Below, one piece after another: positions 1 through 64,000 of a DNA stretch of 64,000 nucleotides. The stretch comes from Archangium sp. (GTDB lineage Bacteria; Myxococcota; Myxococcia; Myxococcales; Myxococcaceae), in assembly GCA_030695565.1 (NCBI GenBank), contig JAUYRZ010000131.1, positions 1 to 64,000 on the forward strand, given 5' to 3'. How positions within the stretch are numbered: the first letter of the stretch is position 1; each line of letters starts with the position of its first letter. The notes beneath the pieces were generated by a model. It saw nothing but the letters and a program-made list of their open reading frames with translations, did not search any database and was not told the DNA's origin. A program made the position numbers and the translations under genes.

Positions 1-99
1 CATGCCTTCACCGACGACTCCGTAGAGGATGCGCATGGCGGTGGACGCTACTACCGTGCCCCCCGAAATGGCTCACCCGCTCCGTTCAGTCGCTCGTGC
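1..99. repeat. 99-bp direct repeat, copy A (edge of window)
   Basis: Bases 1-99 are identical to 5635-5733 in the same orientation; identity stops at base 100 (g here, t at 5734). The repeat may extend left of the window, so 99 bp is a minimum. It carries the ribosome binding site and first codons of the small membrane protein gene that is intact at 5669. Either a tandem duplication with the 5.6-kb operon between the copies, or an assembly artefact at a contig end. Confidence 0.95.
35..99 (+). pseudogene. 5' fragment of the small membrane protein gene intact at 5669
   Basis: This stretch repeats the start codon and about the first 21 codons of the membrane protein gene at 5669-5950, including the upstream AGAGG. 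After base 99 the sequence diverges and the reading frame continues as an unrelated low-quality peptide lacking both membrane segments. It is therefore a truncated duplicate with no expected function. It lies just beyond the 3' end of the leftward gene that stops at 135. Confidence 0.7.
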
Positions 100-134
100 G
101 GGCCGGTCAATCACTTCGCCTGAAGCACGAGAGC

Positions 135-2776
135 TCAGCGAAGCTCCACGTCCTCGAACGCGGGCTCGTCGGTGCGGCCGAAGAGCTTCTGCAGGCCCAT
201 CTTCAGCTCGGGAGGCCACTCGGGCCGCATGGTGGCGGTGCGCGGCATCGTCGGGCGAGGTGGAATCGAGGGACACGCGCCCGTGCCCTGCGTCACCGTG
301 TTCTCCATGATGAAGCTGTTGAAGTCCGAGAAGCAGCGAATCGAATAGCTGCGCCCCGGCATCACGTTGGGCACGCAGGTCGGGCTCGCCGAGCTCACCT
401 GCACGCCGCCCAGCTGCAGCAGCTTCAAGTGCGGGTACACCGCGAAGTACTCGACGTCGGGAGTGCCGATGCCCCGCAGAGGACCGAAGAGGTGCGTGCG
501 AAGCGAGGTCTCGTAGGTGCCGGGCGAGCACATCGGCTCGCCGTTGCGCGTCGACGTGCAGCCGCCAGCCATCTCGTATTGCATGTTGCGCCCTGTGAGG
601 TCGTTGCACTCTTCGCTGGCGAGCGCCACGTCGACGGTCTCCGGCCTCCGCACCGGCCAGAGCGCGAGGGTTTGGGTGTAGACGGCGCCGAGGTCATCCA
701 CACCAGCAAGTGCACCGTCTGGGTCGCGGTGTACGAGCCTGCGCTCGCCCCGTAGAAGTCGCGCACGTCGAGCGCGATGGAAAAGGGCACCCGATCGGGA
801 TCCTTTTGATCCATCGCATCGGCCTTGCGCACGAACATGTCTCCGCGCGGCTCGAGCTGCGGGTGAGTCACCGTCAGCCGCGAGGCCATCGGCCGCAGCG
901 GAGCGTCGTATCTCCCACCCACCCGGGCCCACGCCACCAGCGCCACGCCCGCGATGCGCGTGTCTTCGTCGAGCGCGGTGCGCGTCAGGCCATCGGCTGG
1001 CCTGCCGAGCGTGTCGAGCTGGCTGGAGTAGCGACCGATGAAGCCCGTGACGTCTTGAAGAATGGGCTGCACGAACTCCGCGTTCTCCCCGCACGCCGTG
1101 CAGGTGGTGCTGCAGCAGTTCGACTGATTGTTGAGGGCGCGCGTCTGCGCGTTGATTCGAACCGTCGAGGTCAGCTGGTTGACCACCGGGAACCCGTTTG
1201 GAATCGGCACCGCGAACGAGACCGGCGTCTCGGGGTTGGTGCCCAGGTGCGCCTTGAGCACCACCGCGCCGTACGACGACAGCTTGAGGATCCCCTGCTC
1301 TCGGAGCGTGAACGCGAAGGGGCCAGAGGTCCAGGGCGCTCCATCCGGAGGCAGTGGCGTGCCGCCCGGAGATTCCACCCGCACCGTTCCCATGGCTTCA
1401 CCCTCGAAGCGCACCGAGGTGAACGACACCTCGTCGAGACGCAAGGTCACGGCGTCACCGGCAGCCCCGCCCAGGTTCCACAGCCTCACGCGAAAGCGGG
1501 TGAGCTCACCGGGCTCGGGAATGAGCTCCGCGCGGAGCGGCGGCATCGCGAGCTTGTAGACGGCCTCCGAGGTGCCGTGCGCTCGCTTCATCAGCGGCAT
1601 CGCGTACCCCGCCCAACAGTTCTCATCGATGATGTTGCGAGAACCCTTCTTGCGCGCAACGCACTTCGGCAGCGAAAGGCCGGGCGGCTCAGCGCCAAAG
1701 TCGTCGCCCACGGGGCCGGTGAGCCTCGGCCACGGCATCTTCAGCGGGTCGAAGCCCACGCCCGTCGTGGCAGGCACGGTGGTGAAGTAGAGGATGTCGT
1801 TCTCGACCAGCGCGCCGCCCGGGTTCAGGAACACGTTCGGCCAATGAATGATCCCCGGTGGAGTGAAGCGGTTCCACGCGAGGAAGTGCGCCTGGGTGAA
1901 CTCGGTAATCCCCGCTCCTTCATCGAGGGACGCCTCGGGGTTCGAGCCGGAGTAGACGTCTTGATCCCAGAAGGCGCGGATGCCGGAGCGCTCGACGCGC
2001 TCGAGCGGGAAGCGCGTCCACGGGCGCGGCGTTGCGTCAAAGGCGCCGGCCTGGTCATGGAGCCACTCTTCGAAGCCGTTGCCGGGATGCGCGAGATCGC
2101 GCGCGTGATCGGGCACGGTGTTGTCGGTGATGAGATGCACCACCTGCCCGAGGCTGCGGAAGGCGTTCGCCAGCCCCCGCTCGCGCTGCTCCTGCACGAG
2201 CTTGGTGAAGAACTCGGTGAAGCCAGCGGACACGGTGCCGTAACTCCATTCGTTCTTCTCGCTCGCCTTGCCCCCCTGCACCCACTGCGTCACCGACACT
2301 CCGGGCCTCAGGAGATCGAGTCCGGGCAGTCCCGACTTCTCCTTCCTCCATCGCGCCGTGAAGCCGGTCTCGGTCTTGATGCCGGTGTACCCGCCGCCTC
2401 CGAAGGCGAGCGGGTCGTGGAAGTGGTTCGGAGCACGCAGCCCTCCCCACAGCCTCGCTTCGCTCATGTTCTGGAAGCCGTCTTCCCAGAGCCCGCCGAA
2501 CTCGTGCCAGCTCCTCAGGGTGCGCTCCCCGCTCGGTAAATCCGTGGGGAGATCACTGCCCTTGGGGTCTGCCGTGAAGGGCACGCCCTTCACGGTCGCC
2601 TGGGTCCCCTTGCTCACGTACAGAACGCGCTTCAGGTAGTCGTCGATGGTTCGAACGTCCCTCGTCCCGCGCGTGAACTCGAACGGCTGCGAGTCCCGCA
2701 GCATCTGGACGTTGAACTTCTTGTGATCCTCCGCCCAGTAGGCGAGCAGAGAGGCGATGAGGGCGTGCGTCACCAC
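135..2776 (-). CDS. Zinc-dependent phospholipase C/S1-P1-like protein, apparent frameshift
   Basis: The main frame starts at GTG 2776 and reads well to about base 700, where a good match continues one frame over to a stop at 135. A single missing base near 693-700 would join LLVWM to DLGAVYTQ and give about 880 residues. Around residues 209-230 is HLITDNTVPDHARD, and near residue 117 is NHFHDP, both resembling metal-ligand motifs of the zinc-dependent phospholipase C / S1-P1 nuclease fold; the function is inferred from these motifs only. No clear signal peptide is seen from this start. The start overlaps the stop of the upstream gene (2770), so it is the third gene of a leftward operon. The frameshift may be a sequencing error or a real inactivation of the C-terminal 190 residues. 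Confidence 0.6.
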
Positions 2777-4332
2777 AGTCCTTCTCCCATCTGAGGGAGC
2801 ACTCGCCGCTCCAGTCGATTGGGGCCGGCCAGATAGATGACGTGCGGTCCGGTGACGCGGGACGAGGTCTCGGCCAGTTGGTGGTGCAGCACGAAGTCAG
2901 CGTCTCCGTCGACCGCGACGGCGGTTGCCGGGAAGCCGAGTCTCGTGGTGCGGGTGTTGCTCACGCTGCTGAAGTGCTCCACCAGCTTTCCGTCCGGGCG
3001 GAGCTCCACCCACCAGGGGTTGTAATCGTTGAGGCCGCGAGCGGCGTCGATGGCGTCGTCCGAAGAGTGCAGCGAGAGGTCGCTGTCTCGAAGGAGCTTG
3101 CCGTCGACCAGGAACCAGGGCTCACCGAATGGCCCAAAGGTCGTGGGGGTGGTGATGAGGCGCCGGGCTCTTTGCTTGTCGCCGTAGCATTCGGTGGGCT
3201 GCTCGCATTTCCAGATGCCCTTCGCCGTCGCGACGGTGAACTCCACGTTGTAGCCACCATCGGTCAGCTGCCACCCGTTGTTGAGGAGCATGGTGGTGGG
3301 CGCGGCGATGGGAATCCCATCGAGCTGGGTCAGCACTCCGCCGTCGCCGAAGGTCGTGTCGAGCTGCCCATCTGCGCCGAAGCGCACGATGCGGTTGTTT
3401 CCCGTGTCGGAGACGTAGGTTCTTCCGAGGAAATCTTGTGCAGCGCCTTCGGGCGCCTTGAGCCCCGTGAAGGTGCGCACCAGGTTCAGGCCCGGATCGA
3501 ACTGTTTCACCACGTCGCCGTCTGCGACGAGCACTGCCTGGGTCAAGCTCATGGGGTCGACTGCCCTGGCGTCGAACGTGAACACGTCGCCCGCGATCTT
3601 GCGCGGGACGATGCTGATCGCCCGCGGCATCGTCACCTGTGTCGACTGATGGGTGATGTCGTCTTCACCCGTGACCTGCACCGGCACGACGGCGGTCACC
3701 CACCGCCCATTGACGCGCGTGCGTGCGAAGACGAGTGCGCTGCCGGGCTTCTCGAAGGTGTGCTTGCCGGTCAGCTTCTCTTCGTCGAAGCGGCCGTCGC
3801 CGTCGTAGTCCCACTGCCAGTTGTCGACCTTGCCGAAGATGTGCGGCTCGAAGCTCACGGTCAGCGGTGCGCGGCCTCCTTCCGCCGGGCTGGGCACGAT
3901 CGTCGCGGGCGTCGGCAGCAGGGTGGAGGTCACCTCGCGGTCGGCTTCGGCCCCAGCCGTGCCCTCCGGGGTGAGCGCCATGATCAACAGCTGGGTCGTG
4001 CCCACCTGGAGTGGAACGCGCGGCGCGATGAAGCGGCCGTCTTCGCGCAGCAGCACGGGGGCCGAGGGAAGGCCGGCGTGCCCGGTCGCTGCGTAGAACG
4101 AGGTCGAAGGAGCGCCCACCACCGTGACGTTCGCGAAGCGGCTGCGATCGACCCAGCCCGACACCGTCACCCACTCGGCGTCGATCGCGTCGCCGTCGGC
4201 GGGCTGGTCCACCAGCAGGCCAGAGGCGGGGAGGCTGGGCGGCTTCTGATCTTCCAGCGGTCCCAGCGAAGCGCCCGGGCAGCGGCACCCCGCCAACGAC
4301 CACAAGAGGCTCAGTGAGATGAGGCGGTACAT
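2770..4332 (-). CDS. Lipoprotein with PKD domain and NHL-like repeats
   Basis: About 520 residues starting at ATG 4332, which has GGAG 8 bases upstream and directly begins a lipoprotein signal (SLLWSLAGC). A longer frame back to 4428 would overlap the upstream gene and lacks a signal, so the short start is preferred. Around residue 190 a PKD-like module is marked by WDYDGDGRFDE. Near residues 280-340 there are NHL/beta-propeller-like segments (YVSDTGNNRIVRF, then LDTTFGDGGV). Predicted to sit on the outer membrane or cell surface. It begins 24 bases after the Cys-rich lipoprotein gene and overlaps the phospholipase-like gene, so the three are probably co-transcribed. The molecular role is unknown. 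Confidence 0.75.
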   Translation of the reverse strand: MYRLISLSLLWSLAGCRCPGASLGPLEDQKPPSLPASGLLVDQPADGDAIDAEWVTVSGWVDRSRFANVTVVGAPSTSFYAATGHAGLPSAPVLLREDGRFIAPRVPLQVGTTQLLIMALTPEGTAGAEADREVTSTLLPTPATIVPSPAEGGRAPLTVSFEPHIFGKVDNWQWDYDGDGRFDEEKLTGKHTFEKPGSALVFARTRVNGRWVTAVVPVQVTGEDDITHQSTQVTMPRAISIVPRKIAGDVFTFDARAVDPMSLTQAVLVADGDVVKQFDPGLNLVRTFTGLKAPEGAAQDFLGRTYVSDTGNNRIVRFGADGQLDTTFGDGGVLTQLDGIPIAAPTTMLLNNGWQLTDGGYNVEFTVATAKGIWKCEQPTECYGDKQRARRLITTPTTFGPFGEPWFLVDGKLLRDSDLSLHSSDDAIDAARGLNDYNPWWVELRPDGKLVEHFSSVSNTRTTRLGFPATAVAVDGDADFVLHHQLAETSSRVTGPHVIYLAGPNRLERRVLPQMGEGLW

Positions 4333-4355
4333 GTTGGGCTCCAGAGAATCGCGGG

Positions 4356-5582
4356 TCATCGCGGGCACCGAAAGGCGTCGACGCAGGTCGGCTTTCCATC
4401 GCGCAGACAGCAGAGCGTGTCTTCGCACTCGTCACAGGGGCAGCTGGTGCAGCTGGTCGCGGGCCGCTGCGCCTCGCACGAATCATCGATGCACACCTCG
4501 CCCGGGTCGCAGGCCGTGTCGCAGTCGCCGCAGTGGAACGGGTTCAGCCCTGAACGGCACAGGCGCTCGGTCTGGCAGGCCTCGACTCCCAGCGGGCAGC
4601 CGGTCACACACTGCCCTCGGCTGCACAGCTGCCCTGGGCCGCAGGCGTTTCCGCAGGCGCCGCAGTTGTCCGGATCGTCGAGCAGCTCGGTGCACATCCC
4701 CGCGCACCGGGTGAGGCCCACCTGGCAACCGCACACGCCCCCGGTGCAACTCTCGCCCGCCACGCAGGCCGCGCCGCACCCGCCGCAGTGGAGCGCGTCG
4801 CGCGAGGTATCGACACACCTGCCGTTGCACTCCCTCGAGCCGGGCGGGCAGCTGCAGGCGCCCGCGGCGCAGAGGCCACCCTCGGGGCAGGTGCGGCAGG
4901 CGCTCCCGCAGTGCTTCGGGTCGGTCGCCACGTCGAAGCAGCTCGAGCTCCCGCAGCTCTGGGGCTGGCTGCACGCCGTGACGCACTGGCCGGCCTCGCA
5001 CTTCTGACTGAAGCTGCACGCCATGCCGCACGTCCCGCAGTTCTGCGCGTCGTTGAGTGGCGTGCATTCCATGCCACAGAGTCGTTCTCGCGGCGGACAG
5101 GTGCAGGCGCCAGCGCGGCAAAGCTCACCCGCGTTCGGGCAGGCAGAGAAGCAGCCGCCGCACGAGAAGGTCAGCTGGGCGGTGTCGACACACAGGGCCA
5201 TCGAGCACAGCTCGCCGCGTCCTTCGCAGCTGCAGGTGCCGTTGATGCACGGAACGCCCGGCCCGCAGAACAGACACGTCATGTTCCCGGTCGGAGTGCA
5301 TTGGCCCGAGAGACACGCCTCGTTCGACGAGCAGGCCTGTCCGCAAGCGCCGCAGTGTCGCGGACTGCTCGTGAGATCGACGCACTGATCACCGCAGCTG
5401 ACCTCGGGCGATTCGCAGCGCGGTGCCGCGAGCTGGCAGGTGAAGTCAGGCGCGCAAGCGAGCTCGCCAGGGCAGCGGCCCTCGAAGTCGCAGCTGAACC
5501 CGGTGATGACCGCGTCCTCTTCGGGGCAGCCCGCGAGCGCAAGCAGCACGACCAACGCCGTCCCCCCCCACACCCTTCGCAT
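4356..5582 (-). CDS. Cys-rich lipoprotein with Stig1-like repeats
   Basis: 408 residues. The N-terminus is a lipoprotein signal (LLALAGC). Most of the remainder is a repeated cysteine pattern of about 40 residues, of the kind HCGxCGxxCxxxxxCxxGxC, which matches the Stig1-like repeats common in myxobacterial surface proteins. Several copies are visible (for example HCGACGQAC, NCGTCGMAC, HCGGCGAAC, NCGACGNAC). The many cysteines suggest a disulphide-stabilised extracellular rod or adhesion module. It is the first gene of the leftward three-gene operon; its promoter must lie in 5583-5660, next to the repeat copy. No substrate can be assigned. Confidence 0.75.
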   Translation of the reverse strand: MRRVWGGTALVVLLALAGCPEEDAVITGFSCDFEGRCPGELACAPDFTCQLAAPRCESPEVSCGDQCVDLTSSPRHCGACGQACSSNEACLSGQCTPTGNMTCLFCGPGVPCINGTCSCEGRGELCSMALCVDTAQLTFSCGGCFSACPNAGELCRAGACTCPPRERLCGMECTPLNDAQNCGTCGMACSFSQKCEAGQCVTACSQPQSCGSSSCFDVATDPKHCGSACRTCPEGGLCAAGACSCPPGSRECNGRCVDTSRDALHCGGCGAACVAGESCTGGVCGCQVGLTRCAGMCTELLDDPDNCGACGNACGPGQLCSRGQCVTGCPLGVEACQTERLCRSGLNPFHCGDCDTACDPGEVCIDDSCEAQRPATSCTSCPCDECEDTLCCLRDGKPTCVDAFRCPR

Positions 5583-5634
5583 GCGCTGAACGCTACCAGT
5601 TCAAAAGAAGCACGATGAGCAGCTTGGCCATTTG

Positions 5635-5733
5635 CATGCCTTCACCGACGACTCCGTAGAGGATGCGCATGGCGGTGGACGCTACTACCGTGCCCCCCGA
5701 AATGGCTCACCCGCTCCGTTCAGTCGCTCGTGC
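5635..5733. repeat. 99-bp direct repeat, copy B
   Basis: Identical to bases 1-99. This copy contains the intact start of the small membrane protein gene and the AGAGG at 5658-5662. The left boundary cannot be tested because copy A begins exactly at the window edge. Confidence 0.95.
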
Positions 5734-5950
5734 TGCTCTTGGTGGCCTGGTCCTCGGACTGATGGGCGCCGCGATGATCTTCGTGGTCAGTGCGTGGAAC
5801 AACGCCACCCGAGACTGCACGTTCCCCGACACCGAAGAGTGCAACTTCGAGCTGAACAACGCGCATGAGGTCAGCCGCCTGCAATCGTTCGCGGCGATCG
5901 GCTGTGTGTTGATCGGTGGTGGGCTCTACCTGGCGCTGCGACGGAGATGA
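5669..5950 (+). CDS. Small two-helix membrane protein
   Basis: 93 residues from ATG 5669, six bases after AGAGG (5658-5662); an ATG at 5663 abuts that site and is less likely. Two hydrophobic segments are visible, about residues 24-44 and 72-90, separated by a loop with two cysteines (DCTFPDTEECNFEL), ending in a positive RRR tail. No family recognised. The stop overlaps the start of the CoA-ligase gene (ATGA at 5947), so the two are translationally coupled. The first 21 codons are duplicated at the left edge of the window. Confidence 0.65.
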   Translation: MAVDATTVPPEMAHPLRSVARAALGGLVLGLMGAAMIFVVSAWNNATRDCTFPDTEECNFELNNAHEVSRLQSFAAIGCVLIGGGLYLALRRR

Positions 5951-7497
5951 CTCTCATGGATCCTTCTTCACTCCCTGAACGCCTCAACCTTGCGCAGGTC
6001 TTCCTCCACGCCCGGGCGGCCCAACAGCCCACGCGGCCGGCGATCTATTTCGAGGATCAGGTGATCAGCTACGGCCAGCTGGCCGACGCCACCCACCGCG
6101 CGAACGCCGTCTACAAAGGCCTGGGGCTGGAGTGGGAACAGCGCGTGCTGCTGATGCTCCCCGACGTACCGCAGTTCGCTTCGGCCTGGTTCGCGGCGGT
6201 GCAGGCGGGCGGCGCGGTGAGCGCGGTCAACCCGGGCCTCAAGGCCGACGAGGTGAGCTATTACCTCAACTACACGCGCGCGAAGCTGGTGGTCACCGAC
6301 GCTCCGACCGCCGCGGTGATCGACTCGGTGCGCGCGCAGTGCCCGCACCTGAAGCACGTGCTGGTGGCCGGTGGAGAAGCGGGCAAACACCTCGACTACG
6401 ACGCCGAGCTCGCGCGCGCAAAGCCCGATACGTCGATCGCCGACACGCACCGCGATGATCCCTGCGTGTGGCTCTACACCTCCGGCTCCACCGGGTTTCC
6501 GAAAGCGGCGGTGCACAAGCAGCACGACTTCGTCTTCAACGCGCTCACCTACGGGCTGCCGGTCTTGAAGTACGGCCCTGGCGATATCGGGCTCTCGATT
6601 CCCCGGCTGGCCTTCGGGTACGCGCTGGGCAGCAACCTGCTCTTCCCCTTGCTCGCGGGCGGCGCCACGGCGTTGTTCAAAGAGAAGCCCACGCCCGAGA
6701 AGTTCTTCGAGATGTTGAAGCGCCACCGCCCGACGATCCTCACGGCCGTGCCCACCGCGCTCAACGGCATCTTGAACGCGCCGGGGCTCAGAGACGCCGA
6801 CTTCTCCAGCTTGCGCGTGGCCATCAGCGCGGGCGAAGCGTTGCCGGCCGAGCTGTATCAACGCTGGAAGCAGCGCACCGGCGTGGAGATCCTCGACGGC
6901 ATTGGCAGCGCCGAGATGTTCCACATCTTCATCACCAACCGGCTGGGTGACGTGAAGCTGGGCTCGTTGGGCCGGGTGGTCGACGGCTACGAAGCGAAGG
7001 TGTGCGACGACCAGGGCCAGCCGGTGGCGCACGGCGACGTGGGCACCTTGTGGGTGCGGGGCGACTCGATGGCGCTCGAGTACTGGCAGCAGCACGAAAA
7101 ATCGAAGAGCACCTTCCGCGGCGAGTGGTGTGTCTCGGCCGACAAGTTTCAGCGCAGCGAAGACGGCTACTTCTATTTCTGTGGCCGCGGCGACGACATG
7201 CTCAAGGTCGGCGGCAAGTGGCTCTCACCCGTCGAAGTGGAGAACGTGCTGCTGCAACACCCGTCGGTGCGGGAAGCGGCGGTGGTGGCGTTCAAAGACG
7301 CCGACGGGCTCGACAAGCCGCGCGCCTTCGTGGCGTTGAACGAAGGCCACAGCGCTTCGGAAGAACTGGGCGAGGCCATCAAGGCGCACGTGCGCGCGAC
7401 CCTGGAGCCGTTCAAGGCGCCGCGGCAGGTGCGTTTCCTCGACGCGTTGCCCCGGAGTGATCGCGGCAAGGTGCTCAAGACCGAGTTGCGGGCATGA
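5947..7497 (+). CDS. Benzoate-CoA ligase family acyl-CoA synthetase
   Basis: 516 residues, a full-length ANL-superfamily adenylate-forming enzyme. The P-loop-like motif YTSGSTGFPKAAVHKQ lies near residue 176, DGIGSAEMFHIF near 316, and the C-terminal catalytic lysine in PRSDRGKVLK near 508. The N-terminal NLAQVFLHAR..AIYFEDQVISYGQLA is typical of the benzoate/4-hydroxybenzoate-CoA ligase branch. It is expected to activate a carboxylic acid, probably aromatic, to its CoA thioester using ATP in the cytoplasm. No ring-cleavage or benzoyl-CoA reductase genes are nearby, so the substrate remains uncertain. It is coupled by ATGA overlaps to the membrane protein before it and the creatininase-like gene after it. 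Confidence 0.85.
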   Translation: MTLMDPSSLPERLNLAQVFLHARAAQQPTRPAIYFEDQVISYGQLADATHRANAVYKGLGLEWEQRVLLMLPDVPQFASAWFAAVQAGGAVSAVNPGLKADEVSYYLNYTRAKLVVTDAPTAAVIDSVRAQCPHLKHVLVAGGEAGKHLDYDAELARAKPDTSIADTHRDDPCVWLYTSGSTGFPKAAVHKQHDFVFNALTYGLPVLKYGPGDIGLSIPRLAFGYALGSNLLFPLLAGGATALFKEKPTPEKFFEMLKRHRPTILTAVPTALNGILNAPGLRDADFSSLRVAISAGEALPAELYQRWKQRTGVEILDGIGSAEMFHIFITNRLGDVKLGSLGRVVDGYEAKVCDDQGQPVAHGDVGTLWVRGDSMALEYWQQHEKSKSTFRGEWCVSADKFQRSEDGYFYFCGRGDDMLKVGGKWLSPVEVENVLLQHPSVREAAVVAFKDADGLDKPRAFVALNEGHSASEELGEAIKAHVRATLEPFKAPRQVRFLDALPRSDRGKVLKTELRA

Positions 7498-8234
7498 CGC
7501 TCTTCGACGCCCGCCAGCTGACCTGGCCCCGAACCCGTGAGCTGGCCGAAGCCGGTACGGTCGCGCTCCTTCCAGTGGGAAGCACCGAGGCGCACGGCCC
7601 TCACCTCCCCCTCTCCGTCGACGTGGTGATCGCCGAGGAGGTCTGCCGCCGGGTCGCTGCCCGCCTCTCCCGTGATGTGGTGGTGTTTCCCCCCGTGGCG
7701 TACGCGCTGACTGATTTTGCTGCGCCCTTCGCGGGCACCGTGACGCTCAACGCCGACGTCGCGCGGCAGATGCTCGAGGGCATCTTGAGAGGCATCGTCT
7801 CGGGTGGTTTTCACACCATCGCGGTGGTGAACCATCACCTCGAGCCTGCCCACTTCCGGGTGGTGCACGAAGCGGCGAAGGCGGTGCAGGGCGGAACGGC
7901 GCGCGTGCTGGTGCCCGATCATCGGCGCGCACCGACGGGCCCGCTGCTCGGTCACGAGTTCATGCACGGGGGCAGTCATGCGGGGCGCTACGAGACCTCG
8001 CTGATGCTCGCCGCCGCGCCCTCGCTGGTGAACGTGGCCGCGATGAAGGCCCTGCCCACGCTGGAGGTCGACCTGCCCGGCGTCATCAAGGGCGGGGCGA
8101 AGAACTTCCTCGAGTGCGGCGGACCGGACGCGTACTTCGGCGCCCCAGCCGAGGCGACGGCTGAAGAAGGCGAACGGCTCTTCACCATCATCACCGACGC
8201 GACCGTGGCGTCCATCGAGGCTGCGCTCACATGA
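7494..8234 (+). CDS. Creatininase family amidohydrolase
   Basis: 246 residues, close to the usual family size of 240-260. The signature LLPVGSTEAHGPHLPLSVD carries the expected Glu, His and Asp metal ligands near residues 27-43. NHHLEPAHF and HGGSHAGRYETSLML supply further His and Glu residues typical of creatininase/MftE-like enzymes. The family hydrolyses C-N bonds with two metal ions; the substrate here is unknown. The start overlaps the ligase stop (ATGA), implying the two products act on the same pathway, for example an amide or peptide-tail removal step, which is inference only. Confidence 0.85.
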   Translation: MTLFDARQLTWPRTRELAEAGTVALLPVGSTEAHGPHLPLSVDVVIAEEVCRRVAARLSRDVVVFPPVAYALTDFAAPFAGTVTLNADVARQMLEGILRGIVSGGFHTIAVVNHHLEPAHFRVVHEAAKAVQGGTARVLVPDHRRAPTGPLLGHEFMHGGSHAGRYETSLMLAAAPSLVNVAAMKALPTLEVDLPGVIKGGAKNFLECGGPDAYFGAPAEATAEEGERLFTIITDATVASIEAALT

Positions 8235-8908
8235 ACGAAGATCCCACGCCGGATCAGCTGCTCGCCGCGGGGTTTTCGGGCCTGTGCTGCTGCCTCATCG
8301 CCGTGGCCGGGCTCATCGGCGTGGTGATCTGGATGATGCGCAGCAAGGACGCTCCGGCCACGCCCGGCCGCCAGCCGCCTCCGCCCGGTGCGCCTTTCGC
8401 TCCAGCCGCCGAGTTCCACCTGTCGGTCATCGCGCTCGCGTTCGACGGCTTCTTCCGCACGCAGGTCGAGCAGCTGATCTCCGCGCCCAGCGCCGTGGGC
8501 GATCCGGTGGGCGCGCGGGTCGAGTTGGTTCAGCGCACCGCCCGCGCGTTGTTGGGGCTGAGCGCGCAGTGGCGGGTCTTCGGGTACGGCGAGAAAGATC
8601 TGAATGATCTCACCGCCGCACAGCAGAGCTACGCCAGCGCGCTGACCGACTTCCGCACGCGGTCGGGGCTTCCGGGTGATGGGGGTTCGTTGAGCGTGCT
8701 GACGCTGATCATCTGCACGCGCGGCCGGCGCATGGGCGTGGAGCGGTTGGATGCGCGGCAGCAGATCAACGAGCTGCTCAACGATCGGGTCAGGCTCGAG
8801 GCGTCTGCGCTGCTCGGCGCCGAGGTGGTGTGGGCTCCCGGCAGTGGCGGGCTGTCCGAGGCCACGCTTCGGCAGCGCTTCCCCGAGATGCACACAATCG
8901 CGCTGTAA
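8231..8908 (+). CDS. DUF1517 family membrane-anchored protein
   Basis: 225 residues. One N-terminal membrane segment (about residues 12-36, with a CCC cluster) is followed by a Pro-rich linker and a soluble domain. The pattern in the soluble part, LSVLTLIICTRG, then AEVVWAPGSGGLSEATLRQR, agrees with the end of DUF1517 domains, which occur in membrane-tethered proteins of unknown role. The start overlaps the creatininase-like gene (ATGA). It ends the coupled four-gene operon; an inverted repeat follows at 8916-8958. Confidence 0.7.
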   Translation: MNEDPTPDQLLAAGFSGLCCCLIAVAGLIGVVIWMMRSKDAPATPGRQPPPPGAPFAPAAEFHLSVIALAFDGFFRTQVEQLISAPSAVGDPVGARVELVQRTARALLGLSAQWRVFGYGEKDLNDLTAAQQSYASALTDFRTRSGLPGDGGSLSVLTLIICTRGRRMGVERLDARQQINELLNDRVRLEASALLGAEVVWAPGSGGLSEATLRQRFPEMHTIAL

Positions 8909-8915
8909 GTATCCT

Positions 8916-8958
8916 CCCCAATCAGAAAGACAGGGTGCGAAGTGAGCCCTGATTGGGG
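8916..8958. repeat. 10-bp perfect inverted repeat, 23-base spacer
   Basis: CCCCAATCAG at 8916-8925 pairs exactly with CTGATTGGGG at 8949-8958. It lies between the DUF1517 stop (8908) and the next start (8973). No T-run follows, so it is not a classic intrinsic terminator. It could be an operator, an mRNA stem-loop near the 8973 start, or a small repeat element. Confidence 0.6.
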
Positions 8959-8972
8959 TCAAATGCGCCCCC

Positions 8973-10280
8973 ATGCGCCTCTGGCTGGTGATGTCCGCCC
9001 TCCTCACTTCCGTTGCTGTCGCTGCCCCGAAGCCTTCCGTGGTGATCACCGGCCCTGCGCCGGTCACCAAGTGGGTCAGCAAGGAGCTCTCGAAGCGCTA
9101 CACGCCGAAGGTCCTCAAGACGGCGGTCTCGCCCATGCCCACGGCCAAAGAGGTGCGCGACGTCACCGCGCCTTCCCGGGCGGTCGCGCTGATCATCTGC
9201 CAGGCCTCGGGCCAGTTCGTCACCCTGCAGGTGCTCAACGGGGCCGACGGTACGCCGCTCGACACGGTGTCCCTCAAGGCGACCGCGAAGAAGCTGCCCC
9301 GGGCGATGCCCAAGCCGCAGCTCGCCGCGCTGATGTTCGCCATCGGCAGCGGCAAGGCGCCGGGCAAAGAAGCGCCGGTCGCGGCCGAGCCTGAGAAGAC
9401 CTCGCCCGAGGTGAGCAAGGTGAAGGACCCGGCCGAGGAGAAGAAGGAAGAGCCGAAGAAGGAGCTCGCCTCGAAGAGGAAGAAAGAAGAGCCGAGGGTG
9501 GAGCCCGAGCCTGCGGCCGAGGTGAGCGAGGAAGGGTCGACGCCCTCGACGCCGTCCGCGCACCCCGCGTTGCGCGCGTCGGTGGGTTTCGGCGGGTTCA
9601 ATCGAAGCTTCTCGTGGGCGGGTAACCCCAGCCCCTCGTTGGCCACCGCGAGCCAGCCCTTCTCGGGCGACATCTCGGTCGATGCGAGCTGGTACCCGGG
9701 CGCGCACTTCACCTCGAACTTCCTGGGCAACCTGGGCGTGTTCGTCACCGGCGACTTCGGCGTGGGCATGGTCTCGCGCGTTCAGGAGTCCCGCTTCGCG
9801 CACTCCGCCACGCGCATTCGGTTCGGCGGGTTGGTGCGACTGCCGCTCGGTGACCGGTTCGCGCTGCACGCGCACCTCGGTTACTCGCGCCATGAGCTGA
9901 CCACCTCGGCGGTGGCGGTGAATGACGGCAGCGCGCGGCCCAACATTCCCAACGTGCTGTTCAATGGCTTCCGGGGCGGGCTGGGCTTCCGGGTGCGGGT
10001 GTTCAGCACGGTCGAGCTCGATGGCCTGGGTGGGTTCCAGGCCGTGGCCGGCAAGGGCGAGCTGGGCAGCGAACGGTTCTTCCCTGCGGCGACGGCGCTG
10101 GCGGTCGATGTGGGGGGCGGCATCTCGGTGGGTCTGGCCGAGCACCTGCGCCTTCGTGCGGGCGTGGAGTGGCAGCGATACTTCGTGACCCTCAATCCCG
10201 CGGAGACGTCGACCTTCTTCGCGCAGACCGCGTCGGATCAGTACATCACCGCGGCGGCGAGCCTTCAGTGGTCGATGTGA
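8973..10280 (+). CDS. Exported protein with Lys/Glu-rich linker and barrel-like C-terminus
   Basis: 435 residues. A signal peptide (LVMSALLTSVAVAA) opens the protein. About residues 25-130 form a compact domain without a recognised family, residues 140-190 are a highly charged Lys/Glu/Pro linker, and residues 195-435 alternate hydrophobic and polar residues with many Gly, as in outer-membrane beta-barrels, ending near LQWSM. Likely periplasm-spanning and outer-membrane located. The gene stands alone between the DUF1517 gene and a LysR regulator on the same strand. No specific function can be assigned. Confidence 0.65.
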   Translation: MRLWLVMSALLTSVAVAAPKPSVVITGPAPVTKWVSKELSKRYTPKVLKTAVSPMPTAKEVRDVTAPSRAVALIICQASGQFVTLQVLNGADGTPLDTVSLKATAKKLPRAMPKPQLAALMFAIGSGKAPGKEAPVAAEPEKTSPEVSKVKDPAEEKKEEPKKELASKRKKEEPRVEPEPAAEVSEEGSTPSTPSAHPALRASVGFGGFNRSFSWAGNPSPSLATASQPFSGDISVDASWYPGAHFTSNFLGNLGVFVTGDFGVGMVSRVQESRFAHSATRIRFGGLVRLPLGDRFALHAHLGYSRHELTTSAVAVNDGSARPNIPNVLFNGFRGGLGFRVRVFSTVELDGLGGFQAVAGKGELGSERFFPAATALAVDVGGGISVGLAEHLRLRAGVEWQRYFVTLNPAETSTFFAQTASDQYITAAASLQWSM

Positions 10281-10381
10281 TGTGAGGTGAGTCACCTCTC
10301 CGTGCTCGCGGCGGGTTCACTTCACTTGCGCTAATACCTGAGCATCGCTAATAAAAAGCTCCCCATCGAGGAGTGAAACTC

Positions 10382-11272
10382 ATGCAGCTGGAATCGTTGA
10401 AGATGTTCGTCGACGTGGTCGAGACGGGTTCGTTCTCCCGTGCCGCGCAGCTCAACCACGTGACTCAATCCGCGGTCAGCCAACAGATTCGCGCCCTGGA
10501 AAACCGGTACGAGCAGCGGCTGTTGTCGCGCAGCGCCCGGCAGGTGACCCCCACCCCGGCGGGCGAACGGCTGTTCAGAGGTTGTAAGGAGATCCTCGCC
10601 CGGTTCTCGGAAGTCGAAGGCGAGATCCGCGAGCAGGCCACCGAGGTGTCGGGCACCTGCAACGTGTCGTGCATCTACTCGGTGGGTCTGCACGAGCTGC
10701 ACACCATTCAGAAGGAGCTGCTGCGCGCGCACCCGAAGGTGAACGTGCGGCTCGCCTACCGGCGCAGCGATCAGGTGTACGACGACGTGATTCTGGGTGC
10801 GGCCGACCTGGGGCTGGTGGCGTATCCCCAGCCGCGCGCGGGCGTGGACATCGTGCCGTTCCGCGAAGACAAGATGGCGCTGGTGCTGCCGCCAGGTCAT
10901 CCGCTGGCGAGCAAGGGCAAGGTGGCGATGACCGCCATTCCCGGGCTGCCGTTCATCGCGTTCGATCGCGAGGCGCCTTCCCGCAAGGGCATCGACAAGC
11001 TGTTCCGCGACAAGGGCCTCGAGCTCAACCCCACCATGGAGATGGACAACGTCGAGACCATCAAGCGCGCGGTCGAGCTGGGGCTGGGTGTGTCGGTGCT
11101 GCCGGTGCCCACGGTTCAGCGGGAAGTGGCCAGCGGTACGTTGGTGATCAAGGCGTTCAACGAGCCGGGGTTCACGCGGCCGATCGGCATCCTGGTGCGC
11201 AAGGGCAAGTACCTCTCGCGCGCGTCGCAGGCGGTGCTCGATTCGTTCAAGGTGACCCGCAGCGAAGACTGA
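10382..11272 (+). CDS. LysR family transcriptional regulator
   Basis: 296 residues, the usual LysR length. The N-terminal winged helix-turn-helix is clear (FVDVVETGSFSRAAQ, then TQSAVSQQIRALE). The C-terminal part is a substrate-binding LysR domain, with LGVSVLPVPTVQREV near its end, resembling the CysB/Cbl/HTH-type group. ATG 10382 is chosen because GAGGAG at 10368-10373 is 8 bases upstream; the GTG at 10373 overlaps that site. LysR genes often control a divergent neighbour, but here the neighbours are codirectional upstream and convergent downstream, so its targets are not obvious. Confidence 0.88.
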   Translation: MQLESLKMFVDVVETGSFSRAAQLNHVTQSAVSQQIRALENRYEQRLLSRSARQVTPTPAGERLFRGCKEILARFSEVEGEIREQATEVSGTCNVSCIYSVGLHELHTIQKELLRAHPKVNVRLAYRRSDQVYDDVILGAADLGLVAYPQPRAGVDIVPFREDKMALVLPPGHPLASKGKVAMTAIPGLPFIAFDREAPSRKGIDKLFRDKGLELNPTMEMDNVETIKRAVELGLGVSVLPVPTVQREVASGTLVIKAFNEPGFTRPIGILVRKGKYLSRASQAVLDSFKVTRSED

Positions 11273-11304
11273 GTGGAACTCCCCGCTCGAAGTGCCCGTC
11301 GCCC

Positions 11305-12756
11305 CTATTCAGGATCTTTCGGCTCGATCTCGCGCGCTTCTTTCTTCTCATCGAGCATGCGCTTGAACAGCTCCAGCAGCCGCTTCTCCGCATCGCCATC
11401 CGCGGTGCGCACGCCGGGCTGACACTCACACGACATCCGCCCGGTCATCGCATCACGCGCGTACGCGCACACACCCGGGCACTCCATCAGCGGGCTCTCC
11501 TCGAGCAGGCCCGGGCTCACGCTGGTGACGCCCTTGAAGGCCTCGCCTCCACACGCCGGCATGTTGTCGCCCAGCTTCTTCCAGGGAAAATGATGGTGCG
11601 TGCTCCGCCCGCGATCGCCCGGGGAGAACGTGATGCCCAGCCGGCAGGTGCCCGCGCCGCCAATCACGTCGAGTGACAACTGCGCCCCCGACGGCAGCGG
11701 CCGCCACACCGTCGCGGTGACGTCGATGCCATCACCCGAAGGCGTCGCGTGCAGCTCGAAACACGCCTCTTCGGAGACCTGCTCGCCGCGTTCGCACCGC
11801 GCCTGCGACCCCGAGACGAACACCCGCGGTCTGCGCAGCACCAGCACCGACGAGCCCACGTCGTACGTCATGTAGAAGCGGCTCCACGCATCGGCGCCGA
11901 GCAGGCCGTGCACGGCGTGCGGGGGCGCACCCGGCTCCACTTCCAGCGAGCCGACCGCCAGCCCGAAGCCCGGCGCGAACTCGAGCGAGTCCCAGGTGTA
12001 GCCATTGAGCTGCGAGAGCTCGGGCGGCAGCACCACGCCCTCCGGCAAGGTGAGGCCCTCGAGCAGCTCGAGGCCCGGCTTCATGCCACTTGCGCGCGCC
12101 CAGTCGTCGAACACGCGGCTGCGCGGCTCGCGCAACGAAAAGAGCATGGTGAGGTCGAAGTGTTCGGGGCCCTGGCGCACCCGAACGGGAATGAGCGGCC
12201 AGTCGAAACGAGACTCCCTGGTGAGGGCGAGCACCTGCGCGTCTTCACCGGAGGCCTCGGCTTCCGCGGCCCACTTCTCCCTCGATTGTGAGGGGCGGAA
12301 CTTCAGCGTTCGCGCGACCGGGTTGACCTCGAGGGCCAGCGCCTCGAGCTCAGGTGCGCCGAGCACCACCACACAGGTCTTGCCCGAAGCGACCGCGGCT
12401 TCGAAAACACGAAAACGGGTGGCGCCCACCTGCAGGCCGAAGACCCGCGCAACTGGAAACGTCTCATCGGGCCCGAACGCATCGGGCACCGAGACGCGCG
12501 CCACGAACGAGGGATCAGGCACACACTTCGAGGTGACGAAGCTGACCGGCTGCGAAGGGTCGAACGAAACCTCAGCGTCGAGCTCGTCGACCTGCCCCTT
12601 CACCGCGATGCGCGGCGCAGGTGACGAGAGCAGCGGGAACGACAGCCCGACCAGCGAGTCCACACCCGGAGGGCCGGTGACGCGGTGACAGCTGGAGAGG
12701 AGGAACACTGCGACGAGAAGGCGGGGCAGCACCGCCGCACTCTGACAGATGATCAC
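11305..12756 (-). CDS. Lipoprotein with retropepsin-like fold lacking the catalytic motif
   Basis: 483 residues, starting at GTG 12756 whose bases overlap the stop of the lolA-like gene. The lipoprotein signal ends in LLSSC at residue 23. The segment HGLLGADAWSRFYMTYD near residue 280 resembles the second half of retropepsin-type aspartic protease domains (GLLG.D.L..F...D). The usual DTG catalytic triplet is not evident in the first half, where FDPSQPVSFVTSKC stands in the equivalent place. It may therefore be a non-catalytic relative, which is inference. A Cys-containing C-terminal region follows. It is the last gene of the leftward obg-trmH-lolA cluster. Confidence 0.6.
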   Translation of the reverse strand: MIICQSAAVLPRLLVAVFLLSSCHRVTGPPGVDSLVGLSFPLLSSPAPRIAVKGQVDELDAEVSFDPSQPVSFVTSKCVPDPSFVARVSVPDAFGPDETFPVARVFGLQVGATRFRVFEAAVASGKTCVVVLGAPELEALALEVNPVARTLKFRPSQSREKWAAEAEASGEDAQVLALTRESRFDWPLIPVRVRQGPEHFDLTMLFSLREPRSRVFDDWARASGMKPGLELLEGLTLPEGVVLPPELSQLNGYTWDSLEFAPGFGLAVGSLEVEPGAPPHAVHGLLGADAWSRFYMTYDVGSSVLVLRRPRVFVSGSQARCERGEQVSEEACFELHATPSGDGIDVTATVWRPLPSGAQLSLDVIGGAGTCRLGITFSPGDRGRSTHHHFPWKKLGDNMPACGGEAFKGVTSVSPGLLEESPLMECPGVCAYARDAMTGRMSCECQPGVRTADGDAEKRLLELFKRMLDEKKEAREIEPKDPE

Positions 12757-13529
12757 TTGCCTGCGTCGAGGGTCACCCCAGCATCTCTACCGGGCACGGT
12801 CATCTGGCCGCCGGTGAGAAAGTCCTGCACCTGGGTGCCCGGCGGCGGCATCAGCTTGAAGTGCGACTCGTTGATGCCCACGTTGGTGGTCAGCTTGAGG
12901 AAGCTGATCGCGTTCTCGCTGCCGTCGGGATCGATGACGGTGCTCTTGATCACCATGGCCGACTTCTCGTCGACCTCGAGCAGGATGCGCTTGAAGCGGG
13001 GGTCGGCCACCAGGGGCGTCAGCTCGAGCTGCGTACCGGTGCACTTCGGGCACGCCTTCTTCACGATGGAGAACTCGTTCTCCAGCTTGCCCACGCCGAA
13101 CAGAAAGGTGACCGAAGCCGAGAGCTGGTTGGTGTTCATCGCCGCGCGGGTGATCAACTTCGCTTCGGGGTCGTGCGCGAACACGCGATCACCGGCGAGC
13201 ACGAAGGTCTTGGGGGAAGGCTTCAAGTACTCCCAGCGCATCAGCGCCGGCTTCTTGAAGGTCACCGTGCCGCTGGAGGTCTGGGTGCGCTTGAAGGCCT
13301 TGTAGAAATACTCCTGCTTGAAGTCGGCGGTGAAGTCCTGGGTCTTCTCGTAGAAGGACTGCACGCGATCGACGAGCGCCTTCACGTCGGGCGCGAGGTC
13401 GGCTTTCTTCACCGGAACACCGGCATCGGTGCTCGACGTCACGCCCGCGTCAGCGACGGGCTTCACGCTGCCCGCGTCGACCGGAGCAACAGCCATCAGG
13501 AACGCAGCCATCCAGGGGGTGAGCATCAT
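12753..13529 (-). CDS. LolA-like outer-membrane lipoprotein carrier protein
   Basis: 258 residues from ATG 13529 (a second ATG at 13526 is equally placed behind AGAGGA). A signal peptide is followed by a DAG-rich stretch and then a LolA-like domain: VQSFYEKTQDFTADFKQEY, then SGTVTFKKPALMRWEY and TFVLAGDRVFAHDPE. LolA shuttles lipoproteins through the periplasm to the outer membrane. Two Cys in a CPKC motif are unusual. The C-terminus again carries DAG repeats. It starts 36 bases after the trmH-like gene and is coupled to the lipoprotein gene downstream, whose product could be related cargo. Confidence 0.8.
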   Translation of the reverse strand: MMLTPWMAAFLMAVAPVDAGSVKPVADAGVTSSTDAGVPVKKADLAPDVKALVDRVQSFYEKTQDFTADFKQEYFYKAFKRTQTSSGTVTFKKPALMRWEYLKPSPKTFVLAGDRVFAHDPEAKLITRAAMNTNQLSASVTFLFGVGKLENEFSIVKKACPKCTGTQLELTPLVADPRFKRILLEVDEKSAMVIKSTVIDPDGSENAISFLKLTTNVGINESHFKLMPPPGTQVQDFLTGGQMTVPGRDAGVTLDAGK

Positions 13530-13564
13530 GATTTCCTCTGACGGAGCGAGCCCGCCGGCCTTCA

Positions 13565-14236
13565 TCACTGGTTGCGGTAGACACGGCCGCGCTGCTTGAC
13601 CGAAAGGTACGAGAACTGCTCGGTCAACGCGGTCTTTTCCTCGACCGACAGATCGCCCTGGGCGCCCAGGTGCTCCAACCGCCACGACACCGCGCGGGTG
13701 ACGCAGGCACTGGCGGCCGCGGAGATATTCATACTCTGGCTAAATCCCCTCATGGGGATCCAGAACGTCCCGTCTGAATGGGCGAGCACTTCATCGGAGA
13801 CGCCGAAGCGCTCGTTGCCCAGCACCATGGCGATCTTCTCGTCGAACTTGAGCTCGAAGAGGCTGGTCGCTCCCGGGCGAATGGCCGAAGCCATCACCCG
13901 GTAGCCCTTCTTCTTGAGGGCCAAAGCGCAGGTCTTGAAGTCTTTGTACACGTGCAGGTCGAGCCACTTGTCGCAGCCCTGGGTCACCTTCGAGTTCGGC
14001 GCGAACTTCGCGTCGGGGTTTCGAATGACGTGCACGTCTTGGAGCCCCATGCCTTCACAGGTGCGGAGCACCGCGGCCATGTTGAAGGTGTCTTCGAGGC
14101 GATCGAGCACCACGGTGACGTTGCGGGTGCGGCCTGCCACCACGCTCTCGATGCGCTCCCGCCGGGGGGCGAGGAGCAGATCAGCCGGGAGCGGTTTGCC
14201 TTCGGCGGGCTCGTATTTCGGGCCACCGCCAACCAT
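13565..14236 (-). CDS. trmH: TrmH family tRNA/rRNA 2'-O-methyltransferase
   Basis: 223 residues, near the size of TrmH (tRNA Gm18 methyltransferase). SPOUT-family motifs are visible: VVLDRLEDTFNMAAVLRTCE, then AMVLGNERFGVSDEVL, and IPMRGFSQSMNISAAAS, which form the knotted SAM-binding site. The protein should use SAM to methylate a ribose in tRNA; an rRNA target cannot be excluded. Its start shares one base with the obg stop (TGATG), so it is translationally coupled to that gene. Confidence 0.85.
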   Translation of the reverse strand: MVGGGPKYEPAEGKPLPADLLLAPRRERIESVVAGRTRNVTVVLDRLEDTFNMAAVLRTCEGMGLQDVHVIRNPDAKFAPNSKVTQGCDKWLDLHVYKDFKTCALALKKKGYRVMASAIRPGATSLFELKFDEKIAMVLGNERFGVSDEVLAHSDGTFWIPMRGFSQSMNISAAASACVTRAVSWRLEHLGAQGDLSVEEKTALTEQFSYLSVKQRGRVYRNQ

Positions 14237-15522
14237 CAGCGGCTCTTCCGCTTGGTCAGCTTCTTCTTGTCGTGCTTGAGCTGACGCAGCGCCTTCGCGT
14301 CGATCTGCTTGATGCTGGCGGCCTTCCCGCCTTTCTTCATCGGCGCAGACTTCTCGAGCGCGGACTTCTTGGTCGGCTTCTTCGCCGCGACCACCTTCTT
14401 GGGGGCCACCTTCTTCTTGGCGGGCGCACGCTTGGGCCGGGAGGCCTTGGCGGTGGTGGTCTCGTTGGCAACACCTTCGGTGAGCAGGTGGCGGCCCTTG
14501 AGGCGCACCTTGTGCTCTTCGTTGGCGAACAGAATCCGCGCGCAGGCATCGAGCACGGCCTGGGCGCCTTCACCCGTCGCGCCCGACAGCTCGAACACCT
14601 TCACGTTGCGCTTGGCCATCGCCTCGGCGAACGCGGGCAGCGCTTCGCGGGCGTGGGGCAGGTCGAGCTTGTTGGCCACCACGATCTGCGGCTTGTCGGC
14701 CAGCAGCGCGCTGTACTTCTCGAGCTCGCGGTTGAGGATGTCGAAGTCTTTGACCGGCGAGCGACCTTCGTCGGCGGCGCTCAGGTCGACCAGGTGAATG
14801 AGCACCCGGCAACGCTCGACGTGACGCAGGAACTGGAGCCCCAGCCCGTGGCCATCGCTGGCGCCTTCGATGAGACCGGGAATGTCGGCCACCACGAAGC
14901 TGCGGCGCTCGCGGTAGTCGACCACGCCCAGGTTCGGCACCAGGGTGGTGAAGGGGTAGTCGGCCACCTTCGGGCGCGCGGCCGAGATGCGGCTGATGAA
15001 GGTGCTCTTGCCCGCGTTGGGGAAGCCCAGCAGGCCCACGTCGGCCAGCAGCTTGAGCTCGAGCATGAGCTTGCGCTCCTGCCCCAGGGTGCCTTCTTTG
15101 GCGAAACGCGGGGTCTGCCGGGTGGCGGTGGCAAAGTTCATGTTGCCCCAACCACCGCTGCCGCCCTTCGCGACCACCCAGAGCTCGCCTGGGGTCGAGA
15201 GATCCTTGAGCAGCTCACCGGTCTCGTCGTCGCGCACCAGGGTGCCGAGCGGAACCTTGATGGTGGTGTCCTCACCGGCCCGGCCGTTCATGTCGCTGCC
15301 CATGCCGTGAGCGCCGGAGCGCGCCTCGTGACGTGACGAGAAGCGGAAGTCGAGCAAGGTGGTCAGCTGCGGGTCGGCCTCGAAGATGATCGAGCCACCA
15401 TCGCCGCCGTCGCCGCCGGAGGGGCCGCCCTTGTCGATGTACTTTTCGCGATGAAAGGCCACGGCGCCGTTACCGCCATTGCCGCCCTTGACGAAGATTT
15501 GAACTTGATCGACGAATTTCAT
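14236..15522 (-). CDS. obgE: Ribosome-associated GTPase Obg/CgtA
   Basis: 428 residues. The glycine-rich Obg fold begins MKFVDQVQIFVKGGNGGNG. The GTPase domain follows with GFPNAGKST near residue 165, DIPGLIEGA (G3) and NKLD (G4). Obg binds the 50S subunit and supports ribosome assembly and stress responses. Instead of the C-terminal OCT domain of many homologues there is a Lys/Ala/Pro-rich tail of about 80 residues (repeated KK with APAKKKVAPKK). Position downstream of rplU-rpmA is the conserved bacterial arrangement. Confidence 0.95.
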   Translation of the reverse strand: MKFVDQVQIFVKGGNGGNGAVAFHREKYIDKGGPSGGDGGDGGSIIFEADPQLTTLLDFRFSSRHEARSGAHGMGSDMNGRAGEDTTIKVPLGTLVRDDETGELLKDLSTPGELWVVAKGGSGGWGNMNFATATRQTPRFAKEGTLGQERKLMLELKLLADVGLLGFPNAGKSTFISRISAARPKVADYPFTTLVPNLGVVDYRERRSFVVADIPGLIEGASDGHGLGLQFLRHVERCRVLIHLVDLSAADEGRSPVKDFDILNRELEKYSALLADKPQIVVANKLDLPHAREALPAFAEAMAKRNVKVFELSGATGEGAQAVLDACARILFANEEHKVRLKGRHLLTEGVANETTTAKASRPKRAPAKKKVAPKKVVAAKKPTKKSALEKSAPMKKGGKAASIKQIDAKALRQLKHDKKKLTKRKSR

Positions 15523-15575
15523 GACCTGAACCGTTCGCGGCCGAGAAAGAGCTCAGGTCGCTTGAAATGGAAACA

Positions 15576-15602
15576 GGCGCTCGAGTCCGGAGACTCGGCG
15601 CC
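15576..15602 (-). terminator. Hairpin after rpmA, possible terminator or attenuator
   Basis: GGCGC (15576-15580) pairs with GCGCC (15598-15602) and CGAGTC (15582-15587) with GACTCG (15592-15597), with a 4-base loop and one bulge. On the leftward transcript it lies just after the rpmA stop and is followed by TGTTTCC, so it could end or reduce transcription before obg. Confidence 0.55.
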
Positions 15603-15624
15603 CGTTTACCGAAGAACTGCGAAA

Positions 15625-15906
15625 TCAGCTCGCGGCGGCAGCGGTCGCAGCGGCGACCGGGTAGACCGAGACCTTCTTGCGGTCGCGGTCGTAGCGCTCG
15701 AACTTCACAACGCCGTCGATGGTCGCGAACAGGGTGAAGTCGCGACCCTTCTTGACGTTGGTGCCCGGGTGAATCTTGGTGCCGACCTGGCGAACGATGA
15801 TCGAGCCGGCCGTGATCTCCTGGCCGCCGTACACCTTCGTTCCACGTCGCTGTGAGTTCGAATCACGACCGTTGCGTGATGAACCTTGTCCCTTTTTATG
15901 AGCCAT
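15625..15906 (-). CDS. rpmA: 50S ribosomal protein L27
   Basis: 93 residues. The N-terminus [18 protein letters not shown] is the conserved L27 tail that reaches the peptidyl-transferase centre, without the cleavable extension found in Firmicutes. The core [19 protein letters not shown] and HPGTNV are diagnostic. The C-terminus ends in an Ala-rich tail. It follows rplU by 15 bases, the usual rplU-rpmA-obg order. Confidence 0.97.
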
Positions 15907-15921
15907 GGCTGGTTGGTTCCT

Positions 15922-16230
15922 TTAGGCCGAGATCGAGGTGATCTTCACCTCGGTGAAAGGCTGACGGTGCCCGCGCAGGCGGGTCCATCCTTCCTTTTCT
16001 TTGCGGAAGTGCAGCACGCGACGGGCCTTGGCCTGGCGGAGGATCTTCCCCACCACCTTGGCGCCCGAGAGGGTCGGTTTCCCGACCTTCACGGCTTCGG
16101 TCCCGCCGATCATGAGCACTTCGTCGAACTTCACCTCAGCGCCAGAGTCGCCTCCGACCTTCTCAATGCGGAGAACGTCGCCTTCGGCGACCCTGTACTG
16201 TTTGCCACCTGTTCGGATGACGGCGTACAT
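15922..16230 (-). CDS. rplU: 50S ribosomal protein L21
   Basis: 102 residues from ATG 16230, matching the family length of about 103 and its start [14 protein letters not shown]. The ending [13 protein letters not shown] is typical. An in-frame extension to 16311 has no family match and is rejected. It binds 23S rRNA in the large subunit. The promoter-like elements at 16300-16328 lie upstream, so rplU probably starts the rplU-rpmA(-obg) transcript. Confidence 0.97.
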
Positions 16231-16299
16231 CGTTGTAACCTCGCGGGTTAATTCAAGAAACGTTCCGGGGCTCCGATTTGGAGTTCGGAAAGGACGGCC

Positions 16300-16328
16300 G
16301 CCATAAGCCAATCCCCCTCCCCGGTCAA
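16300..16328 (-). promoter_or_regulatory. Sigma70-like promoter for rplU-rpmA
   Basis: Read on the minus strand, TTGACC (16328-16323) and TATGGC (16305-16300) are separated by 17 bases, close to the sigma70 consensus spacing. It sits 70 bases upstream of the rplU start. The -35 overlaps a small perfect hairpin (CCGGTC/GACCGG, 16321-16335). Confidence 0.45.
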
Positions 16329-16347
16329 GGACCGGCGTGCCACTGGA

Positions 16348-16959
16348 TCAGGGTTCTTCCATCCACTTGCGCAAAGCGGGCACGGTTTTCGAGCTCCAGC
16401 TCTTGCCGGAGCGCTCTTTCACGAAGGCCGCCACCAGTGCATCCGCCACCTTGGAGGCGCGGGTGGCCAGCTCGAGGCGCTCGGAGAGTTTGTCGTCCTC
16501 TTCCTCCTGAAGCAGCGCGGGGAGCTTGGCGGATCGGATGTCGAAGAACTCGGCGTCGATGGTGAAGTCGTAGACCTGCTCGCCCCAGGTGAGCTGGATC
16601 TTCGCGGTGTGCACCAGCAGGCCCTTGGCCATCGCGTGCTTCACGAGCTTGGCGTACGGCGCGGTGACGCCTTTGACCTGAATCTCGGTCACGTCGCCTG
16701 CCGCGGCGCGCAGGGTGGCTTTGCCGTTGAACACCACGTTGACCGGAAGGTCGTCGACGTTGAGCACCGCGTCGGTCGACTCGCTCTTCCACAACAACCA
16801 GGTCAGGCACTCGCGGCCCAGCCAGGTGCGGCCGCGCAGCAGGGCCTCTTGCGCCTTGGCGAGCTCCTTTTGCGACTCGTCCTTCTCTTCTTCGACGGCC
16901 GCGCCATCGACACCCACTTCACCACGGGCGAACGCGCGTTCTTCTTTCTTGCTGGCCAT
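16348..16959 (-). CDS. rdgC: RdgC C-terminal half, separate gene
   Basis: 203 residues from ATG 16959, which shares one base with the stop of the preceding gene (TAATG). The middle shows ECLTWLLWKSES, then TLRAAAGDVTEIQVKG and LTWGEQVYDFTID, and the end IRSAKLPALLQEEE. This order resembles the C-terminal half of RdgC, where a hydrophobic helix and a beta-sheet region follow the same pattern. RdgC is a ring-shaped DNA-binding protein linked to recombination. An earlier in-frame start to 17274 is rejected because it lies inside the N-half gene. The assignment is by pattern and context, not by database search. Confidence 0.6.
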   Translation of the reverse strand: MASKKEERAFARGEVGVDGAAVEEEKDESQKELAKAQEALLRGRTWLGRECLTWLLWKSESTDAVLNVDDLPVNVVFNGKATLRAAAGDVTEIQVKGVTAPYAKLVKHAMAKGLLVHTAKIQLTWGEQVYDFTIDAEFFDIRSAKLPALLQEEEDDKLSERLELATRASKVADALVAAFVKERSGKSWSSKTVPALRKWMEEP

Positions 16960-17564
16960 TAGCTCGCCTCGGGAAACAGTTCTTTGGTGGGGGTCAGCGC
17001 ATCGAGCGCACCGGCCGCGAGGAACGCCGCGGGCACCCGGGGGATGAGCTTCACTTCGAGGGTCGACTCGAGCACGGCCTGCGCTTCTTCGACCACGGTG
17101 CGCGAGGTGGCCCAGACGAAGACGTCGCGCGAGGTGAGATCGAAGCTGAGCTCGAACACCTTGATGACCGGCGCCTGCTTGGCGCGCAGGGTCTTCTTGA
17201 GCGCGTCTTTCTGCTCTGACTTTTCCCGGCGGCCGGGGGCGCGCGCGTTCTTCTTCTCGAAGGCCTGGCTCCACTCGAGCATGCCGACACGCAGCGCGCT
17301 GGTGGGCACCTTGAGGCGATCGACGCGCCAGGCAAACAACGCGTGCAGGCCGTGAAAGAGCGCGCCCGCGGAGAACTCGGTGGAGTCGTTCTGCTCGAGC
17401 TCCACGAAGCCCGCAGCGCGTTCGTCGTCACTCTTGGGATCGATGGGCTCGAAGCCCGCCTTGCCCAGGCCCTTCTGCAACCAGCGCTTCACGTCTTTGT
17501 CTTTGGGAACGGCGCCTTCCATTCGGAAGCGCGCAAGATTTACGGAACCACGGCGAATCGGCAT
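16959..17564 (-). CDS. rdgC: RdgC N-terminal half, separate gene
   Basis: 201 residues from ATG 17564; an upstream in-frame extension to 17666 is without family resemblance. Segments such as SVNLARFRMEG, WLQKGLGKAGFEPI, and FELSFDLTSRDVFVWATS follow the order seen in the N-terminal part of RdgC (E. coli protein about 303 residues). It ends at TAA, and the next gene starts within that stop. In many bacteria RdgC is one protein; here the two halves appear as coupled genes of about 200 residues each. Confidence 0.6.
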   Translation of the reverse strand: MPIRRGSVNLARFRMEGAVPKDKDVKRWLQKGLGKAGFEPIDPKSDDERAAGFVELEQNDSTEFSAGALFHGLHALFAWRVDRLKVPTSALRVGMLEWSQAFEKKNARAPGRREKSEQKDALKKTLRAKQAPVIKVFELSFDLTSRDVFVWATSRTVVEEAQAVLESTLEVKLIPRVPAAFLAAGALDALTPTKELFPEAS

Positions 17565-17622
17565 GGCGGCCTCATCGTCTTCGCTCTGCACCCGGTCAAG
17601 GCTTTTGGGGCATAAGCGGGGC

Positions 17623-18042
17623 ATGGATCGCCGCCTCGCCTTCCTCACTGCCTTTCTGGGCTTCACCGCCGTGGCGCTGGGCGCGCTGGGCGCTCACGCC
17701 GTCAAAGGCGCGGTGCTCGGTTTACCCGACGCCGTCGATCGACTCGGCTGGTGGGAAGTCGGCGCCCGCTACCACGTGGTGCACGCGCTGGCGGTCGGCC
17801 TGGTGGGCGTGATGTCGGCGCACGTGACGGGGCGGTTTCCCTGGATCGCCGCGGTGTTGTTCACTCTTGGCATCATCCTCTTCTCCGGCAGCCTCTACGT
17901 CATGGCCATCACCGGCGTGCGCACCCTGGGAGCGGTGACTCCGTTCGGTGGTTTCGCGTTTCTGGCGGGGTGGATCTCGCTGGGCTTCGCGGCCCGTGGG
18001 CTGGGCCGGCAGAAAGAAGCGCCCCGGCCGGGCGAGCCGTAG
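17623..18042 (+). CDS. DUF423 family inner-membrane protein
   Basis: 139 residues from ATG 17623. The start FLGFTAVALGALGAHA is the DUF423 signature, and four hydrophobic helices are visible, including IILFSGSLYVMAITG and GGFAFLAGWISLGF. The family (YgdD/YwdK) has no firmly established role. The longer frame back to 17380 overlaps the leftward rdgC N-half gene and is rejected. The next gene begins at the base after the stop (18043). Confidence 0.88.
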   Translation: MDRRLAFLTAFLGFTAVALGALGAHAVKGAVLGLPDAVDRLGWWEVGARYHVVHALAVGLVGVMSAHVTGRFPWIAAVLFTLGIILFSGSLYVMAITGVRTLGAVTPFGGFAFLAGWISLGFAARGLGRQKEAPRPGEP

Positions 18043-18519
18043 ATGCGCTGGGTGGTGGTGTTGACCTTGCTGTGCAGCCCGCTCGCGCTCGCCGCCGAAG
18101 ATCGGCCGCACCTGTGGGGCTCGGTGCACCTCTACCCGATGACCTCGTTCCCCGATCTGCTGGGCGGGGCGATCACCGTGCACGCCATTCCGTGGATCGA
18201 CGTGCAGACGGGGTTGTCGGCGTTTCCCGGCCGCTTCGGCTGGTGGGTGCGCGGCGGGCCGCGATTTCTCATCGGCGACTTTCGCGACGAGACGCACCGC
18301 GGCTTCACCTGGCGGGTCTCGGTGCTGGCGGGCTACCGCGCGTTTCGAGACCCCAAGGCCGATGCCGCCGGCTTCAGCGGCCTCATCTCGACCGACGTGA
18401 CGCACTTCTACAGCCCGCACCTGGGCCTCTCGATTCAGGCGGCGTGCGGCGGCATGTACGACGACGTGGCCAAGCGGGTGTTGCCTGAGCTTCGGCTCGG
18501 CGTCGGGCTGTCGTTCTAG
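18043..18519 (+). CDS. Small exported protein, outer-membrane-like
   Basis: 158 residues. A cleavable signal peptide (VVVLTLLCSPLALA) is followed by beta-rich sequence with alternating aromatics: HLWGSVHLYPMTSF, then WWVRGGPRFLIGDF, ending LRLGVGLSF. The final Phe and alternation fit a small outer-membrane barrel. No family recognised. It follows DUF423 without a gap and ends overlapping the convergent pectinacetylesterase-like gene by four bases. Confidence 0.65.
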   Translation: MRWVVVLTLLCSPLALAAEDRPHLWGSVHLYPMTSFPDLLGGAITVHAIPWIDVQTGLSAFPGRFGWWVRGGPRFLIGDFRDETHRGFTWRVSVLAGYRAFRDPKADAAGFSGLISTDVTHFYSPHLGLSIQAACGGMYDDVAKRVLPELRLGVGLSF

Positions 18520-19742
18520 GGCTTCACGCTCTGCCAGCTGGCGTCGCCGTTGACGAAGCCCTGAACCCACGCGTTCAGGCTGGTGCTCCGTGGGCCCTGC
18601 AGCGTCGGCAGGTTGTCGAGCATCACGTGGTCATTGCCACCGACGACGAAGTACTTCGCGTTGCTGGTGGTGTCGTAGGCGCTGGCGGTGAGCGCGAGCG
18701 TCTTCTGCTCGAAAGTCGGCCCGTCGACCCCGGAGAACCGGCTCAAGGTGCTGTCCTGCGTGTAGGCCAGCAGTGCGAAGCGCCGGTTGGGAGCGCTGTC
18801 GTGCAGGTACTTCGGGAAGCGTGCGAAGTCGTTCGCGCAGCCAGTGCAACCGGCGGGGATGGCGAGGTTCCACGAGGTGAGCCACTCGGTGAGCAAGGTG
18901 CCCGCGGGGTTGACGATCTGCGCGCAGTCGGCCAGCACGTGCACCTCGGCGTTGGGCCACGCAGCAGCGACGCGCGCGTAGTTGAGCTGAGCTCCGAAGG
19001 CGCCGGCGCTCGAGCCCGAGAGGAACACTCGCGTCGCGTCGGGGAAGGTGTCGTGCAGGCGCACCAGGAAGGCCTCCATGTTCTTGCCGCCCTTGTGATG
19101 CACGGTGCGCGCGGGAATCTGGGCGCCTTGCCCGGGGTAGTTCACCACGTTGTCGCCGCCGTGCACGTCGCCGGTGCAATACGGCACGAAGACGTAGCTC
19201 ATGTCTTTGAAGGGGTTGTTCGCCACCGCGCGGTTGAAGGGCGCTGCCTGCTTGGTGGCGTCGGTCGCGAAGTCGCCCCCGCTGTAGCCGGTGCTCAGGT
19301 TGGTGGCCGCGAAGGCGCAGGTCAGCGAGTTCCAGCAGGCGCCGCCCCCCATCAAGTAGATGAAGACGTCTTTCGATCGCGTGGTGATGTTCACGCCGAC
19401 TCCGGTGGGCATGCCGTTGCCGCACGCGCTGTCGGGAAAACCAGCCCAGGTCCACGTCTCGACGGGCGCCACGATGGGCATGCCCGCGTCGACCGGAACA
19501 CCGGCGTCGACCGCCACCTGCTGGGGGAGCACGCACCGTTTGTCGGTGCAGACCTGCCCACCACTGCAGGTGTTGCAGTTGAGCGCGCCCGCACCGCACG
19601 CATCGTCGGTGGTGCCGTCGCGGCATTCGCCATCGGCATCGCAACAGCCGCCGCAGTTGACGATCGAACACGGAGCGTTCGTGGGGGTGCAGGCAGAGAC
19701 CAGCAGAACGCTCAGGAGGAGAGGGACGAACGTGGGTCGCAC
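18516..19742 (-). CDS. Pectinacetylesterase family lipoprotein
   Basis: About 408 residues from GTG 19742, which opens a lipoprotein signal (LLSVLLVSAC); a longer ATG frame from 19817 lacks a signal. A Cys-rich patch (CGGCCDADGECRDG) and a DAG linker lead into a pectinacetylesterase/Notum-type alpha/beta-hydrolase: YLMGGGACWN, PYCTGDVHGG and the nucleophile motif LSGSSAGAFG, with a likely catalytic His in GGNDHVML. The family removes O-acetyl or related esters; the substrate here is unknown. Convergent with the exported protein gene at 18043. Confidence 0.8.
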   Translation of the reverse strand: MRPTFVPLLLSVLLVSACTPTNAPCSIVNCGGCCDADGECRDGTTDDACGAGALNCNTCSGGQVCTDKRCVLPQQVAVDAGVPVDAGMPIVAPVETWTWAGFPDSACGNGMPTGVGVNITTRSKDVFIYLMGGGACWNSLTCAFAATNLSTGYSGGDFATDATKQAAPFNRAVANNPFKDMSYVFVPYCTGDVHGGDNVVNYPGQGAQIPARTVHHKGGKNMEAFLVRLHDTFPDATRVFLSGSSAGAFGAQLNYARVAAAWPNAEVHVLADCAQIVNPAGTLLTEWLTSWNLAIPAGCTGCANDFARFPKYLHDSAPNRRFALLAYTQDSTLSRFSGVDGPTFEQKTLALTASAYDTTSNAKYFVVGGNDHVMLDNLPTLQGPRSTSLNAWVQGFVNGDASWQSVKP

Positions 19743-19891
19743 GGTGGCGACCTTGGCGCAGATGGGGCCAGCTCGCCACGCCCCGCGCGCCAGGTGGGGC
19801 GTTCGCGCGGCCGCCAAGTGGCGTTTGCCCTCGGGAGGCCGTTGGCGCGGAAGGTGCTCAAGAGTGGTCAGCCCTCACACCAGGAGCACTC

Positions 19892-20263
19892 ATGAACCTC
19901 GCCGCGCTCGCGCTGTCCTCGCTGTTGTTGGCCGGAGCACCCAAGACGGCCGAAGACCATCAGCACCATGCCCGAACGGACGGGGGCATGGCCGTCACGC
20001 CGATGGACCAATCGAACAGTGAGCCCGATCGCAAGCTCACGCAGAGCATTCGCAAGGCGCTGATGGACGACGATCGCCTCTCGTTCACCGCGAAGAACGT
20101 GAAGATCATCACCCAGGCGGGCACCGTCACCCTGCGTGGACTGGTTCCGAACAAAGCGGAGCGGGACGCCGTGCGCGAGCTCGCGCAGAAGATGGCTGGC
20201 GCAAAGAACGTGATCGACCAGCTCGAGTTGCCTGCCACCACTTCCCCAGAAAACACGAACTGA
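19892..20263 (+). CDS. Exported BON-domain protein
   Basis: 123 residues: a signal peptide (LALSSLLLAGA), a His-rich linker, then a BON domain (LTQSIRKALMDDDRL, VTLRGLVPNKAERDAV, NVIDQLEL). BON domains bind phospholipids or outer-membrane material and are common in stress-response proteins. It precedes the glycine-zipper gene at 20291 by 27 bases with GGAG near its start, so the two likely form an envelope-stress pair. Confidence 0.82.
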   Translation: MNLAALALSSLLLAGAPKTAEDHQHHARTDGGMAVTPMDQSNSEPDRKLTQSIRKALMDDDRLSFTAKNVKIITQAGTVTLRGLVPNKAERDAVRELAQKMAGAKNVIDQLELPATTSPENTN

Positions 20264-20290
20264 AGTCCCACCTCGTTTCAAGGAGCGCGC

Positions 20291-20863
20291 ATGTCCAGGA
20301 AAGCCGTTTTCGGAATCGTCAACAGTCAGCGCCTTGCCGAGACCGTGGTCTCGGATCTCACCAGCGCCGGCTTCGCCAGCAGCGACATCTCGGTACTGCT
20401 CCCCGACAAGGGCGGCACCCGCGACTTCGCGCACGAGAAGAACACCAAGGCCCCTGAAGGCGCCGCCGCGGGCGCAGGCACGGGTGGTATCGCCGGTGGC
20501 ACGCTCGGTCTGCTCGCGGGCATCGGTGCGCTCGCCATTCCCGGCTTCGGCCCGTTGATCGCCGCCGGCCCGCTGCTGGCGGCGTTGAGTGGCGCCGCGG
20601 TGGGTGCGGCCGTCGGTGGCCTCACCGGCGCGCTCGTGGGCATGGGGATCCCCGAGCTGGAGGCCAAGCAGTACGAAGGCAAGATCCGCCAGGGCAACAT
20701 TCTCATCTCGGTGCACACCGAAGACGGGAAGGAAGTCGACCGGGTGAAGCAGATCTTCAACAACCTCGAGGTCTCCGACATCGGGAGCACCACCGAGTCG
20801 GCCGTTCCGAAGGCGCGCCCGTCTGCGCCCGCGCCGCTGCGCCCTTCAGCGCCCCCGCGCTGA
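20291..20863 (+). CDS. Glycine-zipper protein, YflT/DUF1269-like
   Basis: 190 residues. The N-terminus AVFGIVNSQRLAETVVSDL followed by SSDISVLLPDK resembles heat-induced/general-stress proteins of the YflT type. A central Gly/Ala-rich segment (about residues 55-115) with many GxxxG motifs can form membrane-inserted helices. The end is Pro/Ala-rich. A hairpin terminator follows at 20877-20906. Function unknown; the pairing with a BON protein suggests an envelope stress role, which is inference. Confidence 0.6.
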   Translation: MSRKAVFGIVNSQRLAETVVSDLTSAGFASSDISVLLPDKGGTRDFAHEKNTKAPEGAAAGAGTGGIAGGTLGLLAGIGALAIPGFGPLIAAGPLLAALSGAAVGAAVGGLTGALVGMGIPELEAKQYEGKIRQGNILISVHTEDGKEVDRVKQIFNNLEVSDIGSTTESAVPKARPSAPAPLRPSAPPR

Positions 20864-20876
20864 GGGAGGGGAAAAC

Positions 20877-20906
20877 AGCTCTCCTCGGGACCTCCCGGGG
20901 AGAGCT
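20877..20906 (+). terminator. Hairpin terminator after glycine-zipper gene
   Basis: AGCTCTCC (20877-20884) pairs with GGAGAGCT (20899-20906), extended by TCGGGA/TCCCGG towards the loop. It lies 14 bases after the stop at 20863. Only a short mixed tract follows, so efficiency is uncertain. Confidence 0.55.
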
Positions 20907-20977
20907 GAGTAGTCTCTTCGAAGTCAGGTGGTCGACGCAGGGGCGTCTGGCCTGCACTTTTTCGGGGAGACGCGTCG

Positions 20978-21340
20978 ATGTCGGTCAGTCCACAAGAAGC
21001 CAAACGCGTCGCCGCGCTCAGTGACGAAGCGCTGATGCTCGAGTGCGAGGAGCAGTTCTTCATCGCCTCGGGCCCCGGCGGCCAGCATCGCAACAAGACC
21101 GAGACCGGCGTGCGGTTGATTCACAAACCCACCGGCTACACGGTCACCGCCACCGAACGGCGCAGCCAACTGCAGAACCGCGGAGAAGCGTTGGAGCGGC
21201 TCCGCGGCGCTTTCGTGAAGATGTCGTACGTACCGGAGAAGCGCATCGCCACGCGGCCTTCACGTGGCTCGAAGCGCCGCCGGTTGGAGTCGAAACGAAT
21301 CACCTCCGAGAAGAAGCAGGGTCGCCGCGGCGATTGGTGA
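20978..21340 (+). CDS. Small GGQ release-factor-like protein (RF-1 domain)
   Basis: 120 residues. The motif FIASGPGGQHRNKTETGVRL is the catalytic GGQ loop of class-I release factors, and the C-terminus is strongly basic (RPSRGSKRRRLESKRI). Proteins of this size with GGQ but no codon-recognition domain hydrolyse peptidyl-tRNA on stalled ribosomes (ArfB/YaeJ-like) or are related RF-like factors. Which subgroup it belongs to cannot be decided by eye. It begins 71 bases after the hairpin and is convergent with the cytochrome gene. Confidence 0.82.
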   Translation: MSVSPQEAKRVAALSDEALMLECEEQFFIASGPGGQHRNKTETGVRLIHKPTGYTVTATERRSQLQNRGEALERLRGAFVKMSYVPEKRIATRPSRGSKRRRLESKRITSEKKQGRRGDW

Positions 21341-21346
21341 CGCGCT

Positions 21347-22021
21347 TCAGGGCGCCATCAACATCATCGAGTTGACCTTGTTCACCATCTGGAACGCGGG
21401 CTCGGGCACCTTCGGTTCAGGCACCTTGTTCTTGATGGGCGGGATGGAGCGCAGGTACGCGAACACCGATCGCAGATCTTCGTCGCTGGCCTTGGCGAAC
21501 GAAGCCCAGGGCATGGGCGGGAGAATCGGCCGGCCTGCCCCGCCCAGGTGTTTGCCGGTGCGGAACATGCGGAAGAAGGCCTCTTCCGTCCACCCGCCTG
21601 AGCCCGTCTCCAGGTCGGGGGTGAGGTTGGCGGCGTAGACGACGCCGAAAGGCAACGCGAAGGCGGTGAAGGTCGGGCCCACCACAGCTTGATCTCCCGG
21701 GGCGAGCTTCGACTGCGGATCCGGCGCCCCCTCGGGGTGACCGGAGAGCATGCGCTCCATCTGCGGGAGCGGGACCCCGCGCTGCGCGTCGAACATCATC
21801 GGCGTGTGGCAGTCGTTGCAGCCGGCCAAGCGGATGAGCGTCTCGCCGCGGGAGATCTGCGCCTGCGTGTATTTGTGAGCGGGCGCGGTGCCCTTGACCA
21901 CCGGCTTGATCGTGAAGGTCGGCGGCGGGGGTGCTGAACCCTCTTTGGGCGGCGCGGCGATCGCGACGACAGCGAAGGTGAGTGCGGACGACGCCACGAT
22001 GGCAGCGATTCGAAAGCGCAT
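21347..22021 (-). CDS. Exported monohaem c-type cytochrome
   Basis: 224 residues: a signal peptide, a Pro-rich linker, then one haem-binding CNDCH near residue 69. NLTPDLETGSGGW and LPPMPWASFAKASDEDLRSV resemble cytochrome subunits associated with periplasmic dehydrogenases; the Met in PPMPW is a plausible distal haem ligand. It probably acts as a periplasmic electron carrier. No dehydrogenase gene is adjacent. It is convergent with the GGQ protein gene. Confidence 0.82.
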   Translation of the reverse strand: MRFRIAAIVASSALTFAVVAIAAPPKEGSAPPPPTFTIKPVVKGTAPAHKYTQAQISRGETLIRLAGCNDCHTPMMFDAQRGVPLPQMERMLSGHPEGAPDPQSKLAPGDQAVVGPTFTAFALPFGVVYAANLTPDLETGSGGWTEEAFFRMFRTGKHLGGAGRPILPPMPWASFAKASDEDLRSVFAYLRSIPPIKNKVPEPKVPEPAFQMVNKVNSMMLMAP

Positions 22022-22212
22022 GTGATTCCCCCGGGTGATGAGCTGGAGATGCGGGGATATCGCTGCGCTTCGCAGAGCAAGCCCTGCATTCCCGGGAAGG
22101 CGTGGGCTGAGATTGGGTCGTTCACATCGCGATGTCGAGGTCTGGAAGTGCGCTGCGGAGCGTCTCGAGGCCCTTCGCCGTCACCGGACCGTTCGAGGGC
22201 GCCCGTTCACGT

Positions 22213-22236
22213 CCCTCTCCCCCTCGGGGAGAGGGA
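22213..22236. repeat. REP-like palindrome, copy 1 (3' of gatB)
   Basis: CCCTCTCCCCC (22213-22223) pairs with GGGGAGAGGG (22226-22235). It lies 24 bases downstream of the gatB stop and belongs to the six-copy family CCCTCTCCC...GGGAGAGGG of this window. It could also act as a 3'-end hairpin for gatB mRNA. Confidence 0.75.
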
Positions 22237-22259
22237 GCTCTTGAGTTTTGAGTTGAGGT

Positions 22260-23693
22260 CTAAGGCTCGAGCTTCTTCTCGAGCAGCTCGTTGATCAGCT
22301 TCGGGTTGCCCTTCCCCTTCATCGACTTCATCACCGCGCCCACGAAGAAGCCGAGCAGCTTGGTGTTGCCCGCCCGGTACCCTTCGACGTTCTTCGGGTT
22401 GGCCGCGAGGATCTCGTCGATCACCTTCTCCAGCGCGCCGGTGTCGGAGACCTGCGCGAGGCCCTTGCTGGCGATCACGTCTTTCGGCTCAGCGCCGCTC
22501 GCGAACATCGAAGCGAACACTTCTTTGCCCGCGTTCTGGGAGATCTCGCCTGACTCGATCGCGTGCAGCAGCGCGGCGAACTGAGCGGGCGTGAACTTCA
22601 CGTCTCCGGGCTTGACGCCCGACTCGTTGAGCAACCTCGAGACTTCTCCGATGAACCAGTTGGCGACCTTCTTCGCGTCACCCACCGGCGCGAGGCAACG
22701 CTCGTACAACTCGGAGAGTTCGCGATCGGCCGTGAGCACACCCGCGTCGTATTCGGTCAGCTTCAGCTGCTCGACGTACCGGCGGCGCCGCGCTTGCGGC
22801 AGCTCGGGCAACGACGCCTTGCCCTGGGCCAACTGCTCCGCGCTCACCAGCAGCGGCGGGAGATCGGGCTCTGGGAAGTAGCGGTAGTCGTGCGCGTCTT
22901 CTTTGCTGCGCATCGAGCGGGTCTCACCGCGCGCGACGTCGAAGAGCCGGGTCTCCTGCACGATCACACCACCGCCTTCGATGACCTCCACGTGGCGCGC
23001 GATCTCTGCGTCGATCGCCAGCTTGATGTTGCGAAACGAGTTGAGGTTCTTCAGCTCACAGCGCGTGCCGTACTCCTTCGCGCCCTTCTTCATGATCGAC
23101 ACGTTGGCGTCGCACCGGAAGCTGCCCTCTTCGAGGTTGCCGTCGTTGACGCCCACGGAGACGAGCACGTCGCGCAGGATCTTGAGGTACTCCACCGCTT
23201 CATCGGCGCTGCGCAGGTCGGGCTCGGAGACGATCTCCAGCAGCGGCGTGCCCACCCGGTTCAGATCCACCAGCGTCAGCCCAGCGACCGCGTCGTGCAC
23301 CGACTTCCCGGCGTCTTCTTCGATGTGAATGCGGCGAATCTGCACGCGCTTCCCGGCCACCTCGAGCGTGATCCCGCCCCACTCGCAGATGGGAAACTCG
23401 TACTGCGTGATCTGATAGCCCTTGGGGCTGTCCGGATAGAAGTAGTGCTTCCGCGACCACTCACTGCGCTCGTTGATGCGGCACTCGAGCGCGAGGCCGG
23501 CGCGGACGGCGAGCTCGACGACCTTCTCATTGAGCACCGGCATCGCACCGGGAAAACCCAGGCACACCGGCGTGGTGTGCGTGTTGGGCGCCGCGCCGAA
23601 CGCCACGCCCGCAGACGAGAACAGCTTGCTGCGCGTCAGCAACTGCGCGTGCACCTCGAGACCAATCACCGGCTGGAAGTCAGAGAGCGCCAC
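22260..23693 (-). CDS. gatB: Asp/Glu-tRNA amidotransferase subunit B
   Basis: 477 residues, the usual GatB length. N-terminal GLEVHAQLLTRSKLFS, then PGAMPVLNEKVVELAVRAG, YFYPDSPKGYQITQY and LVDLNRVGTPLLEIVSEPDL are hallmark sequences, and the C-terminal YqeY-like tail ends with FFVGAVMKSMKGKGNP. It carries the kinase and tRNA-binding function of GatCAB, which converts Glu-tRNAGln or Asp-tRNAAsn to the amide. It lies 31 bases downstream of gatA. Confidence 0.97.
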   Translation of the reverse strand: MALSDFQPVIGLEVHAQLLTRSKLFSSAGVAFGAAPNTHTTPVCLGFPGAMPVLNEKVVELAVRAGLALECRINERSEWSRKHYFYPDSPKGYQITQYEFPICEWGGITLEVAGKRVQIRRIHIEEDAGKSVHDAVAGLTLVDLNRVGTPLLEIVSEPDLRSADEAVEYLKILRDVLVSVGVNDGNLEEGSFRCDANVSIMKKGAKEYGTRCELKNLNSFRNIKLAIDAEIARHVEVIEGGGVIVQETRLFDVARGETRSMRSKEDAHDYRYFPEPDLPPLLVSAEQLAQGKASLPELPQARRRRYVEQLKLTEYDAGVLTADRELSELYERCLAPVGDAKKVANWFIGEVSRLLNESGVKPGDVKFTPAQFAALLHAIESGEISQNAGKEVFASMFASGAEPKDVIASKGLAQVSDTGALEKVIDEILAANPKNVEGYRAGNTKLLGFFVGAVMKSMKGKGNPKLINELLEKKLEP

Positions 23694-23723
23694 GAAGCAT
23701 CACTCCTTGATCGAGGGTGGGCG

Positions 23724-25169
23724 TCACGGATTTGGACTCCAGGTGCAGAGGTCACGTTCGCGCTCGAGAGCACGCGCAGCGCGGAGAATGGTCACCTCAT
23801 CGAAAGGCCGGCCGAGGAACTGCGCGCCGATGGGCAGCCCCTTCGACGACTTCGCGGTGGGCACGGAGAGCCCAGGCAGCCCGGCGAGGTTGCAGGGCAG
23901 CGTGAGCACGTCCATCAGGTACATCGCGAGCGGGTCATCGAGCTTCTCCCCCAGCGGCCAGGCGCAGGTCGGTGAAGCGGCGCTCAGGATCACGTCGACG
24001 TCTCTGAAGGCCTCTTCGAAGTCACGGCGGATGAGCGTGCGCACCCGCTGCGCCTTCACGTAGTACGCGTCGTGGTAGCCGGCGCTGAGCGCGAAGGTGC
24101 CCAGCATGATGCGGCGCTTCACCTCGGGGCCGAAGCCTTCGGCGCGGGAGCGCTGGTAGAGCTCGAGCAACTGCTTCGCGCCTTCCGTGCGATGACCGAA
24201 ACGCACACCGTCGTAGCGCGCGAGGTTCGACGACGCCTCGGCAGGGGCGATCACGTAGTAGACGGCGAGCGCGTGTCTCGTGTGCGGGAGCGAGATCTCC
24301 TTCACCTGGGCGCCCGCCGCTTCCAACGTCTTCGCGGATTCACGGATGGCGGCGGCGATCTCGGGATCCATACCCTCGACGAAGTACTCGCGGGGCAGGC
24401 CGACCTTCAGGCCCTGCACACCGCTCTCGAGTGCCGCGGTGAAGTCGGGCACGGCCACGTCAGCCGAGGTCGCGTCGTGGGGATCCCGCCCCGCGATGCC
24501 CTGCAGCAGCAGCGCCGCGTCACGCACCGTGCGGCCGAAGGGCCCGACTTGATCGAGCGAGCTGGCGAAGGCCACCACGCCGCTGCGGGAAACCCGGCCC
24601 CAGGTCGGCTTGAGCCCCACCACGTTGCACAACGCCGCGGGCTGGCGAATCGAGCCGCCCGTGTCGGTGCCCAGCGAGCCGAAACACTGCCTCGCGGCGA
24701 CCGCGGCCGCTGAACCACCGCTGCTTCCTCCGGGCGTGCGATCGAGCGCGTAGGGGTTGTGTGTCTTCTTCAAGGCGCTCGACTCGGTGGAGCTGCCCAT
24801 CGCGAATTCGTCGAGGTTGGTCTTGCCGAGGATCACGGCTCCGGCGGCCTTCAAGCGCGCCGTCACCGTCGCGTCGTGCGGCGGCACGAAGCCCGAGAGC
24901 ATCTGGCTGCCGGCGGTCGTCTCCACGCCGGCGGTGAGGATCATGTCTTTGAGCGCGACCGGCACTCCGTCGAGCGGACCGAGCCTGGTGCTTCGAGCGT
25001 CGGAGGCTTTCGCGGCGTCCAGCGCTCCTCGAGCGTCGACTCGGAGGAAGGCTCCGACCTTGTCGTCGGTGGCGGCGATTTGATCGAGGCAGGCTTGCGT
25101 GGCTTCGACGGCGGAGAGCTCTCTCTTGGCGAGGGCCGCGCTCAGCTCGCTCAGCGATTGGGTGATCAT
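23724..25169 (-). CDS. gatA: Asp/Glu-tRNA amidotransferase subunit A
   Basis: 481 residues. Amidase-signature motifs are complete: the catalytic Lys in [12 protein letters not shown], the Ser-rich [14 protein letters not shown], and the nucleophile context [12 protein letters not shown]. GatA releases ammonia from glutamine for transamidation on GatB. The start overlaps the gatC stop (ATGA), giving tight stoichiometric coupling. The order gatC-gatA-gatB is standard. Confidence 0.97.
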
Positions 25170-25447
25170 TCGATCACCTTCGGGATCGCGAAGCTGGTGC
25201 CTTCTTTTTGCGGCGCGTTCTGCAGGGCCACGTCGACGGGGAGCTCGTCACGCACTTCGTCGGGCCTCGCGGCGGTGAGGGTCGCGAAGGTCGTCGGGGC
25301 GACTCCTTCGGTGTTCACCGCGGCCAATGCGTCGACGGCGTCGAGGACCGCAGAGAGTTGCGTCGAGAACTGCACCTCCTCTTCGGCCGAAAGAGAGAGG
25401 CGCGCCAACTTCGCTACGTGACGGACTTGTTCGAGTTGGAGTTTCAC
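25166..25447 (-). CDS. gatC: Asp/Glu-tRNA amidotransferase subunit C
   Basis: 93 residues from GTG 25447. [18 protein letters not shown] and the motif [18 protein letters not shown] are characteristic of GatC, which holds GatA and GatB together. The apparent ribosome binding site (GAGGG on the minus strand, about 6 bases before GTG) lies at the end of a REP-like element at 25451-25485, so that repeat appears to have become part of the translation signal. First gene of the gatCAB cluster. Confidence 0.95.
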
Positions 25448-25450
25448 TTG

Positions 25451-25485
25451 GCCCTCACCCCGACCCTCTCCCGAAGGAGAGGGCG
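25451..25485. repeat. REP-like palindrome, copy 2 (upstream of gatC)
   Basis: CCCTCTCC (25464-25471) pairs with GGAGAGGG (25476-25483) around CGAA. The flanking CCCTCACCCCGA completes the family consensus. On the leftward transcript the tail GGTGAGGG is 6 bases before the gatC start and looks like its ribosome binding site. Confidence 0.8.
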
Positions 25486-25498
25486 TTGGTGTTGGAAG

Positions 25499-26941
25499 TC
25501 ACTTCTTCAGGCGTTCGATGCTGTTGCGCGCCACGGCGGCTTCGGCGCCATCGGGCAACACTTCGAGGTAGCGCTGGTAGAACTCCACCGCCTTCTCGTT
25601 CTTGCCCTGAATCCGGAACGCTTCGGCCAGCCCCATGATCGCCGGGCCGTAGCGCCCGTTCAGCTTGAGCGCGGTCTCGAAGGTCGCCGCCGCAGCCGAC
25701 GGGTTGGCCATGTCGAGCAACGCCAGGCCCCGGCCGGTGATCGGTTCGACGCGCTCAGGCTTGAGATCGGCCGCCTTGCCGTAGAAGTCGAGCGCCTGCT
25801 CAGGCTTGTCGCGTTCACGCAGGCGATCGCCCTGCGCCAGGTACCAGTCGAAGCTCTTCTTCTGCTCGACCACCACCGGCGGTGCGAGGGGAAGCCCCGC
25901 GTCGACGGCCGGAACACCCGCGTCGGGAACGCCCGCGTCTTCCACGCCCGCATCGGCGACGCCGGCATCGACCGCCACTTCTTCTTCCACGCTGGCGTCG
26001 AGCACTTCGACCGGCACCTGCGGAGGGGTGAGCGCCTTCACGCGCGCTTCTTCATCGAGCCGCGCCTGCTCCGTCGCGCGGGCTTCGATCAGCCGCTTCT
26101 GCTCGGGCTCGTAGTAACCGAAGTACCAACCGACGCCGCCGCCCACCAGCAGGCCGGCCAGCACGAGGGCGATCCACTTGCCGCTGCCGCCGGTCTTGCC
26201 GACAGCGCGGCGCAGCTCTTCATCACTGGGCTCAGGCGCACGGCGGGCGGCCGACTGCACCGCGACGTTCAGCGGCGGTGCAGGCGGGTGGCTGAACCGG
26301 CCGCCCTGCAACGTCTGCATGATGGGCGGAGACGAAGTCTGCGGCGGCGGGACCTCGGGCGTGCGGCCCGAAGGGCGGCGCGGGGCGGGCGGCTCAGGGG
26401 GCAGCGTCTCCTGCACTGGATCTGCGGGAGGCGGCTCGGGCGGAGAGAACTGCCCTCCACGCCACGTGTCGGTGATCTTCGCGCCGGGCGGGAGGGGCGG
26501 CTGCAGGCCGCGCTGCTGGGCCTCGAGCGAGCGGCCCTTCGAGGCGTCGTCGACGATCTGGAAGAAGCTGGCCAGCTCGGGGATGTCGCCCAGGCGCTTC
26601 CAGGTCTCGCCGCTGAGCGAAATCTGATCGTCGCGCGAGACCTTGCCTTCGATGATCCACTTCTGGAGCATCGTCAGATCGCGGCAGGGAAAGATGTTTC
26701 CGGAAGGCTGCTTGAGCTTCCACTCGCGGCTGGGCGGGGCCGGCGGCAGCTCGGAGCTGTGCCCGCTGTTGCTCAAGTTGATCGGCGGGTCACCGCGCGA
26801 AGGCAGCGTCACCACCAGCTGCTTCTTCTTCACCCGGAACACGTGGCCGCACGTGGTGCATTTGACGGTGACACCGTCCTCGGTGACGCGGGCGTCGTCG
26901 AGCTCGTACTCCGTCTGACATTTGGGACAACCGACGTCCAT
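25499..26941 (-). CDS. Zinc-ribbon, GYF-like and TPR membrane protein
   Basis: 480 residues. The N-terminus has an MJ0042-type zinc ribbon (CPKCQTEYELDD...CTTCGHVF; four Cys at 5, 8, 28, 31). A GYF_2-like module follows near residues 70-125 (FPCRDLTMLQKWIIEGKV), then a Pro-rich linker, one membrane helix near residues 255-275 (WIALVLAGLLVGGGVGWYFG), a DAG repeat linker, and TPR repeats at 365-480. This layout is frequent in myxobacterial proteins of unclear role, possibly organising a complex at the membrane. It is divergent from ftsK. Confidence 0.75.
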   Translation of the reverse strand: MDVGCPKCQTEYELDDARVTEDGVTVKCTTCGHVFRVKKKQLVVTLPSRGDPPINLSNSGHSSELPPAPPSREWKLKQPSGNIFPCRDLTMLQKWIIEGKVSRDDQISLSGETWKRLGDIPELASFFQIVDDASKGRSLEAQQRGLQPPLPPGAKITDTWRGGQFSPPEPPPADPVQETLPPEPPAPRRPSGRTPEVPPPQTSSPPIMQTLQGGRFSHPPAPPLNVAVQSAARRAPEPSDEELRRAVGKTGGSGKWIALVLAGLLVGGGVGWYFGYYEPEQKRLIEARATEQARLDEEARVKALTPPQVPVEVLDASVEEEVAVDAGVADAGVEDAGVPDAGVPAVDAGLPLAPPVVVEQKKSFDWYLAQGDRLRERDKPEQALDFYGKAADLKPERVEPITGRGLALLDMANPSAAAATFETALKLNGRYGPAIMGLAEAFRIQGKNEKAVEFYQRYLEVLPDGAEAAVARNSIERLKK

Positions 26942-27019
26942 GGGTGGCTCGCACCGTAGATCACCCAGAGTTCCCCGTCGTGGAACTTGCGGGCAGGTGG
27001 CCGAATCGCCGCCGAAAAA

Positions 27020-27047
27020 TTGCGGGCCCGCCGCCCCCCCCTACAGT
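27020..27047 (+). promoter_or_regulatory. Possible sigma70-like promoter of ftsK
   Basis: TTGCGG (27020-27025) and TACAGT (27042-27047) are 16 bases apart, 37 bases upstream of the ftsK ATG at 27084. The intervening run of C is GC-rich; the match is moderate. Confidence 0.35.
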
Positions 27048-27083
27048 GGCCGATGGATCAGCCTTCTACAGGGGTGTCTCAGC

Positions 27084-30000
27084 ATGTCGGTCAAGCGCAA
27101 GGGCGATAAGTCCGTTCTCTCGAAGCAGGACATCGCGACGAGGCGGAAGGTGCTCACGCAGAAGAAGATGAAGCACTCGGGCACGGGTCGACGGGCGATC
27201 CTGGGCGTGGCCCTGCTCGCCTTCAACGTGATGGCCATGCTGGCCGTGGCCACCTTCGACGCCCACGACCGGCTCGGCCCCGGGTTCCGCAACGCGGTGG
27301 GGCCGGTCGGTCACGCCCTCGCCGAGGCCCTGCGCGGACTGCTGGGCATCTGCGCCTTCGTGTTGCCCCTGGTCGGGCTCTACGCCGCCGGCATTCTCTT
27401 CGTGGGTGATCGCGAGCGACGCCGCTGGCCTCAGGCGCTCGCCCTGGGCCTGCTGCTGATCGCCGGCGCCATCCTCTGCCAGCTCATGTTCAAGGAAGAC
27501 GCCTCGTGGGCACACGCTCCGGGCGGTCTCATCGGGCGCGAGCTGGGGGGGCTGATGACGGCCTTGTTCTCGACCGTGGGCACGGTGGTGCTGGTGAGCG
27601 CGATCGCCGCGGTCGCCTTCATCGTGGGCACGCAGTTCGCGTTCCTCCGGCTGTGCGGCTGGGCGTGGGAGAAGTCGTTGGTGGGTTTCGAGGCGCTCAA
27701 GGTCTGGGCGCTGGCCTTCATGGAGAAGCAGAAGCAGGGCTACGCCGACCGCAAACTCGCGGCAGAGAAGGCCGAGGAAGAAGAGGCTGCCTTCCTCGCT
27801 CAGCTGGAGACCGAAGAGGCCGAGCTCGCCGAGCTGGAAGCGACCGCCAACGAGGCCGAAGCCGCCGCCGAAGAGGCGATGCTGGAGCAGCAGAACAAGG
27901 AGAACCTCAAGCTGGCAGACCTGGTGGAGAAGGATCGGCTCAAGGCCGAACGCGAGAAGGCGCTGGTGCAGCTCGAGGCCGCGCGGCTGGCCCGCGAAGC
28001 GCTCAAGGCCGCTCGCGCCAACCAGAAGGATCAGCGCAAGGAGAACGCCGCGGCACTCGCGCCCGGAATTCTCAACGGCGCGCAGCCGAGCTCGCCCCCG
28101 CCTTCGATGGCGCAGCAGCCTTCACTCGCCGCGAACAACGGCGATCCCGCGTGGGCCTCGGCGTTCAACTTCGGGCCCGCGAGCGCCTCGCAGCCCAGCT
28201 CGCCTCCCCTGCCTTCGGAGCTGCTGCAGTCGGTGCCTCCGCCCCGCCGCGTGCCGAACATCATCGAGGCGCCGGCCGCCCCGCCTCCGGCCCCGGTGGA
28301 GTCGTTCGTCTCGTCACCGAAGATCGCCCCGCTGGAGGCCGCCATCGCCGCCGCTCCCGCGATGCCCGCCATCACCGCCCCCATGGCCCTGGCGCCCGCC
28401 GGTGCCACCGCGCTGGCCCGCATGCCGTTGATCGTGGAGCCCAAGGCGCCGCCCAAGCCCACCCGCCGCGAAGACTTCGTCTTCACCAAGGGCCGCTCGA
28501 ACTTCGAAGTGCCGCCGCTCGATCTGCTCGAGGTGCACCGCAAAGAGCGCACCGCGGTCGACAAGAGCACCTACCTGGAGACCGCTGAGCGCCTCACCGC
28601 CAAGCTGCGCGACTTCGGCATCGACGGCGAAGTGGTGGAGATCCGCCCCGGCCCGGTGGTCACCATGTACGAGTTCAAGCCCGCGCCCGGCGTGAAGATC
28701 AGCCGCATCGCGTCGCTGTCAGACGACCTCGCGATGGCGATGGAGGCCATGCGCGTACGCATCGTCGCGCCCATTCCCGGCAAGGGCGTGGTCGGCGTCG
28801 AGGTGCCGAACAAGGATCGCGAGATGGTCTTCCTCAAGGAGATCGCCGAGCAGGACGCTTTCCAGAAATCGAACACGCGCCTCACGATGTGCCTGGGCAA
28901 GGACATCGAAGGCACGCCGTACATCCTCGACCTCGCCAAGGCGCCTCACCTGCTGATGGCAGGCACCACCGGCTCGGGTAAGTCGGTGAGCGTCAACGCG
29001 ATGATCATGTCGATCCTCATGAAGAGCACGCCCGAAGAGGTGCGCTTCATCATGGTGGATCCGAAGATGCTCGAGCTCTCGGTGTACGAGGGCATTCCGC
29101 ACCTGTTGTTGCCCGTCGTGACCGACCCGAGGAAGGCGGCCATCGCGCTGCAGTGGGCGGTCGACGAGATGACCCGCCGCTACAAGCTGTTGTCCGAAGC
29201 GGGCGTGCGCAACATCACCGGCTACAACACCCACGTCGAAGCCGAGGTGGCGAAGAAGCGCGCCTCGAAGACGGTGGTCGACGCGAAGCCCACGGTGATC
29301 AAGCCTCCGAAGGTCGAGGAGAAGCCGGTCATTTCGTCGAAGGTGGTCGAAGCGCCGCCTGCCGAACTGCCTGCGCTCGAGGTGGCTCCGGCCGAGGTGA
29401 AGAAGAAGAAGCGCATGTTGATCGTCGATGTCGCCGGCGAGTCGGGCAACGCGCCGGCCACCGAAGCGAACGCGCTCGAAGCGGCGCCCTCCCCTGCCGG
29501 CCTCGAGCTGGGCGTCGCGGTGCCGAAGGATCTGCCCGAAGATCCGCGCGAAGAGATCGCGGCCGAGGTCGAGGCGCTCGCGAAGGAAGGCGAGATTCGC
29601 GTCGACGAGCAGGCCATCACCGAGTCGGAGCAGGAAGCCGCTGCCCTGGCGATGGCGGCCACCGAGCGCGCCGCGGTCGAGGCCGAGAGCGAGCAGGAGC
29701 TCAAAAAGCTGCCGTACATCATCGTGGTCATCGACGAGCTGGCCGACCTGATGATGGTCGCCTCGAAAGAGGTCGAGACGTCGATCGCCCGCCTCGCGCA
29801 GATGGCGCGCGCCGCCGGCATTCACCTGATGGTCGCCACCCAGCGCCCGTCGACCGACGTCGTCACCGGCATCATCAAGGCGAACTTCCCCACGCGCATC
29901 AGCTTCATGCTGCGCAGCAAGCCCGACTCGATGACCATTCTCGGCACGGTCGGCGCTGAAGCGCTGCTCGGCATGGGCGACATGCTCATCATGCCGCCCA

Positions 30001-30380
30001 CCAGCGCGCACCTGCAGCGCGTGCACGGCTGCTTCGTGTCGGAGGCGGAGATCAAGAAGGTGGTCGATCACCTCAAGGCGCAGGGCACGCCGGTCTACGA
30101 CGAGAACATCTTGAAGCCGCGTGAAGACGACGGTGATGGCGAGAGCCCCGAGGACGATCTGTCCGACGAGCTGTACGACCAGGCCATCGCGATCGTCTCG
30201 GAGATGCGGCAGGTCAGCATCTCGATGCTCCAGCGCAAGATGCGCATCGGCTACAACCGCTCGGCGCGCATGATCGAACGCATGGAGCGCGAGGGGCTCG
30301 TCGGTGCGGCCGACGGCGCGAAGCCGCGTGACGTGTTGGTCAGGCCGGTGGGGCAAATGCCGGGCAGCGCCAGCATGTGA
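27084..30380 (+). CDS. ftsK: DNA translocase FtsK
   Basis: 1098 residues from ATG 27084. Four membrane segments lie in residues 35-195, followed by an acidic coiled-coil (EAEEEEAAFLAQLE) and a Pro/Ala linker. The motor domain has PKDREMVFLKEI, Walker A GTTGSGKSVSV near residue 628, and Walker B IIVVIDELADLMM near 875. Between them GYNTHVEAEVAKK is followed by about 150 extra Ala/Glu/Pro-rich residues (about 720-872) not present in E. coli FtsK, where the two sites are joined by a short loop. The C-terminal winged-helix gamma domain is present (YDQAIAIVSEMRQVSISMLQ). FtsK pumps DNA at the division septum and activates XerCD. Confidence 0.95.
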   Translation: MSVKRKGDKSVLSKQDIATRRKVLTQKKMKHSGTGRRAILGVALLAFNVMAMLAVATFDAHDRLGPGFRNAVGPVGHALAEALRGLLGICAFVLPLVGLYAAGILFVGDRERRRWPQALALGLLLIAGAILCQLMFKEDASWAHAPGGLIGRELGGLMTALFSTVGTVVLVSAIAAVAFIVGTQFAFLRLCGWAWEKSLVGFEALKVWALAFMEKQKQGYADRKLAAEKAEEEEAAFLAQLETEEAELAELEATANEAEAAAEEAMLEQQNKENLKLADLVEKDRLKAEREKALVQLEAARLAREALKAARANQKDQRKENAAALAPGILNGAQPSSPPPSMAQQPSLAANNGDPAWASAFNFGPASASQPSSPPLPSELLQSVPPPRRVPNIIEAPAAPPPAPVESFVSSPKIAPLEAAIAAAPAMPAITAPMALAPAGATALARMPLIVEPKAPPKPTRREDFVFTKGRSNFEVPPLDLLEVHRKERTAVDKSTYLETAERLTAKLRDFGIDGEVVEIRPGPVVTMYEFKPAPGVKISRIASLSDDLAMAMEAMRVRIVAPIPGKGVVGVEVPNKDREMVFLKEIAEQDAFQKSNTRLTMCLGKDIEGTPYILDLAKAPHLLMAGTTGSGKSVSVNAMIMSILMKSTPEEVRFIMVDPKMLELSVYEGIPHLLLPVVTDPRKAAIALQWAVDEMTRRYKLLSEAGVRNITGYNTHVEAEVAKKRASKTVVDAKPTVIKPPKVEEKPVISSKVVEAPPAELPALEVAPAEVKKKKRMLIVDVAGESGNAPATEANALEAAPSPAGLELGVAVPKDLPEDPREEIAAEVEALAKEGEIRVDEQAITESEQEAAALAMAATERAAVEAESEQELKKLPYIIVVIDELADLMMVASKEVETSIARLAQMARAAGIHLMVATQRPSTDVVTGIIKANFPTRISFMLRSKPDSMTILGTVGAEALLGMGDMLIMPPTSAHLQRVHGCFVSEAEIKKVVDHLKAQGTPVYDENILKPREDDGDGESPEDDLSDELYDQAIAIVSEMRQVSISMLQRKMRIGYNRSARMIERMEREGLVGAADGAKPRDVLVRPVGQMPGSASM

Positions 30381-30385
30381 AGGAG

Positions 30386-30424
30386 CTCCCTCTCCCCCGC
30401 GGGGGAGAGGGTTGGGGAGAGGGC
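30386..30424. repeat. REP-like palindrome, copy 3 (after ftsK)
   Basis: CCCTCTCCCCC (30388-30398) pairs with GGGGGAGAGGG (30401-30411), followed by TTGGGGAGAGGG. It is in inverted orientation relative to copy 2. It begins eight bases after the ftsK stop and ends before the DUF3857 start, so it may mark the ftsK 3' end. Confidence 0.8.
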
Positions 30425-30454
30425 CGACGCCCTTTTGCTGTACTCTCCGCGGCC

Positions 30455-32395
30455 ATGCGCAACGGCTGGCTGGTGGTCGCGGTGTCGCTGTGGGGCTGTG
30501 CAAGCGGGTTCGCAACGTTGGACGTGAAGACGTTGCCCACCGCGAAGGATCACCCGAACGCGAAGTACGTCGTGCTGCTGGATGAGACGGTGGCCCGCTT
30601 CGTACCCGAGGGGCCCGGGGGCGCGCCGCAGGTGATCCTCACCTCGCGATGGCGAGCGAAGATCCTCAAGCCGACCGTGCTCCCGCCGATGCGCGCCTGG
30701 TACAGCCGCACCTTCACGCACGTCGAGTCGATGCGCGGCCGGGTGGTCAAGCCCGACGGCACCGAAGAGCGCATCGACGACGAGAAGCGGTCGGATCGCC
30801 CGGTCTTCGACGGCAGCGTGCTCTTCACCGACGACCGCGTGGTGGAGATCCCCGTGCCTCCCCTGCCCGTGGGTTCGGTGTTCGAGTCGGAGATCGTCAC
30901 GCGCCGCCTCGACGTGAAGCCCTACGTGCTGCGAGAACGCTTCGGCGACGAAGTGCCCGTGGTGGCCGCCCGGGTGATCGTCACCACGCCACGAGACTGG
31001 GTGATCCGCTGGACGGTGCAGTCCTTCGACGGGAAGCCTTTCGCACCCCAGGAAGAGATCGAAGGCGACGTGAAGAAGTGGACCTTCGAGCGCCGCGATC
31101 TGCCGGCGGTGAACATCGACCCGCAGGGGCCGGCGTCGTGGGCCCTCGTGCCCCTGGTCGCCGTGCGCCTGGAGGAGTGGAAGGAGCAGGGACAGACGAA
31201 GCAGGCCTTTCCTTCCCCTGAAGCACTCTCTGCCTGGTTGGCCACGCAATACGCCGAGCAGGCCCGCGTGACGCCCGAGCTGGAGAGCACGGTCAAGCAG
31301 GTGCTCGCCGAGGTGCCCGACGAGCCGAACGCGAAGGCGCGCGCGCTCTACGAGTACGCCTGCCGGAGCATTCAGTACTGCGCCATCGAGATCGGCTACG
31401 GCGGGTGGATCCCCCATGACGCACCGACGGTGCAGAAGGGCCGCTACGGAGACTGCAAGGACAAGGCGACCTACCTGCACACGCTGCTGCGCATCGCGGG
31501 GGTCTCCTCTGCACCGACGCTCATTTATTCGCACACCGGCACGCCGATGCCCTTTCAGCTCCCTTCGCTGGGAGCGAACTTCAACCACGCGATCCTCGCG
31601 GTCGATCTCCCCGATGGGGGCACCGTGTACGCCGACCCGACCTGGCGCGCCGTGCCCTTCGGTCAGCTGCCGCCCAACGATCAAGAAGCGACCGTGCTCG
31701 AGCTGCGCGAGGGCGGCGCGCCTTTGAAGAGGACACCCGCGAGCCCGGCCGAGAGCAACCTCGAACGCCAGGCCGTCACGCTCACCCTCGACGGAAGAGG
31801 TGACGGAGAAGGCACCATCAGCCTCGAGACGCGCGGGGCGAACGCCCTGCCGGTCAAGCAGCGCCTGCTCACCGGTACCGGCAAGCTGGCTGAGTGGTTG
31901 GGTCACCAGGTGTGGAACCGATCGGCCCACGTGGCCACCGCGAGGCCGACCGTCACCGGCGACTTCGTCGACCGGGTCGCGGTGGAAGGCACCCTCGAGG
32001 TGCGTCAGCTCTTCGCGCGCAGTACGCAAGGCGACGCGCTGCTTCGGGTGTCGGAGCTCTTCGAGCCCTGGGGCCATCCCTGGCCGGAGAATCGGAAGAC
32101 CAACGTCGTCTACCCGTACGCAGAGACGATGGAGTCGAGCCTCGTTCTCAAGCTGCCCCCCGGGTCAGAGGTGAGATCGGTGCCGCAGGACATCGAGGTG
32201 GAGTCGGCCGACGGTGCCTACCGCTCGCGCTGGAAGAAGATCGACGGTGGTCTCGAAGTGACACGCACGATGACGCGCCGCAATCGGGTCATCCCCGTCG
32301 CGCGCCTGCCTGAGGCGAACCGCTTCATCAGCGAAGTGCTGCACGCCGAACATGCCGCGGCCGTGCTGCGCTTTCCCGTGGAGGCGTCGCGATGA
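30455..32395 (+). CDS. DUF3857/transglutaminase-like lipoprotein
   Basis: 646 residues from ATG 30455, which begins a lipoprotein-like signal (VAVSLWGCAS). The N-terminal half matches the DUF3857 pattern (RVVKPDGTEERIDD). A transglutaminase-like region follows with the expected triad: Cys in YGDCKDKATYL (about residue 334), His in FNHAILAV (about 378) and Asp in YADPTW (about 394). The family is exported and may crosslink or cleave amide bonds; no substrate is known. An in-frame extension to 30377 is only translated repeat sequence. The next gene overlaps by ATGA and is a paralogue. Confidence 0.8.
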   Translation: MRNGWLVVAVSLWGCASGFATLDVKTLPTAKDHPNAKYVVLLDETVARFVPEGPGGAPQVILTSRWRAKILKPTVLPPMRAWYSRTFTHVESMRGRVVKPDGTEERIDDEKRSDRPVFDGSVLFTDDRVVEIPVPPLPVGSVFESEIVTRRLDVKPYVLRERFGDEVPVVAARVIVTTPRDWVIRWTVQSFDGKPFAPQEEIEGDVKKWTFERRDLPAVNIDPQGPASWALVPLVAVRLEEWKEQGQTKQAFPSPEALSAWLATQYAEQARVTPELESTVKQVLAEVPDEPNAKARALYEYACRSIQYCAIEIGYGGWIPHDAPTVQKGRYGDCKDKATYLHTLLRIAGVSSAPTLIYSHTGTPMPFQLPSLGANFNHAILAVDLPDGGTVYADPTWRAVPFGQLPPNDQEATVLELREGGAPLKRTPASPAESNLERQAVTLTLDGRGDGEGTISLETRGANALPVKQRLLTGTGKLAEWLGHQVWNRSAHVATARPTVTGDFVDRVAVEGTLEVRQLFARSTQGDALLRVSELFEPWGHPWPENRKTNVVYPYAETMESSLVLKLPPGSEVRSVPQDIEVESADGAYRSRWKKIDGGLEVTRTMTRRNRVIPVARLPEANRFISEVLHAEHAAAVLRFPVEASR

Positions 32396-34329
32396 GAACC
32401 ATTCTCCTGCTGGCTGTGCTCGGCGCTGGTTGCGCCACGACGGGCAAGGCGAAGTTCCTCACGGACGACCAGCTCAAGTTCGACGCGACCAGGTACCCTG
32501 ATGACGCGGCGGTGGTGCTCTTTCGCTCCGACTCCACGGAGCTGATGGCGGGGTCCGGCAGCGACCTGACGCGGAGCACGCGACACGAGGTGACCGCGGT
32601 GCTGGGTGAGGGCGGCTTCGAGCTGGCCGAGGTGAAGATCCCCCTGTGGGGCAGCTCCACGCTGACGGCCTTCAACGCGCGGGTGGTGCAGCCCGATGGC
32701 ACCCAGCAACTCTTCGACGGCGCGCAGCTGCTCAGCGACTCCAGCGGTCAGGGTGAGCGGGATCTCAACGCGAAGTTCTTTCGCTTCCCCGACGTGCGGG
32801 TGGGCAGCGTGCTCGAGTACCAGTGGGCGATCGAATGGCCGTTTCTGGTCAGCGCCGATGAGCAAGACACCCTGGGCCCCTTTCCCGTGCGCCACTACGA
32901 GTTCGAGCTCCTGGCGTCGCAGAAGCTGGTGATGGGAACCATCGAGTTCAAGGGCGGTTCACCGATCGCGGTGCGCATGAAGGGCGATGGAAGGCACCAG
33001 GTCACCTTCCAGCTCAACGACCTCCCGCCCCGGCGGAAGGCCGACTTCTCTCCGCACTGGACCTTCACCGAGCCGCGCTGGGCGTGGCGCGCGGTGGCCT
33101 ATCGCGTGCCCGGCTTCACCTACGACTGGCTGCGCACCTGGAGCGACGTGGTCGAGGGCAGGGGCGTGGCGTTCTTCATCGACGGCAAGCTGGAACAGGG
33201 GCTCACCGAGCCACTGAACGTCAGCGACTGTGCCGACGTGAAGTGCAAGGTAGAGCGGGCGATGAGCCTGCTGGTCGAGCGCACCACGACCCGGGGCATC
33301 CGCTGGAATCGTGAGGAGAAACTCTCCTCGGCGCTGGCCAGCGGGAAGGCGAGCGTGGTCGAGCGTGCGCTGCTGCTGAAGTTCTTGCTCGCGCGCGAAG
33401 GCCTCGACGTGTGGCTGGGCTACGGAACGGGGCGGCTCTCGCAACAAGTCGCCGCAGACTTCCCCCGGCTCAGTCAGTTCGACCACCTGTTCGTTCACCT
33501 CCCTGCCCAGCCCGGAGTCGAGCAAGCGGTCACCCTCGACGCTTCGTGTGACTACTGCGGCTACGGGCAGCTCCCAGAGCACTTCCAACGAACACAGGTC
33601 TATGTGTTCAAGACGAAGTCCGTGCTCACGGAGGCGGAGACGTTGGGGCGATGGATCACCGCGGTCGAGGCAGCGCCCCCGTCGACTGACTTTCTGGTGT
33701 CGCACCGGGCCTCGCTCCACACCGATGGCACGGTGAGCGACCTGGTGACCGTCAGCGCGACCGGCCACCTCGCCGGGGCGCACGCGGAGCGGCAACGAAG
33801 CTCGACCGCGCGAAAGGCCCGGGAGAGCGAACAAGGCGTCTTCGCCACAGTCAGCCCGCTGGCCAACGTCGAGAGCGTGAAGTGGAAGGAGTGCAACGAG
33901 AAGGCGTGCAGCTGGGAGACGGCGGTCTCCTTCCCCCGAGAAGCGAGCGCAGACGGGCCGCGCTGGCTGGTGCCCACCACGGTGCTGCGACCCCTCTGGG
34001 AGGGGCTGTTCGAGAGCTCGACGCGCGACCTCGACGTGCACTTCACCGATCAGGAGAACGTGGAAGAAATCTACGAGCTCACCGTGCCCGAGGGGCTCGA
34101 GCTGGTCGAGGTACCCCAGCCGCTCTCCGTGAAGCTGGACGGGCTGGAGGTCGAGGTGAACTACAAGAAGACCCCGCGAGGCGTGGAGCTGCGGCGGAAG
34201 ATCGCTCACGGCGTCGGCGCTCTGGGGAAGGCGGGCTACCCGGAGCTGCGTGAAGCGGTGGAGACCTTCCGACGGGGTCGGCGCGAGGTGCTCGTGTTCG
34301 CGCCGAAGACGGCTCCGGCGAAGCCCTGA
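32392..34329 (+). CDS. DUF3857 lipoprotein, transglutaminase Cys missing
   Basis: 645 residues, lipoprotein signal LAVLGAGC. The DUF3857 part (ARVVQPDGTQQLFDG, then RVGSVLEYQWAIEWP) is recognisable. At the place of the transglutaminase Cys the sequence is GKASVVERALLLKFLL, without Cys; FDHLFVHL keeps a His, and TLDASCDYC keeps an Asp-like position. It is probably a non-catalytic partner of the upstream paralogue, to which it is translationally coupled. A heterodimeric or regulator role is inference. Confidence 0.75.
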   Translation: MRTILLLAVLGAGCATTGKAKFLTDDQLKFDATRYPDDAAVVLFRSDSTELMAGSGSDLTRSTRHEVTAVLGEGGFELAEVKIPLWGSSTLTAFNARVVQPDGTQQLFDGAQLLSDSSGQGERDLNAKFFRFPDVRVGSVLEYQWAIEWPFLVSADEQDTLGPFPVRHYEFELLASQKLVMGTIEFKGGSPIAVRMKGDGRHQVTFQLNDLPPRRKADFSPHWTFTEPRWAWRAVAYRVPGFTYDWLRTWSDVVEGRGVAFFIDGKLEQGLTEPLNVSDCADVKCKVERAMSLLVERTTTRGIRWNREEKLSSALASGKASVVERALLLKFLLAREGLDVWLGYGTGRLSQQVAADFPRLSQFDHLFVHLPAQPGVEQAVTLDASCDYCGYGQLPEHFQRTQVYVFKTKSVLTEAETLGRWITAVEAAPPSTDFLVSHRASLHTDGTVSDLVTVSATGHLAGAHAERQRSSTARKARESEQGVFATVSPLANVESVKWKECNEKACSWETAVSFPREASADGPRWLVPTTVLRPLWEGLFESSTRDLDVHFTDQENVEEIYELTVPEGLELVEVPQPLSVKLDGLEVEVNYKKTPRGVELRRKIAHGVGALGKAGYPELREAVETFRRGRREVLVFAPKTAPAKP

Positions 34330-34354
34330 TCAGCAAGTGGCCCCTCTCTCCCCG

Positions 34355-34369
34355 CTTCGCAGGGCGAAG
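34355..34369. terminator. Short hairpin between convergent genes
   Basis: CTTCGC (34355-34360) pairs with GCGAAG (34364-34369) around AGG, in the 47-base gap between the DUF3857 stop and the sterol reductase stop. Small stem and no clear T-run; possible bidirectional end signal. Confidence 0.3.
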
Positions 34370-34376
34370 GACTCAT

Positions 34377-35435
34377 TCAGTAGATGAAGGGGATGATCTT
34401 GTGCGGCACGCGCTTCACGTACGCGGCCCACAACGGGCCGTACTTCGCTGCGCAGCGCAGGTCGTCGAAGTGCTGCCGGGGGAAGAGCAGCGCCACGTAG
34501 TAGAGCGGGTAGAGCCACGGCTCCCACGCGCCCGGGTAGCCGAGCGCCAGCGTGATGCCTGAGGCCATCAGCAGCTCGCCCAGGTAGTTGATGTGGCGCG
34601 AGAGCCCCCAGAAGCCGTTCACCAGCACGCGGCCTTCGAGCGCTTCGGGCGTGATGCCCAGGAACTTTCGCTTCGGGTCTTGCTTGAAGTGGAACTTCTG
34701 GAGGTTCGCTCCGCGCGCGAACGCCCAGCCCGTGAAGAAGAGCACCGCGCAGAGGATCAACGCGGGCACCGAGGTGTGCGGGTTGGGTTTCTCGGCCTGC
34801 GTCCACAGGCCGACGGCATAGAAGAACGGGTAGAAGGTGAGGCAACCCCAGCCGAGCTTGAAGCCGACTTTCTCCGCCATGAAGTCGTAGGTGTAGAGGT
34901 GCACCTCTTCGAAGTTCAGGTACTCGATGAGGAAGAAGCTGAAGAGCGCCGTCGAGACGAAGACGCCGGGTGAGGGGTCGTCGCGGTGCATCAGGAAGTG
35001 CGCGGCCGCGAAGGAGTAGAGGTTGAGCGCGAGCATGATCGCGCCGATGAGGTACAGCCACATCTTCGCGTCGAGCCGGCCGTTGAGGGCTTGCGGGTTG
35101 TCGAGGCGGCCCAGGTAGAAATCGGCGAACAGGTTCTTCACCTTCGGGGCGGGGAACACGATCGCCGCTGAGAAGAGGAGCCCCAGGCCGCAGGCGCTGG
35201 CGGCCATCTCCCAGCGGTGTGCGTAGAACGCGTCCCACGGCAGCAGGCCCGACCCGCAAGCGGCGGCCCATGCGGCGACCGAGAGGAAAAACACCCTGAG
35301 GCCATTGAGGTGGTACCTCAACGGCTTGTTGGTTTTCGGATCGATCACGTAGCCGTCGACCCAGCGGCCGGGCACGACGAGGTGGAGACCGAGGACGACG
35401 GCGTAGATGACGAGGACGTAGATGAGGCCAAGCAC
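34377..35435 (-). CDS. ERG4/ERG24-type sterol C-14/C-24 reductase
   Basis: 352 residues with about eight hydrophobic segments. The C-terminal block NGFWGLSRHINYLGELLM, then RQHFDDLRCAAKYGPLWAAY and PHKIIPFIY, is the conserved NADPH/sterol-binding region of delta-14 and delta-24 sterol reductases and lamin B receptor. It should reduce a sterol double bond in a membrane. Some myxobacteria make sterols, and this fits that pathway, but no oxidosqualene cyclase or other sterol gene is visible in the window, so substrate and double-bond position are open. It is divergent from the methyltransferase, with REP copy 4 in the intergenic space. Confidence 0.85.
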   Translation of the reverse strand: MLGLIYVLVIYAVVLGLHLVVPGRWVDGYVIDPKTNKPLRYHLNGLRVFFLSVAAWAAACGSGLLPWDAFYAHRWEMAASACGLGLLFSAAIVFPAPKVKNLFADFYLGRLDNPQALNGRLDAKMWLYLIGAIMLALNLYSFAAAHFLMHRDDPSPGVFVSTALFSFFLIEYLNFEEVHLYTYDFMAEKVGFKLGWGCLTFYPFFYAVGLWTQAEKPNPHTSVPALILCAVLFFTGWAFARGANLQKFHFKQDPKRKFLGITPEALEGRVLVNGFWGLSRHINYLGELLMASGITLALGYPGAWEPWLYPLYYVALLFPRQHFDDLRCAAKYGPLWAAYVKRVPHKIIPFIY

Positions 35436-35454
35436 GGGCGCGGACCTAGCACAG

Positions 35455-35575
35455 CCCTCTCCCCGGCCCTCTCCCCCTCCTTTTTGGTCACTCCGCCTCG
35501 GCGCTTCTTCCGCTCCGCTTCAGCTGCGCTCGCCCAGCGTTCCGCTGGACCGGCTGCGTGACAAGGGGAGAGGGG
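35455..35575. repeat. REP-like palindrome, copy 4, interrupted/nested
   Basis: The left arm CCCTCTCCCC recurs at 35455 and 35467, and the right arm GGGGAGAGGGG lies at 35565-35575. Inside, TTGGTCAC (35484-35491) pairs imperfectly with GTGACAA (35558-35564), so a longer nested hairpin can form. It sits between two divergent genes. The roughly 75-base core is not seen in the other copies. Confidence 0.65.
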
Positions 35576-35610
35576 AAGACAGGGGGGGGATTCTGAGCTA
35601 GCGCCCGCGC

Positions 35611-36783
35611 ATGGCCGTCCGCCTTCCCATTTTCGCGACCTGCACCCGCGGTACCGAGGTCTTCCTGGCCCAGGAGCTCGAGACCTTCGGCTGCAAGCGC
35701 ATCCGGCAAGACCGCGGCGGCGTGCGCTTCATGGCCGCGCTCGACGAGATCCTCCGCGTCTGCCTGCACTCCCGCATCGCCATGCGCGTGTTGTACCCCC
35801 TGGGAGAGTTCCAGTCGGTCGGCGCAGAAGGCCTCTACGAGGCCGCCCTCCAGGTGCCGTGGGAAGACTGGCTCACCCCCAAGATGACCTTCGCGGTCGA
35901 AGCCACGCTCAAAGACTCCGAGCACACGCACACCGGCTTCGTCGCGCTCAAGCTCAAGGACGCCATCGTCGATCGCCTGCGCCAGAAGTACGGCTCACGC
36001 CCCGACGTCGACAGCCACGATCCCACCGTCAGCGTGGTCGCTCACCTCGCCAAGACCACCCTCTCGCTCTCACTCGATCTCTGCGGTGAACCGCTCTTCA
36101 AGCGCGGCTACCGCATCAAGACCACCATCGCGCCAGTCAAAGAGACCCTCGCGGCCGCGCTGCTCATGGCCGCCGGCTACACCGGCGAAGAGCCGTTGGC
36201 CGACCCCATGTGCGGCTCGGGCACCCTGGTCATCGAAGGCGCGTGGATGGCGATGCGCCGCGCCCCCGGGCTCAAGCGTCACTTCGCCCTGGAGAACTGG
36301 CCGGAGTTCGCCGCCAAGGCCAGGCCCCTGCTCGACGACCTGCGCAAAGAAGCGATCTCCCAGCAACGCACGTTGCCCTTCCAACTCATCGCTCGCGACT
36401 ACGACGAAGACGCGCTGCTCGCGGTCAAACGCAACGTGGTCGCCGCCGGGCTCTCCACCGCGGTGAAGATCGAAGAAGCCGACGTGCTCAAGAGCGCGCC
36501 TCCGGAAGGCCCTGCGGGTCTGCTCATCACCAACCCGCCCTACGGCGAGCGCATCGGCGACGGCGGGCAGAAGGGCATGAAGTCGTTCTTCCACATGCTC
36601 GGAAAATCACTGGGAAAGTGGAATGGCTGGCGCATGGCCGTGCTGGCCGGCAACCCCGCCTTCGAGAGCGCTTTCGGCCGCCGGCCCAACAAGCGCACTG
36701 ACTTGTGGAACGGGCCCATCGAGTGCCAGCTGCTCCAGTATCCGGTGGTCACGCCTCGGGAGTATTCTTCGGAAAGTCCTTAA
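35611..36783 (+). CDS. THUMP-domain SAM-dependent RNA methyltransferase (RlmL N-domain-like)
   Basis: 390 residues. A THUMP RNA-binding region occupies about residues 60-165. The Rossmann methyltransferase follows: PLADPMCGSGTLVIEGAW (SAM motif, near 195), and the catalytic motif LLITNPPYGERIG (near 309), which is NPPY as in N2-guanine or N6-adenine methyltransferases. It corresponds to the N-terminal m2G domain of RlmL (YcbY) without the C-terminal RlmK part. The predicted target is 23S rRNA, but tRNA m2G cannot be excluded. The next gene starts one base after its stop. Confidence 0.85.
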   Translation: MAVRLPIFATCTRGTEVFLAQELETFGCKRIRQDRGGVRFMAALDEILRVCLHSRIAMRVLYPLGEFQSVGAEGLYEAALQVPWEDWLTPKMTFAVEATLKDSEHTHTGFVALKLKDAIVDRLRQKYGSRPDVDSHDPTVSVVAHLAKTTLSLSLDLCGEPLFKRGYRIKTTIAPVKETLAAALLMAAGYTGEEPLADPMCGSGTLVIEGAWMAMRRAPGLKRHFALENWPEFAAKARPLLDDLRKEAISQQRTLPFQLIARDYDEDALLAVKRNVVAAGLSTAVKIEEADVLKSAPPEGPAGLLITNPPYGERIGDGGQKGMKSFFHMLGKSLGKWNGWRMAVLAGNPAFESAFGRRPNKRTDLWNGPIECQLLQYPVVTPREYSSESP

Positions 36784-38415
36784 ATGACCGAAGTCACCAA
36801 CTCAGGCGAACACGAAGAGTCGACCACGGCCGAGGTGCATGCCGACGCTCTCGATCCGCTCATTGGTCAGACCATCGACGGCCGTTTCCGCATCGTCGAG
36901 GTCATCGGCAAAGGGGCGATGGGCAAGGTGTACCGGGCGGTGCAGTTGCCGCTCAACCGCGCGGTGGCCATCAAGCTGCTCGACTCGCGGTACGGCGCCG
37001 GAAAAGACGAGAGCTTCAAGCAGCGCTTCCTGGTCGAAGCCGCGCTCACCTCGAAGCTCAACCACCCCAACACGGTGCGGGTGCTCGACTACGGCAGCAC
37101 GCGTGACGGGCTGTTCTTTCTCGCCATGGAGTACCTCGACGGCGAGACGCTCGAGAAGCTGCTCACCAAGGGCGCGTTGCCCTGGCACCGCGTGCTCAGC
37201 ATCGGCCAGCAGATGGCGCGCGCGCTGCGAGAAGCGCACGAGCTGGGCGTGGTGCACCGCGATCTGAAGCCGGGCAACGTGGTGCTGCTCCACGCCGATG
37301 ACGACGCCGACTTCGTGAAGGTGCTCGACTTCGGCCTGGTGAAGTCGTTCGTCGAAGGCCACGAGCTCGAGGGCCGGGCGATCACCCAGCAGGGCATGCT
37401 GATGGGCAGCCCTCCGTACATGGCGCCGGAGCAGGGCGAGAAGAACCGCGCCGACCCGCGCAGCGACATCTACTCGCTGGGCACCATGCTGTTCGAGATG
37501 CTCACCGGCAAGCCCCCCTTCAGCGGTGGTGGCGCGCTCGAGGTGATCCTCAAACACGTGCACCAGCCGGTGCCCGCAATGGTCGCGCCTTCGAAGTTCG
37601 AGGCGGTGCCCGAGGCGCTGCAGTCGATCGTGATGCGGTGCCTGGCCAAGTCGCCGATGGACCGTTTCCAGTCGATGGATGAGCTGCTGCTCGCGCTGCA
37701 GGACGTCTCGGTGCCTTCGCGAAACGTCGAGCCTGAAGTGCAGCCGAAGACCGAAGCGTCGGTGCCTGTGACGCTGCCGCCGCCCGAGCCGGTGGTGATG
37801 CTGGCGCCCGCGCCGCAGCCGCGGGGGCCGTCGGTGCTGCTGGTCGGCGGGTTCTTCGTGGCAGCGGTGGCCGGCGTGCTGGGCACCTGGGCGGTCATGA
37901 AGCCCACGGCTCCGACCAAGCTCGTCTTCCACGTCGAGTCGACGCCCATGGGCGCGGACGTGGTGGTCGAAGGAAGGAAGCTGGGCGTGACGCCGATCGA
38001 TCTCGAGCAGGTGCTCGGTCAGGGCAATCGCGCGTCGCTCGAGCTGCGGCTGGAGAAGGAGGGCTTTGCTCCGGCCAACGTGCGGATCACCGGTGGGGGT
38101 GGGCGGCTCGAGGTGTCTCAGACGTTGAGTGCGCTTCCGGCTCCGGTAGCCAAGGCGGTAGCTGCTCCTTCTCCAGTTCCAGTTCCAGTTCCGGTTCCGG
38201 TTCCGGTTGTCGCTCCGGGTCCTGTTTCAGCCCCCGTGGTGACCAGCCCCTCACCCCGATCCTCTCCCGAAGGGAGAGGGAGCAAGAAGAAGAAGGTTTC
38301 AGCGCCTGTGCCGGCCGTCGATCCCGCCGCACCCCGCCCTGCTTCCAAGCTCGACGAGGAAGACGAGGCGGGGCCGGCCAGGAGTGAGCTGAAGCGGCCG
38401 ACCGCTCAGCCCTGA
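36784..38415 (+). CDS. Ser/Thr protein kinase with PEGA-like domain
   Basis: 543 residues. The kinase domain has GKGAMGKVYRA (about residue 41), AVAIKLL, VVHRDLKPGNV (about 157) and VLDFGLVKSF (about 182), all catalytic residues present. A Pro-rich linker leads to one membrane helix near 348-370 and a PEGA-like module (VESTPMGADVVVEG, about 384-450). The C-terminal part is low complexity: a PV repeat, then an in-frame REP-like element (TSPSPRSSPEGRGS, residues about 487-500), then Lys/Ala/Pro-rich sequence. Typical of the many myxobacterial Pkn sensor kinases; signal unknown. Confidence 0.92.
   Translation: MTEVTNSGEHEESTTAEVHADALDPLIGQTIDGRFRIVEVIGKGAMGKVYRAVQLPLNRAVAIKLLDSRYGAGKDESFKQRFLVEAALTSKLNHPNTVRVLDYGSTRDGLFFLAMEYLDGETLEKLLTKGALPWHRVLSIGQQMARALREAHELGVVHRDLKPGNVVLLHADDDADFVKVLDFGLVKSFVEGHELEGRAITQQGMLMGSPPYMAPEQGEKNRADPRSDIYSLGTMLFEMLTGKPPFSGGGALEVILKHVHQPVPAMVAPSKFEAVPEALQSIVMRCLAKSPMDRFQSMDELLLALQDVSVPSRNVEPEVQPKTEASVPVTLPPPEPVVMLAPAPQPRGPSVLLVGGFFVAAVAGVLGTWAVMKPTAPTKLVFHVESTPMGADVVVEGRKLGVTPIDLEQVLGQGNRASLELRLEKEGFAPANVRITGGGGRLEVSQTLSALPAPVAKAVAAPSPVPVPVPVPVPVVAPGPVSAPVVTSPSPRSSPEGRGSKKKKVSAPVPAVDPAAPRPASKLDEEDEAGPARSELKRPTAQP
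38173..38208 (+). repeat. Hexanucleotide tandem repeat in kinase gene
   Basis: Six tandem units: CCAGTT three times then CCGGTT three times, encoding PV repeats in the kinase tail. Such units can change copy number by slippage and vary linker length in steps of two residues. Confidence 0.85.
38247..38282 (+). repeat. REP-like palindrome, copy 5, inside kinase CDS
   Basis: CCTCTCCC (38261-38268) pairs with GGGAGAGG (38272-38279), preceded by CCCCTCACCCCGAT, the family consensus. It lies wholly in the kinase reading frame and is read without a stop as PSPRSSPEGRGS. Confidence 0.85.
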
Positions 38416-38422
38416 CCCGAAC

Positions 38423-38794
38423 TCAGGTGCACGAGCCGGTGCTGCTGGTGCAGCAGTATGACGAGCAGCTCGACGGGCGGCTGGCGAAGGCCGAACACGA
38501 CTGGGTCTTCTGATCGGCGATGCACTGATCGTGTTTGCCAGCCGAGTACGTCGAGCTGGTGCCACCCGGGCACGCGTTCTGCTCGCTGACCTGCTCACAG
38601 GTCTTCGACTCCTTGGTGTTGCAGTCGTTCTCGTTCTCGAAGTTCACCTGCACGTTGAGGCCACCGAGCGCGACGCAGGCGTAGAGGCGGCTGCAGTACG
38701 ACTTCTTCTCCTCGACGCAGCGTGTGTAGACCGGGTCAGGGGCGCAGGCAGACAGGCAGGCAGCAGCGGCGATCAACGCGAAGAGGCGGTTCAT
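38423..38794 (-). CDS. Small Cys-rich lipoprotein
   Basis: 123 residues from ATG 38794, with AAGGAG six bases upstream; the signal LIAAAACLSAC ends in a lipobox Cys. The mature part has about 13 further Cys, many in CxxxxxC pairs (YCSRLYAC, CSSYCC), suggesting a disulphide-rich surface protein. No family recognised. A longer frame to 39511 overlaps the divergent MYXO-CTERM gene and is rejected. Convergent with the kinase gene. Confidence 0.7.
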   Translation of the reverse strand: MNRLFALIAAAACLSACAPDPVYTRCVEEKKSYCSRLYACVALGGLNVQVNFENENDCNTKESKTCEQVSEQNACPGGTSSTYSAGKHDQCIADQKTQSCSAFASRPSSCSSYCCTSSTGSCT

Positions 38795-39040
38795 GAGAAC
38801 TCCTTGGAACGGGGGAATGCGGCAGGGAGTCATTGCACGAGGGTCCACGCTCGGATCGCGCATCTGCGAGTGGGGTGATTCCGTTACGAGTTTCAAGACT
38901 TCGAGTCTCCGCCGTGACGAACGAAGGGGGCCCAGATCTGGAGAGGCCCTCGGCAGGAATGGGCTCGACGCCCGCGGCCTGGCTGATGGAGCGAACCCAT
39001 CGCATTGAAGCGGCAGAGGCCCGTACACTGGAGCGTGTTC

Positions 39041-40837
39041 ATGAGCGCCCGGGTCTTCCTCCTCTGTTCGGTCCTGGCGTTGGGTGCCCGAGCGCAATCG
39101 CTCAGCCTCCAGGGGGCGCCGCTCACCCTGCGGCTGGGCGGAAGAACCCAGGGCGTGACCGTCGAACGGCGCGCTGCCAATGGCCTGCCCGTGACCAGCG
39201 GTAACACCATGGTGGTGGTCACCGCTCCGCCGGGTGGGGAGGTCTCGCTCGGCCCCGAACCGTTCTCGGCCTGGAGCCCGATGGTGACGGTGACCATTCT
39301 CCCGGGCAGCTCGCAGAGCCCGCCCGTCTTCCTTCGCAGCGGAAGGCGGGGCCTTGCGGACTGGAGCGCCATGGCCGCGGGCTCCACCTCGGCCGTGGCC
39401 ACGGTGGTGGTGCGCGACGACGCGCTGACCTGCGATCTCGAGAGCGGCACCAGCCTCGACACGGAGCTGCCGCCGGGGTGCTTCAACGTCTCCATCGCGC
39501 CCTACCCGCAATCATCGATGTCGATCTCGATGGCCGCCGCGCACCGCGGGAGCTTCGGCGTGCGGCTGATCGATGGCCAGTCTGCCCCGGGCAACGCCGC
39601 AGACACGGCGCTCTTCGACGACACCGCGCCGATGTTCGGCGACTTCCACGCGCGCAGCTGGGTCCGCGTGGTGGCGACCAATGGCATGGGCGCACCGATC
39701 ATCGCGCAGCTCACCAACGCGCAAGGGCAGAGCCCCTCACTCATCGACCTCAAACTTCGCCCGAACCTCGACCTGGTCATGGGCGGCTTCGGTGCAGACG
39801 CCGGCTACAGCGAATTCTCCGCGGACGCGGGGCTCAGCCTGGGCGCCTGGCACCTGCTCGAGTTCACGGTCACCGGCGCGGGGACCAGCGATGGTGGGCG
39901 CGCGGTCTGGCTCGACGGGCGGCTCGTGCTGGAGCAGCGCTCGGTCGACTTCTCGGGCCCCCGCATGTCGGTCGGCCGGCTGGCGGTGGGAGAGCCCTAC
40001 GCGGACGACCGCAGGTGGTTGGGGACGATCGACTTCGACGATGTTCGCAGCGCCGGCGTACCGCTCGCGAGCCGGCTCGAGGTGCAAGCCCCTGGTGCAG
40101 GATTTCTGGGTGAGTGCCTGCCGTTCGAAGTGCAGGCCCGCGCGAGCCTCGGCGGAGGGCTGGCATCGCTCGGCGAGTCGGCGCCCATCGAGTTGGACGC
40201 AGGCGGAGGGGCGAGCCTGTTCGTCGATCCGTCGTGCGCGGTGCCGGGCGATCAGGTGGTGATGCCGCCGGCCGCGTCGGTGACGTCGCTTTCCTTCCGC
40301 GCCACACAGCCCACCTTCGTCATCCTCGCGACCACGCCCGACCTGCTCTCAGGCTCACGAGGGGTCACGGTGCTCGCGCCGCCGCCCATGAGCATCGCGC
40401 CGTCACAGGCGCGGGTCAGGCCGGGCGAGGTGGTGGCGTTCTCCGTCGCGGGCGGCACCGGGCGGGGCCTGACCTTTCGAATGACGGCCAATCCTTCAGG
40501 GGGAAGCGTCGACTCGACGGGTCGCTACGTCGCCGGCACCACGACGGGGGGCATCGACGGTGTGGAAGCACGGGACTCCGCGGGTCAGACCGCGGTGGCC
40601 ACGGTCGATGTCTTCGCTGGCGACCCGGACGCGGGCGTTGCGGACGCGGGCGTTGCAGACGCGGGCGTTGCTGATGCGGGGTCTGAGGATGCGGGCGCAG
40701 AGGACGCGGGGTTCGCCCAGCCACCTCGTACGCTGGGAGTGGGCTGCGGCTGCTCCACGAGCAGTGCGCCCGCGCTCGGCCTCCTGCTCCTGGCCTTGAG
40801 TGCGTGGCGAAGGCGCGCATCGCCGATGACGCGCTGA
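39041..40837 (+). CDS. MYXO-CTERM surface protein with LamG-like domain
   Basis: 598 residues from ATG 39041 with GGAG eight bases upstream. A signal peptide (FLLCSVLALGARA) opens it. Around residues 170-330 a LamG/concanavalin-like sheet domain is suggested by GAWHLLEFTVTG and the W/L pattern. A DAG repeat linker (DAGVADAG...) precedes the C-terminus GVGCGCSTSS...LLLLALSAWRRR, which is a MYXO-CTERM-type sorting signal: a GCGC-type motif, a hydrophobic helix and a basic tail. It should be processed and anchored at the cell surface by the myxobacterial sorting machinery. Ligand unknown. Confidence 0.8.
   Translation: MSARVFLLCSVLALGARAQSLSLQGAPLTLRLGGRTQGVTVERRAANGLPVTSGNTMVVVTAPPGGEVSLGPEPFSAWSPMVTVTILPGSSQSPPVFLRSGRRGLADWSAMAAGSTSAVATVVVRDDALTCDLESGTSLDTELPPGCFNVSIAPYPQSSMSISMAAAHRGSFGVRLIDGQSAPGNAADTALFDDTAPMFGDFHARSWVRVVATNGMGAPIIAQLTNAQGQSPSLIDLKLRPNLDLVMGGFGADAGYSEFSADAGLSLGAWHLLEFTVTGAGTSDGGRAVWLDGRLVLEQRSVDFSGPRMSVGRLAVGEPYADDRRWLGTIDFDDVRSAGVPLASRLEVQAPGAGFLGECLPFEVQARASLGGGLASLGESAPIELDAGGGASLFVDPSCAVPGDQVVMPPAASVTSLSFRATQPTFVILATTPDLLSGSRGVTVLAPPPMSIAPSQARVRPGEVVAFSVAGGTGRGLTFRMTANPSGGSVDSTGRYVAGTTTGGIDGVEARDSAGQTAVATVDVFAGDPDAGVADAGVADAGVADAGSEDAGAEDAGFAQPPRTLGVGCGCSTSSAPALGLLLLALSAWRRRASPMTR
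40622..40711 (+). repeat. DAG(V) linker repeat in MYXO-CTERM gene
   Basis: About six DAG tripeptides in 30 codons (DPDAGVADAGVADAGVADAG), written with the near-identical unit GACGCGGGCGTTGC. Comparable linkers are present at about 25893-26000, 13400-13490 and 19473-19505 in unrelated exported proteins. Confidence 0.8.
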
Positions 40838-40885
40838 ACGCAAGAATCGTTCGCGGGCGCGCGCAATCGGGGCAGAGTTCCCGCC

Positions 40886-42412
40886 ATGCGCAGTGCAGTG
40901 CTCTTGTTGGTCCTCGCCACGCTGGGCTGTGCCACCACGAAGCGCGCCTCGCGGGCCGCGGAGTTCGCCCCGACGCCTGGCCGCGCGGGCCCGCTCGCTG
41001 AGCTCGAGAAGAACCTGCAAGACGCGCTGGGCGCAGATCGTTCGGGCTTCAAGCTGCTCGACGTGAACGAAGACGCGCTGCGCTGGCGGCTTGCCCTCAT
41101 CGACTCTGCGCAGCACTCGCTCGACCTCATGACGTTTCTCTGGTGGGGCGACGAAGCGGGCGACCTCATCCTCATGCGAGTCATCGCAGCGGCTGATCGC
41201 GGCGTGAAGGTGCGGCTGATCGTCGACGACATGACCACCATCGACGACGGCAAGAAGACCACCTTGCGCGACGTACCGAACGCCGCGGTGAACGCGCACC
41301 CCAACATCGAGCTGCGCGTTTTCAACCCGTGGAGCAACCGCGGCGCCCTCGGCCGCGCGGTGGAGTTCGTCGGTGACTTCACCAAGCTCAATCAGCGCAT
41401 GCACAACAAGGCGCTCATCGCCGACAACCACGCGGCCATCATGGGCGGCCGCAACCTCGGCAACGAGTACATGGGGCTCAACCCCACCTTCAACTTTCGC
41501 GACCTCGACGTGCTCACCGTCGGTCACGCCTCCCGCCAGATCTCCAGCGTGTTCGATCGGTACTGGAACAGCGACTGGGTCAGGCCTCAAGCCGAGCTCG
41601 ACGCCAACGGCACGCTCGAGACGCTGAAGGTGCACCGCGAGGCGCTGCTCAGACAACTCCAGGCGGCGACGACGCTGGAGCGGTTCCCACTCGAGGTGCA
41701 GGACTGGGCGAAGCAGCTGAGCGCTCTGGAGAAAGAACTCCACCCGGGCACCAGCCGCGTCATCACCGACACGCCTGACGCCGACAAGGTGACGCACTAC
41801 CTGCCCGAAGAAGTCGCCCAGCTCTGGTCGAGCGCGAAGACCGAGGTGCTCGTCACCAACGCGTACCTCATTCCCGACGAGATCTCTTTCTCGCGCACAC
41901 AGACGAACCTCCAGAAAGACGTGCGCTTCGTGATGCTCACCAACTCGTTGGCCTCGACCGACGCCGCGGGCGTGCACGCGCACTACACGCAGTGGCGGCC
42001 GCGCATGGTGGCGGGTGGCGTCGAGCTCTACGAGCTCAAGCAGGACGCCGCGATGCGGTCGCAGGTGGCCGACACGCACCCGGTCAAGTCGGGCTTCGTG
42101 GGGCTGCACGCCAAGGCGATGGTGATCGATCGCAAACGCGTGCTCATCGGCTCGATGAACCTCGACCCGCGCAGCTGGGTGCACAACAGCGAGATGGTGA
42201 TTCTGGTCGAGTGCCCTGAGCTGGGCGCCGAGCTGGCGCAGGTCATCGAGCGCGATCTCAAGCCGGAGAACGCCTGGAAGATCGAGCTCGACGCGCGGGG
42301 CGCCGTGAGGTGGGTGGCAGGCACCGAGACGCGCCACGAAGCGCCGGCGCGGGAAGAGGGTCAGCGCTTCGAGGAGAGCCTCAACCTGCTGCTGCCCGCC
42401 GACCTCTTCTAA
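40886..42412 (+). CDS. Phospholipase D family lipoprotein (ClsC-like)
   Basis: 508 residues with a lipoprotein signal (LVLATLGC). Two HKD motifs of the PLD superfamily are present: HNKALIADNHAAIMGGRN (about residues 172-190) and HAKAMVIDRKRVLIGS (about 409-425). The architecture resembles cardiolipin synthase C and other periplasmic phosphatidyltransferases. Because it is lipid-anchored in the envelope it probably acts on membrane phospholipids. Convergent with plsY, another phospholipid gene. Confidence 0.85.
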   Translation: MRSAVLLLVLATLGCATTKRASRAAEFAPTPGRAGPLAELEKNLQDALGADRSGFKLLDVNEDALRWRLALIDSAQHSLDLMTFLWWGDEAGDLILMRVIAAADRGVKVRLIVDDMTTIDDGKKTTLRDVPNAAVNAHPNIELRVFNPWSNRGALGRAVEFVGDFTKLNQRMHNKALIADNHAAIMGGRNLGNEYMGLNPTFNFRDLDVLTVGHASRQISSVFDRYWNSDWVRPQAELDANGTLETLKVHREALLRQLQAATTLERFPLEVQDWAKQLSALEKELHPGTSRVITDTPDADKVTHYLPEEVAQLWSSAKTEVLVTNAYLIPDEISFSRTQTNLQKDVRFVMLTNSLASTDAAGVHAHYTQWRPRMVAGGVELYELKQDAAMRSQVADTHPVKSGFVGLHAKAMVIDRKRVLIGSMNLDPRSWVHNSEMVILVECPELGAELAQVIERDLKPENAWKIELDARGAVRWVAGTETRHEAPAREEGQRFEESLNLLLPADLF

Positions 42413-42456
42413 AGCTCAACGTCGATCGAACATCGGCACGGGGCGAACATCACGCC

Positions 42457-43035
42457 TCAGACGCGGTTCTCGGTGCGCTTGAAGATGCGCTCGAGATTTC
42501 CGCGGTGGGTCCACAACATCGCCAGCAGCAGACCCACGCCGAGCAAGGAGTACTCCAGCGGCCGGCCGAGAAAAAAGCTGCTGATGATCGCGAGCAGCGC
42601 ACCGAGCAGTGAGCCGATCGAGCTGATGCGGGTGGTGGCGAGAATGATCACCCACGTGACGAAACCGATGAGCGCGGAGATCGGCAACAACACGAGCAGC
42701 ACCCCCAGCGCCGTGGCCACGCCCTTGCCTCCCTTGAACTTGAGCCAGACGGGGAAGACATGACCCAGGAAGGCGGCGGCGCCGATGGCCACGTGCAGCA
42801 GCGGGCTTTGAGGCGCGAGCCAGAGCCCCAGCAACACCGGCAACGAGCCCTTCGCGGCGTCGAGCAGCAACACCAGCGCGCCCAGTTTCTTGCCCGCCAC
42901 ACGCGCGACGTTGGTCGCGCCGATGTTGCCGCTGCCGGCCGCGCGCACGTCTTTGCCGGCGAAGAGCGAGGTGATGATCACCCCGAAAGGAATGGAGCCC
43001 GCGAGGTACCCGAGCGCGACGAGAAGCCAGAGCAT
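42457..43035 (-). CDS. plsY: Glycerol-3-phosphate acyltransferase PlsY
   Basis: 192 residues, family length. AGSIPFGVIITSLFAGKD, then GSGNIGATNVAR and FKGGKGVATALGVL are the diagnostic motifs, across five hydrophobic helices. PlsY transfers an acyl group from acyl-phosphate to glycerol-3-phosphate at the inner membrane, the first step of phospholipid synthesis. It starts one base after the stop of the DUF2752 gene, so the two are coupled. Confidence 0.95.
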   Translation of the reverse strand: MLWLLVALGYLAGSIPFGVIITSLFAGKDVRAAGSGNIGATNVARVAGKKLGALVLLLDAAKGSLPVLLGLWLAPQSPLLHVAIGAAAFLGHVFPVWLKFKGGKGVATALGVLLVLLPISALIGFVTWVIILATTRISSIGSLLGALLAIISSFFLGRPLEYSLLGVGLLLAMLWTHRGNLERIFKRTENRV

Positions 43036-43036
43036 G

Positions 43037-43453
43037 TCAGCGCAGTCCCAGCACGCTGTACGCGAAGACCACCCACACGTAGTTCAGCGCGAAGATCGCC
43101 ACCATGCCCCACCGCACGCGGCGCCATTCTTTCTGATCGAGCACGACCTCCGGCACCGGCACGCGGAAGATCAGGTGCAGCGCGCTGTAGACGATGGCGA
43201 TCGCGAAGAGAGACGCGGCCACGGTGCCCAGGGGGTTCGCCTTGAGCGCGCCCAACACGTTGAAGTGCGCGAAGCGATCGGCCACGCGGGTCAGGCCACA
43301 GCCGGGGCACGGGATGCCGGTCAGCTTGCGAAAGCCGCAGCCCCAGAACGGGATCAACCGGGCCACCGGGATCCAGCGGGCGACGGCGAAGCCCAACACA
43401 CCGATCAAGGCCAGGGCGTCGAGCGGGCCGAACGAACGATTCCTGGCAGGCAT
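43037..43453 (-). CDS. DUF2752 family membrane protein
   Basis: 138 residues from ATG 43453. The diagnostic pattern WGCGFRKLTGIPCPGCGLTR is present, followed by two or three hydrophobic helices. The family has unknown function; the two Cys pairs suggest a metal or redox role. An in-frame extension to 43570 overlaps the divergent gene and has no membrane or family features. It directly precedes plsY. Confidence 0.82.
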   Translation of the reverse strand: MPARNRSFGPLDALALIGVLGFAVARWIPVARLIPFWGCGFRKLTGIPCPGCGLTRVADRFAHFNVLGALKANPLGTVAASLFAIAIVYSALHLIFRVPVPEVVLDQKEWRRVRWGMVAIFALNYVWVVFAYSVLGLR

Positions 43454-43568
43454 GATGAGCTGCAAAGCGAGGGGCACCGTACACCGTTGCGCGCGTGCTG
43501 AGGACCCGACTTCGACGGCAGAAACAACAGAGACTTCGTCCCTCCCCGCTTTTACTAGAGGGCGCACC

Positions 43569-44390
43569 ATGAATGCCTTCCTGATCGTCGCGCTCGTCGT
43601 GCTGGGGCAAGCAGAGAAACCCGAGACGACGCCCGTGGCTGCTCCGCCGGTGCCGTCACCATTGTTCGACTCGGTGATCGTCGACTTCGAGGTGGGCGCT
43701 GCCTACTTGTTTCAGAACGACGGCCGCTACGGCGCCAACGGCACGCTGTACTCCGCGAAAGAGGTGGGCCAGCAGAACAACCTCGCGGTCGCGCTTCGCC
43801 TGGCGATCGAAGCGAGAATTGCGCGGCACACCGTCATCGCCACCTGGGCGCCGCTCGACCTCACGACGCGCACCACGCTGACGCGCGACCTGACGTTCAA
43901 GGGCACCACCTTCGCCGACACGTCGGTGGTCGATCACCGCTACCTCTTCGACGGCTACCGGCTCAGCTACCTGTTCGACCTCGTGAAGGTCCCGCGCTTC
44001 ACCCTGGGGGTCGGCGCTTCCGTGCAGGTGCGCAACGCGTCGGTCGAGTTCCGCACGGTCGACACCTCGCCCGCGGTGTTCGCCGTCGAGCGGGACATCG
44101 GGGTCGTCGGTGCGCTGAAGGCACGCGCGCGGTTCGACGCGGGAATTCTGTATGCGCAGGCCGACGTCGACTTCTTCAACACCTTCGGCATCGGGCTGCG
44201 CGGGGGCATTCACGACGTCGCGCTCACCCTGGGTGTTCCCGTCATTCCGGGCCTCGATCTCCTGCTTCGGCTGAGGCTCGTCGGGGGCGGCGCCGACGTG
44301 CCCACCCGTGACATCTACAACTGGGGAAACTTCGGGTTTGCGCTCGTGGGGCTGAGGGTCGACCTGCCGCTGTTGTGGAGCCAACGCTGA
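43569..44390 (+). CDS. Exported barrel-like outer-membrane protein
   Basis: 273 residues from ATG 43569. A signal peptide (FLIVALVVLGQA) is followed by alternating beta-strand sequence: VDFEVGAAYLF, LAVALRLAIEARIARH, FTLGVGASVQVRN, and a C-terminal VGLRVDLPLLW. This alternation fits an outer-membrane barrel of about 12 strands. No specific family. The in-frame extension to 43194 overlaps the leftward DUF2752 gene and is rejected. Confidence 0.65.
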   Translation: MNAFLIVALVVLGQAEKPETTPVAAPPVPSPLFDSVIVDFEVGAAYLFQNDGRYGANGTLYSAKEVGQQNNLAVALRLAIEARIARHTVIATWAPLDLTTRTTLTRDLTFKGTTFADTSVVDHRYLFDGYRLSYLFDLVKVPRFTLGVGASVQVRNASVEFRTVDTSPAVFAVERDIGVVGALKARARFDAGILYAQADVDFFNTFGIGLRGGIHDVALTLGVPVIPGLDLLLRLRLVGGGADVPTRDIYNWGNFGFALVGLRVDLPLLWSQR

Positions 44391-44405
44391 GGGTAGAGGC
44401 GCGGT

Positions 44406-45056
44406 GTGCACCCCAGAATGGCCTGGCCGACGATGGACGAGTTCATGCGCGCCGCAGCCCTGCCCGAGGGCGTGACGCTGCGCGCGTGGACAGCGGCTGA
44501 GTTGTCGACGCTGCCCGAGCGACTACGCCGCTGGTACCCCTCCATCGGTGTCGGCGCAGAGTCCGTCTTCCTCGAGCCCGAAGTGCTCCACACCCAGCTC
44601 GCCTCATCGAGCCACCCCGAGCGGCAGCTCTTCGCGTTCGCCATCTGCCGCGACGGTGAGGTGGTCGGCTTTCAGGCCTTCGAGCGCGAGGTCGCCGCCC
44701 GCACGCTACACGGCCGCCTCGGGGTGCTCGCGCCGGAAGCCCGTGCCGGGTTTCTCGGGGCCCTCGGGTTCCCGCTCTTCGAAACGCTGGGCGCGCTGAT
44801 GGGCGCAGAGCTGCTGCTGGTCTGGGTCACGCTGGCGTCGAGGGGGCAACAGCTGTTCGCCGAGCGCCGGGGCTTTTCGTTGTGCGGGTTGGTGCCCGCC
44901 TTCGATCGAGACCAACAGCCCGACGGCCGCGTGATGCGCGTGATGGAGGCGCTGTTCTCGAAGAGCCTCGTCGATTCAGCGCAGGTGCAGTGGCCCACCG
45001 AGGCGCAGCTCACCCCCCGTTCACGAGCGGCGCTGGCGGTGTTGTTCGCGCGCTGA
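44406..45056 (+). CDS. GNAT-like acetyltransferase
   Basis: 216 residues from GTG 44406 with AGAGG nearby; ATG 44418 is an alternative. The middle has a GNAT-like pattern: FAFAICRDGEVVGFQAFER (strand), GRLGVLAPEARAG, then LLLVWVTLASRGQQLFAERRGF, which recalls the acetyl-CoA-binding and terminal strands. The substrate is unknown. It precedes the AraC-type gene by eight bases, so they probably share a transcript. Confidence 0.6.
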   Translation: MHPRMAWPTMDEFMRAAALPEGVTLRAWTAAELSTLPERLRRWYPSIGVGAESVFLEPEVLHTQLASSSHPERQLFAFAICRDGEVVGFQAFEREVAARTLHGRLGVLAPEARAGFLGALGFPLFETLGALMGAELLLVWVTLASRGQQLFAERRGFSLCGLVPAFDRDQQPDGRVMRVMEALFSKSLVDSAQVQWPTEAQLTPRSRAALAVLFAR

Positions 45057-45063
45057 GACAATC

Positions 45064-45879
45064 GTGCAGATGACGGCTCCGTTGCGCCCCGCTGAAAGTC
45101 TGGCCGCGTTCCAGCGTGCTCCCGAGGGCACGTACCTGAGCGGCGAGCACTTTCTTTTCCTGTGCGAAACCGAAGAGCTCTACGCCTTCTTCATCTGGGG
45201 CCAGGCGTCCCTCGAGGAGACGCACGAGGTGGTGAAGGTGCTGGCCACCGAGCTGAGACCGGGAGCCGTGCCACATCGCTCCTACGTGGACTTCAGTGGC
45301 ATGACGGGCATCGACCGGAAGTCGTTCGGAGTGCTGCGTGATTTCTTGGAGGCCTCCAAGCCACGCCAGGCCGAAGTGACCGTGCAGGAAGCGATCATCA
45401 GGCCGGGCGGTTTCGCGGGCACGGTGGTGGCGGGCTATTTCGCGATCTACGAGCAGCCCTTCCCCACCCGGCTGTTCACCGACGCAGCGGAGGCCGCGGG
45501 CTGGCTCGAGCTCGACCCGGCGTTGCTCAAGCGATGGGAGACCCTGCGCGATGAGGTGCGGGGCGTGCCACCCGAGCTCAAGCAGCTCAGGCGACTTTTG
45601 CGCGCGCAGCTCGACCGCGCGGATCTGCCCTCGGCGGCCAGGCAGCTGGGGGTCTCCACTCGCACGCTGCAGCGCCGGCTGGGCAGCTTCGGCACCACCT
45701 TCCAACGCGTGCTGGATGGAGAACGGCTCGAGCTGGCCCAGGAGCTGGTGGCGGAGTCGGAGGAGAAGCTCTCCTCCATCGCCACGCAGGTCGGCTTCGC
45801 TTCGTACCAACACTTCAGCGACTGGTTTCGCCGCAAGGCCGGCAGCACCGCTGAAGCGTTTCGCCGCCGGGAGAGATGA
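45064..45879 (+). CDS. AraC-type regulator with STAS-like N-domain
   Basis: 271 residues from GTG 45064 (ATG 45070 is an alternative). Residues 20-150 resemble a SpoIIAA/STAS-like sensor fold (RSYVDFSGMTGIDRKSF, then FAIYEQPFPTRLFTD). The C-terminal about 80 residues form an AraC-type double helix-turn-helix: SAARQLGVSTRTLQRRLG and EKLSSIATQVGFASYQHFSD. The convergent DUF4345 gene and the GNAT gene before it are candidate targets; this is context only. Confidence 0.72.
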   Translation: MQMTAPLRPAESLAAFQRAPEGTYLSGEHFLFLCETEELYAFFIWGQASLEETHEVVKVLATELRPGAVPHRSYVDFSGMTGIDRKSFGVLRDFLEASKPRQAEVTVQEAIIRPGGFAGTVVAGYFAIYEQPFPTRLFTDAAEAAGWLELDPALLKRWETLRDEVRGVPPELKQLRRLLRAQLDRADLPSAARQLGVSTRTLQRRLGSFGTTFQRVLDGERLELAQELVAESEEKLSSIATQVGFASYQHFSDWFRRKAGSTAEAFRRRER

Positions 45880-45881
45880 GT

Positions 45882-46295
45882 TTACTTCTTCAACAGGTAG
45901 AGCCCGCACCCGACCGCGAGCACCTCCGAGGCGAGAGAGACAAGCACGAGCGGCCCGGGCAGGCCCACCGTTGCCATGGTGAAGAGCCGGCCCAACGCAA
46001 GCCCGCCCGCGGTCAGCGTCGAGAGCAGCACCGCAGGGTGGCGAAGCGCTGCGTTCTTCATGCCCAGCGCGATGATTCCTGCGATGCCCAGAGGCAGCCC
46101 ACCATACATGGCGCGGAAGTCGGCGAGCGCGGAGGTCGAGCCGAGCGTGATGTCGAGCTGCCCGGCGAGGAAGTACGGCCCGAAGAAGCCGATGGCCCCC
46201 AGGGCAAGGAACGCGGCGAGGTTCAGGCCGAGAAAGAGGGGCGTGATGACTTCGGAGGAAAATGAAGAGGTCTGAGGCGCAGTGGTCGTGGTCAT
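45882..46295 (-). CDS. DUF4345-like membrane protein
   Basis: 137 residues with four hydrophobic helices: LFLGLNLAAFLALGAIGFFG, then RAMYGGLPLGIAGIIALG, LLSTLTAGGLALGRL, and VSLASEVLAVGCGLYLL. The conserved AMYGG and LGR motifs fit the DUF4345 family of unknown function. It ends three bases from the AraC-type gene stop, convergently. The promoter would be in the divergent gap to 46426. Confidence 0.75.
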   Translation of the reverse strand: MTTTTAPQTSSFSSEVITPLFLGLNLAAFLALGAIGFFGPYFLAGQLDITLGSTSALADFRAMYGGLPLGIAGIIALGMKNAALRHPAVLLSTLTAGGLALGRLFTMATVGLPGPLVLVSLASEVLAVGCGLYLLKK

Positions 46296-46425
46296 GACGC
46301 GAAAGTAGGGAGGGACGGTTTTGTGTGCCCGCCAAGACGTTCCGGAATTGCGCCATGAAGTGAGCCCTCACCAGGGTGAAGGAGCTCACTTGCCGAGCAC
46401 TCCACCCTTCGGCTACGTGAGAGCC

Positions 46426-46866
46426 ATGAACACCCTGCTCGTCGCGCTGCTGTTGACCGCCGCCCCTGAAGTGACTGCGCCCACGATGACCCGCGGTGAG
46501 AAGCTCAAGGGCGCCGAAGCGGTCGAGCTGAGCAAGCTGCTCGCCTCCCCCACCGACTACGAAGGCAAGACGGTCGCGGTCGAGGCGAAGATCCGCAAGG
46601 CCTGCGAGAAGAAGGGCTGCTGGATGGAGCTGGCCGGCACCGAGAAGGGCCCCGGCGTGCGCGTCACCTTCAAGGACTACGGCTTCTTCGTGCCCCTCGA
46701 CTCGGCCGGCAGCACCGCCAAGGTCGAAGGCGTGGTGAAGGTCGCCCTGCTCGAAGAAGCGCGCGCCAAGCACTACGAGGCCGAAGGCGCGACCGTGCCC
46801 AAGGGTAAGGATGGCAAGTACCGCGAGGTGCAGCTCGTCGCCGTCGGTGTCGAGCTCCGCAAGTAA
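46426..46866 (+). CDS. Exported DUF4920 protein
   Basis: 146 residues from ATG 46426. A short signal (LVALLLTAAP) precedes a compact domain with KTVAVEAKIRKACEKKGCWM, VTFKDYGFFVPLDSAG and KVEGVVKVALLEE. The CxxxGCW pattern and order match DUF4920, an OB-like fold of unknown role. The next gene starts TTG immediately after the stop. Confidence 0.75.
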   Translation: MNTLLVALLLTAAPEVTAPTMTRGEKLKGAEAVELSKLLASPTDYEGKTVAVEAKIRKACEKKGCWMELAGTEKGPGVRVTFKDYGFFVPLDSAGSTAKVEGVVKVALLEEARAKHYEAEGATVPKGKDGKYREVQLVAVGVELRK

Positions 46867-47382
46867 TTGAGCCGCGCCTATTCGATGCGCGGCGTGATGG
46901 GCGCCGCGGACCGCGCCGTGTCGCTCGCGCGCGAGGTGATGATGGGCCAGGTGCCCGGCAGTCTCGTGCACGACGTGCAGAATGATCCGCGGTTCCAGCA
47001 CCGCGGCGTCGACCTCCTCTGGGAGCGGCCAGGCCAGCAGGTGCTCGGCGTCGAGGTGAAGGGCGATCGCCAGGGCTTCCGGCGCGGCACCTATTTCTTC
47101 GAGCTGATCAGCAACGCCGAGAAAGATTCACCGGGCTGCTTTCTGTATTCCATCGCGGATCTGCTCGTGTACGTGTTCGTCGACGTTCAGGAGGTGCACG
47201 TGCTCGAGCTCAAGCCCGTGCGTGAGTGGTTCGTCGCGCGCGCCAAGGAGTTCCCCCTCAAGACCGCGAAGACCCGCACGGGGGCGAAGCTGTACACCAC
47301 CGTCGGCGCCAGCGTGCCCTTTCGCGTGGTGCGCAAGGCCGTGCCCAGCGCGGTCGCCGTGCACCGGCCTGCCGAGCGCTGA
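46867..47382 (+). CDS. Possible PD-(D/E)XK nuclease-like protein
   Basis: 171 residues from TTG 46867 (ATG 46885 alternative). FQHRGVDLLWERPGQQVLGVEVKGDRQGFRR-type spacing, seen as GVDLLWE followed by VEVKGDR, is the D...ExK active-site pattern of PD-(D/E)XK nucleases. The rest has no recognised family. It is coupled to DUF4920 upstream and to a hydrolase downstream (two bases to GTG 47384). Nuclease activity is a hypothesis from one motif. Confidence 0.5.
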   Translation: MSRAYSMRGVMGAADRAVSLAREVMMGQVPGSLVHDVQNDPRFQHRGVDLLWERPGQQVLGVEVKGDRQGFRRGTYFFELISNAEKDSPGCFLYSIADLLVYVFVDVQEVHVLELKPVREWFVARAKEFPLKTAKTRTGAKLYTTVGASVPFRVVRKAVPSAVAVHRPAER

Positions 47383-47383
47383 A

Positions 47384-48220
47384 GTGCGTTTCGCTCTGCC
47401 CTTCTTGTTGATCACCGGCTGCAGCCTGGCCGCGCCCACCTCGGGAAAGCCCGTCGGCGAAGGCGTGAGCCGCGCCGAGTTCGAGGTGCGCACCAACGGC
47501 ACCGATCTCGTGAAGATGACGGTGCTCTACCCTTCGACGGCGGCGGGAAGCCCGTTGGGTACGTCAATGCCCGGCGTGGTCTTCATTCAAGGCGGGTTCG
47601 TCGGCACGAAGCGCTACGAGTGGCAGGCCGAAGCCCTGGCGCGCTCGGGCTACGTGGTGGTGCTCCCCGAAAATCAGCTGGAGCTGGCCTTCTTCTCCAT
47701 CGACTACGGCCAGGCGGCGCGGGGGCTGCTCGTCTCACCGCCGAGCGGCTCGTTGCTCGAGGACCTGGTGAACCCCGATCGCATCGCGGTCGCGGGGCAT
47801 TCGCTGGGCAGCGTGGTGGCGATGAAGCTCGCGCTCGGTGGAGGCTTCGCTGCCGTCGTGCTCGAGGCAGGTTTTCCGGACAGCGCGGACACCGCGGCGG
47901 CGATGGCGTTCACCAAGCCGTCCTTGAGCCTCGCCGGAGAACTCGACTGCTCGGCGCGGCTCGACCCGGTGCGAGCGGGCTGGAACACCATCGGTGCACC
48001 GACTGCGTTCACGGTGCTCGAGGGCGTGACGCACTACCAATTCACCGACGCCGACACGGAAGATCGAGAACGCGACTGCCCGCCGTCGGTCGAGCTGAAC
48101 GACGCGCACGAACGCATCGAGCAGGCGTTGATCAGTTTCCTCGACGCGGCGATGAGCGATGGCACCGTGGGCGAAGCGCGACTGCGGCTCATTCCGCGCG
48201 CGACCGTGGAGGTGCGATGA
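47384..48220 (+). CDS. Alpha/beta-hydrolase lipoprotein
   Basis: 278 residues from GTG 47384, opening with a lipoprotein signal (LPFLLITGC). The alpha/beta-hydrolase core shows GVVFIQGGFVGTKRYEW, the nucleophile elbow VAGHSLGSVVAM and the late His in VTHYQFTD, in the order of chlorophyllase-like/platelet-activating-factor-type esterases. Substrate unknown; envelope-anchored. The next gene begins by ATGA overlap. The earlier in-frame start at 47222 lies inside the upstream gene. Confidence 0.75.
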   Translation: MRFALPFLLITGCSLAAPTSGKPVGEGVSRAEFEVRTNGTDLVKMTVLYPSTAAGSPLGTSMPGVVFIQGGFVGTKRYEWQAEALARSGYVVVLPENQLELAFFSIDYGQAARGLLVSPPSGSLLEDLVNPDRIAVAGHSLGSVVAMKLALGGGFAAVVLEAGFPDSADTAAAMAFTKPSLSLAGELDCSARLDPVRAGWNTIGAPTAFTVLEGVTHYQFTDADTEDRERDCPPSVELNDAHERIEQALISFLDAAMSDGTVGEARLRLIPRATVEVR

Positions 48221-48807
48221 GGCGCGCGCTCTGCTCCCTGCTCGTCCTGAGCGCCACGTTCGCGGAGGCCGAAGGCGGTTGGCTCAGCGCACGCGGCCGA
48301 TTGCAGCCCGACCTTCGACTCGAAGCGTGGGCCGGCTCTCGTACCGCGGGACTCGGCGTCGTCTTCCCCGACGCACCGGGCGCGATGACCGGCATCGGCG
48401 CCGAGGTGCTCTATGCCTTCTTCGATCGCACCCTCGAACTGCGCGGCGCGCGGGTGTGGCAGCTCACGAAGAATCGCCTCGCGACCGCTTCCACCACCGT
48501 GGGCGCTTCCGCTCACCTCGTGCCCTCTGCGTTCGACCTCGGACTGGGTCCTCACGCCGGGCTCAATCTCGCGCTCGGTGGCGAGACGTTCACCTTCGAC
48601 TTCGGGCTGCAGACGGGCGTTGAGGTCTTCGTCACTTCTCAGGTGGTGCGGCTTCCTCAGCGGTTGTTGCTGGGGGCGGATTTGCGGCTCGGTCAATTCG
48701 GCGTGGGACTGCATCTGCGCGGCGGAGTGGACATCTTGCCCGGTCACGGCTTCGTGGGGCGTGGTGAGGCCACCCTCTCGTTCTCGTGGTTCCTGGCGCA
48801 GAAATAG
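48217..48807 (+). CDS. Exported beta-rich protein
   Basis: 196 residues from ATG 48217, translationally coupled to the hydrolase. A signal peptide (SLLVLSATFAEA) is followed by alternating beta strands (GVVFPDAPGAMTGIGAEVLYAFF, AHLVPSAFDLGLGPHAGLNLAL, VGLHLRGGVDI), ending in LSFSWFLAQK. It looks like a small outer-membrane barrel. No family recognised. It is probably the outer-membrane partner of the hydrolase, which is inference. Confidence 0.6.
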   Translation: MRRALCSLLVLSATFAEAEGGWLSARGRLQPDLRLEAWAGSRTAGLGVVFPDAPGAMTGIGAEVLYAFFDRTLELRGARVWQLTKNRLATASTTVGASAHLVPSAFDLGLGPHAGLNLALGGETFTFDFGLQTGVEVFVTSQVVRLPQRLLLGADLRLGQFGVGLHLRGGVDILPGHGFVGRGEATLSFSWFLAQK

Positions 48808-48936
48808 ACGCGCTTCGCGCGGCAAGTGACCCCTCGAATGCGCTCGGCGCGAACGGTGTCCTGACGTTGGCATGCCCACCTCCGCCCACTCTTCGGGGTT
48901 GAGGCTCACCCGGGGCGACTGGCAGGGTTCCGCTCC

Positions 48937-49128
48937 ATGAAGACCTTTCTCGCGCTGACCCTGTTCGCTGTTCTGGGCTCCGGCTGCATCATCGGCCCGC
49001 GCCATCACCGTGGATTCCATGGCGCAGCGGCGGTGAGGCGAGTCGATTGTCCTCCCGCGCATCACTGGGATGGGTACGCGTGCCGGCACAACGGGCATGG
49101 GCATGGGAACGGGAACGGCAAGCGATAG
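48937..49128 (+). CDS. Small lipoprotein with His/Gly-rich tail
   Basis: 63 residues. The signal LFAVLGSGC ends in a lipobox Cys. The short mature part has many His (PRHHRGFHGAAA) and a Gly/Asn/His tail (GHGHGNGNGK), suggesting metal binding or a sticky surface tail. REP copy 6 starts at the base after its stop. A convergent gene follows. Confidence 0.6.
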   Translation: MKTFLALTLFAVLGSGCIIGPRHHRGFHGAAAVRRVDCPPAHHWDGYACRHNGHGHGNGNGKR

Positions 49129-49166
49129 CCCTCTCCCCGACCCTCTCGCCCTCGGGGAGAGGGAGC
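49129..49166. repeat. REP-like palindrome, copy 6 (between convergent stops)
   Basis: CCCTCTCCCCGA is followed by CCCTCTCGCC (49141-49150) pairing with GGGGAGAGGG (49154-49163). It fills the gap between the lipoprotein stop (49128) and the convergent stop (49174). It may act as a bidirectional 3' end signal. Confidence 0.75.
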
Positions 49167-49173
49167 ACTTTGT

Positions 49174-49614
49174 TCAGTGCGCGGGCACGACCTTCGCCAT
49201 CGCCTTCTTCACCTGCGCCAGGAAGGTGACCAGGCCTTTGGGCGCCTTCTTCACGCCCACCTTCAGCTCGTAACGCCCCCCGGCCAGCGGCTCGCCGTTG
49301 GTGGCCCGCATCACCGTCACCACCACCTTGCTCTTCGTCTCGGAGAGCTCCTCAGCGTCGAGCGTGACGATCGCCAGCGCACCCTTTCCGCGGGCGGCGA
49401 CGCCCAGGCAGGGCCCCAACCGGCAACCTTCGGGCGGCAGGTCTGATTCGTCGATGCGCACCGCGGTCACGCCCTCTTTCATCAGCGCCTCGACCAACGA
49501 CTCCGCGTAGCGCCTCGAGATGTCCTCGTAGATCGCGTCTTCCGACGAGATGTCGATCACCGCCACCATCGGCGCAGACTGAGCAAGCAGCGTGGCGAGG
49601 GCGAGCGCGAGCAC
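49174..49614 (-). CDS. Exported protein of unknown function
   Basis: 146 residues. A signal peptide (LALATLLAQSA) precedes a mixed domain: VAVIDISSEDAIYEDISRR, YAESLVEALMKEGVTAV, then ALAIVTLDAEELSETKSKVVVTV, with two cysteines in CRLGPC. The alternation of helix and strand and the DISSEDAIYE opening recall periplasmic ATP-independent binding modules seen near TPR or FHA proteins, but no family can be named. Convergent with the small lipoprotein; divergent from clpS. Confidence 0.6.
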   Translation of the reverse strand: MLALALATLLAQSAPMVAVIDISSEDAIYEDISRRYAESLVEALMKEGVTAVRIDESDLPPEGCRLGPCLGVAARGKGALAIVTLDAEELSETKSKVVVTVMRATNGEPLAGGRYELKVGVKKAPKGLVTFLAQVKKAMAKVVPAH

Positions 49615-49738
49615 CGAAGGCGCAGGAGAACCGGGCGCGAACCCACCGTCAACAGGCCTGTTTCACCTATCCGAACAGTGTGCGGGCCACTCACAGCCAG
49701 GGTGCAACCCGCAAATCGTCTGTTACTTTCAGGCCGCC

Positions 49739-50077
49739 ATGGCAACCAAACATCGCCCCAGCAAGGACGACGGCGATACCGGTGTAGCTACGGCTACCAA
49801 GAAGAAGGAACAGCTGAAGAAGCCGCCGCTCTTCAAGGTGCTGTTCCACAACGACAACTACACGACCATGGAGTTCGTGGTCTTCGTGCTCCAGTCGGTG
49901 TTCCACAAGACGGAGTCGGACGCGATGTTGATCATGCTCAACGTGCATCGGTCGGGCTTCGGTGTCGCTGGTGTGTACACGAAAGAAATTGCCGAGATGA
50001 AGGTCAACAAGACGCACCAGCTGGCGAAGGAACACGAGTTCCCGCTCAAGCTGTCAATCGAGCCAGAGGAAACCTGA
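49739..50077 (+). CDS. clpS: Clp protease adaptor ClpS
   Basis: 112 residues from ATG 49739. The diagnostic ClpS region LFHNDNYTTMEFVVFVL and the later VHRSGFGVAGVYTKEIAEM are present; these form the N-degron-binding pocket. ClpS delivers N-end-rule substrates to ClpAP. It precedes clpA by three bases, the standard arrangement. An in-frame extension to 49592 has no family match. Confidence 0.95.
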   Translation: MATKHRPSKDDGDTGVATATKKKEQLKKPPLFKVLFHNDNYTTMEFVVFVLQSVFHKTESDAMLIMLNVHRSGFGVAGVYTKEIAEMKVNKTHQLAKEHEFPLKLSIEPEET

Positions 50078-50080
50078 CAG

Positions 50081-52375
<2,295 letters not shown>

Positions 52376-52501
52376 TCGGCAGAAAGTGGAGCCCACACAC
52401 CGGTCTCCCCGAGCGGAGTCCCTCGACTTCGCTCGAGATGAACGGGTGGGCCGCTGGCGAGCCCGAAGGAAAAGGGACATATTGCTAAGCGGGAGGTCAA
52501 A

Positions 52502-52765
52502 ATGACCCGTTCGCTCAGCGTTGCCCAGTTGAAAGCCCACCTCTCCGAGGTTCTGGGAGAGGTGCAGCACACCCGCGCGCAGATCGTGATCGAGAAGCAC
52601 GGCAAGGCCGTCGCCATGCTGGTGCCGGTGGCAGCTGAACGGCCGACGGGATTGCTCGCGTTGGTGGGCGCCTTCGATGACGAGCCCGGCTACGCCCCGG
52701 CGCTCGAGTCCGTGGTGAAGGGTCGGCGCAAGGAAGGCAAACGCAAGGTGCCGAGCCTCAAGTGA
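52502..52765 (+). CDS. Phd/YefM-type antitoxin
   Basis: 87 residues with GGGAGG eight bases upstream. SVAQLKAHLSEVLGEVQHTR and VIEKHGKAVAMLVPV are the Phd/YefM fold, which binds DNA and neutralises the toxin. The C-terminal tail is basic. The stop overlaps the start of the PIN-domain gene (GTGA), the usual toxin-antitoxin layout. Confidence 0.85.
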   Translation: MTRSLSVAQLKAHLSEVLGEVQHTRAQIVIEKHGKAVAMLVPVAAERPTGLLALVGAFDDEPGYAPALESVVKGRRKEGKRKVPSLK

Positions 52766-53166
52766 GATACGTCTTCGACACCGACGTGATCTCGGCCTTG
52801 CTGCGCCGCGACGCGCTGACGAAACTCCATCAGCGGCTCGCGCGGGTGCCGGTTCGCTCGCAGTTCACCACGAGCATCACCCTGGCCGAGCTGAGCTACG
52901 GCGCGCAGAAGGTCGGCAAGCTCGAGCTCTACGAGCGGGTGCGCCGAATTCTGAGCGAGGTCGAGACGCTCTCCTTCGACGTCGCGGCGGCGGAGGTCTA
53001 CGGGCCTTTGCGCGCGCGGCTCGAACGGCGCGGGGCCCGGGTCGACGAGGCCGACCTGCGCATCGCCAGCATCGCGCTGGCGCACGACTGCACCCTGGTC
53101 ACCGGCAAGGTGCGCCACTTCGCCCGGATCGAAGACCTGCGCGTCGAGAACTGGCTGGAGGCCTGA
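52762..53166 (+). CDS. PIN-domain toxin, VapC-type RNase
   Basis: 134 residues from GTG 52762. The PIN acidic residues are in place: FDTDVISALLRR (Asp), SITLAELSYGAQKV (Glu), and VDEADLRIASIALAHDCTLVTG (two Asp). VapC proteins cut RNA, often tRNA, when not bound by antitoxin. Coupled to the Phd-like antitoxin. Confidence 0.85.
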   Translation: MRYVFDTDVISALLRRDALTKLHQRLARVPVRSQFTTSITLAELSYGAQKVGKLELYERVRRILSEVETLSFDVAAAEVYGPLRARLERRGARVDEADLRIASIALAHDCTLVTGKVRHFARIEDLRVENWLEA

Positions 53167-53198
53167 CGGCCCTCCGGGAGCGTGCTAGAGCGCCGCCC

Positions 53199-53900
53199 GT
53201 GAAGCACGCGCTCCCCCAGGAACACACCTCCAAGCCCACGGGCAAGGCGGCTTTCTTCGACATCGACGGCACGTTGATCAGCACCAACGTGGTGCACGCG
53301 TACGGCTACTACGCGATGAACGAAGGCAGCCTGCCGGGCATCTTGAAGCGCACGCTCACCACGGTCGCGCAGATCCCCCTCTTCGGCGCGCTCAACCTGG
53401 TCGACCGGAAGATCTTCAACGAGTACTTCTACCGCCAGTACGAGGGTCTGACCGAAGACCGGCTCTTGACGCTGACGGAAGACCTGTTCGAAGACGTGGT
53501 GAAGCCGGCCATCTTCTCGAAGGCGAAAGACCTCATCGACGAAGCGCGGCGCGCAGGCTGCCGCATCGTGCTGGTGACCGGCGCGCTCGACTTCACCATG
53601 CGCCCCCTCGCGCGGCACCTGGGCGCCGACGACCTCATCGCCAACCGCATGCAGTTCGTCGGCGGCATCGCCACCGGCAAGGTCATCCCGCCGATCATCG
53701 AAGGCGCCAACAAGGCCAACGTCATTCGCGAGTACTGCGAGACGCACCACATCTCGTTGATGAAGAGCTTCGCGTACACCGACAGCGCCTCTGACTACGC
53801 GATGCTCACCGTGGTGGGCCGGCCGACCGCGGTGAACCCCGACATTCGCCTGCGGGCGTTGGCGCGCAGCTACAACTGGCCGATCCTCGACGTGCGCTGA
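53199..53900 (+). CDS. HAD-IB family phosphatase
   Basis: 233 residues from GTG 53199. The HAD motif I AAFFDIDGTLIST, motif II VLVTGALDFTM, a Lys region GKVIPPI, and motif IV YTDSASDYAMLTVVG are complete. The subfamily IB members are SerB-like or PAP2-like phosphatases acting on small metabolites or acting as acyltransferase-linked partners. The cap between motifs I and II is long with hydrophobic stretches. Substrate unknown. Confidence 0.82.
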   Translation: MKHALPQEHTSKPTGKAAFFDIDGTLISTNVVHAYGYYAMNEGSLPGILKRTLTTVAQIPLFGALNLVDRKIFNEYFYRQYEGLTEDRLLTLTEDLFEDVVKPAIFSKAKDLIDEARRAGCRIVLVTGALDFTMRPLARHLGADDLIANRMQFVGGIATGKVIPPIIEGANKANVIREYCETHHISLMKSFAYTDSASDYAMLTVVGRPTAVNPDIRLRALARSYNWPILDVR

Positions 53901-53906
53901 GCGGCT

Positions 53907-54278
53907 TCAGAAGTTGCACCTCGCGAGCGTTCGGTTGTCGATGGTCCACAGGCGATCCGAGAAGCACAGATTGATCGCCTCCAGCACGCAGTCGCGCCCG
54001 AACTCATCGACGATCAGCACGTCCCAGGTGTCACAGGGCACGGTGACGGTGATCTGCTCGTTGGGGAACAACAGGTCGGGGAGCAGGTTCGGCCCCCAAT
54101 CGGGGCTCTGCACCGGCGTCACCCGCAGCTCCGTGAGCACGTACGACGACGCGTTGTCCACGGTCAGGGTGGAGACCGAGCCCCCGCCACCGCCATACCG
54201 GTAGGGATCAGGCCCGCCACACACGCAGCCTGAAACCGCCAGTGCCAGCACACAACTGATCATCCCTGAGGCGCGCAT
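53907..54278 (-). CDS. Small lipoprotein, paralogue of the gene at 54348
   Basis: 123 residues. The signal LALAVSGC ends in a lipobox. The mature domain (SSYVLTELRVTPV, NEQITVTVPCDTWDVLIVDE, GRDCVLEAINLCF, IDNRTLARC) shares a clear residue pattern with the neighbour at 54348-54722, including about six matching Cys. The two are tandem duplicates on the same strand with a 69-base gap. No family recognised; disulphide-stabilised surface domain. Confidence 0.75.
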   Translation of the reverse strand: MRASGMISCVLALAVSGCVCGGPDPYRYGGGGGSVSTLTVDNASSYVLTELRVTPVQSPDWGPNLLPDLLFPNEQITVTVPCDTWDVLIVDEFGRDCVLEAINLCFSDRLWTIDNRTLARCNF

Positions 54279-54347
54279 GCGTTCCTCCTCGAGCCGTCGC
54301 CAGCGCTCGACCGAAGGAAGGCAACTTCAGGGCCAGCAGGCTCGGGT

Positions 54348-54722
54348 TCAAAAGGCGCAGTACCGCAGCGTGGTGTTGTCGATCACCCACAAGGTGTCTG
54401 CGCGGCAGAGGTCGACGTTGGGCAGCACGCAGTCGCGGTCGTACTCGTCGACGATCAGCACGTCGTAGTCGTTGCAGGCCACCGAGACGGTCAGCTGCTC
54501 GTCGGGGTAGAGGATGTCGCCGCCCAGCAGGTTCGCGCCCCACGTGGAGCTGCTCACGGCGGTCACGCGGATCTCGGTGAGCACGTACGACGAGCCGTTG
54601 TCGATGGTGAGGGTGCCGCTCGGGCTGGGCCCCGGCCCGGGACCCGGCGGAGGCCCCTCCACGTAGAAACAACCCGAGGCGAAGACGGCGAAGAGCGTGG
54701 TGGCCAACACAGGGCTGCGCAT
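54348..54722 (-). CDS. Small lipoprotein, paralogue of the gene at 53907
   Basis: 124 residues from ATG 54722. The signal FAVFASGC is followed by a Gly/Pro-rich linker and a domain (SSYVLTEIRVTAV, DEQLTVSVACNDYDVLIVDEYDRDC, IDNTTLRYC) aligned along its length with the neighbour at 53907. The pattern SYVLTE...RVT...NLL...DVLIVDE...DC is shared. Different linkers suggest an old duplication. Divergent from the LarA-like gene. Confidence 0.75.
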   Translation of the reverse strand: MRSPVLATTLFAVFASGCFYVEGPPPGPGPGPSPSGTLTIDNGSSYVLTEIRVTAVSSSTWGANLLGGDILYPDEQLTVSVACNDYDVLIVDEYDRDCVLPNVDLCRADTLWVIDNTTLRYCAF

Positions 54723-54887
54723 GCGCCCTCCCAAGGCAACTTGGGGGCCGTTCGCTCTTTGAGGTGATTCCCAGCGGTTGAGAGCCCTGCGGCGCGTCGC
54801 CTGCCATCGGAATGATGGGAGCACCCCATCGCTCTGAAGCCGACTTTGCCTTGATTCCAAGGCGCTGGACGGCGAGAAGCGACCGCG

Positions 54888-56501
54888 ATGCGCCCCCTGA
54901 AGACGCTGAAGAAGCTGTACGACGAAGAGTCCCACATCGTGATCACCGAGAAGGGTTCTCCCCCTCGGGTGATGTTCTACGGCGAGGACTTCTGGGTCGA
55001 AGATCTGCCCGTGGGCACCCGCGTCATTTTCCCGCGCCCGCCGCTGGAGGGCGTGCCCAACGTCAAGGCGGCCATCCGCTACGCCCTCAATCACCCCGAA
55101 GGCATGGACCCGCTCCACGCCCTGCTCAAGCCGGGCATGAAGGTGACCATCGCCGTCGACGACATCTCGTTGCCGCTGCCGCCCATGAAGACGCCCGACG
55201 TGCGTCAGACCGTGTGCGAGATCGTGCTCGAGCTGCTGGCCGACTCCGGCGTCGACGACGTGCACATCATCATCGCCAACGCGCTCCACCGTCGCATGAC
55301 CGACGCCGAGATGAAGCGCATGATGGGCGAGAAGATCTACGACGCCTTCGCGCCCGACCGGTACTACAACCACGACGCCGAAGACCCCGAGGGCATCACC
55401 GAGCTCGAGCGCACGTCTTCGAACGAAGTGGTGGCGATCAACCGCCGCGCCGCCGAGTCGGACCTCGTCATCTACGTGAACATCAACCTGGTGCCGATGG
55501 ACGGCGGCCACAAGTCGGTGGGCACGGGCCTGACCAACTACGAATCACTGCGCGCGCACCACAACCCGCAGACCATTCGTGACTCGCCCTCGTACATGGA
55601 GCCCAAGAAGAGCCAGCTCCACAGCTCGGTCGATCGCATCGGCCGGGTGATCGACAAGACCATCAAGGTCTTCCACATCGAGACCACCATCAACAACCGG
55701 ATGTTCGAAGAGCCGGTGGGCTTCTTGATGAAGAAGGAGGAAGACTTCAGCGAGTTCGACCGGCTCAAGCTCCAGGGCATGAAGTACGCGCTCTCGAAGA
55801 TGCCGCGCCCGATGAAGCGCAAGATGTTCTTCAACATCTACGCGCCGTACGAAGTGACCGGCGTGTTCGCGGGGAGCACCGAGCCGACCCACGAGAAGAC
55901 GCTGGAGATGAGCTGGAAGCAGTACTCCGTGCCGGTGCAGGGCCAGAGCGACATCGTCATCTTCGGCATGCCGTACGTCTCGCCCTACAACGTGAACAGC
56001 ATCTTGAACCCGTTGCTCGTTCAGGTGATGGCGCTGGGCTACCTCTTCAACTTGAACCGCGGTGTGCCGTTGGTGAAGAAGGGCGGGGTCATCATCATCA
56101 CCCACCCCTGCTACGACGAGTTCGACCCCGACCACCACGCGCCCTACATCGAGTTCTTCAATCGATGCCTCACCGAGACGCGTGACGCTCACGTGCTGTC
56201 ACACAAGTACGAGCGCGAGTTCGCGAAGAACCCCAGCTACGTGCACCTGTACCGCAAGGGCAACAGCTACCACGGCGCTCACCCCTTCTACATGTGGTAC
56301 TGGGGCGAGAACGGGCGTCAGCACGTCGGCAAGGTGATCGCCGCGGGCGCCGAGAACAACCACGTACCGGCGATCATGGGCTGGGATCGCGCTGACACCT
56401 TGTCGGAAGCGATCGAAGACGCGCGCGGCTTCATGGGGCGCTCGGCGAGCATCTCGTTCGTGAAGATTCCGCCGATCTTCCAGGTCGACGTTCGGCTGTA
56501 A
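54888..56501 (+). CDS. LarA-like DUF2088 protein
   Basis: 537 residues. The N-terminal domain has the DUF2088/lactate racemase LarA layout: [16 protein letters not shown], then [20 protein letters not shown] and [19 protein letters not shown]. LarA uses a nickel-pincer cofactor to racemise or isomerise alpha-hydroxy acids. Here several His and the GGHKS segment are present, but it is not possible to say by eye whether the cofactor Lys is conserved, and LarB/C/E are not nearby. The C-terminal half (about 260-537) is long and without a recognised family. Confidence 0.65.
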
Positions 56502-56523
56502 CAGGGGAGCACACCGGTGGGGA

Positions 56524-56820
56524 CTAGCGGCGCGCGACGACGTTGCGCTTGGCGACCACCTTGCCGCCGGGCGCCCGAACGGTCTCGACCTTCGGCGCCG
56601 GGTACGGCCACTGGCGCATGATGGGAATGTTGAGCGGCGCGTCGGGCAACACGGCCACCGACTTGAGCGCCCGGGCCCGTGACGGCGCCTGAGAGAAGTT
56701 CGCCACCACCAGCGAGCAGATGATGATCAGCGCTCCGGCGATCAACGCACCGATGACGACCCGGCGATCGGTGACGAGGCGCTCGAGCGGACTGGGCACA
56801 TCGAAGGTCTGGGTGGTCAT
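56524..56820 (-). CDS. Small single-span membrane protein
   Basis: 98 residues: a short cytoplasmic start, one hydrophobic helix (VVIGALIAGALIIICSLVV, residues 21-39), then a Pro/Ala/Val-rich extracytoplasmic tail ending in basic residues. No family recognised. Convergent with the LarA-like gene and divergent from the large lipoprotein array. Confidence 0.55.
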   Translation of the reverse strand: MTTQTFDVPSPLERLVTDRRVVIGALIAGALIIICSLVVANFSQAPSRARALKSVAVLPDAPLNIPIMRQWPYPAPKVETVRAPGGKVVAKRNVVARR

Positions 56821-57131
56821 GGCGCCTCACCTGAGCAAACGGCAGGCCGCCTCACCGCCGCACTCGATCCAGCCACTTGGGCTGCACGCAACTCGGCACT
56901 GACTGCGCCGACGTGCTCCAGTGGAGTGCGCCGCTCTCAATTCGAAAGACCATTTACAAGACCGGCTCTTTGCCGCCCGTTGAGGCGGTGAGCGCCCTGA
57001 GCACACCGTCACCCGAGCGCGTCACTCGCGGCACACGCTCCGTGTGACCACATTGAAGTCTGCCACGATTGGAAATACTCGCGCCTCGCTGGGTTGGCCC
57101 CGAACCCAGTCCCCACCTGAAGGAACCGGCC
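56821..57131. other. Intergenic region, 311 bases, divergent
   Basis: Nothing coding and no tRNA-like cloverleaf is seen. It must hold the promoters of the leftward small membrane protein (56820) and of the rightward lipoprotein array (57132). AAGGA at 57120-57124 precedes the ATG at 57132 by a suitable distance. No clear sigma70 pair stands out. Confidence 0.6.
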
Positions 57132-60100
57132 ATGACGATGTTTTTGCCCCGCGCCTGCCTGGTGCTTTGCCTGTTCATCGTCTCGTGCACGCAAGTCATC
57201 CCTGCTGTGCCGCCGCCCGACGCGCCGCGCATCCTGGGCTTTGCCGCCGGCGCGCGGGTGGTCAACACCAACGAGCCGGTGCGGCTCTCGTTCACCACCG
57301 AAGGCGCGACGCGCGTCTCGCTGGTCGATGACCAGGGCCAGGCCATTCAGCTCGAAGGCAGCGTCGAAGAAGGCGGCACCGAAGTCTCGCCGTCGCGCAC
57401 CACCTTCTACGTGCTGCGCGCTTCGGGGCCCGGCGGCGTGACGAGCGCGTTCCTGCAGATCGCCGTCAACGAGCCGCTGCGTGAAGCGTTTCTCCTCGCG
57501 GTGCCGCCCGAAGTCGAAGCCGGCGAGCCGGTGCAGCTGCTCTGGTCGGCCCCGGGCGCCAGCAGCGTCACGCTCACTGAACGCGGCGGCATGCCGGTGA
57601 CGCTGACGGGCACCTCGGGGCTCGTGCCCATCACCCCGGCCACCTCGACCGGCTACCGGCTCACGGCGCGCGGGGTGACGGGCACGCCGCCCGTCGACGC
57701 GCTGGTCGAGGTGCGCGTCACGCCGGCGATCGGCGCCTTCGACTTCATGGCGGCCAACGGCGTGCGCGTGGGCGAGCCCATCGTCTTCTCCTGGGCCACG
57801 CGCGCAGCCGCGCAGCTCACCCTCTCCGAGCGCACCCTGGGGCAGATCACCGTGGTGACCGACCCGGGGGATCTCGCAGCGGGCACGTTCGACTTCGTGG
57901 TGCCGGCGATGACGCCGTCGGGCCTGGCCATCAGCGACGGGTTCCCGCTTCACTTCACGCTCACCGCGGCCTCGGGCGAAGCGCAGAGCACCCGCGCGGT
58001 TCACACGGCGGTCGGTAATCTCCCCGCCTTCGAGCGGGTCGACGCGCCTGCCGCCGTCAGCGCAGGCCGCTCCTTCATCATCTCGTGGCGCACGCTCAAT
58101 GCGTCGCGCGTCACCTTGATGCAGGCGGGGTTGCCCATCTTCGAGACGCTGCCCAGCGCTCCCGACCGCGCGGTCATCGGCAGCGTCAGCCTGCCTTCGC
58201 CGGCGGCCGATACCGACTACGTGCTCGTCGCCAGCGACGAGCGGGGCCAGACCGCGTCACAGACGATCCGCGTGCGGTTGGTGCAGCCCCCGGTGATCAC
58301 CACCTTCACCGTGCCCGCGACGCTGAGCTCGCCCGGCGGCCAGGTCACCGCGCAGTGGGTGACCACCAACGCTGAGCGCGTGACGCTCAGGCTGGAGAAC
58401 GGCGCCTCGCTCGCGCGGGTCACCGGCCTCTCCCAGGTGCGCATGGGCTCTGCGATGTTCAACCTCGCCTCGACCGCGGCCCTCACGCTCGAAGCGGTGA
58501 ACGCCGCCGGTGACGTGGTGAGCGAGACCCGCACCATCCGGGTCTTCGGAAGCGCCGCCACGGTGAGCCCGCAACCTTCGCTGCGAACCACCACCGGCAC
58601 CGCCACGCTCGATTGGCAGCTGGGCGCGTTGGGCGTCACCGAGACGGTGGGCCTGGCCGTCACCTCGGCTGACGGTGGGGTGCCCGCCGTGAGCGGCTCG
58701 ATGAACTTCATCGATCTCACCGCCTCACTGACCGCCGAGACGCTGCCCTTCGCCGACCCCGGCAACGGCGCTGAGCTGATCCCCCTGGGCACCAGCGGCT
58801 TCAGCTTTCCGCTCGCAGGCCAGCTGCAGCGCCAGCTGTGGGTGTCGGCCAACGGCTTCATCGCCTTCAGCCAGCCCGCGTCACTCTCGCTCAACGCCGA
58901 CCTCGGCCTGAGCAGCAACTCCACCCAGTCGATGCTCGCGCCCTTCTGGGACGACCTGGCGATCCCAGCCACCGGCAAGGTGCTCTACGAGCTGCAGACG
59001 CCCCCCGGCGCCGAACGTTTTCTCGTGGTGCAGTGGGACAAGGTCAAGCTGTCGACCACGAACTCCGAGCTCACCTTCCAGGTGCACCTGTACGAGTCGG
59101 GCCGGGTGACCTTCCTCTACAAGACGCTCACCGGAATGGGCTCGAGCTTCACCGTCGGCGTCAAGGCGACGCACGAGAACCTCCGCCAGCGCTACCAGTT
59201 CAACACCACCGGTGGCCCCATCGCCGCGGATCTCGAGCTCAACTTCTTCACGGGCGGGCCGGCCGACGGCACCCTGCCGGTGACCACTTCGTCGAGCCGG
59301 CGAGTCGCCTTCTTCGGGCGCACGCCCAGCGGGTTGATGCCCGTGAGCGCCGACGTGCGCACCATCGCGGTGGGCGATCTCAAGATCACCGAGGCCATGC
59401 CCTTCCCCGAGGTGTCGGCGGCGTCGTTCGGCCAGTGGGTCGAGCTGCGCAACACCTTGAGCACGCCGGTCGATCTCGACGGCATCCTGCTCGCTTCGGC
59501 TTCGCTCCCTGATGCGGGCACCCTGCTGCCGCCGCGCGTGCTGATGCCCGGAGAGTTCGTGGTGATCGGTCAGTCGACCGACGTCACCCAGACCGGCGGG
59601 GCTCCCGTGCAGGTCGTGATGACCGACGTGCCGCTGGGACCCACCGACAGCGTGAGGCTGCTGGTGCAGGGCACCGCGGTGGCGTCGTTGGCGTGGGATG
59701 GCGGCACGCTGGCCCAGTCGATCTTCGTGCCCGAAGGCCTGCTGGTGGCTGCGGGCAACGTGGTGACCTGCCCGCGTTCACAGAACTTCGGGCCCAACGG
59801 CGCTTTCGGCACGCCCGGCGCGGCCAACGAGTCGTGCGGCTACGTCATCACCAGCATCCCCGGTGGTTTCACCCCCGGGCCGCTGGGCTCGGAGGTCTTC
59901 GGCAGCCTCTCGGGCGACGAGGGCTACGGCAACGGCGTGCTGCCCGCGCCCTTCACCTACTTCGGTACTGCGTACACGGCGTTCAGCCTCTCGAACAACG
60001 GCTTCATCACGTTGGGTGCACCGCTGACGAGCGCCTCGTTGAGCAACGGCACCACGGCCGCCACCACCGCCCCCAACGGGGTCATCGCCCCCTTCTGGGA

Positions 60101-60434
60101 CGACCTGATGCGTGACTCCGGGCGAAACGCGATGTGGCGCCAGGTCGATCGCACCATCATCAGCTACGAAAACTACCGGCCCTTCGGCTCGGCGTACACG
60201 CCCGGCACGTTCCTGAACTTCCAGATTCACCTCATCGACACGGGTGTGATCGAGTTCCACTACGGGACGATCTCCACGACCTCGACCTCCCAGACCGTCA
60301 TCGATCGCATCGCCGGCAACTCGGCCACCGTGTGGATCGAACGGCCCGACGGGGTGCTGGTGGTGCCGCACCGAATCAACCAACTCAATGGCGTGGTGCC
60401 GAACTCCGGCCTTCGCTTCACCCCCGCGCCCTGA
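57132..60434 (+). CDS. Giant modular surface lipoprotein 1 (Ig-like, NIDO-like, LTD-like)
   Basis: 1100 residues from ATG 57132 with AAGGA upstream and a lipobox at LFIVSC. Residues 35-520 hold about six Ig-like repeats of some 80-90 residues (PVRLSFTTEGATRVSLVD, PVQLLWSAPGASSVTLTE, and so on). Around residues 570-710 a nidogen-type block is marked by NGFIAFSQPASLS and MLAPFWDDLAIP and LVVQWDKVKL. A lamin-tail-like region (WVELRNTLSTPVDLDG) lies at 770-800, followed by a second nidogen-like block (NGFITLGAPLT, APFWDDLM) at 950-1090. Probable surface adhesin. It is paralogous to the next two genes. Confidence 0.75.
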   Translation: MTMFLPRACLVLCLFIVSCTQVIPAVPPPDAPRILGFAAGARVVNTNEPVRLSFTTEGATRVSLVDDQGQAIQLEGSVEEGGTEVSPSRTTFYVLRASGPGGVTSAFLQIAVNEPLREAFLLAVPPEVEAGEPVQLLWSAPGASSVTLTERGGMPVTLTGTSGLVPITPATSTGYRLTARGVTGTPPVDALVEVRVTPAIGAFDFMAANGVRVGEPIVFSWATRAAAQLTLSERTLGQITVVTDPGDLAAGTFDFVVPAMTPSGLAISDGFPLHFTLTAASGEAQSTRAVHTAVGNLPAFERVDAPAAVSAGRSFIISWRTLNASRVTLMQAGLPIFETLPSAPDRAVIGSVSLPSPAADTDYVLVASDERGQTASQTIRVRLVQPPVITTFTVPATLSSPGGQVTAQWVTTNAERVTLRLENGASLARVTGLSQVRMGSAMFNLASTAALTLEAVNAAGDVVSETRTIRVFGSAATVSPQPSLRTTTGTATLDWQLGALGVTETVGLAVTSADGGVPAVSGSMNFIDLTASLTAETLPFADPGNGAELIPLGTSGFSFPLAGQLQRQLWVSANGFIAFSQPASLSLNADLGLSSNSTQSMLAPFWDDLAIPATGKVLYELQTPPGAERFLVVQWDKVKLSTTNSELTFQVHLYESGRVTFLYKTLTGMGSSFTVGVKATHENLRQRYQFNTTGGPIAADLELNFFTGGPADGTLPVTTSSSRRVAFFGRTPSGLMPVSADVRTIAVGDLKITEAMPFPEVSAASFGQWVELRNTLSTPVDLDGILLASASLPDAGTLLPPRVLMPGEFVVIGQSTDVTQTGGAPVQVVMTDVPLGPTDSVRLLVQGTAVASLAWDGGTLAQSIFVPEGLLVAAGNVVTCPRSQNFGPNGAFGTPGAANESCGYVITSIPGGFTPGPLGSEVFGSLSGDEGYGNGVLPAPFTYFGTAYTAFSLSNNGFITLGAPLTSASLSNGTTAATTAPNGVIAPFWDDLMRDSGRNAMWRQVDRTIISYENYRPFGSAYTPGTFLNFQIHLIDTGVIEFHYGTISTTSTSQTVIDRIAGNSATVWIERPDGVLVVPHRINQLNGVVPNSGLRFTPAP

Positions 60435-60449
60435 GCCGTGGAGACGCCC

Positions 60450-63400
60450 ATGAAGATCACGACTCTGCTGGCCCGCTTCGCCCTCACCTCCCTGATGGGG
60501 TCACTGCTCCTGGCATGCCCCAAAACGCCTGAGCCCGATCCCCTCGAGCCGATGCCCCGGGTGATCAGCTTCAGGGGCTCGTTGGCCGAGGTGCCCATCG
60601 GAGGCACCCTCACCCTGAGTTGGAGCGTGGAGAACGCCACCGAAGTGCGCATCGAAGAGCTCTCGCTGGGCACGCTCTCGGGCATCGAAGGCGCCGAAGG
60701 CAGCGTGGAGGTCGCGGTGACCACCAACGCGCTCTTCGTCTTGACCGCGCGAAACGCTCGCGGGGCGACTGACTCGGCGGTGGTCTCGGTGCAGGTGCAG
60801 GGCGAACCTTCGGGCCTGCTCTTCGTGAGCTCGGAGACCTCGGTGGAAGCCGACCAGCCGGTGACCCTCGCGTGGTCAGCCCCCGGCGCGAACAACGTGA
60901 CGGTGAACGCGGCCCCGGGTGGGGCGATCGACCTCGCAGGTCAGACGCAGTCGGGCGCGGTGGTGGTGCGGCCCCGCCAGACGACCACGTACACCATCAA
61001 CGCCGGCGGCCGCACGGCGACGGTGGAGGTGCGCGTCACCGGCAGCATCACCCGCTTCACTGCGACGCCCACCGTGGGCACCGCGGGCGGTACGGTGACG
61101 CTGAGCTGGGCGACGGCCAACGTCGATCGGGTGCAGCTGCTCGCGCCGGGCCGGCCTGCATTGGTCGATACCACCGACGCGGCCCGAGTCGCCTCGGGCA
61201 CCTTCGACGACGTGCTCCCCGCGATGATCGACCCGGGCCAGCTCTTCCCCTACGAGCTTCGGGTGACTGCGGGCGCGATCACCCTGACGCGCCAGGTGAC
61301 GGTCACCATCGCCGGCAACCCTTCGATCACCACCTTCGACGCTCCCGTGGCGGCCAAGCGAACACCGGGCAGCACCATCACGCTCGGGTGGCGCACCGTG
61401 GAGACCGACCGCGTCAGCATCTCGGCCAACGGCGTGGTGATCTACCAAAGCCCGGGCCGCGCCATCGCGCTGAGCGGCAGCACCACGCTGCCCGCGCCGC
61501 AGGTCGACACCACCTACGAGCTCACCGCCTCTGATTCACGCGGTGGTTCGGTCACGGCGTCTCGACTGGTCGACAGCCTGGGCACGCCGACGGTCACCCT
61601 GACCGCCACGCCTCAAGCCGTGATGGGCGGAGATCAGATCACCCTGAGCTGGACGGGCCAGGAGATCCGCAACGTGGCCATCAGCAGCTCGACCACGGGG
61701 CTGGTGGTGGTGCGCCAGGGCCCCCTCGATACGGGCACCGCCACGGTGCGCGTGAACGGTGACGCGGTGTTCACCATCACCGCCGACAACAGCCTGGGCG
61801 ACGTGGCCACCTCGACCGCGTCGGTCACCGCGACTTCACCGGTCACCCTGAGCGTGACGCCGTCGGGCGATCTGCGCCTGGGCCAGAACGTGGCCGTCAC
61901 CGCCTCGCGGCCCGGCCCACTGGTCGGGCTTCCCCACCAGACCGTGCAGACCCGGCCCGCGTCGACCGGCTTTCTCGACCTGACCGAGAGCGGCACCCGG
62001 CTGGTCTTCGCCACCACCACCTCGTCGGCCCCCATCAACACGACCTTCCGCACCGTGCTGTTCGGGCGCACCGTGGGCCAGGCGATCCGCGTCTCGCGCC
62101 ACGGCTACCTCGTGTTCGGTGACTACCTCAACGGCTCCAACAGCATCGACGTGGCGCTGCCCACCACCAAGCTCGAGCCGATGGCGGTGGCGCCCTACTG
62201 GGAGTCGCTCACCTTCCAGGACGTGTTCTGGGAAATTCGCGCGGCCGGTGGCACCTCGACGTTGATCGTCCAGTGGAATTGGTCGACGGCCAGCGTGCAG
62301 GCGAAGATCTCCAGCACCGGCGAGATCGAGTTCGAATACGCGCAGCTCCCCACCACGGTGAGCGGCAAGGCCGGGGTGACGGGGCCGACCGTCGCCCAGA
62401 GCATCGCCGCGCCCACGCCCGCAGTGGGCACGGGCTTCACCTTCTTCGGCGCGATGCCCCAGCCCGTGCAGGTGCCCGCCTTTCAGAGCGGCCGGGTCAG
62501 CGCGAGCGTGGAGATCTCTCCGGGCGAAGCGGTGCGCGCTGAAGGCACGCTCACGGCCACCCTGGTCGCTCCCGATGAGCTCGGGTTCACCGAGGTGCTC
62601 TCGCGCTCGGTGCTGCCCAACGGGCAGTGGCTCGAGCTCTCCAGCTGGAGCCCGCGCGCCATCGACCTCACCGGGTGGAGCTTGAGCTTCGCCGATGGGG
62701 GCGTGGCCCCGCTGACCGCCAGCATTCCCGCGCGCGGCACGCTGGTGCTGGGCGCCTCGCTCGACCCCGCACTCAACGACGACGCGGGCGTGCAGGTGGC
62801 CGTGCCGGGGTTCGATCTCTCGGGCGCCACCAGCGTCGCCCTCACGCGCGAAGGCACGCACCAGGCGCTCTCGCTGCTGCAGACCGACGGAGGCCGCCCT
62901 GCGACGGGCACCAGCCTCGTGCTCGACCCCGGGCCGCTGCGCTACCCGACCGGCGTCACGGTGCCACAAGGTGCCCGCACCTGTCTGTCGACCAGCCCCT
63001 ACGGCGTGCAGATGCCGCAGCAGCTCGGCCGGCCGGGCTTCGATCAAGGCTGCGTCTTCCCCTATGCGAAGTCTTCGATCGCCCCGGGCTTCTTCGACAT
63101 CTCGGTGGTGGGCACGGGGCTCTCGTTCGTCGAAGACAACAACGGCCTCGCCTCGCTGAGCCTGACGGCGGCACCCGTGCCCTTCTTCGGCGACGCCCAG
63201 ACCTCGATGGTGGTGAGCATCAACGGGTACCTCTCGTTCGACGAGACCTCCGTGCTGGGCACGCAGCTCTTCACGAGCACGCTGCCCGCGACTGCTGACA
63301 CCAACTCGGTCGTCGCCGTGTTTGCTGACGACCTCCAGCTCAATCGCGTCACCTACCCCGACTCGAACGTCTACCTGAAGCGGGTGGGCCCGGGTGAAGA

Positions 63401-63701
63401 CCCGTTCGCAGCTGCACCGCACTGGATCGTGCAGTGGCACCGCGTCTCGCACTCGACCACCACGGTGGCCTCGCGCGACGACTTGAACTTCCAGGCCAAG
63501 CTCTTCGACGACGGCGTCATCGAGTACCACTTCGCCGAGCTGCGCAGCACCAGCAGCACCCAGTACGGCTCGGGCACGAGCTCGGTCACCTGGTTGGAGG
63601 CGCCTGGCGGCACCTCGGCCCTGGTGATCAACGCCAACTCGACGTCGCCGGGCATCTCACCTCACACCGCCTTCCGCTTCACGCCCCGGGGTTCGCCATG
63701 A
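60450..63701 (+). CDS. Giant modular surface lipoprotein 2, paralogue
   Basis: 1083 residues from ATG 60450 with GGAG seven bases upstream; GTG 60438 is possible. The lipobox is LMGSLLLAC. The order is the same as in the previous gene: several Ig-like repeats (about residues 35-480), a nidogen-like block (HGYLVFGDYLNG...VAPYWESL), a lamin-tail-like segment (WLELSSWSPRAIDLTGW) and a second nidogen-like block (NGYLSFDETSV...VVAVFADDLQL). Its stop overlaps the start of the third gene (ATGA), so the array is probably one transcript. Confidence 0.75.
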   Translation: MKITTLLARFALTSLMGSLLLACPKTPEPDPLEPMPRVISFRGSLAEVPIGGTLTLSWSVENATEVRIEELSLGTLSGIEGAEGSVEVAVTTNALFVLTARNARGATDSAVVSVQVQGEPSGLLFVSSETSVEADQPVTLAWSAPGANNVTVNAAPGGAIDLAGQTQSGAVVVRPRQTTTYTINAGGRTATVEVRVTGSITRFTATPTVGTAGGTVTLSWATANVDRVQLLAPGRPALVDTTDAARVASGTFDDVLPAMIDPGQLFPYELRVTAGAITLTRQVTVTIAGNPSITTFDAPVAAKRTPGSTITLGWRTVETDRVSISANGVVIYQSPGRAIALSGSTTLPAPQVDTTYELTASDSRGGSVTASRLVDSLGTPTVTLTATPQAVMGGDQITLSWTGQEIRNVAISSSTTGLVVVRQGPLDTGTATVRVNGDAVFTITADNSLGDVATSTASVTATSPVTLSVTPSGDLRLGQNVAVTASRPGPLVGLPHQTVQTRPASTGFLDLTESGTRLVFATTTSSAPINTTFRTVLFGRTVGQAIRVSRHGYLVFGDYLNGSNSIDVALPTTKLEPMAVAPYWESLTFQDVFWEIRAAGGTSTLIVQWNWSTASVQAKISSTGEIEFEYAQLPTTVSGKAGVTGPTVAQSIAAPTPAVGTGFTFFGAMPQPVQVPAFQSGRVSASVEISPGEAVRAEGTLTATLVAPDELGFTEVLSRSVLPNGQWLELSSWSPRAIDLTGWSLSFADGGVAPLTASIPARGTLVLGASLDPALNDDAGVQVAVPGFDLSGATSVALTREGTHQALSLLQTDGGRPATGTSLVLDPGPLRYPTGVTVPQGARTCLSTSPYGVQMPQQLGRPGFDQGCVFPYAKSSIAPGFFDISVVGTGLSFVEDNNGLASLSLTAAPVPFFGDAQTSMVVSINGYLSFDETSVLGTQLFTSTLPATADTNSVVAVFADDLQLNRVTYPDSNVYLKRVGPGEDPFAAAPHWIVQWHRVSHSTTTVASRDDLNFQAKLFDDGVIEYHFAELRSTSSTQYGSGTSSVTWLEAPGGTSALVINANSTSPGISPHTAFRFTPRGSP

Positions 63702-64000
63702 TGCGCCTTTCTCAGCTCTCCACGCTCAGCCTGGCAGCGTTGCTCGCCGTGGCCGGGTGCCGTCAGCAGCAGCCGACCACCGTGGTGCCCCCGGCGCCGA
63801 GCATCGAGGTCTTCACCGTCTCGGCCGCGTCACTCGAGGCGCCCGGCCCGGTGACCCTCTCGTGGCAAACCACCAGCGCCACCCGCGTGACGTTGACGCG
63901 CGCAGGCCAGGAGCCGCTCGGAGTGCCCGAAGATCAGCTCAGCGGTTCGCTGGAGGTGCAGGTCGACAGGTCCACCCTCTTCGTGATGGTGGCGCGGGGT
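63698..64000 (+). CDS. Third giant modular lipoprotein, N-terminal part only
   Basis: About 101 residues to the window edge. The lipobox is LLAVAGC, followed by a Pro-rich linker and the start of an Ig-like repeat (EAPGPVTLSWQTTSATRVTL) that matches the previous two proteins. The gene continues beyond the window. Translationally coupled to lipoprotein 2 by ATGA. Confidence 0.8.
   Translation, partial: MMRLSQLSTLSLAALLAVAGCRQQQPTTVVPPAPSIEVFTVSAASLEAPGPVTLSWQTTSATRVTLTRAGQEPLGVPEDQLSGSLEVQVDRSTLFVMVARG

Follow-up and report, generated by a model that had tools for sequence, protein, structure and literature searches.

The window, a stretch of 64,000 nucleotides of Archangium DNA, ends inside a run of long lipoprotein genes. 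The question raised by this locus is whether these genes are part of an open-ended array of related surface proteins or make up a defined system, and what such a system might do for the cell. A first-pass annotation of the window had described a tandem array of at least three giant surface lipoproteins, each with a lipobox, continuing beyond the window, and had considered them a candidate adhesion or surface recognition system that had not been described.

Three lipoprotein genes in an apparent operon

Gene A (57132..60434), the first gene of the triplet, encodes a 1,100-aa lipoprotein with five Ig-like domains, a nidogen-like domain, a lamin tail domain (LTD), and a second nidogen-like domain. 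Gene B (60450..63701; 1,083 aa) has the same architecture and starts 15 bp after A. Gene C starts at 63698, occupies the window to its last position (63698..64000), and ends at contig position C128:66982, giving a protein of 1,094 aa. All three genes are on the plus strand, and their products, each about 1,090 residues long, have a signal peptide and a lipobox. The lipobox cysteine is Cys19 in A (LFIVSC, 57186..57188), Cys23 in B (LLAC, 60516..60518), and Cys21 in C (VAGC, 63758..63760), and the residue at +2 is Thr, Pro, and Arg, respectively. Proteins with a lipobox are lipidated, and those retained in the inner membrane usually have Asp at +2 as the signal. Every array protein whose N terminus was present in our data had a lipobox, and none had Asp at +2. 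The lipobox noted for each protein was found (VSC in A, LAC in B, and AGC in C). The word "giant" overstates the size of proteins of about 110 kDa.

The second and third genes had been reported to overlap, and they share 4 bp: the B stop codon and the C start codon lie within a plus-strand ATGA at 63698..63701, an arrangement that suggests translational coupling. We followed the contig past the window to find the end of the array and any partner genes. The array does run past the window, since C extends to C128:66982, but it ends with C, and a different gene, D, follows 15 bp later. There are exactly three lipoprotein genes, and an open-ended tandem array is ruled out. The intergenic distances (15 bp between A and B, the 4-bp overlap of B and C, and 15 bp between C and D) and the plausible ribosome sites are those of an apparent operon, A-B-C-D.

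Domain architecture and predicted structure

The order of domains in the annotation (Ig-like repeats, a nidogen-like block, a lamin-tail-like segment, and a second nidogen-like block) was borne out by Pfam, by profile comparison, and by an AlphaFold2 model of A. The stalk of A covers residues about 31 to 480 (57222..58571) in the model and in the profile comparison, which also showed that its five Ig repeats are mutually homologous. It is followed by the first nidogen-like domain, NIDO1 (residues about 515 to 725, 58674..59306), located by Pfam and profile comparison; by the LTD assigned by Pfam (residues 746 to 855, 59367..59696); and by the outermost nidogen-like domain, NIDO2 (59844..60431), the counterpart of which in genus g26 is the hypervariable, exchanged head described below. 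The stalk of B lies at approximately 60549..61859, its LTD at 62595..62762, and its outermost nidogen-like domain at approximately 63132..63698. We refer to the NIDO-LTD-NIDO part of A, B, and C as the head; each of the three proteins ends in a strand of NIDO2.

Pfam NIDO (PF06119) matched A with 45.1 bits, above the gathering threshold of 25. B and C did not reach this threshold and are linked by homology; about half of the C-terminal domains gave a weaker NIDO match. Pfam LTD (PF00932; threshold, 34.3) was above threshold in A (38.3 bits) and C (35.5 bits) and below it in B (19.9 bits, a weak match) and in B2, the B protein of a second cassette (30.0 bits). Profile comparison also established homology between the two nidogen-like blocks (hhalign, 99.9%).

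The AlphaFold2 model of A, built with 58 relatives, had a mean pLDDT of 90.4 and showed a five-Ig chain followed by three further beta domains. A structure search with the full model returned only generic Ig chains. The best Foldseek rank was held by GhpA, the Aureispira grappling hook protein (PDB 9flp and 9flx), which is also a bacterial Ig-like chain; this is a generic Ig-chain likeness, with a TM score of about 0.12 to 0.14 and no head similarity shown. NIDO2 alone had no clear solved relative (best Foldseek E value, 0.27; best second-look Z score, 5.0), and these weak structure matches do not establish a new fold. What A has in common with the animal nidogens and other animal NIDO proteins is the Pfam NIDO domain; no other nidogen domain was found, the context is bacterial, and there is no functional link.

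Domain searches in Pfam and NCBIfam returned only generic modules for A to C, with no NCBIfam match, so that no known family with a fully defined role emerged. PADLOC matched none of A to D to any known anti-phage defense system. An ordinary family with a named role is therefore ruled out for A to C. Searches of the literature for adhesins with NIDO or LTD in bacteria found nothing relevant.

Gene D and its MYXO-CTERM tail

Gene D (D1; C128:66998-71069; 1,356 aa) lies outside the window, directly after C and in the same direction as A to C. Its product begins with a long N-terminal region, contains eight TIG stretches, and ends in the tail GCGCSSVDPTILIALGALLLGRRKRS. The MYXO-CTERM model TIGR03382 did not list D1, yet this C terminus has a Cys-containing motif, a transmembrane helix, and an Arg-rich end, the features of a MYXO-CTERM protein, and D2, the D protein of the second cassette, scored 17.3 bits, over the model cutoff of 15.85. 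The tail occurs in D alone and not in A to C, which are N-terminal lipoproteins. MYXO-CTERM proteins are cleaved by myxosortase and reach the cell surface, with type II secretion as the route in the authors' model (PMC11980579). The genome of the window encodes type II secretion system secretins and proteases of the CPBP class, in keeping with this published route.

D adjoins the triplet only in the genus of the window. Outside this genus, D sits elsewhere in the genome (G085, G090, and G091), and the triplet there has no adjoining D. Because other genera have the triplet without an adjoining D, D is not essential to A-B-C, and beyond the genus of the window it is ruled out as an obligatory partner.

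A second cassette and the distribution of the triplet

The genome of the window carries a second cassette, A'-B'-C'-D', at about C56:83993-97959. Positional counterparts in the two cassettes are 51% (A), 46% (B), 53% (C), and 48% (D) identical, compared with about 30 to 35% between different positions (A versus B versus C). Because the genes of the two cassettes match best position by position, the cassette was duplicated as a unit. Redundant copies or a recent amplification are ruled out as the origin of the triplet, the three positions being about 30% identical and deeply split.

We surveyed 145 genomes of the order, with one genome per species, 96 of them in the family. Near-full-length relatives were present in 18 of the 96 family genomes, from eight genera, and full-length relatives were absent from the rest of the order; 5 of the 6 genomes of the window's genus were among the carriers. 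Further paralogues, the lack of which would have spoken against the annotation, were thus found both as a complete second cassette and as relatives in these 18 genomes, several of whose arrays are cut by contig ends; one carrier (G089) has part of one gene only, and another (G093) has two of the three genes. Across the phylum, other genomes have only parts of the architecture. In another family of the order, loci L081 and L082 (G143 and G144) have open frames of 1,800 to 2,700 aa with repeats similar to those of the array proteins, possibly fused or expanded relatives.

In a tree of 59 proteins, all first-position (A) genes formed one branch with a support of 100, and therefore A was distinct before the genera split. 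The second- and third-position genes formed large groups as well; in the genus of the window, the third gene lies closer to the B group. A comes first in order in eight genera, and adjacent array genes often overlap or nearly touch. In G087, contig C169 (L062-L063) has six consecutive lipoprotein genes in the order A B C A B x, which suggests a tandem duplication of the cassette.

Exchange of head domains

We compared the arrays of closely related species to see where the proteins vary. G136 and G134, of genus g26, have a DNA identity of about 95% in the genes flanking the array. The A genes are about 91% identical up to residue ~900, fall to 61 to 74% over NIDO2, and then rise again; the A proteins have an identity of 0.94 over the stalk and 0.54 over NIDO2. 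B dips similarly, and C is lower throughout. In A NIDO2, divergence is raised about tenfold at non-synonymous sites and about twofold at synonymous sites, a pattern that points to import of a diverged allele and not to point mutation alone. dN/dS was below 1 in every segment; in A, for example, it was 0.12 for the stalk and 0.55 for the head.

Across six species, NIDO2 of A falls into two classes, one in G136, G131, and G133 and the other in G132, G134, and G130, and these classes cut across the species tree and the tree of the rest of A. That tree unites G136 and G134 with support values of 100/99, and NIDO2 rejects the pairing (approximately unbiased [AU] test, P = 2.9e-5). A chimera in the metagenome assembly is an unlikely cause of the head divergence, given that identity recovers inside the same gene, both flanks match, and both NIDO2 classes recur in the six genomes.

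A similar result was obtained with the second cassette of the window's genome. As far as residue 400, its B protein shares 74% identity with that of G051; beyond this point, identity is about 47%. The head groups with another array lineage (100/99) and rejects the pairing with G051 that is seen for the stalk (P = 2.7e-4), while the trees for A and C of this cassette keep the G051 grouping with a support of 100. On these trees, the second-cassette B is a mosaic of a conserved stalk and a foreign head. Exchange was also suggested, without reaching significance, for B NIDO2 in g26 (P = 0.14) and for A NIDO2 in g1, the genus of the window (P = 0.054). The clades for the AU tests were picked after the identity tables had been viewed, which makes all of these P values somewhat optimistic. 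Head hypervariability is strongest in g26, and the window's genus has one significant swap, that of B.

A candidate apparatus for surface attachment or recognition

We consider it probable that A-B-C(-D) forms one operon and encodes an apparatus with exchangeable heads for attachment or recognition at the cell surface. The best reading is a fibrillar-adhesin-like three-component system that would be analogous to TraA and unrelated to it. It builds on the established architecture, gene order, cassette duplication, triplet conservation, and head exchange. The annotation's view of the locus as an undescribed candidate fits the architecture, the lipoprotein signals, the MYXO-CTERM partner, the triplets, and the head exchange, with the revision that the unit is a fixed triplet plus D and not a longer array. 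There is a realistic chance that it represents a new recognition system.

In the proposed arrangement, A, B, and C would be outer-membrane lipoproteins, each held by its N-terminal lipid and projecting a five-Ig rod with the nidogen-like/lamin-tail/nidogen-like head at the far end. They are probably exposed on the surface, a lipobox also being compatible with display on the periplasmic side. The three would be distinct, non-redundant components, co-produced in fixed order and possibly joined in one complex; we infer their joint action from conserved gene order only. In the window's genus, D may be a fourth surface partner, a TIG-repeat rod with a MYXO-CTERM tail. The outermost head domain would meet a variable partner, such as another cell or kin, prey, a polysaccharide, or a phage. 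If the head contacts something variable, its alleles would therefore be replaced by recombination while the stalk stays conserved.

Like fibrillar adhesins (PMC8286594 and PMC9210967), A to C are long, putatively surface-displayed proteins with a candidate anchor in the lipobox, a repeated stalk, and a distal head, and their five Ig-like repeats agree with the large length and repeated stalk domains by which such adhesins are recognized. Unlike them, A to C combine an N-terminal lipid anchor with a C-terminal head and occur as three paralogues in a conserved set; neither NIDO nor LTD, the domains of this head, occurs in PMC9210967.

Myxobacteria serve as model organisms for multicellular behavior and group predation in bacteria, and among the polymorphic contact receptors of Myxococcus, TraA has been studied best. 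The triplet with its recombining heads would be a second candidate, unrelated to TraA, for a variable system of surface recognition or attachment in little-known lineages, and its sharp head boundaries are suited to direct head-swap tests. TraA, the Myxococcus receptor for outer-membrane exchange, is conserved except for one domain, which is polymorphic and recombines (PMC3820747). A to C share with it a myxobacterial host and this pattern of a single variable, recombining domain, and D shares its MYXO-CTERM type of tail. However, A to C have no PA14 domain in Pfam and NCBIfam scans and no MYXO-CTERM tail, and they are N-terminal lipoproteins in three paralogues. It is unlikely, in our judgment, that A-B-C(-D) goes as far as a combinatorial counterpart of TraA, that is, a multi-receptor system for self/non-self or partner recognition in which heads are exchanged independently and the combination of alleles sets the recognition type.

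Other explanations account for part of these data. The three proteins could be independent fibrillar adhesins for different ligands that share an operon and form no complex, with head turnover tracking substrates or prey. Each protein has its own anchor, stalk, and head and is thereby complete by itself; identity among the three is only about 30%; and the two genes of G093 and the ABCABx run of G087 show that a strict 1:1:1 stoichiometry is not universal. The first place of A in eight genera, the duplication of the whole unit, and the overlapping or nearly touching neighbors exceed the needs of such adhesins, and we regard this explanation as unlikely. It is distinctly less likely that the proteins are surface decoys, or phage-receptor or predator-escape proteins, whose heads are replaced under attack and whose function is not specific binding. 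Pressure from phages or predators would also produce divergence restricted to the head with allele classes that cross species; it leaves unexplained why three paralogues are conserved in fixed order and why D is a partner. We consider it very improbable that A to C have a structural role in the envelope, at the inner face of the outer membrane, with head divergence a sign of relaxed constraint. A lipobox alone gives no orientation, and dN/dS is below 1 throughout, stalk and head of A alike, but two discrete head classes that conflict with the tree of the rest of A are not expected from relaxed constraint, and the partner D has a surface-sorting tail. With these alternatives weighed, we favor the attachment or recognition apparatus.

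Genomic site of the array

In five other genera (g10, g12, g16, g18, and g26), the triplet adjoins a lipoprotein gene that is conserved and that neighbors aspS wherever this flank could be read, and recJ follows the triplet convergently in g18 and g26 and apparently in g12. The genome of the window has the run of aspS, lipoprotein, beta-barrel, and recJ genes intact and without an array, the last two being separated by about 80 bp. Because the triplet is at recJ elsewhere and this site is empty here, the triplet has moved, or was lost and regained, as a unit. The lipoprotein gene and the beta-barrel gene, a pair that marks the array site in other genera, lie beside aspS at L110:5612-7629 (G000 contig C117) and encode a conserved myxobacterial lipoprotein and a possible outer-membrane beta-barrel. 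This lipoprotein has no Pfam match, and its presence in 101 of the 145 genomes, with or without an array, rules it out as an array partner.

Several neighbors of the array in the window were also identified. Directly upstream of A, 54888-56501 encodes an NPN-dependent hydroxyacid isomerase of the LarAH14/15/16 family (842 bits; cutoff, 740); we saw no link between this gene and the array. On the minus strand, two small tandem paralogous lipoproteins of about 124 aa, at 53907-54278 and about 54348-54720, share the core VLTE(L/I)RVT...DVLIVDE; the first has no Pfam match. Directly after clpS/clpA, 52762-53166 encodes a PIN-domain (VapC-like) protein (50.2 bits).
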